This document shows positions 1 through 36,716 of a DNA stretch of 36,716 bases, in pieces (the first letter of the stretch is position 1; each line of letters opens with the position of its first letter). A program made the translations under genes and the position numbers. Origin of the DNA: Borreliella garinii (GTDB taxonomy: Bacteria > Spirochaetota > Spirochaetia > JABEVK01). The DNA lies in contig DYOB01000016.1 in assembly GCA_020720765.1 (NCBI GenBank), forward strand, positions 1-36,716, in the 5' to 3' direction. The notes under the pieces were generated by a model. That model was not told where the DNA came from. It searched no databases and saw only the letters and a list, made by a program, of their open reading frames with translations.

Positions 1-385
1 GATGATTCCAAAGACCGGTTCGACGGTGCTCTTTCGCTTCTTGTAGAGTTCCTTTTGCCGCTCTTGTTCCATTGCTTCTTGCATATCCGGCATCGGCCAA
101 GACCGTTTTTACAGTGCCCGTTTCTGCTGCCACTGCGTTGAGTGCCTCGGCGAGTTCGCCGCGATCAGTGGCATGATTGGTCACATAGCAACCCAAAACC
201 ATCATACTTCCTTCGGCATCCACTACCGCTTGGGCGTTGTACGACTGTGTATATTCTGCGTGGTTACTCTTCTTCATAACCCGGCTATCGGGGTCGGTCA
301 TATTGGATTGGGCACCGTGGTTGGATTGAAAACTCTCCAAGGGTACAAGTTCGGCCGCCTCGACGCTTTTGTATCGTGGTGCCAT
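1..385 (-). pseudogene. IS1182-family transposase, internally deleted and frameshifted
   Basis: Reading from an ATG at 385, the product starts MAPRYKSVEAAELVPLESFQ. It then jumps directly to the mid-protein motif TDPDSRVMK and the YNAQAVVDAEG block of the DDE transposase core, and on to KTVLADAGY. Intact relatives have well over a hundred residues before TDPDSR, so an N-terminal stretch appears deleted. A CAATCCAA direct repeat flanks the probable junction. After DAGYA the frame is wrong: the motif YKKRKSTVEPVFGII is present in another frame, at about bases 4-50, and the usual intervening residues are missing. This copy cannot encode a working transposase. Confidence 0.75.
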
Positions 386-452
386 GTGCAACAAAGTATC
401 ACACAGTTCAACCTCAAGTAAATTCCTGCGGTCTCAAGCGCAACAGGCTCCT
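318..452. repeat. Left arm of a 135-bp inverted repeat bracketing the window
   Basis: Bases 318-452 are the reverse complement of 36240-36374 with six mismatches by eye (about 96% identity). It is the end of the IS1182-like element and covers its non-coding leader plus the first 23 or so transposase codons. Homology stops sharply at the CAATCCAACCA sequence in both copies. The copies point away from each other, so homologous recombination between them would invert the roughly 35.8 kb in between. Confidence 0.9.
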
Positions 453-514
453 AGGGTTTGAGCGTGTGAGACCCAAGAAACCAAAACCATAAAAAGAATA
501 CTTGAAAACTTCAT
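434..514 (-). pseudogene. Signal-peptide stub of a secreted protein, truncated by the IS
   Basis: An ATG at 514 is preceded at 5-nt spacing by a perfect AGGAGG Shine-Dalgarno (520-525). It opens a frame with a convincing signal peptide, MKFSSILFMVLVSWVSHAQ, then runs into the end of the IS1182-like element and stops at TGA 434-436 after 26 residues, the last few coded by the element. Nothing of the mature protein remains here, so its function cannot be told. The rest of the gene may lie beyond the element, or on the far side of an IS-mediated rearrangement. It follows mtaB by about 110 bp in the same orientation. Confidence 0.7.
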
Positions 515-621
515 TGCAACCTCCTGGGACGGTTAGATTTACCTTTCGGCGCCGTCCACAGGTTTATCATCGCACCGCTCCGCAGATAAAAAATGTGAAA
601 TTCATCACGTGTCTGTGTGAC

Positions 622-1914
622 TTAGGTCATATTTAACTGAAAGCCTCTTAGAAAAGGGACTGTTCCTTCGTGAAATTCAGAGACAAGAATCGAATAAAAC
701 TTATTTTTTTCCATTTTCTCTATACTTTTCACCTCAAGGGGCACATAATGTTCACCGAACCCTTTATAAACACCGTGATTTTCTTTTTCAATCAGCACGT
801 ATTGCGTTTTCCCGATAAACCTGGTTAAAAATGCTTTTTTGATTTTATACGATAAAGATTCCATTTCGAGGCGTCGTTCTTTTAAGGTGCGCACATCAAC
901 TTGGTCCGGCAATAAGTCGGCTTGGGTCCCTTTCCTTCTGCTGAAGGAGAAAATATGAACGTGGCCGAAATTAAAATTTCTTATTGCCTCCAAACTTTGG
1001 GAAAAATCATCTTGCGCCTCCCCGGGAAATCCCACGATAATGTCACTGGTCACATGAAACAAAGGATCAATTCTTCTCAGATTTTCTATGACCTTGGAGA
1101 AATCTCTAAGGGAATAGCGGCGGTTCATGTTTTGAAGGATTTTATCACTCCCCGATTGCAAGCTGAGGTGAATGTGCCTGCTTAAACGGGGGTGTTCGAA
1201 GAGCTTGTAAAAATCTTCGCAAAAGTTTTCTGGTTCCAACGACCCCATGCTCAGACGCCAATTTCCGGGTATTTCGAGTATCCGACTAATTAGATCTGTA
1301 AATCCTTTCCCTTCCCAGGTCCAACGGCCTATGTTGACGCCTGTTAAAACTAATTCCTTGTATCCCCTATCCAATAAACTGCGGGCGTTATCTAATATCG
1401 ACTCTAGGCTACGGCTAACACCCGGGCCTCGCACGTGGGGAATGATGCAGTACGAACAAAACTCATCGCAACCGTCCTGGATTTTTATCAAACCTCTTGT
1501 GTGGAATATCTGCTCTACATCCGGATAGCCAAAAACATCACCCTTGCCTCTGACTTCAAACTTTTCTCCGGCCGCATGGGCTTCCAACAAGTCAGGAAGG
1601 AAGCTCTTTTCTGAATTGCTTAAGCAGTAATTTACACCTGGAGTTCTCTGCCACTCGATCCGTTTGTTATCCACCCCGCATCCTATGACTACCACACACG
1701 CATGCGAGTTGGCTTTCATAGCTTTTCTCAAGTTATATAAACTCTTTCTATCAGCGTTGTGCGTAACGGTACAGGTGTTCACAATAATAACGTCGCATTC
1801 TCCGGGGTTGCGCACCACCTGCCAACCGTGACTTATAAGATTTGTTGCAAGGCTTTCCGATTCGTACTGGTTGAGTTTACAACCGAGGGTTTTGAAATAT
1901 ACCTTTCTGGACAA
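622..1914 (-). CDS. mtaB: tRNA threonylcarbamoyladenosine (t6A37) methylthiotransferase MtaB
   Basis: This radical-SAM enzyme of the MiaB/RimO class adds a methylthio group to t6A37 of ANN-decoding tRNAs. The 430-residue protein starts with the UPF0004 domain, whose three cluster cysteines are visible (LGCKLNQ, NTCTVT, VIGCG). The radical-SAM CxxxCxxC loop follows (CDEFCSYCIIPHVRG), and then a TRAM-like tail (TRFIGKTQYVLIEKENHGVYKG). LGCKLNQ and the spacing fit MtaB better than MiaB or RimO. The start codon is TTG at 1914, preceded by a GGGGTG that can serve as Shine-Dalgarno; starting later would remove the first cluster motif. It is the last gene of the long minus-strand run, 17 bp after the GGDEF gene. 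Confidence 0.92.
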   Translation of the reverse strand: MSRKVYFKTLGCKLNQYESESLATNLISHGWQVVRNPGECDVIIVNTCTVTHNADRKSLYNLRKAMKANSHACVVVIGCGVDNKRIEWQRTPGVNYCLSNSEKSFLPDLLEAHAAGEKFEVRGKGDVFGYPDVEQIFHTRGLIKIQDGCDEFCSYCIIPHVRGPGVSRSLESILDNARSLLDRGYKELVLTGVNIGRWTWEGKGFTDLISRILEIPGNWRLSMGSLEPENFCEDFYKLFEHPRLSRHIHLSLQSGSDKILQNMNRRYSLRDFSKVIENLRRIDPLFHVTSDIIVGFPGEAQDDFSQSLEAIRNFNFGHVHIFSFSRRKGTQADLLPDQVDVRTLKERRLEMESLSYKIKKAFLTRFIGKTQYVLIEKENHGVYKGFGEHYVPLEVKSIEKMEKNKFYSILVSEFHEGTVPFLRGFQLNMT

Positions 1915-1931
1915 TGTCGCACCCCGTAAAT

Positions 1932-4900
1932 TCAGGAGCCGATCACGATTTGATTACCGCCTTGCTCTTGGGCTTGCCTGAGCGCGCGGTCCGCCACCTC
2001 CATGGCCTCGTGAAGGTGAAGGGATTCCTCGTGAGTAAACTGGGCGATACCGATGGAACATCCGAGATTCCTTTCGAGTTTCAGGGAGTTGGGTTTGAGC
2101 TCCTGAAGAGCCTCCCAGAGGTAGCTTCTATTTTCTATCTTTTTTAGAAGTCTTCGAGCGACCATCGGGGCGGAAGTAGCCTCCGTCTCGGTCAATAGGA
2201 TTAAAAATTCATTATTATCAACCCTGCCTGCAAAATCCGATTCGCGGATGGCCTCCTTAATACCCAAGGCAAACCAACGCAGAATACGGTCGCCCGCTTC
2301 GTGACCGTAGTGGTCGACAAAAAAACCGAAATGATCCAAGTCGACCTTGATAAGGGAAAGCCTGGTGCTTGGGCGTCCATGATGCCTTCGGATACGTTTT
2401 TCTTCAAAAGCCAAGCGTCTTTCCAATTCATACCTGTTGTAAAGACCGGTAAGAGGATCTAATGTGGCCGCCTGTTCAAGTTTTTCCTGGGTTATTTTCA
2501 ACCTCAAGGTAAGGATGAGCTGGTTGAGTGCAAGCTTGATATCCCTCTCGGTCGTCTTATCGAGCCGTTTAAGCGGACCGTAGAGAGCATGGGCCGGAAC
2601 ATTATCCTCCGCTCCCATTGTCACATGGATCCAACCTGGAGGAACGCCCTCAAAGAGCCACCGCAATTGTTCCGCATTGGGAGCTTGGTTCCATGGCCGG
2701 TATACAGTTTCCCAGTTTGCCGGAACTTCTTCAGGATCGGAAGCCAGCCATACTTTCAGACCTTCTGCAGGATAGGTTTGAAAAAGCATGCGGTATGCCG
2801 CTTCGACAACATCGTCTTTTGTATTGGCATTGAGTAGACCATCGAAATAGGAATAGAAAAAATGGGCTTCTTCAAGTTTCTTATGCAAGACAGCTATGGC
2901 AAAATCTTTTCGCCCCCTTTCCAAGATCCTGTCGAGGTCTAATTTAAGAGGTGTAGGCAATGGATAACTTTCCAATGGTTTATGATCACGGGACGCTTCG
3001 AGCAAGGTACGGAAGTATTGATGGTCTTCTCTGTCTTTGAGCGTGCTTAATCCTTCGTTAAAATATTCATCTTCCTTTAACGAGATTCCCGCCTCCAGGC
3101 AAACGAGGAGTTTTAGGTACCTGAAATTGATGATCTTTCTGTCGGCTTCCTTAAGTATTGCCGTAAATCGTTCTTTTCCACTATCCACCCGCCCGTCGTG
3201 TGCATCGCGTAAAGCGAGTAGAATCTCAAAATGTTCATAACGGAAACTCGTCTTTAAATCCTGGAACAATCGACGGGCCTGCCATTCCCTTTCGAGGGAA
3301 AGTGATTCTTTTCCTAATTGAAGGTAGGAAATTGAAAGAATTGCCAGGAAATCCAAACGATGGTTATAGGGTAAGTGGTCGATACCTTGTTGGTCGAGGA
3401 TGGAAAGAGCCGATTCTAAATAATGAACTGTTGCATCCCACTTACGGGCGTAGAAAAAAAGTGTCCCTAAATTGTACAAGGTGGCAGAAATTTCCGAATA
3501 CAGGTCGGTTACTTGTAGAATTTCCAAGGCTTCTTTAAAGGCCTTGTAGGATGGTAGAAAATCGCCGCGGCTAAAGTGAAAATATCCTAACCCGTTGAGC
3601 CCCTGTGCATAATTCAGGCTGACCCCAAGCTGTTTTCTGTATTTAAGGCTGGTCTGATAGGCTTCCAATGAGTTTTTTACCTGGTCGGTGTCCTGGTATA
3701 GAATTCCCAGGGTATGAAAACCCGTGGCAAGCCGGTATTGGTTACCGAGATCCCTTGCTATATTAATGCCTTCCTGACACCGTTGAAGGGCCTTTTCAGG
3801 GCCCACTTTCCAATAATAGGTCAGAGCGACGATTCCATTTGTGAGAAACGCTGCGAGGTGACTGTTCAGCCCAAAACTCCGAAGACCGCTAACTAAAGTC
3901 TCGAGAAGCCCGATGGACTCCCCTTCTGAATTTTGGATAAAACTCGTAAGGTTATCACGGCTGCTCAGAACAGCAAAGAGACTTAAAACCTGTTCCTTGT
4001 CCGATAATTTTCTCATCGAAATCTCGTAGGCTTGCTGTGCAGTCCGGTCAGCTTCGGCAACATCGCCGCGGATAAGAGCAGCTGACGACAACCTGCGCGT
4101 AATCCGAACCAATCTATCCTGCAAACCTCGTTCACGGCTGATTCTCTGGGCCTGTTGATACTGTGTGACTGCTTCGTCTGAAAGTCCCATGCAAAGAAGA
4201 CAGTCTGCATAGGCTTGTCGGAATGCCACCTCTTCTTCATAGTTTTCTCTGATGTTATCAGAGAGAAGCTCGGCAAAACGTACTCCGTCAGCAAACGCAA
4301 GAAAATTCCTTGCCATCCAGAAACTCTCCATATCCACTTGAGGCTGGCAAACTTCAACGGGTGTGCTGTCTGTATAGGACTCGAAAACAGGCGCTTTCTT
4401 TCTTAATGTTTCAATAACTGTAAAGAGATTATCTCCAGTTCTTTCACTTGTCTTCAAACTGCGGCTATCCCAGGTTATGACAAGCCGGCACTTTAAACTC
4501 ATAGCAATAAGATCGGGGAGTAAAGACCATAAAGATGGTTGTGCATAATGGACAGCGTGCAAAACTATCCAAGTACCTTCGTTCTGTGTGTCCCAATTTT
4601 TCACCATTTCCAAAAGGGTTTTCTTAACCCGGTACACCTCGTATTCGACCTCATCCAGGAGAAATTCCTCGACCTCTCCTGAAAGTCCGCCGCTACCCCA
4701 ACCGCTCCAGAGAGAACGGTGTGGACTGTAAGGACGGATGGAACGCGCCTGTTCGCGTACGGCACTGAGAAAAGGTGCGTAGGGGGAAAACTTCTCTCTG
4801 CAATAATCATGAAAGAGAACCTTTCCTCCACGTGCTATAGAATAAATGGTTTCTTTCAGTTCATCCCGTATTGAAGAACCGACATCGAGAAAAAGCGGTT

Positions 4901-4949
4901 CCTTGGAATCAATATTCTCAAATATCCTGCTGAGTAACATAAAATCCAT
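1932..4949 (-). CDS. Large TPR signalling protein with P-loop-less ATPase-like N-terminus and degenerate GGDEF domain
   Basis: This 1005-residue cytoplasmic protein has no signal peptide or membrane segment. Residues about 15-200 follow the layout of MalT/STAND ATPases: a PYAPF motif at 56-60 and a Walker-B-like LHAVHYAQPSLWSLL at 130-144. The Walker A site is absent (VGSSIRDE where GxxGxGKS would be). TPR-like helical repeats fill about 250-640, for example YRLATGFHTLGILYQ and YAQGLNGLGYFHFSRGDF. A GAF-like stretch follows at about 690-800, then a GGDEF domain at 826-1005 beginning with DPLTGLYNR. The signature GGDEF is DNNEF (911-915) and the substrate Asn of FKxIND is Val, so diguanylate cyclase activity is unlikely; the RxxD inhibitory site (RESD, 902-905) is kept. 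This suggests a c-di-GMP receptor or scaffold. ATG 4949 sits next to a TATAAA box (4950-4955); ATG 4940 is an alternative start. Confidence 0.85.
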   Translation of the reverse strand: MDFMLLSRIFENIDSKEPLFLDVGSSIRDELKETIYSIARGGKVLFHDYCREKFSPYAPFLSAVREQARSIRPYSPHRSLWSGWGSGGLSGEVEEFLLDEVEYEVYRVKKTLLEMVKNWDTQNEGTWIVLHAVHYAQPSLWSLLPDLIAMSLKCRLVITWDSRSLKTSERTGDNLFTVIETLRKKAPVFESYTDSTPVEVCQPQVDMESFWMARNFLAFADGVRFAELLSDNIRENYEEEVAFRQAYADCLLCMGLSDEAVTQYQQAQRISRERGLQDRLVRITRRLSSAALIRGDVAEADRTAQQAYEISMRKLSDKEQVLSLFAVLSSRDNLTSFIQNSEGESIGLLETLVSGLRSFGLNSHLAAFLTNGIVALTYYWKVGPEKALQRCQEGINIARDLGNQYRLATGFHTLGILYQDTDQVKNSLEAYQTSLKYRKQLGVSLNYAQGLNGLGYFHFSRGDFLPSYKAFKEALEILQVTDLYSEISATLYNLGTLFFYARKWDATVHYLESALSILDQQGIDHLPYNHRLDFLAILSISYLQLGKESLSLEREWQARRLFQDLKTSFRYEHFEILLALRDAHDGRVDSGKERFTAILKEADRKIINFRYLKLLVCLEAGISLKEDEYFNEGLSTLKDREDHQYFRTLLEASRDHKPLESYPLPTPLKLDLDRILERGRKDFAIAVLHKKLEEAHFFYSYFDGLLNANTKDDVVEAAYRMLFQTYPAEGLKVWLASDPEEVPANWETVYRPWNQAPNAEQLRWLFEGVPPGWIHVTMGAEDNVPAHALYGPLKRLDKTTERDIKLALNQLILTLRLKITQEKLEQAATLDPLTGLYNRYELERRLAFEEKRIRRHHGRPSTRLSLIKVDLDHFGFFVDHYGHEAGDRILRWFALGIKEAIRESDFAGRVDNNEFLILLTETEATSAPMVARRLLKKIENRSYLWEALQELKPNSLKLERNLGCSIGIAQFTHEESLHLHEAMEVADRALRQAQEQGGNQIVIGS

Positions 4950-4985
4950 TTTATACCCATAAAGGCTTTGGGTCCAGTACTCTTT

Positions 4986-5672
4986 TTAAGAGCCGCCTAA
5001 AGCACGCAGTCGGGCCATTTGACTACGGCTGTTCACCATGGTTCTGACATTGAACCTTAAGGGACTCGTAATAAGCGCAGCAAGCCGGAAGATTTGATTT
5101 AACGTTAATTCCGAATAGTCTTTTCGATAGTGATACCGAGCAGCCGCTTGCAGGCCGTAGACACCTGGGCCGAATTCAATCGTGTTTAGGTAGATTTCCA
5201 GGATCCTTTCCTTGGATAAGAGGCCTTCTAGGACTAAAACACCCCAAACTTCAAAATACTTCCTGACCCAAGAACGGTCGGGCCATAAGAAAAGGTTTTT
5301 CGACAACTGCATTGTAATAGTAGAACCGCCGGCCACAACCCTGCCAAGTTTTTTATTGATATCCCAGGCCTCCCGTAGGGCTCCAAGACTTATACCCCAA
5401 TGTTTGTAAAACTCCCTGTCCTCAAGGAAAATGAAAGCGTTTTGTGTTCCCTTAGTGATATTCTGGAGTGGTAGAAATTCTGTAGGCTTAGCAGGAATTC
5501 TATCAAAAAGAGTTCTGAAGACCTGGATCCCTGTCACAGGGGGAGGAATAAAGGCATACATTGCAGTCAACAAAGTGATGACGAGAATATAACCTGCATT
5601 CAGAATTACAAACCATCTTAAAAGCGTTAAAAACCTTTTTGCGAATCCACCTAAAAATCGATTAAGATTCAT
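4986..5672 (-). CDS. mtgA: Monofunctional peptidoglycan glycosyltransferase (GT51)
   Basis: It polymerises lipid II into glycan strands without a transpeptidase domain. The 228 residues comprise a short cytoplasmic N-terminus, one membrane anchor (about residues 15-40, WFVILNAGYILVITLLTAMYAF) and a complete GT51 core. Core motifs are the catalytic Glu in LEDREFYKHWGI, GGSTITMQLSKNLFLWPDR, and SKERILEIYLNTIEFGPGVYG. The length is typical of MtgA and far short of class A PBPs. Its start overlaps the stop of the histidine-kinase gene by 4 bp (ATGA type), so the two are translationally coupled. With murD two genes upstream, this is a cell-wall segment of the operon. Confidence 0.93.
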   Translation of the reverse strand: MNLNRFLGGFAKRFLTLLRWFVILNAGYILVITLLTAMYAFIPPPVTGIQVFRTLFDRIPAKPTEFLPLQNITKGTQNAFIFLEDREFYKHWGISLGALREAWDINKKLGRVVAGGSTITMQLSKNLFLWPDRSWVRKYFEVWGVLVLEGLLSKERILEIYLNTIEFGPGVYGLQAAARYHYRKDYSELTLNQIFRLAALITSPLRFNVRTMVNSRSQMARLRALGGS

Positions 5673-7168
5673 GGTATTTCCACTTCGTAACCCGTTCCAG
5701 TCCCTTGGAGCTCCGTGATTTTCCCGTGGATTTGCGAAGCCAGAAGTTCAGCTAGCTGAATTCCCGACTGTTGTTCAGCATCCATACTTGATCTTCCTTT
5801 TCCATCGTCCTGAACGACGAGCCGTATAGGGTGTCCGGAGAAAAGGCTGACACGGATACTTCCTTCTTGAGTTTCAGTATAGGCGTATTTAGCCGCGTTA
5901 GTAATAAGCTCGTTCACCATGAGTCCTATGGGAATCGCCTTCTCAAAGGGAATAATGACGTCGTTTTCAGGAGGAGTATAGACCATGCGACCGGTAATGT
6001 GAAAAGCCTGGCCTATATCCTGGCAGAGGTGCCACAAATAATTCCCAAGTTCAAGTTCGGCAAAATAGGATGACCTGTAAAGCTGTTCGTGGACAAGGGC
6101 CATGCTGTGAATTCTATCCCTTGTGTTAGAAAAATCCTCGCTTGATTCGATGGAAAGCAGGCTCGAAATTATCTGGAGGTTGTTCTTTACCCGATGGTGG
6201 ATCTCCTTCAGCAAGGCATCACGTTCTTCTAAAGAATGAGTAAGTTCGTTCTGTCTCTCTTTCAGGTTTTGAATCAGGGTGATCCTGTCAAAACTTGCGG
6301 GAATTCTCATCAAGTAAATCCGAGTCTGGTTGAGAACCAATTCATCCCACTGGTTCTCGGGTCTCAGATAAACAAGAAAGCTTGATTTGTCTTCGGTCCG
6401 GAAAAGAAAAGCTATATATTCGGTAGACCAAATATTCCGCTGTTTTTCAAGAACAGTCTCTATTGTGTCCCTGTCGAGTTGGTCAATAAGCTCTAAATGT
6501 TTACTTTTTGCCTTGTGCTCGAACTTTCCTATACCGCTGAGTATGGTTAATTCCTTTTCATCGACTTGGGCAAGAAAACCATCAGGGTAGGGCTGAGGTC
6601 TTTTCGGTGCTACCGAGGCCGTAAGAAAAGCTAAACCGTTTATAACCGCAGTGCTTATTTCTACCAAGGTCTGGGCTGATTGGATCCTATTTGCAGTTTG
6701 GATCACCCTGCTGGAAAGAACCTCCGAGGTTTTAAGTTTAACCAAGTCTTGATAATTTCTGAGATTAGTCAGAACCAGTGCCTGTAGCCGAATAAGGCTC
6801 AGTTCCGACTTGTATTGAAAATCATTAATCCCGTAATTCCTGATTGCGTCGAGCTTGGGAAGGGTGGACCCTTGGGCTGTGTTGAGAATAATGCGCACCT
6901 CGTTCATTCCAAGAAAATTCCGGATTTTTCCTGCTGTTACAAGACCGTCGTCAGGTGTTGTCATCACGACATCCATAAAAACAATGGCAGTTTCGGGATT
7001 CTGACGTAAAAGTCCGATGACATCCTCACCATTAGAGGCTTGCAAAACATGGATAGACGCCCCTTCAAAGAGAAGGCTTTCGAGAGAAAGACTTATCACC
7101 TCCCTCATATTTTCTTCATCATCGGCAACGATGATGAACCAAGGGGAAACTCCGTCCCTTTTCAACAA
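5669..7168 (-). CDS. Hybrid sensor: receiver, DUF3369-like and HisKA_2 histidine kinase
   Basis: This 499-residue soluble protein has its receiver domain first. The acidic pair is in VADDEEN and the phospho-acceptor Asp is at about 66 (VFMDVVM). Lys is in the FQYKSEL position. A GAF/DUF3369-like middle spans about 150-300. A HisKA_2 kinase follows with H-box EIHHRVKNNLQ (His about 325), N-box MVNELITNAAKYAY and G-box VQDDGKGR. There is no membrane segment, so the signal is probably received through phosphorylation of the receiver by another kinase. It overlaps murD by 7 bp and mtgA by 4 bp, which places a phosphorelay component inside a peptidoglycan operon. The target of the kinase is not in the window. 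Confidence 0.88.
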   Translation of the reverse strand: MLKRDGVSPWFIIVADDEENMREVISLSLESLLFEGASIHVLQASNGEDVIGLLRQNPETAIVFMDVVMTTPDDGLVTAGKIRNFLGMNEVRIILNTAQGSTLPKLDAIRNYGINDFQYKSELSLIRLQALVLTNLRNYQDLVKLKTSEVLSSRVIQTANRIQSAQTLVEISTAVINGLAFLTASVAPKRPQPYPDGFLAQVDEKELTILSGIGKFEHKAKSKHLELIDQLDRDTIETVLEKQRNIWSTEYIAFLFRTEDKSSFLVYLRPENQWDELVLNQTRIYLMRIPASFDRITLIQNLKERQNELTHSLEERDALLKEIHHRVKNNLQIISSLLSIESSEDFSNTRDRIHSMALVHEQLYRSSYFAELELGNYLWHLCQDIGQAFHITGRMVYTPPENDVIIPFEKAIPIGLMVNELITNAAKYAYTETQEGSIRVSLFSGHPIRLVVQDDGKGRSSMDAEQQSGIQLAELLASQIHGKITELQGTGTGYEVEIP

Positions 7169-8562
7169 AAAATTTCCTTCGATAGTTCTTTAAATTGGCG
7201 CCCCCTGTCAAATTCATTCTGAAAGAGTTCGAAACTCGCCGCTCCAGGCGACATCAATACCGTATCGCCTTCCTTAAGCATACCATGGAGTGACGCGAGT
7301 GCGGGTCTCATTCCAGGGAAAGGTCCAAGAAAGGACCAATGTTTTTTTTCAAAGACTTGTATCATTCTTTTCGATGCACTGCCTTCCAAAAGCACAAGGG
7401 TTGCCGGAGGGATAGTTAGAGATTCCAAGGGCGAGAGATCCAAGTTTTTATCTGTTCCGCCAGTGATCCAATGCACACGTCCTGAAAAGGCTGAAAGACT
7501 CATCACCGAGGCTTCAGGAATCGTCGCAGCTGAATCGTTGTAAAAGGCGACTCCTTGGTATTGGTGGCAGCGCTCCATCCGATGCTCAATCCCCGAAAAA
7601 TTTGCCAGTGGTTGGCGGATCGCTGAACTTTTCATCCCGCCTAAAGCTGCCATTGTCCCTGCAAAGAGCAGTGCGTAATCGTTGGCTATTCCAAAACTTT
7701 CCCTTTCCTTAGGAACGATTATTTCTCGTCGTCCTTTCCATTCAAGGTAGCCTGTCCCTTTATCATAGTAGGAAAAAGCTTCTGCACGGGGATGAGGCCT
7801 CCGGCCCTTTAGTGTAAGTATCGCGTGTCTAGCTTGTGTTTTTGCCGCAAAGAATAAACCCCAAGGGTTATCGAGATTGACCAAACTCCAGGAATCTAAA
7901 TCCTGCCCTTTGAAAATTCTGGTCTTATCCATGGCATAGTCTTCCATTCTTGAATAAGAATTCATATGGTCATGGTAGAGGTTTGTGATCCCGGCAACCC
8001 TGCATTTTAGGTTTACATCCTCATTGAGATCGCGTAGCTGCCAACTTGAAAGTTCCAGCACAACCGGACTCACGCCATCCAGCTTATCGAGAAAGCTTAA
8101 AGGCGATATCGTAATATTTCCACCCAGCAAGGTCATAGGAAATTCTGACTTTAATACCTGTGAAAGCGCCGAGACGGTTGTACTTTTGCCTTTTGATCCT
8201 GTGACGCAATAGAGGGGGTTGGAACACCTGGACAAGAAAATTTCAATATCCGTTGTCACCCTTTTCGACGCTTTGAGAAAAGGGGAAGAAGCGGGTACAC
8301 CTGGATTTTTTACAACAAGGTCCGCTTTTTCAAAGTCCTCTATCCTATGTTCGCCCAAAATTTTTTTTATAGGAAAAGCTTTCAACGCATCCAAACTAGA
8401 TTTCAGCTGATCTTCATTTCTCAAGTCTGTCACAGTGACATTTGCGCCTCTAGAAGCAAAATACCTTGCAGATTCTAGTCCGCCTCCGTTTATTCCCAAC
8501 CCCATAATGAGTACATCAAGACCAGAAGGATTCCTAAGTTCAATAGGGCGATTCATAGACAC
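7162..8562 (-). CDS. murD: UDP-N-acetylmuramoyl-L-alanine--D-glutamate ligase
   Basis: This is the cytoplasmic Mur ligase that adds D-Glu to UDP-MurNAc-L-Ala using ATP. At 466 residues it has the usual length. Visible landmarks are the Rossmann-like start (DVLIMGLGINGGGLESARYF), the ATP P-loop GSKGKSTT, HDHMNSY at the metal/substrate region, HRMERC, and the C-terminal YNDSAATIPEA block typical of MurD. The start overlaps the upstream unknown gene by 23 bp and its stop overlaps the histidine-kinase gene by 7 bp, so it lies mid-operon with no room for its own promoter. Confidence 0.95.
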   Translation of the reverse strand: MSMNRPIELRNPSGLDVLIMGLGINGGGLESARYFASRGANVTVTDLRNEDQLKSSLDALKAFPIKKILGEHRIEDFEKADLVVKNPGVPASSPFLKASKRVTTDIEIFLSRCSNPLYCVTGSKGKSTTVSALSQVLKSEFPMTLLGGNITISPLSFLDKLDGVSPVVLELSSWQLRDLNEDVNLKCRVAGITNLYHDHMNSYSRMEDYAMDKTRIFKGQDLDSWSLVNLDNPWGLFFAAKTQARHAILTLKGRRPHPRAEAFSYYDKGTGYLEWKGRREIIVPKERESFGIANDYALLFAGTMAALGGMKSSAIRQPLANFSGIEHRMERCHQYQGVAFYNDSAATIPEASVMSLSAFSGRVHWITGGTDKNLDLSPLESLTIPPATLVLLEGSASKRMIQVFEKKHWSFLGPFPGMRPALASLHGMLKEGDTVLMSPGAASFELFQNEFDRGRQFKELSKEIFC

Positions 8563-9484
8563 GGTACTCCTTCATATTCCAAGTGTTGATCTGGGGACTT
8601 GCGAAAATTGGAAGCATAGTCTGAAGTTTCAAGAGGTGCTGCCCCCGAAGTTCATCTTCGAGTTTCAGAGCTTTTGCGTCATCAAGATTGCGTAAATTTT
8701 CCTGGACTTCAATAAATCTTCCGTTTAGGGCACTCAGCACAGTATCCAGGTTCGTAACCACACTTTTCCTTGCTATGGGTGTGGGGAATAGCAGGGTGGC
8801 GCTTAAACTTTGGTACCGGCATTTAATTGGGAAAAAGGGATGAAGACTGGTGCCAGGCGGGCTGATCAAACGGCTGACCAGCTGGGTAATACTATCATCC
8901 ATCCAGATTCCCTGAAGGTAATATCCCCTTCCCTTTTCGCCTATCCAGGTTGAATTAAAAAGCCAGAGAACAAAAAGTTTATCATCGGTTGAAAGTGTTG
9001 TGTCAAGCGGAAGTATTTCTGGTGTGACAAAAAGGTAGTGTGTTTCAAAGTCGGCCGTCATGTCATTTGTTCCTTTACTCAGCACAGTCGAAAGACGGGG
9101 CCGAAGGGATAAATCAAAGCGGATCAGAAAGACGTAGGAACGGCCGTTACAATCAAAAACTTGAAAGAATGATGGATGAAATGGATCCCGCGCTTCAAAA
9201 CGCCATTGTGTTCCCTCAAAGACGTTGGGAATCTGGGGTATCACTTGGGAAAAAGTGCTTTCGATAACCTGCTTATAAGTCTCGTAAGGTTGGTCATGCC
9301 TCAAATCGTGATGAATAGGAAAACTCTTGATTCTTATAGGCTCGCTTAAAAGGTAATAGATCTCCTCATTCTGGGTGACAAAGATATCAGGTCGTCCAGG
9401 AAAAATATTCGGATCAATGTCTCTCACCAGGGCATCGAGAAAAGGGCTCGAAGCCGATAGCCGGAATTCAGGTGTGCGCGTCAT
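8540..9484 (-). CDS. Uncharacterised protein between the membrane protein and murD
   Basis: I do not recognise this 314-residue family. It has no signal peptide, membrane segment or cysteine cluster. The sequence is rich in aromatic residues and beta-type segments (for example FQVFDCNGRSYVFLIRFDLSLRP, VLWLFNSTWIGEKGRGYYLQGIWMD), with a predicted helical tail (LDDAKALKLEDELRGQHLLKLQ). The pattern suggests a soluble globular protein. It overlaps the upstream 439-residue gene by 4 bp and murD by 23 bp, so all three are made together. Coupling to murD suggests a role around the cell envelope or division, but nothing in the sequence proves that. Confidence 0.75.
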   Translation of the reverse strand: MTRTPEFRLSASSPFLDALVRDIDPNIFPGRPDIFVTQNEEIYYLLSEPIRIKSFPIHHDLRHDQPYETYKQVIESTFSQVIPQIPNVFEGTQWRFEARDPFHPSFFQVFDCNGRSYVFLIRFDLSLRPRLSTVLSKGTNDMTADFETHYLFVTPEILPLDTTLSTDDKLFVLWLFNSTWIGEKGRGYYLQGIWMDDSITQLVSRLISPPGTSLHPFFPIKCRYQSLSATLLFPTPIARKSVVTNLDTVLSALNGRFIEVQENLRNLDDAKALKLEDELRGQHLLKLQTMLPIFASPQINTWNMKEYRVYESPY

Positions 9485-10800
9485 TGTAGTTTCTCCGCAG
9501 TTCTTTTGAGAAAGTTCAACCTGCGTCTGCCATTTGTTTCCTCGATCCTTACCAAGTCCTTAACAATCTCCATTTCTGGTTCTGAAGTAGTTTCTGAAGT
9601 AACCCTGCCCGCAACCCTTAAATATATGACTTCCCATGTGAATGCACCCAACTCCGTCAGTTCCAACTCGGTAACCCCATAGACACTCAAACCCGATGGA
9701 AGCGCAGGGAATCCTTGAGATTTCCATTCCGTAAGTCGTAAAAGCCCTTTCGTACCGAGGGTCACCTCCCTGACGTTTTGAAAGACATGGAGTTGGGCTG
9801 CCAGGTAAAAGTCATCCCGGACCAAGGAGGAATCTGTCATTTCACGCAGAATGGATGCATTCAGGGTGTTCATAGCGTCGTAATATTGAAGTATATAGTC
9901 AGGATCAGAAAGAACAAGCTCTTCTTGGTTTGCACGTCTGTATGCCAGAAGATCGGGCAGGGAAATCACCGTAATTGCAGCAAGAACCGCCAGAAGGATA
10001 AAAATCGGCTTTTTGTGTCGTTGAAAAAATTCTCGTCCAAACTGCTTTACCCTCATTTTCTGCAGGAAATCCTGCCTTCGATCCTCTATCTCTTTTTTTC
10101 GCAACAATGTTAAATCGTCCCAGAGGTCATCGCCTAATTCTTCGGTAAGTCGCTCCCATTGTCCAAGATCGGTAGTAGGGTTGTTGGATAGCGATAGATC
10201 AAGAAACTCTGAGAGTTTCTGCTTTAAGCCGGGTAAGGCCAGTTCTGTTGTCATACGGCCACCGTGCCAAAACTCTTTTTTCCATTGCCCGCCGCTCAGG
10301 GTATCCCAGACCAAAGCGGCTGTCCAAGCAGGCCAAATTCTCTTTTCATGGTTAGGGTTCCATTTACTGGAAGCCCGTTCTGGAAGAAGTTTGCCAAGTT
10401 CAAAAGAAAAATCAGGGTCAAAACCCAACCAGTTTCCTAATCGGTCGGTGAAAAGAAGCGTAGGTATGGGACGTTTCGGTAGTTGGTCTTTTACAAGAAG
10501 CTCCAGCAGGACGCTGGGTAAGGAACGGAAAAGACCCCAGGATAAATCCCCCTCCAAATCCGAAAGACTGAAGAAGGCGGCTGAGAGAGACAGGGAATGG
10601 GATTCCAAGACCAGACAACCCTCCTCTTCGAAAAATCTATCCCATTTCCAAGTGGTGAGGGTTTTCCCATTCCAAAACCAATTCGGCCGCTTAGAAAAAC
10701 GAAGTATCAAGGAGGCTATGGGGTCTTGCGCAGGTAACCCGGGTTTCAAGCGGAAAACTTTTTCGTCGGCTTGAAAACCGAACCCGCAGGAGGATCTCAA
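9481..10800 (-). CDS. Uncharacterised single-pass membrane protein, possible pseudokinase-like N-terminus
   Basis: The protein has 439 residues. A soluble N-terminal region of about 270 residues is followed by a basic stretch (KKEIEDRRQDFLQKMRVKQFGREFFQRHKK), one membrane helix (about 278-297, PIFILLAVLAAITVISLPDL) and an extracytoplasmic domain of about 140 residues. The N-terminal part faintly resembles the second half of a protein-kinase fold: PIPTLLFTDRLGNWLGFDPDFSFELG where the catalytic loop and DFG would be, then WPAWTAALVWDTLSGGQWKKEF where kinases have W-S-G-x-x-L-Y-E-L-L-T-G. No HRD or DFG residues are present. The topology recalls membrane Ser/Thr pseudokinases such as MviN-binding regulators, but this is a weak inference. 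It overlaps its neighbours by 4 bp on both sides. Confidence 0.75.
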   Translation of the reverse strand: MRSSCGFGFQADEKVFRLKPGLPAQDPIASLILRFSKRPNWFWNGKTLTTWKWDRFFEEEGCLVLESHSLSLSAAFFSLSDLEGDLSWGLFRSLPSVLLELLVKDQLPKRPIPTLLFTDRLGNWLGFDPDFSFELGKLLPERASSKWNPNHEKRIWPAWTAALVWDTLSGGQWKKEFWHGGRMTTELALPGLKQKLSEFLDLSLSNNPTTDLGQWERLTEELGDDLWDDLTLLRKKEIEDRRQDFLQKMRVKQFGREFFQRHKKPIFILLAVLAAITVISLPDLLAYRRANQEELVLSDPDYILQYYDAMNTLNASILREMTDSSLVRDDFYLAAQLHVFQNVREVTLGTKGLLRLTEWKSQGFPALPSGLSVYGVTELELTELGAFTWEVIYLRVAGRVTSETTSEPEMEIVKDLVRIEETNGRRRLNFLKRTAEKLQ

Positions 10801-12179
10801 AGTTCACCTTCCATCAGGCGCTTAAGCCGTTCAGGATCGGGGTTGATAGTGAGATTTTTTTCCTGTGTGGGTATGACACGTCCCGGCGGTCCGTTTTTTA
10901 CACGTCGCAGGTATTTGACCTGTGTCCAATACACATCGGTTTTACCCTTTCCCCTTGCCTTTGAGTAATAAACCGCAAGTTGGCCTGCATCGAGGAGGAT
11001 CTCGAGCGGAACGGGGATCACACCCGTCTGCCGGATAAAGACAAAACCTCCGGGCACATCCCGGGTATGCAACCAATGGTCCCTTCCCCGGATGGGGCCC
11101 CTGAGCAATGCCTCGTTCTCCTGGGCATTTCTTCCTACCAAAAGCGGATAAGCACCGCTTTGGAAACGAAGCCCTGTTTGAGTTTCCCCGGAAGTCCCGG
11201 GTAGTTTTTGGATCTCTTTAAGTTTCAGAAAAAGCCACTCCCCTTCTGGTTCTGTTCGTAATCTATCTTCATCGTGCCTCAAACTCAAAAGACTTTTCTC
11301 AACGGTGATAATTTCTCCGTCCACCCTGGAATTTCTCTCGCGCAGTTTTTTAGACTTCAGGTAAAAAGCTTGGGCATTTTCAAGGGGTGATTTTAAGGGC
11401 TCGAGTTTGAGCCTTACAGTTTCTCCTTCCCAACCTTCAAGTTCGATACTTGACGCTTGTGCAGGTACCAAGTTTAGGGAACCCATCAAAAGATCCCCGT
11501 AATACTTTTCTTGCACCCCATCCAAGTTTTTCTGTGCTAGCAAATTTTCTATCTTAACAGTCAATGCATTGATCTGCCCTCTTACCCACGCCGAATACCT
11601 TTCATAGGCATTTTGAATCTTTCTTTTACTCTCAAGAAGGCAAAAGGCTTCATCAAGCCGTTGGGCATACGTTCCTGAACCCTCCCATTCACGGGGTAAG
11701 GCCTGGGGTTTTTCCTGGAACTCCGGAGGGATGAGCTTCACCCCGGGAGCCTCACCCCTGCGTGGGCGAAGAAAAGCTGCGTCTATAATAGTGTTATCCT
11801 CGCGGGTTAAAAACATATTGGCGGCCCCGGTCCAGAGCCTTACCCAAAGTTTCTCACGGCCTTTTTGTGTTTCAAATTCTATCAGAATAAGCCGTTCGAG
11901 CCCCCATTGTTTCAGAGTTACAACAGAAGCTCCTATTAGTTCTGAACGCAAAAGGCTGACAAACCGATGCGTTTTTCTTTGCCACCCGCCGGGATTTTTA
12001 GGAATGCTGATACGGATATAGGGCGCTTCGAGACAAAGAAATAGATGCCAGACTCCCCTTGGGCCGAATCCTTTAAACCCATAGCGGTTCCACCCTGAAC
12101 TCTGGACAGTTTCTATATGCGAGTTTTCCCAGGGGATTTCTTCAAGGACTTTTTCTATTTCAGAAGCGTGGAGGGACAT
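10797..12179 (-). CDS. NFACT-family protein (RqcH/FbpA-like, ribosome quality control)
   Basis: NFACT proteins (RqcH, Tae2/NEMF, older name fibronectin-binding protein) bind stalled 50S subunits and recruit tRNA for C-terminal tailing. From ATG 12179 the protein has 460 residues. The N-terminal NFACT-N domain covers about 1-200 (MSLHASEIEKVLEEIPW... FVSLLRSELIGASV... AANMFLTREDNTIIDAAF). A coiled-coil middle follows (SKKLRERNSRVDGEIITVEKSLLSL). The NFACT-R/DUF814 RNA-binding domain is at about 335-440 (LLVGRNAQENEALLRGPIRGRDHWLHTRDVPGG). It is shorter than Bacillus RqcH (about 570). A GTG at 12197 is an alternative start, but a TAGAAT box (12187-12192) lies 7 nt before the ATG, which argues for the ATG. 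Confidence 0.85.
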   Translation of the reverse strand: MSLHASEIEKVLEEIPWENSHIETVQSSGWNRYGFKGFGPRGVWHLFLCLEAPYIRISIPKNPGGWQRKTHRFVSLLRSELIGASVVTLKQWGLERLILIEFETQKGREKLWVRLWTGAANMFLTREDNTIIDAAFLRPRRGEAPGVKLIPPEFQEKPQALPREWEGSGTYAQRLDEAFCLLESKRKIQNAYERYSAWVRGQINALTVKIENLLAQKNLDGVQEKYYGDLLMGSLNLVPAQASSIELEGWEGETVRLKLEPLKSPLENAQAFYLKSKKLRERNSRVDGEIITVEKSLLSLRHDEDRLRTEPEGEWLFLKLKEIQKLPGTSGETQTGLRFQSGAYPLLVGRNAQENEALLRGPIRGRDHWLHTRDVPGGFVFIRQTGVIPVPLEILLDAGQLAVYYSKARGKGKTDVYWTQVKYLRRVKNGPPGRVIPTQEKNLTINPDPERLKRLMEGEL

Positions 12180-12186
12180 TGAATGT

Positions 12187-12192
12187 ATTCTA
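12187..12192 (-). promoter_or_regulatory. Possible -10 box for a leaderless NFACT transcript
   Basis: TAGAAT on the minus strand lies exactly 7 nt before ATG 12179, in the 37-bp gap after the cyclase gene. No good -35 is visible and there is no Shine-Dalgarno before the ATG. The call is supported mainly by the same arrangement at several other genes in the window. Confidence 0.4.
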
Positions 12193-12216
12193 CCCACAGA
12201 AAGCGTTGCAATCCAG

Positions 12217-13287
12217 TCAGGAGTTCTTTCTCAGCTGGTACATTTCCACCTTTCCTCCGATTCCTTTTAGCTGAACAATGTTTTTTGTGATTCTCTCATC
12301 CAAACCTTTCTGGTACCCTTTTAAAATTTTCCTCACTTCCTGGTCTTGCGCTACCGTATTTGATAGGCAGACGGAATGGTTTTCTGCTATACCCTGGATT
12401 CTTGCAGCCATATTCACTGTGTTTCCAAAATAGTCGGTACGGTCGTTCAGGTTTACAGCAATTGCGTTTCCGGTATGAAGACCCATTTTTATTTCTAGTT
12501 TTCCTACCAGTTCCCAGTCCCTGTCCTGGAATGATTTATACGCTGATAGTGCTGCGTTAACCGCATCCCCCGGGCGAGTGAAGCTTGCCATAATGGCATC
12601 GCCTATGGTTTTAACGACAACCCCGCCGTGGGATTCAACCTCGCGGAAGAGTATCTTGAAATGCTCCCTGACCAGTCGATAGCTCGCGACATCGCCGTGC
12701 GTTGTATACATCTGGGTCGAACCCTTAATATCCGTGAAGAGAAAAGTCATGGATTTGATCGATAGACTTTCTTCCGCACTGAGGACGTCCTTACCGAAAA
12801 TTTCCTGAAAAAGAGGATTATTAAGAACATCAAGACCCGAGAGGAATTTTTCAGGCATGGTCAATGTTTTTTCCTTGATTGCCTTTATCATAGTATCTTT
12901 CATTTCCTGAAGCACTTTGGTGCTTAAAGTCTGTACGGAATCATGAAGGGTAAAGGTAACTTCGATATTCTCATCCAGGGTATTGCGAAATCCAACCTTG
13001 CACATACCGCAGTAACTTTCACTGGATACTTCGTTGAACCTATGCTTGAAATCAGGAATACCATTACAGTGAGGACAATGGTATTCCCAATTCAGGACAA
13101 AAGCCCCGGAGGAAACCCCTTCTAAAAAGACCGGAAGGAGTTTTTCATGGCTGGTGGAGATTTTATCCGCCAATTCTTTTAGGTTCATTCTCCAGAGTTC
13201 CGTATGAGTCGCCGTGTCAAACCATGAAGCAAGGTTCGGTTCAAGATTCGCTTTGAGTTTCTTTTCGATGGCTTTGCTGATTTTCAT
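12217..13287 (-). CDS. Class III adenylate cyclase with N-terminal zinc-ribbon (DUF5939-like) region
   Basis: It probably makes cAMP. The 356 residues divide into a helical N-terminal region with a zinc-ribbon motif at about 71-102 (CPHC...CGMC) and a C-terminal class III catalytic domain. Catalytic landmarks are the first metal Asp in FLFTDIKGST, the second in KTIGDAIMASF, the Lys before TIGD and the Asp in TDYFGNTVNMAARIQ that are typical of ATP rather than GTP use, and the transition-state Asn and Arg in VNMAAR. It is soluble. Its ATG overlaps the lpd stop by 4 bp (ATGA), so it is translated with the pyruvate dehydrogenase genes. The zinc ribbon may sense redox or metal state; that is inference. 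Confidence 0.88.
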   Translation of the reverse strand: MKISKAIEKKLKANLEPNLASWFDTATHTELWRMNLKELADKISTSHEKLLPVFLEGVSSGAFVLNWEYHCPHCNGIPDFKHRFNEVSSESYCGMCKVGFRNTLDENIEVTFTLHDSVQTLSTKVLQEMKDTMIKAIKEKTLTMPEKFLSGLDVLNNPLFQEIFGKDVLSAEESLSIKSMTFLFTDIKGSTQMYTTHGDVASYRLVREHFKILFREVESHGGVVVKTIGDAIMASFTRPGDAVNAALSAYKSFQDRDWELVGKLEIKMGLHTGNAIAVNLNDRTDYFGNTVNMAARIQGIAENHSVCLSNTVAQDQEVRKILKGYQKGLDERITKNIVQLKGIGGKVEMYQLRKNS

Positions 13288-14672
13288 ATATGAATAGCCC
13301 AGCCTTCGACTCCCCTGGCAGCTTCCATCACACTTTCACTGATAGTCGGGTGAGCGTGAATCATCGTGGCTATATCTTCAGGAAGAAGCTCGGCCTTTCT
13401 TGCTAATAAAAGTTCGTGGATGATTTCCGTGGCCACGGCACCAACAGCGTGAGCGCCGATAATCTCATGGGTTTTGGGATCGTAAATTACCTTAACCAAA
13501 CCTTCCTGCCTTTCTATGGCGCTGGCCTTTCCGTTTCCCGATAAGGGGAATGTATAAGTCTTATAAGCAATACCTTTTTCCTTGGCCCTTTCCTCGCTGT
13601 AGCCGAAGCTTGCTATCTGGGGTTCGCAGTAAGTGGCACCGGGGATACTCAATGGGTCGATTCCCTTTTCGTGGGCCTTACCCGCCATGTGTTCTACGGC
13701 AATCTCGCCCTCTTTACTGGCGACGTGCGCGAGGAGGGGGCTTGGAGTGAGGTCGCCTATCGCATAAATCGATGGAACGTCGGTCTGAAAATAATCCTTC
13801 GTTACGACAAAACCCCTGTCGGTTTTGACGCCTACTTTTTCCAGCCCGAGGTTTTCGGAATTGGGGACACGGCCAACTGCAACTAAGATTTTTTCCGCTT
13901 TTAGAATTTCGGTGACAGCTCCTGGTTTTTCAACTGTGACTTCAACCCCCGAAGCTCCTTTCACGAGCTTCAGGGCTTTTGTCCCGGTGAGGAATTCCAC
14001 ACCTCTGGCCCGAAACGCCTTTTCGACAACGGTAGCGGTATCCTTATCTTCGACGGGGAGTATTCTCGGCAACATTTCTACCACGGTAACTTTCACCCCA
14101 AACACACTCATGACGTAAGCGAACTCCATCCCTATGGCTCCGGATCCGAGGATAAGAAAGCTTTTCGGAAGGCTTTCAAGGGCAAGAATTCCTGTGGAAC
14201 TCAAAACCTGTTTCTCATCGAATTCAAAACCAGGGATTGCCCTCGGCCTGCTCCCTGTTGCAAGGAGGATGAATTTCGCCGTGACGTTTTTCCCTTCCAC
14301 ACTCACCTCGTGGGGTGAGTTGATAAGGGCGTTCCCCTGGATGTATTCGATCTTGTTTTTTTTAAGTAAGAACAGTACACCTTTTCCCGAACGGTCGGCG
14401 GCAGCGCGGGACTTGAGGAAGACCTTTTTATAATCCAAGCCAGCGGTATCGACCTTAACACCCATGTGCTGAAGTTCACTTATGGACTCAAAAACCTCTG
14501 CCTGACTGATCAGGCTCTTCGAGGGGATACACCCCCAGTTACCGCACACTCCTCCCGGTTTATCCTTTTCAACGACTGCACACTTAAGGCCGAGTTGGGA
14601 AGCGCGCACAGCGGCTACGTACCCGCCGGGACCTGCACCGATAACAAGAAGATCGTATTGAAAGTCAGCCAT
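13284..14672 (-). CDS. lpdA: Dihydrolipoyl dehydrogenase (E3)
   Basis: This FAD enzyme reoxidises the dihydrolipoyl group of E2 and passes electrons to NAD+. It has 462 residues, the standard length without an extra lipoyl domain. Landmarks are the FAD Rossmann motif VIGAGPGGYVAAVRA, the redox disulfide CGNWGC in GGVCGNWGCIPSKSL, the NAD motif ILGSGAIGMEFAYV, the second FAD motif YAIGDLTPSPLLAHVA and the C-terminal catalytic HAHPTISE. It is encoded 8 bp after E2 and overlaps the cyclase gene by 4 bp. Confidence 0.96.
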   Translation of the reverse strand: MADFQYDLLVIGAGPGGYVAAVRASQLGLKCAVVEKDKPGGVCGNWGCIPSKSLISQAEVFESISELQHMGVKVDTAGLDYKKVFLKSRAAADRSGKGVLFLLKKNKIEYIQGNALINSPHEVSVEGKNVTAKFILLATGSRPRAIPGFEFDEKQVLSSTGILALESLPKSFLILGSGAIGMEFAYVMSVFGVKVTVVEMLPRILPVEDKDTATVVEKAFRARGVEFLTGTKALKLVKGASGVEVTVEKPGAVTEILKAEKILVAVGRVPNSENLGLEKVGVKTDRGFVVTKDYFQTDVPSIYAIGDLTPSPLLAHVASKEGEIAVEHMAGKAHEKGIDPLSIPGATYCEPQIASFGYSEERAKEKGIAYKTYTFPLSGNGKASAIERQEGLVKVIYDPKTHEIIGAHAVGAVATEIIHELLLARKAELLPEDIATMIHAHPTISESVMEAARGVEGWAIHI

Positions 14673-14680
14673 AATTCCCC

Positions 14681-15892
14681 CTAGAGAAGAGCCCTGAACG
14701 GGTCTTCCAAAATGTTTTTCAAATCTGTCAGAAAGTCCGCGGCTACCGCACCATCTAGAACCCTATGGTCGGCGCTGAGAGTCATTTTCATCTGCCTGCG
14801 TATAGTGATGTTTTCATCATCCTCGACAAAAGGTACCTTCATCACCGCTCCAAGCGCGAGTATCGCGACCCCCGGCGGGTTGATAATAGCTGTGAACTCC
14901 TCGATGCCGAAACTCCCGAGATTCGAGATGGTGAAAGTCGCGTTGGTGTACTCTTCGGGTTTAAGTGCGTTTGCCCTGGCCCGCTCGATCAAATTCTTGA
15001 GTTCTGCATCGATCTGACGAACGCCCTTGGCTTGCGCCCCCCTGATAACGGGTGTGATTAAACCGTCGGGCTGGGCCACAGCCAGACCGATATCCACACT
15101 CGAATGGTTTTGAATAAAATCCCCTTCCCAACTTGAATTAACAGCCTGGTGACGGACGATGGCTGATGCACATATCTTTATCAGATAAGAGTTTAGCCCA
15201 ATTTTTTCCTTGTTTGTAAGGTTGATTTTTTCCCGGGCATTCATCAGGGGATCCATTGAGGCACTGAGTGTTAAATAAAAATGCGGTGCTGTAAAAAGAC
15301 TTTCTCCGAGACGTTTTGCTATTACGGCGCGTTTTCTGCTTACAGGAACCCTGTCGTCGTTGAGGGGAGAAGCAAGGGCGACAGAAGGTGAGGAGGATTG
15401 AGTTGCCGGTGAATAGTTTTCTATATCCCTCTTAACCACCCGTCCTCCGGGTCCACTTCCCGAGACTTGGGCGAGATCAACGCCTTTTTCCGAGGCGAGT
15501 TTTCTTGCCAGCGGCGAAGCTGAACCGGAGTGGACCGCATCGGGATGGCTGGGCGGCCCTGTGACGGGTGCCTTCTCAGCCACTGCCTGCTTAGCCGGAG
15601 CTTTAGATTCCACCTTCGCTTTATCAGTGGGTAGAAGTGAGGTAAAATCCTCGCCGGGAGAACCGATGATGGCAATAACATCTGCGACTTTCGCACCAGA
15701 GCCTTCAGCTTTTACGATTTTTAGAAGGGTCCCCGCCTGTGAACTTTCATAGTCCATGGAAGCCTTATCGGTTTCAACCTCGCAAAGGGCGTCGCCTTCT
15801 TTAATAACGTCGCCTTCCTTCTTTTTCCAATTTAAAATAACACCTTCTTCCATCGTTGGAGAGAGGGCTATCATGAAAATCTGTTCTGCCAT
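14681..15892 (-). CDS. pdhC: Pyruvate dehydrogenase E2, dihydrolipoamide acetyltransferase
   Basis: The E2 core transfers acetyl from lipoyl-lysine to CoA. The 403 residues hold one lipoyl domain (about 1-78, lipoylated Lys in ETDKASMDY), an Ala/Pro-rich linker, an E3/E1-binding domain (about 122-158, SPLARKLASEKGVDLAQVSGSGPGGR) and the catalytic domain with HRVLDGAVAADFL near the C-terminus (His and Asp of the active site). The single lipoyl domain and the E1 alpha/beta partners suit a Gram-positive- or mitochondria-like PDH rather than the E. coli AceE type. The lipoyl Lys is presumably loaded by the lipoate ligase encoded at the head of the same run. Confidence 0.95.
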   Translation of the reverse strand: MAEQIFMIALSPTMEEGVILNWKKKEGDVIKEGDALCEVETDKASMDYESSQAGTLLKIVKAEGSGAKVADVIAIIGSPGEDFTSLLPTDKAKVESKAPAKQAVAEKAPVTGPPSHPDAVHSGSASPLARKLASEKGVDLAQVSGSGPGGRVVKRDIENYSPATQSSSPSVALASPLNDDRVPVSRKRAVIAKRLGESLFTAPHFYLTLSASMDPLMNAREKINLTNKEKIGLNSYLIKICASAIVRHQAVNSSWEGDFIQNHSSVDIGLAVAQPDGLITPVIRGAQAKGVRQIDAELKNLIERARANALKPEEYTNATFTISNLGSFGIEEFTAIINPPGVAILALGAVMKVPFVEDDENITIRRQMKMTLSADHRVLDGAVAADFLTDLKNILEDPFRALL

Positions 15893-15901
15893 TTTTTTCC
15901 C

Positions 15902-16885
15902 CTATTCCGCAAGATACATAGTGCGCTTGCACGCAGAAATAATTTTTTCCACACTGGGTTGGACCATCAGCTCGAGGGCATGGTTGTAGGGCATGGGTAC
16001 GTCCATTCCAGTTACCTCCTCCACCGGTGCATCCAGGTCGTCAAAGCAATTCCTTCCTATGAGGCTTGATATCCAGCTTGCAACACCGGCGTTGGGCCAA
16101 GCCTCGTCTACAACAACCGCCCTGTTGGTTTTTCGGACCGAGGTGTAAATGGCTTCTTCATCCAGTGGCCGCAAACTTCTGAGGTCCACGACCTCGGCGC
16201 TGATTCCGGCCTTGGCAAGCTCTTCCGCCGCCGCTAGACACATAAGCACAGGTTTGGAGTAAGTCACTATGGTGACATCTGTACCTTCCCTTTTGATATC
16301 GGCTTTTCCGAAAGGTATAAGGTATTCCTCCTCGGGAACCTCCCCCTTGTTTCCGTAGCTCATTTCGCTTTCAAGAAAGATCACACAGTTGTCGTCGCGG
16401 ATGGCGCTTTTTAAAAGTCCCTTTGCGTCGTAGGGAGTCGCAGGTGCAACGACGATAAACCCGGGAACGTGGACGAAGTAACTCGTGAAACTCTGGCTGT
16501 GCTGGCTTGAAAGATATTCGGCTGGGCCATTGGGACCACGGACAACCATGGGCATCTTAAACTGGCCGCCGCTCATATAGCGCATCTTAGCCGCGTTATT
16601 GATAAGCTGGTCGATGGCAAGCAACCCAAACTGAATGGTCATCCATTCTACCACTGGACGCAGACCACCCATCGCCGCCCCGACTGCAAGCCCCGTGAAA
16701 CCCAACTCGGTTATGGGAGTGTCGAGGACACGGGCCTCGCCGTATTTGGCAAGAAGCCCCTTACTGACTTTATAGGCTCCATCGTACTGGGCCACCTCCT
16801 CACCCATAAGGAGAACATTAGGGTCACGATCCATCTCTTCATCGAGGGCCTGCCGGAGGGCCTCGCGCATTGTAATGATTGCCAT
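15902..16885 (-). CDS. pdhB: Pyruvate dehydrogenase E1 beta subunit
   Basis: The beta subunit pairs with E1 alpha to decarboxylate pyruvate with thiamine diphosphate. It has 327 residues, the normal size. Typical blocks are MREALRQALDEEMDRDPNVLLMGEEVAQYDGAYKVSKGL, DTPITELGFTGLAVGAAM, EWMTIQFGLLAIDQ, HSQSFTSYFVHVPG and the C-terminal transketolase domain (VVDLRSLRPLDEEAI). A strong AGGAGG precedes ATG 16885. It lies 9 bp from both pdhA and pdhC. Confidence 0.95.
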   Translation of the reverse strand: MAIITMREALRQALDEEMDRDPNVLLMGEEVAQYDGAYKVSKGLLAKYGEARVLDTPITELGFTGLAVGAAMGGLRPVVEWMTIQFGLLAIDQLINNAAKMRYMSGGQFKMPMVVRGPNGPAEYLSSQHSQSFTSYFVHVPGFIVVAPATPYDAKGLLKSAIRDDNCVIFLESEMSYGNKGEVPEEEYLIPFGKADIKREGTDVTIVTYSKPVLMCLAAAEELAKAGISAEVVDLRSLRPLDEEAIYTSVRKTNRAVVVDEAWPNAGVASWISSLIGRNCFDDLDAPVEEVTGMDVPMPYNHALELMVQPSVEKIISACKRTMYLAE

Positions 16886-16894
16886 TTTTTCCTC

Positions 16895-17869
16895 CTAGGC
16901 CAAAATATCCGCTGTAATTTCTTCAATACCGGGTTCAGGGGACACCTCGGCGAACTCGACACTCCGGGCTACTATTTCTTTGACTTCTTTATCCAGTTTT
17001 GTGAAATCGTCTTCTGTGATCATCTTAGCCGCTGCCATTCTATCTTTCAGAAGGGTTATGGGGTCTTGGTGCATATAAGACTCGGTTTCTTCTTTCGTCC
17101 TGTACTTTGCAGGATCACTCATGCTGTGCCCGCGGTACCTGTACGTCTTGATTTCAATAAACCTCGGGGAAAACTGGGCTTTTGCTTCATCCACCGCCTT
17201 CTTGATTTCCTCGTAGACCTCGATGATATCCATACCGTTGATCTGTTTGCTTTCGATACCGTACGCCTGGCCTTTAATATATAAGTCGGTCACAGCGCTC
17301 GCCCTTTCCACGCTCGTTCCCATACCATACTGGTTATTTTCACAGATATAGACGACGGGGAGATCCCAAAGTTTGGCGAGGTTCAGGCTCTCGTGGAAAG
17401 CTCCCTGGTGGATGGCACCGTCGCCGAAAAAGCAAAGCGTCACACCACCTGTCTTTTTATATTTTTGAGCAAAGGCGCTCCCGGTGGCTACAGGAATCTG
17501 ACCGCCGACTATACCATTGCCCCCCCACATGCCTCCTTCAACAGAAAACATATGCATCGATCCGCCCTTTCCCTTTGAGCAACCTGTCACCTTTCCGTAG
17601 AGTTCGGCCATAACAGAGTCCGGTGTCATCCCCATGGCAATGGCGTATCCGTGATCGCGGTAGCCCGTCAACAGAACATCCTTGCCTTTTTCCAGGGCCG
17701 CTACCGCTCCGCTACAAACCGCCTCCTGACCGTTATAGAGGTGGCAGAAACCACCGATCTTTCTCAGTCCGTACATTTGGCCGGCTTTTTCTTCAAAACG
17801 CCTTATTAAAAGCATTTCCCTCAATAAAGGAAAGAGAAATTCTTTTTTATACCCTGTTATCGGCCTCAC
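16895..17869 (-). CDS. pdhA: Pyruvate dehydrogenase E1 alpha subunit
   Basis: This thiamine diphosphate-binding subunit has 324 residues. The TPP motif GDGAIHQGAFHESLNLAKLWDLPVVYICENNQ begins with the GDG triplet and ends with the ENN. GKVTGCSKGKGGSMHMF forms part of the active-site entry. The C-terminal loop RYRGHSMSDPAKYRTKEE matches the E1 alpha phosphorylation-loop region. These features favour pyruvate over branched-chain substrate specificity, supported by the lplA and lpd neighbours. The start overlaps the upstream PNPOx-family gene by 4 bp. Confidence 0.94.
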   Translation of the reverse strand: MRPITGYKKEFLFPLLREMLLIRRFEEKAGQMYGLRKIGGFCHLYNGQEAVCSGAVAALEKGKDVLLTGYRDHGYAIAMGMTPDSVMAELYGKVTGCSKGKGGSMHMFSVEGGMWGGNGIVGGQIPVATGSAFAQKYKKTGGVTLCFFGDGAIHQGAFHESLNLAKLWDLPVVYICENNQYGMGTSVERASAVTDLYIKGQAYGIESKQINGMDIIEVYEEIKKAVDEAKAQFSPRFIEIKTYRYRGHSMSDPAKYRTKEETESYMHQDPITLLKDRMAAAKMITEDDFTKLDKEVKEIVARSVEFAEVSPEPGIEEITADILA

Positions 17870-18324
17870 TTGGACACCCCCTCGCGTGTACAGATAAATT
17901 GATGTTTTTCACCCGTTTTGGGGTTGAAATATTCCCCAGTTTCAAGTGCTGTTTCGAGAATCACGATATCGGAAGGTTCAGGGTTCAGCCTCCAAAAATT
18001 TTCGAGTCTCCGACCCAATTCTTCCAAGATTTCGGAACTGAACCTCGGGTTATCAAGGATGCTTATTTTTCCTCGTAAAGAAAAGATCTCGCCGGTCTTG
18101 TTATGTGTTACCAGCCAGCTCACGTTGGGATTATTTCCCATATCGTTCACCTTGGGGAAATTTTTTGAGGTGGCACAGTACATCCAATGCAACCTTCCGG
18201 GGAGAAATATAGGGTTCATCCACCTCATGCTCGGATAACCCGTTGTGCTAATGGTCGCTAGAAGGCCGCGGCCGACATCCTCCACCGTTTGAATTATATT
18301 GTTCAAGTATTCAAGGTTTGTCAT
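17866..18324 (-). CDS. Pyridoxamine 5'-phosphate oxidase-fold protein
   Basis: This is a small flavin-binding split-barrel protein (152 residues) like the general-stress-protein-26 family. Visible blocks are GRGLLATISTTGYPSMRWMNPIF, LHWMYCATSKNFPKVNDMGNNPNVSWLV and a C-terminal strand pair ending DIVILETALETGEYFNPKTGEKHQF. It lacks the length and C-terminal part of true PdxH. It lies between lplA and pdhA with 4-bp overlaps on both sides, so it is made with the pyruvate dehydrogenase genes. A flavin- or heme-dependent redox or sensing role near the complex is possible but not shown. Confidence 0.8.
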   Translation of the reverse strand: MTNLEYLNNIIQTVEDVGRGLLATISTTGYPSMRWMNPIFLPGRLHWMYCATSKNFPKVNDMGNNPNVSWLVTHNKTGEIFSLRGKISILDNPRFSSEILEELGRRLENFWRLNPEPSDIVILETALETGEYFNPKTGEKHQFICTREGVSK

Positions 18325-19118
18325 CTCTTCTCCTCTTTAATACGAAAATACTCGCCGTTGATCTTACCATCTTTGACTTCTAGCTCGGAACCATCGGCCC
18401 GATTTATCGAAAAAACAGGGGTGGCGCCCAAAACCCACCCGTCACTGGCACGCTGGTACATTAAATCCTCCAGCGCTTTGCCGTAATAAAAAGTGCCTGG
18501 CAGGCCCTTTGAAACCGTTTTCAATGCGCTCAAAACCACCGGAACGCTGATATTTGCATCGACGGCGGCGAGATTGATCACTGGCTGAGGGCGCGATGCT
18601 ATCCCGATAGACCTGGGAAAATCCAGCCCCCCCATATAATCGTTCAATCTTTCCAAGTTGGTGTCAATAAGCAGAGTCCCGTGGTGCAGAACCCTGTCCT
18701 GACGGAAAGCAAATGCATTTCCCGAAAACTTAAACCCTTTATATAGATAATCCCCCATGGATGATATGTCAAATTTCAACCCCAGGCTTTCCAAGGCAGC
18801 CCCCAACCATGCGTCTATCCTTGCCCTGGAATACAGTTTACGGGGACCCATCCAGGAAAAAACCAGGTTTCCTCCGTCGTGCCAAACCGTTCCCCCCCCC
18901 GATATTCTCCTCAAAAGCGGGATACCCTCGGCTTTTAAAGCCTCAGGCCGGGTTTCCCTCCAGGGATTCTGGTGTTTTCCTATCACGACGCAGGGCGAAT
19001 TGACATACGTAAGTCGAATTTCCCGTTCATGGGCAAAGCTCTCAAACAAGATTTCCTCCAGACATAAATTCTCAAGAGGATCGGTCCCGGTCAGGTGGTA
19101 AGAAAAAACATCCGTCAT
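18321..19118 (-). CDS. lplA: Lipoate--protein ligase A-type enzyme
   Basis: It activates free lipoate with ATP and attaches it to the lipoyl domain of E2. From ATG 19118 it has 265 residues (MTDVFSYHLTGTDPLENLCLEEIL). The lipoate/AMP site RRISGGGTVWHDGGNLVFSW is intact, as is the Lys-containing KFSGNAFAFRQDRVLHHGTLLID block. A longer reading from 19169 would add 17 residues that overlap the divergent gene and its promoter, so it was rejected. It heads the long minus-strand run. A TATAGT box (19125-19130) lies 6 nt before the start codon and there is no Shine-Dalgarno, suggesting a leaderless mRNA. Confidence 0.92.
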   Translation of the reverse strand: MTDVFSYHLTGTDPLENLCLEEILFESFAHEREIRLTYVNSPCVVIGKHQNPWRETRPEALKAEGIPLLRRISGGGTVWHDGGNLVFSWMGPRKLYSRARIDAWLGAALESLGLKFDISSMGDYLYKGFKFSGNAFAFRQDRVLHHGTLLIDTNLERLNDYMGGLDFPRSIGIASRPQPVINLAAVDANISVPVVLSALKTVSKGLPGTFYYGKALEDLMYQRASDGWVLGATPVFSINRADGSELEVKDGKINGEYFRIKEEKR

Positions 19119-19119
19119 A

Positions 19120-19132
19120 GGTATACTATACC
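19120..19132. promoter_or_regulatory. 13-bp palindrome holding divergent -10 boxes for lplA and the beta-helix gene
   Basis: GGTATACTATACC is a perfect inverted repeat centred on 19126. The plus strand reads TATACT (19122-19127) 9 nt before ATG 19137. The minus strand reads TATAGT (19130-19125) 6 nt before ATG 19118. The whole intergenic gap is 18 bp, so the -35 regions would lie inside the opposite coding sequences; neither is close to consensus. Alternatively the palindrome is an operator for a regulator controlling both genes. Confidence 0.5.
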
Positions 19133-19136
19133 CATC

Positions 19137-19904
19137 ATGCACGAACCGCGTCCCGTCCTTCTCGTTCATTTTTCCGAGGATTCCTCCTGGATGGGGGATC
19201 CCCCTTGGATTGACCCGATTTACCTGCCGATTTTTGATGAATTCCTCAGTGAAAGACTCCAGCTTGCCTTCAACGACCTATTCTGGACACCCGTAAGGCT
19301 TGTTTCGCCCTCCAAGCCTCAAGGATTACCCAGAGCTTGGCAGTGGCGACAGCTCCCAGAACAACCTACCATGCGGACGATCCTCTACGACAACCAACTC
19401 TTTTTAGGGGAGAACGGCACGGTACTGCCGCTTATGAGTTTGTTTAAAAATAAGGAAGGAAGCTCAAAACCGGGAAAAGGCTACCATACAATGACCAATG
19501 AAGGTGTAATTCCAGAAATAGAGGGGCAATGGAGGCCCTTAAATTCCGCATTCAGATACTTCGCTTCGCTTTTAGACAGTATTCCCATCGAGACTTCGGT
19601 GGAAATTTGGTCCCATCCGCAAACGAATATACATTCGCCGGCTTTTTGGAAACACAGCTGCGAACTGAAAGAAGGCTCGGTTTTAGGTCCTTTTACAGTC
19701 CTTGGACAGAACATAAAGCTTGAAAAAAACGCTCGCCTTGAACGGTGCATCGTGATTTCTGATACAACGATTGGGAAAAACACTTTTTGGAAAGAAAAGA
19801 TCATTCTTGGCGACAGGGTTCTCAACCCTTTGAAGGGAGTTTGGACCCATATCAAAGATAAAAAAATTCTCAAGTGGACCCCTCGACGTTTTTTCTTTTT
19901 CTGA
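19137..19904 (+). CDS. Left-handed beta-helix (hexapeptide-repeat) protein, nucleotidyltransferase-like
   Basis: The protein has 255 residues from ATG 19137. The C-terminal third carries hexapeptide-type turns (KEGSVLGPFTVLGQNIKLEKNARLERCIVISDTTIGKNTFWKEKIILGD), as in the beta-helix tail of sugar-phosphate nucleotidyltransferases and some acyltransferases. The N-terminal part (LLVHFSEDSSWMGDPPW... LYDNQLFLGENGTVLPL) lacks the GxGxRL...K nucleotide-binding signature of those enzymes. It is probably not a standard nucleotidyltransferase; substrate unknown. A second candidate start at 19095 lies inside lplA and upstream of the TATACT box, so 19137 was chosen. It precedes nqrB by 57 bp on the same strand. 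Confidence 0.7.
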   Translation: MHEPRPVLLVHFSEDSSWMGDPPWIDPIYLPIFDEFLSERLQLAFNDLFWTPVRLVSPSKPQGLPRAWQWRQLPEQPTMRTILYDNQLFLGENGTVLPLMSLFKNKEGSSKPGKGYHTMTNEGVIPEIEGQWRPLNSAFRYFASLLDSIPIETSVEIWSHPQTNIHSPAFWKHSCELKEGSVLGPFTVLGQNIKLEKNARLERCIVISDTTIGKNTFWKEKIILGDRVLNPLKGVWTHIKDKKILKWTPRRFFFF

Positions 19905-19961
19905 TTAATTTAAGGTGTGCGGTTTTGTCGTACTATCCTGTTCACACGATGAGGTTTACCC

Positions 19962-21125
19962 GTGTTTATGAAACAGCCGATCATGCGTCGGGTTGTCTAC
20001 GCTTTGGTGCCGCTCTACATATTCTCCATTGCTATGTACGGTTGGCGTCCCATCCTCCTCGCCTTAGTCGTTTTCCCGGCGGCCATCTTTGTCGAATGGG
20101 CCATGGAAAAGATGAAAAAGACCCCGAAAATACAGGTTAGCGAGGCAGTTCTTGTTACTGCCGCCTTATTTACCTTGAGTCTTCCACCGGGTCTACCTCT
20201 GTATGTAGCCGTTCTGGGAATCGTCTTTGCCGTCGTTTTCGGGAAAGAGGTTTTTGGAGGATTCGGAAGAAATATCTTCAACCCCGCTATCACAGGCCGT
20301 GTTTTTACCTACCTGGCGTTTCCGGCTCTGATGGGAACCATGTGGTTTATTCCCTTCAGTCCTGCCAATTGGCACCCGGCAACTCTCATTATGGACTTTG
20401 TTTCCCCATCTACCCTGAATTCGATGATGGGCGGCGTGGATGTGGTAACAGCCTCCACGAGCATGGACGCACTGAGGAGCTTCGCTAAGGCCGGCTCCGA
20501 CCAATTAGCGTGGTTTGCTTCAAACTCACTGGCCGTCGGTCCGGCTGTGACGCCAGATATGGCAGCGGCTCAGATTCCGCAGAGTTGGCTTGGAATGTTT
20601 CTCGGGATCGAACCCGGCTCTCTTGGCGAGACAAGTGCGCTTCTTATCCTGCTAGCCGGGATCTACCTGGTTTTCACACCCACCCGCAAGAAAGATAAAC
20701 TGGGAAAGTCGAGCATCGTTATCCAGGCAACCGCCAACTGGAAACTCATTGTATCGACACTGATCAGCAGTTTTCTCATGTTGAGTTTCCTCTACTATCT
20801 CCCTGATTGGATTCCCGGTTTGAACATTCCCCGAAGGCTCGACCCCATCCTCGGCATGTTCAGCGGTTCCATACTTTTTGTCGCTGTTTTTATGGCAACA
20901 GACCCAATCAGCGGCCCGAAAAAGGCCCCTGCCCAGTGGGTATACGGGTTTCTTATAGGCAGCGTGAGTATCCTTATCAGAGTCTTCTCCGGTTTCCCGG
21001 AAGGTGTGAGTTTTGCCATCCTCGTGGCAAATATGTTTGGACCGCTGCTTGACGAAACCATCGGAAAGCTTGGTATCAAGAAAACCACTGCCTTACCTAA
21101 ATCCCCCAAGGAGGTTCAGGCATGA
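19962..21125 (+). CDS. nqrB: Na+-translocating NADH:quinone reductase subunit B
   Basis: NqrB is the membrane subunit that carries covalent FMN and riboflavin and forms the Na+ channel. The 387-residue protein has about ten hydrophobic segments and the family motifs FGKEVFGGFGRNIFNPAITGRVFTYLAFP and MATDPISGPKKAPAQW. The flavin-accepting Thr normally lies in a (S/T)GAT-type motif after a conserved VDG. Here the aligned stretch is VDVVTASTSM, keeping the Thr but changing GA to AS. GTG 19962 (with GAGG 7 nt upstream) or ATG 19968 may be the start. nqrA, which usually precedes nqrB, is absent; the upstream gene is the beta-helix protein. Confidence 0.9.
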   Translation: MFMKQPIMRRVVYALVPLYIFSIAMYGWRPILLALVVFPAAIFVEWAMEKMKKTPKIQVSEAVLVTAALFTLSLPPGLPLYVAVLGIVFAVVFGKEVFGGFGRNIFNPAITGRVFTYLAFPALMGTMWFIPFSPANWHPATLIMDFVSPSTLNSMMGGVDVVTASTSMDALRSFAKAGSDQLAWFASNSLAVGPAVTPDMAAAQIPQSWLGMFLGIEPGSLGETSALLILLAGIYLVFTPTRKKDKLGKSSIVIQATANWKLIVSTLISSFLMLSFLYYLPDWIPGLNIPRRLDPILGMFSGSILFVAVFMATDPISGPKKAPAQWVYGFLIGSVSILIRVFSGFPEGVSFAILVANMFGPLLDETIGKLGIKKTTALPKSPKEVQA

Positions 21126-21742
21126 ACAAAGAAGGTTTGCCTTATACGCTTCTTTTCGCCTTTATTTCGACCTTTATCTTTGTTGTCCCGCTAAGCATTG
21201 CCCATAACGCCACCAAAGACCTCGTCGAGCAAAATGGAAAACTCGCTCTCCAGCGTAGTGTGGCTTACGCTTTCGGGATCCTCGATCCCGCAAATAATCC
21301 TTCCCCTGAACTTATCCGGTCCACTTACGCCAAGGTGACGGTTTCTGAGGTGGAAGGAACCACCGTCTATACGTACATTGACAACAGCAACACTTACTAC
21401 GCCGGACAGTTTACAAGTCCCGGGCTTTGGGGGCCTATTGACGCAATCGTGAGTTTTGACGCTAATTTCGAAAAAGTTATCAGTTTTGCGGTGATCAGCC
21501 ACGCCGAGACGCCCGGACTTGGCGCAAGGATCACCGAGCCTTGGTTTATCCAACAGGCTAAAGGGGAAAGATTTAATCCGGACGGCGTCATTCTACTCAA
21601 CGCTTTCCCGAAAAACCGTGCCAACAAAGATGATGGAGCCCTGGATGCTATCACCGGGGCGACAAGAACGAGCGACGCCATAGCCCAGCTTTTCCGTGAA
21701 AGCCGTGCGAAAATGATTCAACTCTTAGGGAGGCAACAATGA
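21122..21742 (+). CDS. nqrC: Na+-translocating NADH:quinone reductase subunit C
   Basis: This membrane-anchored, periplasmic subunit carries covalent FMN. One N-terminal helix (LLFAFISTFIFVVPLSIAH) precedes an FMN-binding domain. The flavinylation motif is intact as ITGATRTSDAI near residue 180. The protein has 206 residues, about 50 fewer than Vibrio NqrC, so part of the periplasmic domain is reduced, bringing it closer to RnfG size. ATGA overlap with nqrB (21122-21125) and 4-bp overlap with nqrD show translational coupling. The ApbE-type flavin transferase needed to load FMN is not in the window. Confidence 0.92.
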   Translation: MNKEGLPYTLLFAFISTFIFVVPLSIAHNATKDLVEQNGKLALQRSVAYAFGILDPANNPSPELIRSTYAKVTVSEVEGTTVYTYIDNSNTYYAGQFTSPGLWGPIDAIVSFDANFEKVISFAVISHAETPGLGARITEPWFIQQAKGERFNPDGVILLNAFPKNRANKDDGALDAITGATRTSDAIAQLFRESRAKMIQLLGRQQ

Positions 21743-22383
21743 GTTCCACGACGTTTATGGGAAATCTCAAGGACAACCTTTGGACCAATAACCCCATCTT
21801 TGTGCAGATCCTCGGCATTTGTTCCACCCTTGCCGTAACCAATAACCTGGTCAACACGGCCATTATGACCGTAGCCCTCGTTTTTGTGACTGCCTTTTCC
21901 AACCTAGGTATCTCCCTTATCCGGGACCTGGTACCGAGAAAACTGCGTATGATCACCCAAACCGTGGTAATATCCCTTTTTGTTATCCTCGTTGATATCG
22001 TCCTGCGTGCCTACGTGCCCGAAATCCACAAAAGTCTCGCCGCGTACGTCGGTTTGATCATTACAAACTGTATCGTGATGGGACGCATGGAAGCCTTTGC
22101 CCAGGCCAACAAACCTCTTATCAGTTTCTGGGACGGAATCACTAGCGGACTCGGGTATATGGCGGTCCTGATGATCATAGCTTTTATCAGGGAACTTCTG
22201 GGTTTTGGATCGCTTTTCGGGGTGCAAGTTTTTGAAATCTTGAACCATGCCGAAGGTACAGGTTGGTTTACACCCTGGGGAATTATGGTCACGCCGGCTA
22301 GTGCCTTCTTCCTCGTCGCAGGAATAATTTGGGCGGCAAAAGCCATCATGAACAGACCGGTTTCAGCAGGAGGTGCGGCATGA
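21739..22383 (+). CDS. nqrD: Na+-translocating NADH:quinone reductase subunit D
   Basis: This integral membrane subunit (214 residues, six helices) pairs with NqrE. The two cysteines that bind the intramembrane iron-sulfur centre are visible in LGICSTLAVTNNLVNT and IITNCIVMGRMEAFA. The length matches Vibrio NqrD. It overlaps nqrC by 4 bp and nqrE by 4 bp. Confidence 0.94.
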   Translation: MSSTTFMGNLKDNLWTNNPIFVQILGICSTLAVTNNLVNTAIMTVALVFVTAFSNLGISLIRDLVPRKLRMITQTVVISLFVILVDIVLRAYVPEIHKSLAAYVGLIITNCIVMGRMEAFAQANKPLISFWDGITSGLGYMAVLMIIAFIRELLGFGSLFGVQVFEILNHAEGTGWFTPWGIMVTPASAFFLVAGIIWAAKAIMNRPVSAGGAA

Positions 22384-22967
22384 CAGACCTTAATTTATTC
22401 GGGTTATTTTTTGCTTCGGTTTTCACTTCGAATATTCTTTTATCGAATTTCTTGGGAATGTGCAGTTTTATTGCCATTTCCAAGGATATCAAAAGTGCAA
22501 ACGGACTAGGTATGGCGGTAACTGTTGTTCTGGTCATCACTGGTGCCGCCAACTGGGGCGTTCTTGAAATCTTGAAAATGATTGGCCTTGAATATTTGAG
22601 CTTTATTGTCTTTATCATTGTCATCGCGGCAGTGGTCCAAATGCTTGAAATGATCATCGACAGGGTCAGCCCCGCACTCTACATGAGCCTGGGTATCTAC
22701 CTCCCCTTGATCACCGTCAACTGTGCGATCATGGGAGCAGCTCTTTTTATCCAAATCCGGGAGTACAGTTTTCCTGAAGCCCTCTTCTTCAGTTTGGGGA
22801 GCGGAATTGGCTGGTGGCTGGCCATCGTCGCTCTTGCAGCCATCAGGGGTAAGATAGAGAAGTCACCCATCCCCCAGGGACTCCAGGGTCCGGGCATCAC
22901 ATTGATTATCATCGGGTTTATGGCCATGGCTTTCACCGGCTTTTCCGGCATGATAGCCGTCCAGTAG
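22380..22967 (+). CDS. nqrE: Na+-translocating NADH:quinone reductase subunit E
   Basis: This is the NqrD homologue in opposite topology: 195 residues from ATG 22380, which overlaps the nqrD stop. The two iron-binding cysteines are in LSNFLGMCSFIAISK and ITVNCAIMGAALF. An upstream ATG in the same frame at 22329 lies inside nqrD and would add a charged, non-family leader, so it was rejected. Confidence 0.94.
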   Translation: MTDLNLFGLFFASVFTSNILLSNFLGMCSFIAISKDIKSANGLGMAVTVVLVITGAANWGVLEILKMIGLEYLSFIVFIIVIAAVVQMLEMIIDRVSPALYMSLGIYLPLITVNCAIMGAALFIQIREYSFPEALFFSLGSGIGWWLAIVALAAIRGKIEKSPIPQGLQGPGITLIIIGFMAMAFTGFSGMIAVQ

Positions 22968-22976
22968 GAGGAAAGG

Positions 22977-24122
22977 ATGGACCCCAAACTTATCGCCACA
23001 CTCTTGAACAGTGCCCAGAACGCTGCCGTCATCGGCGGGATAACAGCGCTATTCGGACTACTCGTTGCACTTGTAGACAAGGTAGTCAACAATTACGGCA
23101 TCGTCCCCATCACGATAAACGGAAAAAAAGAAGTGATGGTCAAGGGCGGATCCGCCTTACTCTTAACCCTTTCGGAACAAGGTATTTTTATTCCGTCGGC
23201 TTGCGGTGGGAGAGGGTCTTGCGGAGCCTGTAAATGCCAGATAACTTCGGACATCGGCCCTTATATGCCTACAGAAATTCCTTACCTGACCGACCAGGAG
23301 ATCAAGGAGAATATCCACCTTTCCTGCCAGGTTAAGGTCAAGGCACCCATCAGCATCCAGATTCCTGAAGAACTGTTTAACGTAAAAAGGTACCCCTGCA
23401 AGGTAGAAAGCATTCGGTCTTTAACATACGATATTAAGGAATTACGGTTCAAACTTCCCCCGGGACAAGTCATAGATTATAAAGCTGGCCAGTACGCTCA
23501 AATCATCATCCCGCCATACGGTAAGATCAAAGAATCCACCCAGAGGGCCTATTCGATGAGCTCCAAGCCATCGGATAAGGAACACATCGAACTCCTCATC
23601 CGTCTCGTTCCCAATGGCATTGCTACCACCTACGTCCATAACTACATCCACCAGGGCCAGCACGCCGAACTCGTCGGCCCTTTCGGTGAATTCCACGTTC
23701 GGGAAACAGGGGCAACCATGCTCTGTGTAGCCGGTGGTTCGGGTATGGCCCCGTTTAAAAGCATCCTCCACGACATATTAGAGCTGGGCGGGAATAAGCG
23801 CCCCATCTGGTACTTTTTCGGAGCACGCGCAGTACGCGACCTTTATTACAGGGATGAGATGAAAGAACTTGAAAAAGCTATCCCCAACTTCCACTATATC
23901 GAGGCCTTGTCCGATCCGCACCCCGACGACAACTGGCAGGGTGCAACAGGACTGATAACTGACGTCCTCGACCGCTTCTTGAAATCCACGATTCCCCAGG
24001 AAGAACAGAAGCACATGGAAGGCTACCTTTGCGGAAGCCCCGGCATGATCAACGCGTGTATCCGTGTTATGAATACCAACGGCTTGGACAACGATAAGAT
24101 TTATTTCGACAGTTTCGCCTAA
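22977..24122 (+). CDS. nqrF: Na+-translocating NADH:quinone reductase subunit F
   Basis: NqrF is the NADH-oxidising subunit. The 381 residues begin with one membrane anchor (AAVIGGITALFGLLVALVDKVV). A 2Fe-2S ferredoxin domain follows with cysteines in SACGGRGSCGACKCQI and LSCQV. The FAD domain has RAYSMSS, and the NAD(P) domain has CVAGGSGMAPFKSIL and the C-terminal YLCGSPGMINA. It is slightly shorter than Vibrio NqrF (about 407). AGGAGG lies just upstream of ATG 22977. This subunit distinguishes the cluster from Rnf, whose electron entry is RnfB/RnfC. It is the last gene before a terminator. Confidence 0.95.
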   Translation: MDPKLIATLLNSAQNAAVIGGITALFGLLVALVDKVVNNYGIVPITINGKKEVMVKGGSALLLTLSEQGIFIPSACGGRGSCGACKCQITSDIGPYMPTEIPYLTDQEIKENIHLSCQVKVKAPISIQIPEELFNVKRYPCKVESIRSLTYDIKELRFKLPPGQVIDYKAGQYAQIIIPPYGKIKESTQRAYSMSSKPSDKEHIELLIRLVPNGIATTYVHNYIHQGQHAELVGPFGEFHVRETGATMLCVAGGSGMAPFKSILHDILELGGNKRPIWYFFGARAVRDLYYRDEMKELEKAIPNFHYIEALSDPHPDDNWQGATGLITDVLDRFLKSTIPQEEQKHMEGYLCGSPGMINACIRVMNTNGLDNDKIYFDSFA

Positions 24123-24138
24123 GAGCCTGTTTAACGAT

Positions 24139-24167
24139 GCGGGTCCCTGAAGACCCGCTTGTTATTC
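24139..24167 (+). terminator. Rho-independent terminator of the nqr operon
   Basis: A perfect 7-bp GC-rich stem, GCGGGTC / GACCCGC (24139-24145 with 24152-24158), has a 6-nt loop followed by TTGTTATTC. It lies 17 bp after the nqrF stop. The T-rich tail also contains the -35 element of the next promoter. Confidence 0.85.
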
Positions 24168-24187
24168 TATATAGTAAATGTTATATT
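24159..24187 (+). promoter_or_regulatory. Promoter for the arsR-aroB pair, overlapping the terminator tail
   Basis: TTGTTA (24159-24164), a 17-bp spacer and TATATT (24182-24187) make a good housekeeping promoter. The expected transcription start is at about 24194, which is the A of the regulator's ATG, so the message would be leaderless. The AT-rich interval (TATAGTAAATGTTATATTTATGG) also resembles the imperfect dyads bound by ArsR proteins, so the regulator may repress itself. Confidence 0.65.
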
Positions 24188-24193
24188 TATGGA

Positions 24194-24502
24194 ATGATCA
24201 AACCCGTGTGTCCTGAAGATTGGCTTGAATCCACCTCTACGATGCTTAAGGTTTGCGGTCACCCGCTAAGATTAAAACTTCTCATCCTTATGGAACGAGA
24301 ACAAACCTGTGTGAGCGATCTTTGGCAATGCGTCGGAGAAAGCCAGCCTGTGGTATCCCAACACTTGGCACTCTTGAAAGAAAAAGGTATCGTTGAGGCG
24401 CGCGCCCAAGGAAACAAGCGCGTCTATTATATATGCGATGAGGATGCCCGTTTTATGATTCACAGCCTATACTTAAGGATACCCCAGGACCACATCGAAT
24501 GA
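24194..24502 (+). CDS. ArsR-family winged-helix transcriptional regulator
   Basis: This small DNA-binding protein has 102 residues from ATG 24194. It has the ArsR/SmtB layout: MLKVCGHPLRLKLLILM, then CVSDLWQCVGESQPVVSQHLALLKEKGIV as the helix-turn-helix, then the wing EARAQGNKRVYYICDE. One Cys of the classical ELCVCDL metal motif is kept (TCVSDLWQC), and four or five other cysteines are scattered, so thiol or metal sensing is possible. An in-frame extension to 24137 would begin inside the upstream terminator and was rejected. Its stop overlaps the aroB start by 4 bp. Confidence 0.88.
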   Translation: MIKPVCPEDWLESTSTMLKVCGHPLRLKLLILMEREQTCVSDLWQCVGESQPVVSQHLALLKEKGIVEARAQGNKRVYYICDEDARFMIHSLYLRIPQDHIE

Positions 24503-25506
24503 TATGGTCCAAAAGCCTGCAACTTGGAGAATTCCCTTCAACATTGAGGATGGTGGAAACATTATCCCCGGAAGACACCTCTTCAGATTTCACCCTAGTT
24601 GATGAAAATACCATCGAATTGCACCCTTGGACCAAATCTTACGGTATTCGCTCAGGCGAACTGTCAAAAACGCTGGCCACTATCGAGGAGGTGCTGAAAG
24701 AAGCAGCCTCACGGGGAATGGCACGCGACAGTACCTTTACCGGTGCAGGCGGCGGCGTGATCTGCGACATGACAGCATTCGCCGCCAGCCTCTATATGCG
24801 CGGTACCAGGGTTAAGCTGATTCCCACCACCCTTCTCGCTATGGTGGACGCCGCAATAGGGGGAAAAACCGGGGTGGATTTCATGGGGTGGAAAAATCTT
24901 GTCGGCACTTTTTATCCAGCTGTTGAAGTCATTCTCTGGCCTAAGGCTCTGAAAACCCTGCCTCCGGCTGAATTTATCTCGGGACTCGCCGAGGTTATTA
25001 AACACGCCATGTTGCGCTCGCCCGAACTCTGGGATTTTTTAGAACGGGAAAAAGCCGCCATACTTGCACGGGACCCAGCCACTCTTGAGTATATGATTAA
25101 GACCGCCGCGGAAGTCAAACTTTGGTACGTGGAGAATGATCTACGGGAAGCAGGGGTTCGCGCCCATCTCAATCTTGGACACACATTCGGACACGCCCTG
25201 GAAAGTGCCACAGGTTTCACCGCGTGGAAACACGGTGAAGCTGTCGCATGGGGTATGATGAAAGCCCTAAAGTTAGGGGAGAAATTAGGAGTCACAGACT
25301 CTGAATGGACTCTGAAGGTTCAAACCCTCCTTCTCAATTACGGGTATAAACTCGATGCGCCCGGCGTCGACCCTGAAATCCTTCTTTCAGCCATGAGCCA
25401 GGATAAAAAAAAGAAGTCAGGCGAAGTTCGTTTTATCCTGCAAAAAACACAAGGCGAAACACTCATGACTCCCGTCCCCAATGAATTGGTCCTTCAAGTG
25501 CTTTGA
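24499..25506 (+). CDS. aroB: 3-dehydroquinate synthase
   Basis: It converts DAHP to 3-dehydroquinate in the shikimate pathway, using NAD+ and a divalent metal. The 335 residues contain the NAD-binding GAGGGVICDMTAFAASLYMRG, the phosphate-binding PTTLLAMVDAAIGGKTGVDF, the metal ligands in GLAEVIKHAML and HLNLGHTFGHALE, and KHGEAVAWGM. ATG 24499 overlaps the ArsR stop by 4 bp. It is unusual to see this biosynthetic gene coupled to an ArsR-type regulator. It converges with ppk1 across a 15-bp gap with no obvious strong terminator. Confidence 0.94.
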   Translation: MIWSKSLQLGEFPSTLRMVETLSPEDTSSDFTLVDENTIELHPWTKSYGIRSGELSKTLATIEEVLKEAASRGMARDSTFTGAGGGVICDMTAFAASLYMRGTRVKLIPTTLLAMVDAAIGGKTGVDFMGWKNLVGTFYPAVEVILWPKALKTLPPAEFISGLAEVIKHAMLRSPELWDFLEREKAAILARDPATLEYMIKTAAEVKLWYVENDLREAGVRAHLNLGHTFGHALESATGFTAWKHGEAVAWGMMKALKLGEKLGVTDSEWTLKVQTLLLNYGYKLDAPGVDPEILLSAMSQDKKKKSGEVRFILQKTQGETLMTPVPNELVLQVL

Positions 25507-25521
25507 CCACCTTCGGGGGCT

Positions 25522-27672
25522 CTACTTTCGTCTCACACTCAGTTCACCAGGCCGCTTAACCTGTTGTATTTTCTTCCATTCCTCAGTCTCCTGATGAAAC
25601 ACAACCTGGGCCTGAACCGGATTTTTATCAGCCGGCATCCGGACCCACGTTCCGTCAGCCATAAGTCTGTGGGTTTTTACATTGTCACTGAAAAGAACCT
25701 CGAGAATATGAAGAATCCTTTCGCGTAAATCATCCTGGATAACAGAGAACATCAATTCCACCCTTCTTTCCAGATTCCGGTACATCCAGTCTGCACTGGA
25801 AAGAAACAATTCTCCGTGGTCCCCGGCTTCAAAATAAAAGATCCTTGCGTGTTCAAGAAATCTGTCAACGATGCTCACAACTTCTATATTTCCATTGCTG
25901 ACGTAACCGGGGTTCAACATGCAGATTCCACGGATATTGAGTTTGATTTCAACCCCTGCTTCTGCGGCTTGATACAGTGCCAGGATTACGTCCTCATCAG
26001 CAAGGGCGTTCATTTTTGCAAGAATCCTCGCAGGGTTTCCAGCTCGTTTTTGATCTATCAGCCATTGGATTAAAGCCAGAACCTTCTGCTTTAAATGATG
26101 TGGTGCCATAGCCAGGTAGTGGGTACTTCCGACCGCCGAATACCCCGTGATGGCGTTAAAAAAATTCGCAACTTCCATGGTATATTCGTTTCGGCTTGTC
26201 AGAAGCCCCAGGTCTGTATACAGCCTGCTTGTCTTATCGTGGTAATTACCCGTTCCCAAATGGGCGTAGCGCCGGATGCCGTCTTCCTCTCTGCGGATTA
26301 TCATCATGGCCTTACTGTGTACCTTTAGGTTGGCCACGCCATAGATGACAATTCCTCCGGCCTTTTCCAAAGTTTGGGCCCAGCCGAGGTTCTGTTCTTC
26401 ATCGAATCTTGCCTTCAGCTCCATCAGGACCAGGACCTGTTTACCCATTTCCGCAGCCCTTGCAAGTGCCTGGACTATGGGGCTATCCCCTCCAGTCCTG
26501 TAAAGGGTCATACGGATACAAAGTACATCCGGATCCTCAGCGGCTTCCCTGAGAAGACGGACAACGGGTGAAAATGCTTCGTAGGGGTGGTAGAGAAGAA
26601 CATCCTTTTCCCGGATAAGTTTCCAAATATCCTGGTTATCGTCAATGGTTACGGCAGGCTCCCAGGCTTTGTATTTGAGCTTTTCACCAAAAGGCATAAA
26701 TGCCAGCCCCATAAAATCTTTAAGATTGATCGGTCCAGGCATATCAAAGACCACACTGGTATCTATCTCGAGTTCGTCGATAAGCATCTGACGGAGTTCT
26801 TTGGCTTCAAAACACCGGATTTCAAGGCGCACCCTACGCGAATGCAAGCGATTCTGGAGAATTTTATTCATAGCCTCGACAAAATCTTCTTCTTTTTCCT
26901 CATCGACCGGAATGTCAGCATCCCTAGTCAGCCGAAAGGAGAGTGTTTCGAGAATCTTATAGCCCTTAAAAAGTCTTCCTGCAAAAATCGGTACGAGATC
27001 TTCGATGGTTATAAAATCATGCCCCGAGGAAGGGACCAATCGATGGAACCTCTGAAGGTAGGCGGGTATCTCAACGATAATGAGTTTTTTCTGGTTTTCC
27101 GGTACCGCTTCTTCATCTGGTAACTCATCCCCGGTATCGATAACCGGTGAAGGAGTTTCCCAAGTTTCCTCTTCGGGTTCTATTAGGAAAGCAAGGTTCA
27201 TTCTTAAACCCGCTGTAAAGGGAAAAGGGCGTTTGGGCTCGACTTTTACCGGGGAGATCACATTAAAAAGTTCCTCGTTAAAAAAAACTTCAAGGTTTTT
27301 CAGCTGTTCCTGCGACAATTCTCCGGGCTGGAGGATTCTTACAGATTCCTCTCTGAGTTGAGAGGTAATTTCGGAGTAAATATTGTATTGATCGAGGACA
27401 AAGTCGCTGTAGAGGGCAAGAATTTTCTTCAATTGGGCTGAGGGCGTCTCCATGGTAGCTCCGAAAGGAAGGTCGCCCATCCGTACAGCCCTTCGAAGGC
27501 TGGCCACCCTGACCATGAAAAATTCATCGAAATTGGAAGCTGTGATGGAAAGAAATTTCAGCCTTTCCAAAAGAGGAACGTCAAGTTGACGGGCTTCTGA
27601 AAGAACTCTTCTATTAAAATCAATCCAGCTGAGTTCCCTATTGAAAAACATTTCCTCCCCGTTTTCTTTCAT
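25522..27672 (-). CDS. ppk: Polyphosphate kinase 1
   Basis: PPK1 polymerises the gamma-phosphate of ATP into polyphosphate. The 716 residues show all four domains: the N-terminal FFNRELSWIDFNRRVL, the head domain, and two phospholipase-D-like halves. The catalytic His is in LKVHSKAMMIIRR and the second conserved His in RYAHLGTGNYHDKTSRLYTD. The C-terminal block ADWMYRNLERRVELMFSV is typical. Its start overlaps ppx by 4 bp. Confidence 0.96.
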   Translation of the reverse strand: MKENGEEMFFNRELSWIDFNRRVLSEARQLDVPLLERLKFLSITASNFDEFFMVRVASLRRAVRMGDLPFGATMETPSAQLKKILALYSDFVLDQYNIYSEITSQLREESVRILQPGELSQEQLKNLEVFFNEELFNVISPVKVEPKRPFPFTAGLRMNLAFLIEPEEETWETPSPVIDTGDELPDEEAVPENQKKLIIVEIPAYLQRFHRLVPSSGHDFITIEDLVPIFAGRLFKGYKILETLSFRLTRDADIPVDEEKEEDFVEAMNKILQNRLHSRRVRLEIRCFEAKELRQMLIDELEIDTSVVFDMPGPINLKDFMGLAFMPFGEKLKYKAWEPAVTIDDNQDIWKLIREKDVLLYHPYEAFSPVVRLLREAAEDPDVLCIRMTLYRTGGDSPIVQALARAAEMGKQVLVLMELKARFDEEQNLGWAQTLEKAGGIVIYGVANLKVHSKAMMIIRREEDGIRRYAHLGTGNYHDKTSRLYTDLGLLTSRNEYTMEVANFFNAITGYSAVGSTHYLAMAPHHLKQKVLALIQWLIDQKRAGNPARILAKMNALADEDVILALYQAAEAGVEIKLNIRGICMLNPGYVSNGNIEVVSIVDRFLEHARIFYFEAGDHGELFLSSADWMYRNLERRVELMFSVIQDDLRERILHILEVLFSDNVKTHRLMADGTWVRMPADKNPVQAQVVFHQETEEWKKIQQVKRPGELSVRRK

Positions 27673-29222
27673 GACTTCCCTTCCTTTTTCAGTATTGTTC
27701 GCGGCGTATAACCGTAAACTTCCTCAAACATCGTTCCTTTATCCGCAAGGCTGAGCTTTTCCGCACTGATATCAACCTGGACATCAACGATCAGTTCGAG
27801 GACTTCGCCGTTGATGACTGCCTTGAGGTCCTTCACCTTTCCCTTATGTCCGCGGTCAAGGGCGTCGGCAACCCGGAGTATCGAAGCGAGTTTCATGACA
27901 GTCAGCCTGTCTTCCCGAGTGAGTGCGACAAAACCCAAGTGTGAAGGCAGAGGGCCGGATTTCCTGTGATAACGGACTATGTTTCCTATGACTTTAAGGT
28001 CGTGGGAATCGAGACCGAAAACTTCAGAATTCTCTACAAGATACTGTCCATGTTTGTGGTGGGCTGAAGGTTTTACAAAAGTGCCTATGTCGTGAAGAAT
28101 TGCTGCTATTTCGAGCAGAAGCCGGTGTTTGAGGTTCATCTGGTGCTCGTGCTGAAGCTGGTCAAAAATCTGCAAACTCAGTTCGGTAACGACTTTGGAA
28201 TGTTCAGCATCGAAATGGTATTTTTTTCCGAGACTTACTGCGCTGGCACGCACTTGGTTCCAGAAACGGTTCTGGATCTCGGGGTCGGCACCGGGCCGGA
28301 TTTCCATCAAAAGTCCTTCGCTGATACCGCTGGTTGGAACCCATATTTTTTCCGCTGGTATGCCTTGGAGGAAAAATTGATAGGCGAGCAAGGCTGTGCC
28401 CATACCTTCCGCGGCTGCAGCGGCTACACCTAATTTCCTGACGCTTTCTTCGGGTGGCATCCTATAAAATTTCAAGGCAAGATCATCCCAATCAGACCGT
28501 GTCACTTCAAGAATTCGATTGTTCATTGGCCGGCCGACGAGTTCAGCCGCGAGCCTAGCGTAATTGCCCAGAAAAATCACGTGTTGGATGACTCCTTGCT
28601 TGAGATCCTCGAGGATGAGTTCCCTCATAGGGGTAATGGTCTGTTCGAGTTCTGCTGATTTAAGATCCGAGATACCCCTTCTCAGTCTGTTTATTTCCTC
28701 TATTCTAATAGTACCGAAACTTAAACTATGGACAGCGCAAATTGCCCCTTTCTTTAGGAGAATCACCTCGGTCGTTCCGCCGCTGACTTCCATTATCAGG
28801 ACATTGCCTTTCGAAACTTCCGAAACCCTATCTTTTAAAGCATAGAGAACCGCCATGTAGCTCAATCGGTTTTCTTCTAGCCCGTCGATAATCCTTATCC
28901 TGAAACCCGTTCTAATCTCAATACGGTCAACAAAGTTTTCCCTATTCAGCGCTTCCCGTACGGCTGCGGTACCTATTGCGTTAACAGAGGAAGGTTTTAT
29001 CCCGTATCCTCTGAGCAGTTCACTGTAAAGGTTGAAAATTTCAAGGGCTCGCACAAGGGTTTTATTTTTAATAAAACCGCCGGTAAACACGTCGCGTCCT
29101 AGGCTTAAATAATGGATGGCCTGGTCAAGGACACGAGGTTCGCCGGATGTCGAAAACTCGGCTACGACAAGCCTAATACTCGATGAACCGCAGTTGATGA
29201 CCGCTGAAAGCCGGTTACTCAT
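27669..29222 (-). CDS. ppx: Exopolyphosphatase / ppGppA phosphatase with HD domain
   Basis: It releases phosphate from polyphosphate ends and may hydrolyse pppGpp. The 517 residues consist of two ASKHA half-domains (phosphate-1 loop NCGSSSIRLVVAEF, phosphate-2 loop VLIMEVSGGTTEVIL) and a C-terminal HD domain (AAILHDIGTFVKPSAHHKHGQYLVENSEVFGL; HD in LHDIG). DVSGG-type residues are changed to EVSGG. It overlaps the ROK kinase gene and ppk by 4 bp on each side, so synthesis and breakdown of polyphosphate are co-expressed. Confidence 0.93.
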   Translation of the reverse strand: MSNRLSAVINCGSSSIRLVVAEFSTSGEPRVLDQAIHYLSLGRDVFTGGFIKNKTLVRALEIFNLYSELLRGYGIKPSSVNAIGTAAVREALNRENFVDRIEIRTGFRIRIIDGLEENRLSYMAVLYALKDRVSEVSKGNVLIMEVSGGTTEVILLKKGAICAVHSLSFGTIRIEEINRLRRGISDLKSAELEQTITPMRELILEDLKQGVIQHVIFLGNYARLAAELVGRPMNNRILEVTRSDWDDLALKFYRMPPEESVRKLGVAAAAAEGMGTALLAYQFFLQGIPAEKIWVPTSGISEGLLMEIRPGADPEIQNRFWNQVRASAVSLGKKYHFDAEHSKVVTELSLQIFDQLQHEHQMNLKHRLLLEIAAILHDIGTFVKPSAHHKHGQYLVENSEVFGLDSHDLKVIGNIVRYHRKSGPLPSHLGFVALTREDRLTVMKLASILRVADALDRGHKGKVKDLKAVINGEVLELIVDVQVDISAEKLSLADKGTMFEEVYGYTPRTILKKEGKS

Positions 29223-30172
29223 TCAACATCCTTTGCTAAAAGAGCCGCACCTGCTATGGCAGCATCGTCGCCCAGTCTTGCCGCTACGACCCTGATATCT
29301 TTTGCAATAAAAGACATAGCGTGTGCTTTCAGGGATGCTTCAATGCGCTTGAGGTAATAGTCACCGAGCTTTTCTACAAGGCCGCCGCCTATCACCACGA
29401 GCTCGGGGTCCAGAATATTGACCATTCCAGCTATGCCTATGCCAAGGATTTCACAGGACCTGTCGATCACCCTCATAACATCGGGTTGCCGTTCCTTGAG
29501 CGCCTGGGCGAAAAACTTGCTTGTGAGATTTTTAAAATCCGTACCGTAATCAGCCAAACTTGGAGGGAGTTTTCCGGCTGAAATCAGAAAAGCTGAGTCC
29601 TTGGACATGGCTGTTCTGCTTGCAAGCGCCTCAAGGTGACCGTATTCGCCACAGCCGCAAAGCGGTCCTTCCATCTGGATGGTAATATGCCCGACCTCCC
29701 CGGCATTTCCGCTAGCCCCGCGGTGAAGGGCCCCGTTAATTATCAATCCACCGCCGACTCCGGTTCCGGGAAAAACCCCAAGTACGTGTTTGTATTGTAG
29801 GAGGTGGGTGGTGTATTCCCCCCAAAGTCCGGCGTTGACGTCATTTTCAAGGAAAAAGGGAAAGGGGAAGATTCTTTTTAACCGTTCGACGAGGGGAAAG
29901 TTTTGAAAACCCAGGTTGGGGCTCATCATAACCCTGCCATTCTCCCTGTCCAAAACACCCGGAACGGCAATACCTGCAGACTTGACCTCCTCAACCCTCA
30001 CAACGGCTTCAACTAAAAGGCTGTTGATAAGTTCCGCCATACCGTTGGTAACAAAATCCGCCTTTGCGGAAACAGCCGTCTTCGACTTTACACGGTGGAC
30101 TATTTTCCCCTTCTCATCGAGCAAGCCCGCCGCCATCTTTGTTCCGCCCAAATCAAATCCCAAATAAAACAT
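29219..30172 (-). CDS. ROK-family sugar kinase, probably glucokinase
   Basis: The 317 residues begin FYLGFDLGGTKMAAGLLDEKG, the ATP-phosphate loop of ROK kinases. The catalytic Asp is in FLENDVNAGLWGEY. The ROK signature GALHRGASGNAGEVGHITI and a zinc site follow; the usual CxCGxxGCxE reads CGCGEYGHLE, with His replacing the third Cys. The C-terminal LDPELVVIGGGL is typical. An AGGGAG lies 7 nt before ATG 30172. It heads the operon with ppx and ppk, which raises the question of whether it uses polyphosphate, although the zinc motif favours an ATP glucokinase. Confidence 0.88.
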   Translation of the reverse strand: MFYLGFDLGGTKMAAGLLDEKGKIVHRVKSKTAVSAKADFVTNGMAELINSLLVEAVVRVEEVKSAGIAVPGVLDRENGRVMMSPNLGFQNFPLVERLKRIFPFPFFLENDVNAGLWGEYTTHLLQYKHVLGVFPGTGVGGGLIINGALHRGASGNAGEVGHITIQMEGPLCGCGEYGHLEALASRTAMSKDSAFLISAGKLPPSLADYGTDFKNLTSKFFAQALKERQPDVMRVIDRSCEILGIGIAGMVNILDPELVVIGGGLVEKLGDYYLKRIEASLKAHAMSFIAKDIRVVAARLGDDAAIAGAALLAKDVE

Positions 30173-30247
30173 ATGTATCTCCCTGAAAAGATTTTACCAA
30201 ACCCGTGTTTTGTTCAAGGGGTTGAATCAATTTCTCATAGTATTCTA

Positions 30248-30256
30248 TGCTATACT
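30248..30256 (+). promoter_or_regulatory. Extended -10 promoter for the FemAB-like gene
   Basis: TGCTATACT is an extended -10 element (TGn plus TATACT at 30251-30256) lying 7 nt before ATG 30264. Extended -10 promoters do not need a strong -35, and none is seen at standard spacing. No Shine-Dalgarno precedes the ATG, so the mRNA is probably leaderless. Confidence 0.55.
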
Positions 30257-30263
30257 GGCTCTA

Positions 30264-31316
30264 ATGCAAACAACTGTTAACAAACTTAGAGAAATTCGAC
30301 TCATGGATATGGATGAAACAAACGAATTTCTTCAAACCAGCCTCTGGGGTGCCTTTAAGGCACAAACTGGATGGAAACCCAGAGCATTTGCTTTTTCCTA
30401 CCTGGTTGGGAATCAAGAATTGACGGCTAAGTTCCTGATACTTTCACGAAAAGTTTTCGGCCCCTTTTTTCTCGCCTATATCCCCTTTGGACCCAGGGTT
30501 TCGCTTCCAGCCAAGGAAGCTGGCCCCCTTCTTCATGACCTCAGCAAAAAATTAAAGAATCTACTTGAAAAACCGCTTTTGGCTGTGAGATGGGACCTTC
30601 CCAATCACTCTGAAACCATACTTCAAAAACTTCCTGGGCTTAAACGTGGCGCAGTCGTTCAACCTCCTGACACCGTCTGGATAGATATTTCACAAACCGA
30701 AGACGCTCTTCTGGATCAGATGGACAGGGGTCACAGGTACAATGTTAAGTACGCAGAAAGAAAAGGCGTCGTAATCACCGAGGCCGGTGCCGAAGGCGTT
30801 TCGCGTTGGTTTGATATCTTCCGAGATACGGCAAGCCGTGATGGGTTCGCAGGCCACGGCGAAGAGTACTATCAGAAACTTATGGATCTGAGTCGGGATT
30901 ACAAGGGACCGGGGAAAATCTTCTGCCGGATTCTCTTTGCAGAACACGAAGGGGACACCCTGGCCGGCACTATTCTGAGTATCGCCAACGGCACGGCTAC
31001 CTACCTTTACAGCGCTTCATCCAACACAAAAAGAAATCTAAAACCTGTGTATTGGATGCTCTGGAGGGCGATGCAGATTGCGAAAGCCGAAGGTTGTCAT
31101 CAGTTTGACATGTTTGGTATCCCTCCCGACAACAACCCCAACCATCATTTAGCTGGGCTCTACGATTTTAAAAGGAATTTCGGAGGAAAAATAGTTCACC
31201 GTTGGGGCAGCTGGGACGCCCCCTCCCATTTCCTCTACCCTGTATTCAAGTTCGCCGAATCCTTGCGCGCCCCTAAACCAAAGAAATCCAAGGTAAAGCA
31301 TACAGAAAGCTTATAG
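30264..31316 (+). CDS. FemAB/FemX-like aminoacyltransferase
   Basis: FemAB-family enzymes use aminoacyl-tRNA to add amino acids to peptidoglycan precursors. The 350 residues from ATG 30264 contain two GNAT-like domains: FLQTSLWGAFKAQTGWKPRAF and GHRYNVKYAERKGV in the first, then CRILFAEHEGDTLAGTILSI, YLYSASSNTKRNLKPVYWMLWRAMQIAKAEGCHQFDMFGI and LYDFKRNFGGKIVHRWGSWD in the second. A reading from TTG 30210 was rejected because it would start upstream of the promoter. Its stop overlaps the stop of the convergent TfoX-N gene. Confidence 0.88.
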   Translation: MQTTVNKLREIRLMDMDETNEFLQTSLWGAFKAQTGWKPRAFAFSYLVGNQELTAKFLILSRKVFGPFFLAYIPFGPRVSLPAKEAGPLLHDLSKKLKNLLEKPLLAVRWDLPNHSETILQKLPGLKRGAVVQPPDTVWIDISQTEDALLDQMDRGHRYNVKYAERKGVVITEAGAEGVSRWFDIFRDTASRDGFAGHGEEYYQKLMDLSRDYKGPGKIFCRILFAEHEGDTLAGTILSIANGTATYLYSASSNTKRNLKPVYWMLWRAMQIAKAEGCHQFDMFGIPPDNNPNHHLAGLYDFKRNFGGKIVHRWGSWDAPSHFLYPVFKFAESLRAPKPKKSKVKHTESL

Positions 31317-31658
31317 GAGGCTTTTTGGTTTCTTTTTCGGTTGTTTTTTCGGTTTCGGTAAAGGCAATTCTTCCGTTGTGACACGGATCAACTCTGCCAG
31401 CCGCTCCCTATCATCGAGCTCCTCCTCGATAAGAAAACTCAGCCTCGCCCCGGGGTATGCCGGAGCCTCGTGCGGAGAAGAAATCAATGTACGCCCTGTT
31501 TTCGTCGGTTTCAAAAACAGCTTATTTTCACACACTAAAGCAACCACCTTGCCCTCGTTATAGAGCGCGTACTCACCGAACATCTTTCGGCAAGAAACAT
31601 TTGGTAGTTCGGATAATTGATCGAGGATAAAATCTATAAAACTCTTGTCTGTAGCCAA
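31311..31658 (-). CDS. TfoX N-terminal-domain protein
   Basis: This small protein of 115 residues has the TfoX_N fold (FIDFILDQLSELPNVSCRKMFGEYALYNEGKVVALVCENKLFLKPT), related to the N-terminal half of the competence regulator TfoX/Sxy. A lysine/proline-rich tail follows (KPKKQPKKKPKS). There is no TfoX C-terminal domain, so a role in competence cannot be assumed. The start codon is TTG at 31658, and the promoter boxes place the transcription start at or next to it. It converges with the FemAB-like gene, with overlapping stops. Confidence 0.82.
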   Translation of the reverse strand: MATDKSFIDFILDQLSELPNVSCRKMFGEYALYNEGKVVALVCENKLFLKPTKTGRTLISSPHEAPAYPGARLSFLIEEELDDRERLAELIRVTTEELPLPKPKKQPKKKPKSLL

Positions 31659-31664
31659 AGAGGC

Positions 31665-31693
31665 AGTTTACTTTGCCTTCAGATTATTTTCAA
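31665..31693 (-). promoter_or_regulatory. Promoter for the TfoX-N gene
   Basis: On the minus strand TTGAAA (31693-31688), a 17-bp spacer and TAAACT (31670-31665) precede the TTG start codon by 6 nt. No Shine-Dalgarno is visible, so this would be a leaderless message beginning at or beside a TTG codon, which is unusual. Confidence 0.5.
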
Positions 31694-32002
31694 TGAGATA
31701 ATCCTTCTCTGTAAATCTAGTCAGTGTCAACCTTAATTTCGATAGGGTTCTTAGGTATAGAGAAAATCGTACTAGTCGAAAGCACACCTTAAAAGCCGAA
31801 TGATCTTTGTGAAAAGGCTCTTGTCCTAATAAGCACTCTATTTGATAAATTTAGAAATTGTATTCCATCTTACTTATTCATATATATTGTTTGTATAAAG
31901 ACTATAATATACCCACCATTATTAGAGAATATTGAGAAATTTATTATTTTCTCGAACATTTACAAATTATGGTACAAATCTTGCTTTTTTTAAAAATAAT
32001 CA

Positions 32003-32032
32003 TTGACAATTCAATATGATATATTGTAAAGT
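32003..32032 (+). promoter_or_regulatory. Promoter of the lipoprotein/YidD-like cassette
   Basis: A perfect -35 TTGACA (32003-32008) is followed by TGTAAA (32025-32030, spacer 16) or TAAAGT (32027-32032, spacer 18) as -10. Transcription would start near 32037-32039, giving a short leader with a strong Shine-Dalgarno. Confidence 0.55.
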
Positions 32033-32043
32033 GATTTCATCAC
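32031..32043. promoter_or_regulatory. Palindrome between promoter and Shine-Dalgarno
   Basis: GTGATTTCATCAC is a perfect 5-bp inverted repeat with a 3-nt centre, abutting the AAGGAGG Shine-Dalgarno by 2 nt. Because the expected transcription start falls inside it, it is better placed as a DNA operator than as an RNA hairpin. Confidence 0.4.
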
Positions 32044-32055
32044 AAGGAGGAATAT

Positions 32056-32523
32056 GTGAAAAAGATAGTTCTATTAGCAGCAATGACTGCTTTGATGGGT
32101 TGTGCGACTATGTTTAATGGGAAACCTCAGGTAATCCCTGTGACTTCAGATGTTGTAGTCAACATCGTTGTTAAAAACGCAACAGGTATAGTTGTTTTCG
32201 AAGGAGTGACCCCTGCTGAATTAAAGCTCCCCAGAAATTCGACATATACGGTTACTGTGAGTGCTCCAGGTTACGCCAGCGAAACCTTTGCACTCAATCA
32301 GAAAATCCAAGGCTGGTTTTGGGTAAGCTTGTGTACTACTGGTTTAGTAGGTATAATTGTTGATGCTGCAACAGGAAGTATGAACGAATTGACTCCTGCT
32401 CAGTTGAATGTTACTGTACGAACAGTTTCCCAAAATAATACCGAAATGATCCAAGTTGGTTTCTTTGCAAAAGACGAAGAAGGTAACCTTCGTTTCATCA
32501 CTCTACCTCTTGTACGCGCCTAA
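32056..32523 (+). CDS. Small lipoprotein with PEGA-like domain
   Basis: It has 155 residues. Start is GTG 32056 with a strong AAGGAGG at 6-nt spacing. The signal peptide ends in a lipobox, LMGC (Cys 16). The mature part has a PEGA-like beta-sandwich (VFEGVTPAELKLPRNSTYTVTVSAPGYASETFAL). A Gly-rich hydrophobic segment follows (GWFWVSLCTTGLVGIIVDAATGSM), of the kind seen in outer-membrane-associated lipoproteins. It probably sits on the periplasmic face of a membrane. It is first in the AT-rich three-gene cassette and has its own promoter and a terminator-like hairpin 10 bp after the stop. Confidence 0.85.
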   Translation: MKKIVLLAAMTALMGCATMFNGKPQVIPVTSDVVVNIVVKNATGIVVFEGVTPAELKLPRNSTYTVTVSAPGYASETFALNQKIQGWFWVSLCTTGLVGIIVDAATGSMNELTPAQLNVTVRTVSQNNTEMIQVGFFAKDEEGNLRFITLPLVRA

Positions 32524-32532
32524 AACCCTGAT

Positions 32533-32559
32533 GAGCCGGTTTTTCACCGGCTTATTTTT
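32533..32559 (+). terminator. Terminator-like stem-loop after the lipoprotein gene
   Basis: AGCCGGT / ACCGGCT (32534-32540 with 32546-32552) forms a 7-bp stem, extendable by one G-U pair, with loop TTTTC and tail TATTTTTC. It should terminate or attenuate transcription into the YidD-like gene. An ATG at 32531 in the YidD-like frame overlaps it, so the stem could also encode the first residues of a longer form of that protein. Confidence 0.75.
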
Positions 32560-32566
32560 CATTATC

Positions 32567-32902
32567 ATGAGAATTAGTGAAATAAACTCCCAGGAAATAC
32601 TTGAAAGAACGGACTTAATGCGTAGAGCTTGGCCAGAAAAACATCCTGATGCCTTAATAGAACAAATAATTTTAGCTTATCGAGCAAATGCTTCTGAAAC
32701 AACTGTTCACCGTTGTCCATTTCATACTTCTTGTTCCCACTTTATTTCAGATTCATTAAATAAAAAGGGAATTATTGTAGGAACATTAGCATCGATTGAT
32801 CGGTATTTCTTTAGAGAAAATTTAGACGCATATAACCATTACCCCCTTTTAAATAACCCAAATGGAGAAATCAAGATCAATGACGATGCGTTTCTTAAGT
32901 AA
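32567..32902 (+). CDS. YidD-like (membrane protein insertion efficiency factor family) protein
   Basis: YidD proteins are small factors working beside the YidC insertase. The 111 residues from ATG 32567 contain the family pattern C-x-F-x-x-(T/S)CS followed by Gly and a basic helix: CPFHTSCSHFISDSLNKKGIIVGTLASIDRYFF, about residues 55-87. The usual PTCS reads HTSCS, and the N-terminal 50 residues are not part of ordinary YidD, so this is a divergent subtype. ATG 32531 would add MSRFFTGLFFII, a possible signal or anchor segment, but that start lies in the terminator-like hairpin. Neither start has a good Shine-Dalgarno. It is not next to rnpA/yidC as typical yidD genes are. It overlaps the next gene by 23 bp. 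Confidence 0.7.
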   Translation: MRISEINSQEILERTDLMRRAWPEKHPDALIEQIILAYRANASETTVHRCPFHTSCSHFISDSLNKKGIIVGTLASIDRYFFRENLDAYNHYPLLNNPNGEIKINDDAFLK

Positions 32903-33761
32903 GTTCTGCTTTTTTTTTGTTACTACTTATGCCCTTTTCTCCCAGGAAAGGCCCCCAGTACCTACGAAAATTGATTTTGCACAATTTCTAGAGGCTGATG
33001 GAAACCTAGATGAAGCTTTTATAGTATGGAATGAGATTCTATTTTTTTCTCCGAATCAAGAGGGGGCGATTACAAGCCTTTTAGCATTAGCAAGGCTTGA
33101 ATTTATTCGTGAAAATTTTGCTCAATCTTTAAAATATTCACGAAGGCTTATGCAAATAGAACGATTGCCTCCTGAAGTCTTTGATTGGTCTCGTTTTTCT
33201 ATTCTTCTCAATTTATGGCAACTAGGCTCTAATCCTTTAATGTTTCCCGATTACCAATCCCTTGTACAATCCCAATCTAAATTTGAACCTTTGGCAACTG
33301 CGTTTTCAGGTTATTATTTGCTACGTTCGGGATTCATTGATGAGGCAAAAAAGGCTTTTGCTTCATCAAACCATCCATTGGCATTGTCAGGTATGGAACT
33401 TGTAACAAATTGGAACACACTTCCCAGGGTTTCGCCATGGTTGACAGCAAGCGCAAGCGCACTTATACCCGGTTTGGGACAAAGTATCAACGGTCACTTT
33501 GTTGATGGTGCACAAGCCTTTTTCTTCGTAGGCTTATTTTCCGGTACAACGTATCTCATGTACACCTATGAATCTCAAATTACAAAAACTTATCCTATGA
33601 CTATAATTTCGGGTTTATTTGCACTCACTTTTTATTTATCTAATATTTATGGAGCATACCAAACGGCAGAATTCAGAAACAAAAGAATGGAAACTGACCT
33701 AGTACTTCCGTGGTATAACGCATTTGAAATTGAATTTCTCAAAAGTCCCCTTAATCAGTAA
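32880..33761 (+). CDS. Exported protein with helical repeats and C-terminal TM2-like membrane pair
   Basis: It has 293 residues from ATG 32880 (ATG 32862 and 32886 are alternatives). A signal peptide (MRFLSKFCFFFVTTYALFSQ) is followed by a TPR-like helical region of about 150 residues (DFAQFLEADGNLDEAFIVWNEILFFSPNQEGAITSLLALARLEF). A TM2-like module comes next: ASALIPGLGQSINGHFVDGAQAFFFVGLFSGTTYLMY, then a second hydrophobic hairpin (MTIISGLFALTFYLSNIYGAYQTAEF). The PGLGQ..G....G pattern marks small membrane-hairpin proteins. It is expressed with the YidD-like gene, with overlapping frames. It ends 1 bp before the stop of the convergent parvulin gene. Function unknown; an envelope role is likely. 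Confidence 0.75.
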   Translation: MTMRFLSKFCFFFVTTYALFSQERPPVPTKIDFAQFLEADGNLDEAFIVWNEILFFSPNQEGAITSLLALARLEFIRENFAQSLKYSRRLMQIERLPPEVFDWSRFSILLNLWQLGSNPLMFPDYQSLVQSQSKFEPLATAFSGYYLLRSGFIDEAKKAFASSNHPLALSGMELVTNWNTLPRVSPWLTASASALIPGLGQSINGHFVDGAQAFFFVGLFSGTTYLMYTYESQITKTYPMTIISGLFALTFYLSNIYGAYQTAEFRNKRMETDLVLPWYNAFEIEFLKSPLNQ

Positions 33762-33762
33762 A

Positions 33763-34041
33763 TTACTCCCTCTTCCCGGTAACCTTTATAATATGGTAGC
33801 CGAATTGGCTGCTGACTACGTCGCTGATACTTCCTATTCCCAGTTTTTTCACTGCACTTTCAAAAGCAGGAACCATTTTACCAGTGCCGAACCACCCGAG
33901 GTCACCCCCCTGGCTTTTACTGGGGCAGGTGCTGAACTCGCGTGCTAATGATTCAAAATTCGCACCTTGTTTCACCCTTTGCCAAAGTTGTTGAGCCAAA
34001 CCCCTGTCTTTTATTAAAATATGACTTGCTTTCCATTCCAT
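33763..34041 (-). CDS. ppiC: Parvulin-type peptidyl-prolyl isomerase
   Basis: A 92-residue stand-alone parvulin like E. coli PpiC. The fold's motifs are complete: KASHILIKDRGLAQQLWQRVKQGANFESLAREFSTCPSKSQGGDLGWFGTGKMVPAFESAV and the C-terminal TQFGYHIIKV-type sequence SSQFGYHIIKV. It has no signal peptide, so it is cytoplasmic. It starts directly at the stop of the TldE/PmbA-like gene and is probably co-transcribed with it. Confidence 0.93.
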   Translation of the reverse strand: MEWKASHILIKDRGLAQQLWQRVKQGANFESLAREFSTCPSKSQGGDLGWFGTGKMVPAFESAVKKLGIGSISDVVSSQFGYHIIKVTGKRE

Positions 34042-35322
34042 TTATTCATCCTTCTTTCTTAAAAACGATGACGGTATGGCTATCAGTTCCGGTCCTTCAT
34101 AATTTTCATACTGTCCAATTGACGTAGACCACCTTGAACTCGAGAGCAAATGCCGTAAGTTTCCCGAGAGCCTCAACCCGGTCCAGGCTTTTCTCGGTGT
34201 CCCTAAACCCGAGGCACCCAGGGCGTAGGGAACCAGTGCTTCAAAATCCCCCGATGCCTCGTCTAAGGTAAAATCTTCCCAAGTGGAGATCTCCAGGTAG
34301 GGGGTTTCCCTTAAGGCCTCTTGGTTCAGGCTTCCCGGGCCCATGCTGAAGTTTACCAGATGACCGGTAAGTTGAAGGGCAAGAAAGTGGGCCTCTCTTT
34401 TTGAAGCTGTAAAATTCTTCACTATATGGTCTTTTACCAGCTCTGTTTCGTGCATTACCACGCCATCCTCATCAAACCACCTGCTATAGGGTGAATTATA
34501 GAGGCGTACCAAGGCTCTGAGGTTGATTTTATCCCCTTGGGCCGCCTGGTAAACTGGCCCATTTTTTACTAACTGGGAATCCCCCGAATACAAAGAGCGC
34601 CCGTCAAGCTGCCTTAGAAGGTAGCTAAAAACTTTGGCCGGCAGAAAACCGCTTAAATAAACACGGTCGGGAAAGGCATCCTTCCATTCCTCTGCGTTTT
34701 CCATAAGTTTAAAATCATCGCTAAGTTTTCGTCCAAAGTGGGTCAAACGGTCTGGAAGGTACTCGCCCTGCTGGAATTGATCTTTCTGGTATAGACTTTT
34801 AGCCTCAATTTTACACCTCGCTCCGTTGTGGGCAAACTGTCGCCCCTGAGAATCAGTATAAACGGTTTCGATCAATTCGACTGAAGTCTTGATTTTCCAG
34901 TCCGCTGGGCTTTCAGTCCCTGAAAAAAAAGCTTGGGCCATGGGATCTAGCCAGGCGTCCAAAGAGGGCTTTTTATGAAGGGAAGATTCAAGGGACGAAC
35001 CTGATTCTGAACTCGGTTGCTCGTGGGGATACCATGGCCAGGGGTTCTTTAAGGCCTCTTCGTAACTTTCCTCCATCAGTCTGACGAGTTCTTTATCGTC
35101 GAGGGAGGTGTCAAGGTTCAAAAGGACTTCCCCTGTCCATTTTTTCCCGTCACTGTGGAAATCTCTCATCACCTTCAGACGTACATGTCGTTTATTTTGT
35201 ATTAGAATTTCTGAGGCCTTCTGAGCCTCCCAGTCTTGGCTAAAGCACTCCTCCTGAAGGACGAGGACCTGCCAGCGTTTTATAGGTGTATGATTGATCA
35301 GTTCAATGATTTTACTCTGCAT
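34042..35322 (-). CDS. Divergent TldE/PmbA-like protein
   Basis: TldD/TldE form a metalloprotease that trims modified peptides and unfolded substrates; TldE (PmbA) is the subunit without the metal site. The 426 residues show the family skeleton: VYTDSQGRQFAHNGARCKIEAKS, then SRWFDEDGVVMHETELVKDHIVKNFTASKREAHFLALQLTGH, and TWEDFTLDEASGDFEALVPYALGASG with GLRLSGNLRHLL near the end. The HExxxH metal motif of TldD is absent, consistent with TldE. No TldD gene is in the window. ATG 35322 has no Shine-Dalgarno and lies 7 nt after a -10 box. Confidence 0.7.
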   Translation of the reverse strand: MQSKIIELINHTPIKRWQVLVLQEECFSQDWEAQKASEILIQNKRHVRLKVMRDFHSDGKKWTGEVLLNLDTSLDDKELVRLMEESYEEALKNPWPWYPHEQPSSESGSSLESSLHKKPSLDAWLDPMAQAFFSGTESPADWKIKTSVELIETVYTDSQGRQFAHNGARCKIEAKSLYQKDQFQQGEYLPDRLTHFGRKLSDDFKLMENAEEWKDAFPDRVYLSGFLPAKVFSYLLRQLDGRSLYSGDSQLVKNGPVYQAAQGDKINLRALVRLYNSPYSRWFDEDGVVMHETELVKDHIVKNFTASKREAHFLALQLTGHLVNFSMGPGSLNQEALRETPYLEISTWEDFTLDEASGDFEALVPYALGASGLGTPRKAWTGLRLSGNLRHLLSSSRWSTSIGQYENYEGPELIAIPSSFLRKKDE

Positions 35323-35329
35323 CTCTTAA

Positions 35330-35358
35330 AGAATAACCGAAAAGCACCAAAACGTCAT
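35330..35358 (-). promoter_or_regulatory. Promoter of the TldE/PmbA-like gene
   Basis: On the minus strand ATGACG (35358-35353), a 17-bp spacer and TATTCT (35335-35330) precede ATG 35322 by 7 nt, so transcription is expected to start at the start codon. It is back to back with the strong plus-strand promoter at 35385. Confidence 0.5.
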
Positions 35359-35384
35359 GCCTTTTTTTCCGGACACTGCGTTTC

Positions 35385-35413
35385 TTGACCCAAAGTGGAA
35401 CTTCTGGTATAAT
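35385..35413 (+). promoter_or_regulatory. Strong promoter for the small ribosomal protein and flgH
   Basis: TTGACC (35385-35390), a 17-bp spacer and a perfect TATAAT (35408-35413), which also has an upstream TGG giving an extended -10. Transcription should start near 35420, leaving a leader of about 20 nt that contains AAGGAGGTGA. This is the best promoter in the window and fits a ribosomal protein gene. Confidence 0.85.
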
Positions 35414-35440
35414 TCTCCGATACTATAAGGAGGTGAGGCT

Positions 35441-35530
35441 ATGCCCTGTGGAAGAAAACGCAAAAGAAAAAAAATTGCTACACATAAACGGAAAAAGAAA
35501 CTCCGTAAAAACCGTCATAAGAAGAAATAG
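35441..35530 (+). CDS. Tiny basic ribosomal protein, AURKAIP1/COX24 domain
   Basis: A 29-residue, extremely basic peptide: MPCGRKRKRKKIATHKRKKK followed by LRKNRHKKK. This matches the AURKAIP1/COX24 motif (KRKKK-H-KRKK-RR), found in a mitochondrial small-subunit protein and in short bacterial relatives, including a Bacteroidota ribosomal protein named bL38. ATG 35441 follows a near-perfect AAGGAGGTGA Shine-Dalgarno, and the promoter is strong. The stop (TAG 35528-35530) overlaps the Shine-Dalgarno proposed for flgH. The gene is easily missed because of its length. Confidence 0.85.
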   Translation: MPCGRKRKRKKIATHKRKKKLRKNRHKKK

Positions 35531-35537
35531 GAGTCCT

Positions 35538-36161
35538 ATAGTCCGACTACTCGGCTCCTGTTTTTTCCTGATGACCGCCGTGCTTTCGGCGGGTCAGGCA
35601 CAGGAGGGACAGAGTCTTTTCCCGCCCAACCATCCTGGCCTTTTTTCCGGCAGAAATAATTGGAAGGCCGGTGACATCATCCTTGTCAACATCGAAGAAA
35701 AAACGACACTGAATGTACGTTCAGCCCGGACTTCGGGGAGAATGACGAGCTTTAAACTCGGTTCAGAAGTATCGGAGTCCCCCTTATCCATATTTCCACC
35801 TGCTAATTCCACTTCGGACTTCTCGCTCAAGGCAGACTCCCAGAGAGAATTTCAAGGCATGCTCAGCGTCCGCGTCGTCAGTTCAGAGTCGGATGGAACG
35901 CTTGTAGTCCGGGGAAGAAGAGTTTTGACTCTTGCAGGCGGTATCGAATCGCTGGAACTCGAAGGTCGGGTAAATAAAGCCCATATCCGTGCGGGCGAGG
36001 TCGCTTTGGGTCACATTGCCGACCTCATTCTCACTGTCCATGTGCCATCAGAAGGTGGCAATTCTTTAACCTCTGAAGTTATGGAATCGGAACAGGCTAA
36101 AACGCTTTTGAGCCGGTATTGGAACCAGTTTCTGGATTCGATGGTCACAAGGAGCGAATAG
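35538..36161 (+). CDS. flgH: Flagellar L-ring protein FlgH, start codon unclear
   Basis: FlgH forms the outer-membrane bushing of the flagellar rod. The FlgH core is clear: SLFPPNHPGLFSGRNNWKAGDIILVNIEEKTTLNV, then MLSVRVVSSESDGTLVVRGRRVLTLAGGIESLELEGRVNKAHIRAGEVALGHIADLILTV. The signal peptide is VRLLGSCFFLMTAVLSAGQAQ, with no lipobox Cys at the cleavage site, unlike enteric FlgH. The open frame runs back to 35385, but that TTG is the -35 box. The Shine-Dalgarno TAGGAG (35528-35533) is followed by ATA 35538, with no ATG, GTG or TTG nearby. In-frame GTG 35448 is the fallback but would add 30 non-family residues. Function is sure, the start is not. Confidence 0.8.
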   Translation: MVRLLGSCFFLMTAVLSAGQAQEGQSLFPPNHPGLFSGRNNWKAGDIILVNIEEKTTLNVRSARTSGRMTSFKLGSEVSESPLSIFPPANSTSDFSLKADSQREFQGMLSVRVVSSESDGTLVVRGRRVLTLAGGIESLELEGRVNKAHIRAGEVALGHIADLILTVHVPSEGGNSLTSEVMESEQAKTLLSRYWNQFLDSMVTRSE

Positions 36162-36165
36162 TTGG

Positions 36166-36258
36166 ATGAAAAAAAAGATGAACTTGACCTGCCGGGCCGG
36201 CGTTAAATTCGGGATTTCCATAGGTTACGAGTACTACCCAGGAGCCTGTTGCGCTTGA
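36166..36258 (+). pseudogene. Stub of the gene after flgH, cut by the IS
   Basis: ATG 36166, 4 bp after the flgH stop with GGAG upstream, opens MKKKMNLTCRAGVKFGISIG and continues about 5 residues before entering the IS1182-like element at 36240-36242, stopping at TGA 36256-36258. By usual gene order flgI would follow flgH, but the 25 remaining residues do not resemble FlgI and are too few to judge. An alternative TTG 36162 frame ends after 14 codons. Confidence 0.4.
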
Positions 36259-36374
36259 GACCGCAGGAATTTACTTGAGGTTGAACTGTGTGATACTTTG
36301 TTGCCCATGGCACCACGATACAAAAGCGTTGAGGCAGCCCAGCTTGTGCCCTTGGAGAGTTTTCAATCCAACCA
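36240..36374 (+). mobile_element. IS1182-like element end, inverted copy, truncated by a second element
   Basis: This matches 318-452 in reverse complement over 135 bp with six differences. It includes the element's terminal AGGAGCCTGTTGCGC and the first transposase codons from ATG 36307 (MAPRYKSVEAAQLVPLESFQ). Homology stops at 36374. A 34-bp stretch of unknown origin follows, and then the IS21-family end. Confidence 0.85.
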
Positions 36375-36408
36375 AGCCGGCACAGGAGATGAGCAGTATC
36401 ATCCTCAT

Positions 36409-36716
36409 TGTCAACACCGGTTTCAAAGTTCCGCTTTTCACCGGCGGCCAAGTTCCGCTTTTTGTGATTCATTCAGGGTCAACGACCCCGGCTTTCAAAC
36501 GGTCTTTCATCCTGTAGGAATCCCCTTTGAGGCTCAGGATGTGGGCATGGTGGAGAAGACGGTCGAGGGTCGCCGTGGCAATAGCCTCGTCCGCCATCAT
36601 TTCTGCCCAGCGGCAAAACGGCTTGTTGGTCGTCAGGATTATGGAGCATCGCTCGTAGCGGGTTTTGACCACTATCGGGGGCACTATCTTAAGTTTTGAT
36701 GGTGGGGTAAAAAATT
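36409..36716 (-). mobile_element. IS21-family element, one end, running off the window
   Basis: The outer end begins TGTCAACACCGG at 36409, with the TG start typical of IS21 elements. Two copies of AAGTTCCGCTTTT (36426-36438 and 36450-36462, 24 bp apart) are the internal repeats expected for transposase binding sites. They lie just beyond the istB stop. Confidence 0.75.
36469..36716 (-). CDS. istB: IstB-like ATP-binding protein, C-terminal fragment
   Basis: IstB is the AAA+ ATPase helper of IS21 transposition. The frame is open to the window edge and ends DRLLHHAHILSLKGDSYRMK plus a short tail; SIILTTNKPFCRWAEMMADEAIATATLDRLLHHAHIL is highly typical. Upstream of the KTRYERCS position (beyond about 36660) the residues (TPPSKLKIVPPIVV) no longer look like IstB, so the gene may itself be broken by a deletion or insertion there. 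It is partial at its 5' end. Confidence 0.75.
   Translation of the reverse strand, partial: FFTPPSKLKIVPPIVVKTRYERCSIILTTNKPFCRWAEMMADEAIATATLDRLLHHAHILSLKGDSYRMKDRLKAGVVDPE

Follow-up and report, generated by a model that had tools for sequence, protein, structure and literature searches.

A divergent YidD-domain gene paired with an exported TPR gene in a spirochaete contig, and its probable relation to a widespread gene cassette

YidD is a small cytoplasmic-side helper of membrane insertion by Sec and YidC. The canonical protein (PF01809, TIGR00278) has no signal peptide and lies at the cytoplasmic face of the inner membrane. In Escherichia coli it is linked to Sec/YidC insertion, according to passages in two papers that cite Yu et al. 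2011 (PMC8082313, PMC6822775). Other described proteins resemble further parts of the locus presented here. DUF5683/TM2 membrane proteins share with its third product, D, a PGLGQ(K)xYxG turn followed by a hydrophobic hairpin. BamD, LapB and YbgF/CpoB are periplasmic TPR assembly factors, and D is likewise predicted to be an envelope TPR protein, exported or bound to a membrane. Finally, LolA and the carriers of its superfamily (E. coli, P. aeruginosa, P. gingivalis LolA3) share their fold with a cassette partner that is found in relatives of the locus.

The window, by which we mean the whole stretch of 36,716 nucleotides that was analysed, carries three plus-strand genes at 32056-33761. The first encodes a lipoprotein, the second a divergent protein with a YidD domain (YidD') and the third an exported TPR protein (D). 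As the initial annotation had stated, this trio is flanked by genes of opposite orientation, which are a TfoX-like gene and a parvulin gene (Table 1). The span given there, 31659-33761, does contain the three genes, but its first 397 bases are a non-coding leader, in which no ORF longer than 39 aa was found and for which a search of Rfam gave zero matches. The trio had also been credited with its own promoter. A promoter-like site is indeed present, but sites of this kind are not clearly more frequent overall than chance would give (11 observed versus 6.8±2.8 in shuffles), and a terminator-like hairpin lies inside the trio. Because this hairpin separates the lipoprotein gene from yidD', a single transcript for the whole trio is not assured. 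Between 32530 and 32567 the hairpin region coincides with the upstream yidD' start, where attenuation or translational coupling may be possible. The start region of D overlaps the stop of yidD'.

Table 1. Positions of the three genes, their predicted signals and the flanking genes in the window
Feature	Position	Strand	Remarks
TfoX-like gene (TfoX N-domain)	31311-31658	opposite to trio	
AT-rich leader, non-coding	31659..32055	.	between TfoX-like gene and lipoprotein; 28.7% GC
Promoter-like site TTGACA-N18-TAAAGT	32003..32032	+	10/12 consensus positions; consensus match only
Shine-Dalgarno AAGGAGG	32044-32050		5' of lipoprotein GTG start
Lipoprotein	32056..32523	+	GTG start, 155 aa, lipobox LMGC
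Intrinsic-terminator-like hairpin	32530..32556	+	3' of lipoprotein; overlaps upstream candidate start of yidD'; consensus match only
YidD'	32531..32902	+	alternative start 32567
D	32889..33761	+	alternative starts 32862, 32883
D, TPR helical region	32967..33416	+	model residues 36-185
D, PGLGQ turn, hydrophobic helix (213-237), long helix (245-293)	33468..33740	+	model; DUF5683 match under cut-off
Parvulin gene	33763-34041	opposite to trio	

The lower GC content that the initial annotation had reported for the trio is borne out by calculation, and GC, GC3 and codon usage all differ from those of the flanks. The GC of the lipoprotein, YidD' and D genes is 0.417, 0.339 and 0.378, versus 0.480±0.026 (minimum 0.435) in the 26 other genes of the window. 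The corresponding GC3 values of 0.333, 0.241 and 0.289 are each below those of all 26 genes (0.509±0.048, range 0.424-0.607). Codon-usage z scores are 3.1, 3.1 and 5.9, a measure by which a few native genes deviate too (murD, 5.3). Sequence searches found the trio neither in the one other sampled genome of the genus nor in the five other sampled members of the family. The genus mate keeps the gene order on the parvulin side (parvulin, next gene, FlgH), without the cassette or TfoX, and its FemAB gene is on the same contig at a distance of about 30 kb; relative to this genome, the gene order next to the cassette is broken. Transfer, which had been raised as a possibility, is favoured by the composition, by the absence from the six other sampled family members and by the broken gene order, although no donor lineage was found. 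The likeliest reading is that the trio was probably acquired by transfer, either into a rearranged site or along with it.

YidD' has the domain of canonical YidD, including the CxFxx(P/S)(T/S)CS motif, retained here as CPFHTSCS (CPFxxSCS), and the helix that follows it. It passes the cut-off of PF01809 (30.9 bits versus 27) and fails that of the TIGR00278 equivalog (35.7 bits versus 40). YidD' differs from the canonical protein in its location outside the rnpA-yidC operon, in the replacement of the second 'RC' cysteine (FRE, within DRYFFREN) and in a signal-peptide-like N-terminus, MSRFFTGLFFIIMRISEINSQ, which results from the upstream start in Table 1; the alternative start gives a shorter protein, and the true start is uncertain. 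The same genome has a second YidD on a different contig, in the order rpmH-rnpA-yidD-yidC, which agrees with the first description of the trio as lying far from yidC and rnpA. The exported-type family as a whole differs from canonical YidD by hydropathy. A strongly hydrophobic stretch is found in the 25-115 residues before the cysteine motif in 54 of 55 unfused exported-type YidD proteins and in 0 of 14 canonical ones, when the signal-like N-terminus is scored by hydropathy, not SignalP, with one threshold for both groups.

D begins with the hydrophobic leader MRFLSKFCFFFVTTYALFSQE, and PGLGQ precedes a hydrophobic C-terminal part. Its AlphaFold2 model (mean pLDDT 91.5) runs from a signal helix through a TPR superhelix and short helices around PGLGQ to the hydrophobic helix and the long helix. 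Sequence and predicted model thus agree with the combination of signal peptide, helical repeats and PGLGQ membrane hairpin that the initial annotation had proposed. Pfam-type matches to TPR and DUF5683 are weak (for DUF5683, E 0.01 and 16.3 bits versus a cut-off of 26.7). In contrast to DUF5683/TM2 proteins, the hairpin of D is preceded by a signal peptide and a TPR superhelix, and the cassettes described below encode tandem paralogs, D and E. A Foldseek comparison of the model with solved structures gave no close whole-fold match; the best E value was 0.01, the matches were generic TPR proteins, and BamD and LapB were among the best of these weak matches (E ~0.01). Unlike these two and YbgF/CpoB, D has a C-terminal membrane hairpin and a fixed pairing with exported YidD, in a cassette without BAM or Tol genes. 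The anatomy of the trio would fit a function in envelope assembly or export.

With each window protein as a single query, searches of relatives gave only traces, and profiles were required. Two distant spirochaete matches to D each have an exported-looking YidD gene directly upstream and a second TPR/PGLGQ gene (E) directly downstream. Among 392 class-mates, a TPR-only profile (A2), with matches weaker than about 1e-12 counted as generic TPR noise, detected eight further genomes, and in all eight a YidD gene is directly upstream. A YidD profile (A5) applied to the same 392 genomes scores 11 of them at 105-176 bits and all others, which carry canonical YidD, at no more than 68 bits. The two profiles select identical sets, the same 11 of 392 genomes and no others, and the YidD and TPR genes are adjacent in 11/11. 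This co-occurrence is not built in, because the A2 profile holds no YidD information. Hence, the check that had been suggested initially, co-occurrence of the pair in other genomes, shows linkage in every spirochaete genome that has either gene. The opposite outcome, genes unlinked in all relatives, is contradicted by this linkage and by the recurrence of the whole trio in an unrelated genome (below). Two of the weaker TPR-profile matches (L050, L051) were rejected on reading, since the gene encodes a transporter in an ABC locus of the phosphonate type.

The D-type alignment contains no conserved stretch usable for a genome scan, and the E-type alignment worked. A scan of named genomes with the latter yielded 235 confirmed relatives, of which 80 loci were kept, in ten or more phyla. 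The taxa comprise Spirochaetota, WOR-3, KSB1, Poribacteria, Cloacimonadota, Zixibacteria, Electryonea, Brevinematales, Ignavibacteria, Calditrichia, Bacteroidota (Emticicia, Cyclobacterium, Flavobacteriales and others), Eisenbacteria, Neomarinimicrobia and Aminicenantes; a search for E-type matches on plasmids gave none. Outside Poribacteria, an exported YidD is beside E in 54 of 59 loci, and some of the remaining five are cut by contig ends. The exact order LolA-like, YidD, D, E on one strand is present in 34 of these 59 loci, and the order YidD, D, E in 11 more. In Poribacteria, E occurs alone in 16 of 21 loci. In Poribacterial loci such as L095 and L101, TPR-E is found about 4-5 kb from the other cassette genes, or without any of them in the flank that was retrieved. 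Four loci (L116, L131, L133, L139) contain two cassettes, the second of a divergent type, and the D proteins of these second cassettes form a fully supported Bacteroidota clade in the D tree. The window, like these cassettes, has an exported-type YidD immediately upstream of a TPR/PGLGQ D on the same strand. Profile A6 revealed no LolA-like gene in the window or its draft genome (97.8% complete), a genome that provides no positive control for this profile, and the search for E in the same draft matched only D itself.

The LolA-like protein of the cassette was modelled from a Poribacterial member (L087). The AlphaFold2 model (pLDDT 90.4) has the LolA half-barrel fold, and its best Foldseek match is P. 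aeruginosa LolA (2w7q, E 4e-12), with NE2245 (3buu) and P. gingivalis LolA3 (9tp6) also matched. Despite the similar fold of LolA3, the profile did not reach that protein by sequence. The cassette protein also differs from LolA carriers in scoring under the Pfam LolA cut-off, in being linked or fused to YidD, and in having no LolB or LolCDE gene in its cassette. In four Treponema-type loci (L045, L046, L047, L153), the LolA-like protein and YidD are fused into a single exported protein of 340-364 aa, and in three Bacteroidota-type loci (L113, L129, L152), TPR-E is fused to a C-terminal YidD domain. These fusions place the YidD domain with periplasmic partners. A mixed alignment of LolA and YidD sequences (A12) was badly aligned and was discarded.

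All-against-all clustering of neighbouring genes identified two families of small exported proteins, rich in Trp, Gly and Cys and with a hydrophobic hairpin, that are encoded directly upstream of cassettes. Family CL0 is present in 22 loci, and some members have a Cys-rich tail; family CL1 is present in 19 Bacteroidota-type loci, and two further clusters, CL7 and CL17, occur less often. One fixed criterion for hairpin ORFs (60-230 aa, with a hydrophobic N-terminus and an internal hydrophobic segment) was applied to 48 loci. Within 1.8 kb upstream, the cassette strand holds 39 such ORFs and the opposite strand 2, and the remaining control stretches hold 3-5 (4 further upstream, 5 downstream). 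When profiles are compared, CL0 is linked to CL1 across the hairpin with 91% probability. The CL1 member tested belongs to no Pfam or NCBIfam family, and no family is over cut-off for CL0 members. In L099 (2864-3688), L109 (619-1464) and L148 (2496-3485), larger exported proteins have a CL0-type hairpin as their C-terminal part and an N-terminal half that appears CsgG/FlgO-like on reading. Next to cassettes in L145 (559-2921) and L116 (6873-8425), small hairpin proteins (CL1 and the TM2-like CL7) are encoded as tandem paralogs, and the three E-YidD fusions adjoin exported CGGGC proteins of CL17.

The closest counterpart of the window trio is in L130, a locus from an unrelated metagenome-assembled genome. 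It contains a full YidD-D-E cassette and a second unit that consists of a lipoprotein, an outer-membrane-protein-like gene, YidD' and D'. The lipoproteins of L130 and the window share 34% identity over 154 aa (E 3e-28). The YidD' proteins share 38% over 73 aa, both have DR(Y/N)F(F/Y)REN and lack the second cysteine, and their C-terminal tails have a common pattern in which HY, L, N, G, K, D and FL are at matching places. D' is 25% identical to the window D, and it overlaps YidD' in L130. Thus, the two trios are homologs in the same order, with one extra gene in L130 between the lipoprotein and YidD'. That gene (L130 1628-2206) encodes a small exported protein resembling an outer-membrane barrel, with no Pfam family. 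The exact trio subtype is known from these two genomes only, and a search of the phylum of L130 (82 genomes) returned L130 alone. The D tree joins the window D, D' of L130 and one spirochaete D, a grouping that carries a long-branch warning.

The window lipoprotein has one hydrophobic segment, the internal GWFWVSLCTTGLVGIIV, and profile comparison detected no homology to the hairpin-protein families. It matches PEGA with an E value of only 0.021, and its L130 homolog exceeds the PEGA cut-off. Homologs are rare elsewhere (6 of 59 other relatives, or ~10%), and no cassette was found near them. However, because the lipoprotein-YidD'-D trio recurs in L130, the lipoprotein is not an accidental neighbour. 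In the reading favoured below, it is the likely client or outer-membrane-side partner of YidD'-D.

A chance neighbourhood of three unrelated AT-rich genes could be imagined from the terminator-like hairpin and from the lipoprotein family that is found alone in some relatives. This is very improbable, in that the identical 11-genome sets for exported YidD (YidD2) and the TPR gene, adjacent in all, already contradict chance for YidD'-D, and the trio is present twice. Another possible but unlikely origin is a full LolA-like/YidD/D/E cassette that lost LolA-like and E, and of which the window pair would be what is left in decay. Neither gene was found in the window genome, YidD' has no second conserved Cys and no D-P-V-P tail, and D sits on a long branch. 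However, all reading frames are intact, and L130 has its lipoprotein-YidD'-D unit beside a full cassette, with a YidD' that shares the RxEN motif and the C-terminal tail pattern of the window copy; decay would not yield a matching motif and tail twice. Even though LolA-like and E were not found, 'minimal subtype' describes the window pair better than 'remnant' does.

Other explanations concern what the cassette handles. Perhaps the cargo is not a protein but a lipid, pigment or acylated small molecule, with the LolA-like protein as carrier and the YidD and TPR proteins as accessories. LolA-fold proteins do occur in pigment operons, since the flexirubin operon of F. johnsoniae contains lolA2/lolB2 (PMC11885536), and LolA3 paralogs have no assigned role in the passages on them (PMC13103446). 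Because neighbour clustering shows small exported hairpin proteins instead of recurring biosynthetic genes, and because the window has no LolA-like carrier, we consider a non-protein cargo rather improbable. Equally improbable, in our estimation, is that exported YidD keeps an inner-membrane role and, with D, aids ordinary YidC/Sec clients from the periplasmic side, in which case the linked proteins would serve general envelope quality control. The E. coli link mentioned above and the membrane hairpin in the D model are consistent with such a role, whereas the patchy occurrence of the cassette (11 of 392 class-mates) is unlike general quality control, carriers of the cassette also have canonical yidD, and the LolA-like fusion argues for a periplasmic-transit step.

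We tentatively favour the reading, at a probability of roughly 0.45, that the trio is a minimal, divergent and probably transferred member of a widespread cassette of exported YidD and TPR/PGLGQ proteins, usually accompanied by a LolA-fold carrier and a small exported hydrophobic-hairpin protein, that delivers or inserts hydrophobic hairpin proteins. Its computed basis is the linkage, gene order and fusions, the LolA fold of the carrier, the signal-peptide-like N-termini and the hairpin neighbours; from these we infer that the products act outside the cytoplasm and that hairpin proteins are delivered or inserted. The neighbourhood of the cassettes suggests the small hairpin proteins as clients. 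In a mechanism of this kind, all cassette products would act outside the cytoplasm. D (and E) would be anchored in a membrane, inner or outer, through the C-terminal hairpin, with the TPR superhelix in the periplasm, and exported YidD might dock on D/E at the membrane face, by analogy with the insertion role of YidD. The clients of YidD and D/E would be small exported proteins whose hydrophobic hairpin is rich in Gly and Cys; YidD and D/E would together hold them, insert them or pass them on, and the LolA-like protein would shield the hydrophobic part of the client in transit. In the window version, YidD'-D would operate without LolA-like and E, and the lipoprotein with its hydrophobic stretch would be the client or the outer-membrane-side partner.

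The conserved system is larger than the module that was initially proposed, with the addition of a LolA-like carrier, the second TPR gene E and small hairpin proteins. The suggestion that it might be undescribed agrees with a literature search for the exported YidD/TPR/LolA-like cassette and for DUF5683, which gave no description, a provisional result in that most subscription journals are outside the coverage. A bolder proposal, which we regard as doubtful, is an unrecognised periplasmic pathway in Bacteroidota, other FCB-type bacteria, Poribacteria, WOR-3 and Spirochaetes. In this pathway, exported YidD, a LolA-fold carrier and two TPR/membrane-hairpin proteins would take small alpha-helical hairpin proteins across the periplasm and place them in a membrane, perhaps the outer one, and the window would hold a two-component version with a lipoprotein client.

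The exported YidD is widespread and conserved, occurs naturally in fusions with a LolA-fold carrier or a TPR membrane protein, and is encoded beside small hydrophobic exported proteins. This points to a step of membrane-protein delivery or insertion outside the cytoplasm, and to our knowledge such a step is not covered by known systems (Lol, BAM, Tat/Sec, YidC). Extra LolA paralogs in Bacteroidota are reported without a role, and the passages on them do not mention a link to YidD (PMC11885536, PMC13103446). Genes that in many Bacteroidota carry no annotation beyond 'YidD' or hypothetical become a testable pathway, for which Emticicia, Cyclobacterium and Stygiobacter are cultured hosts.
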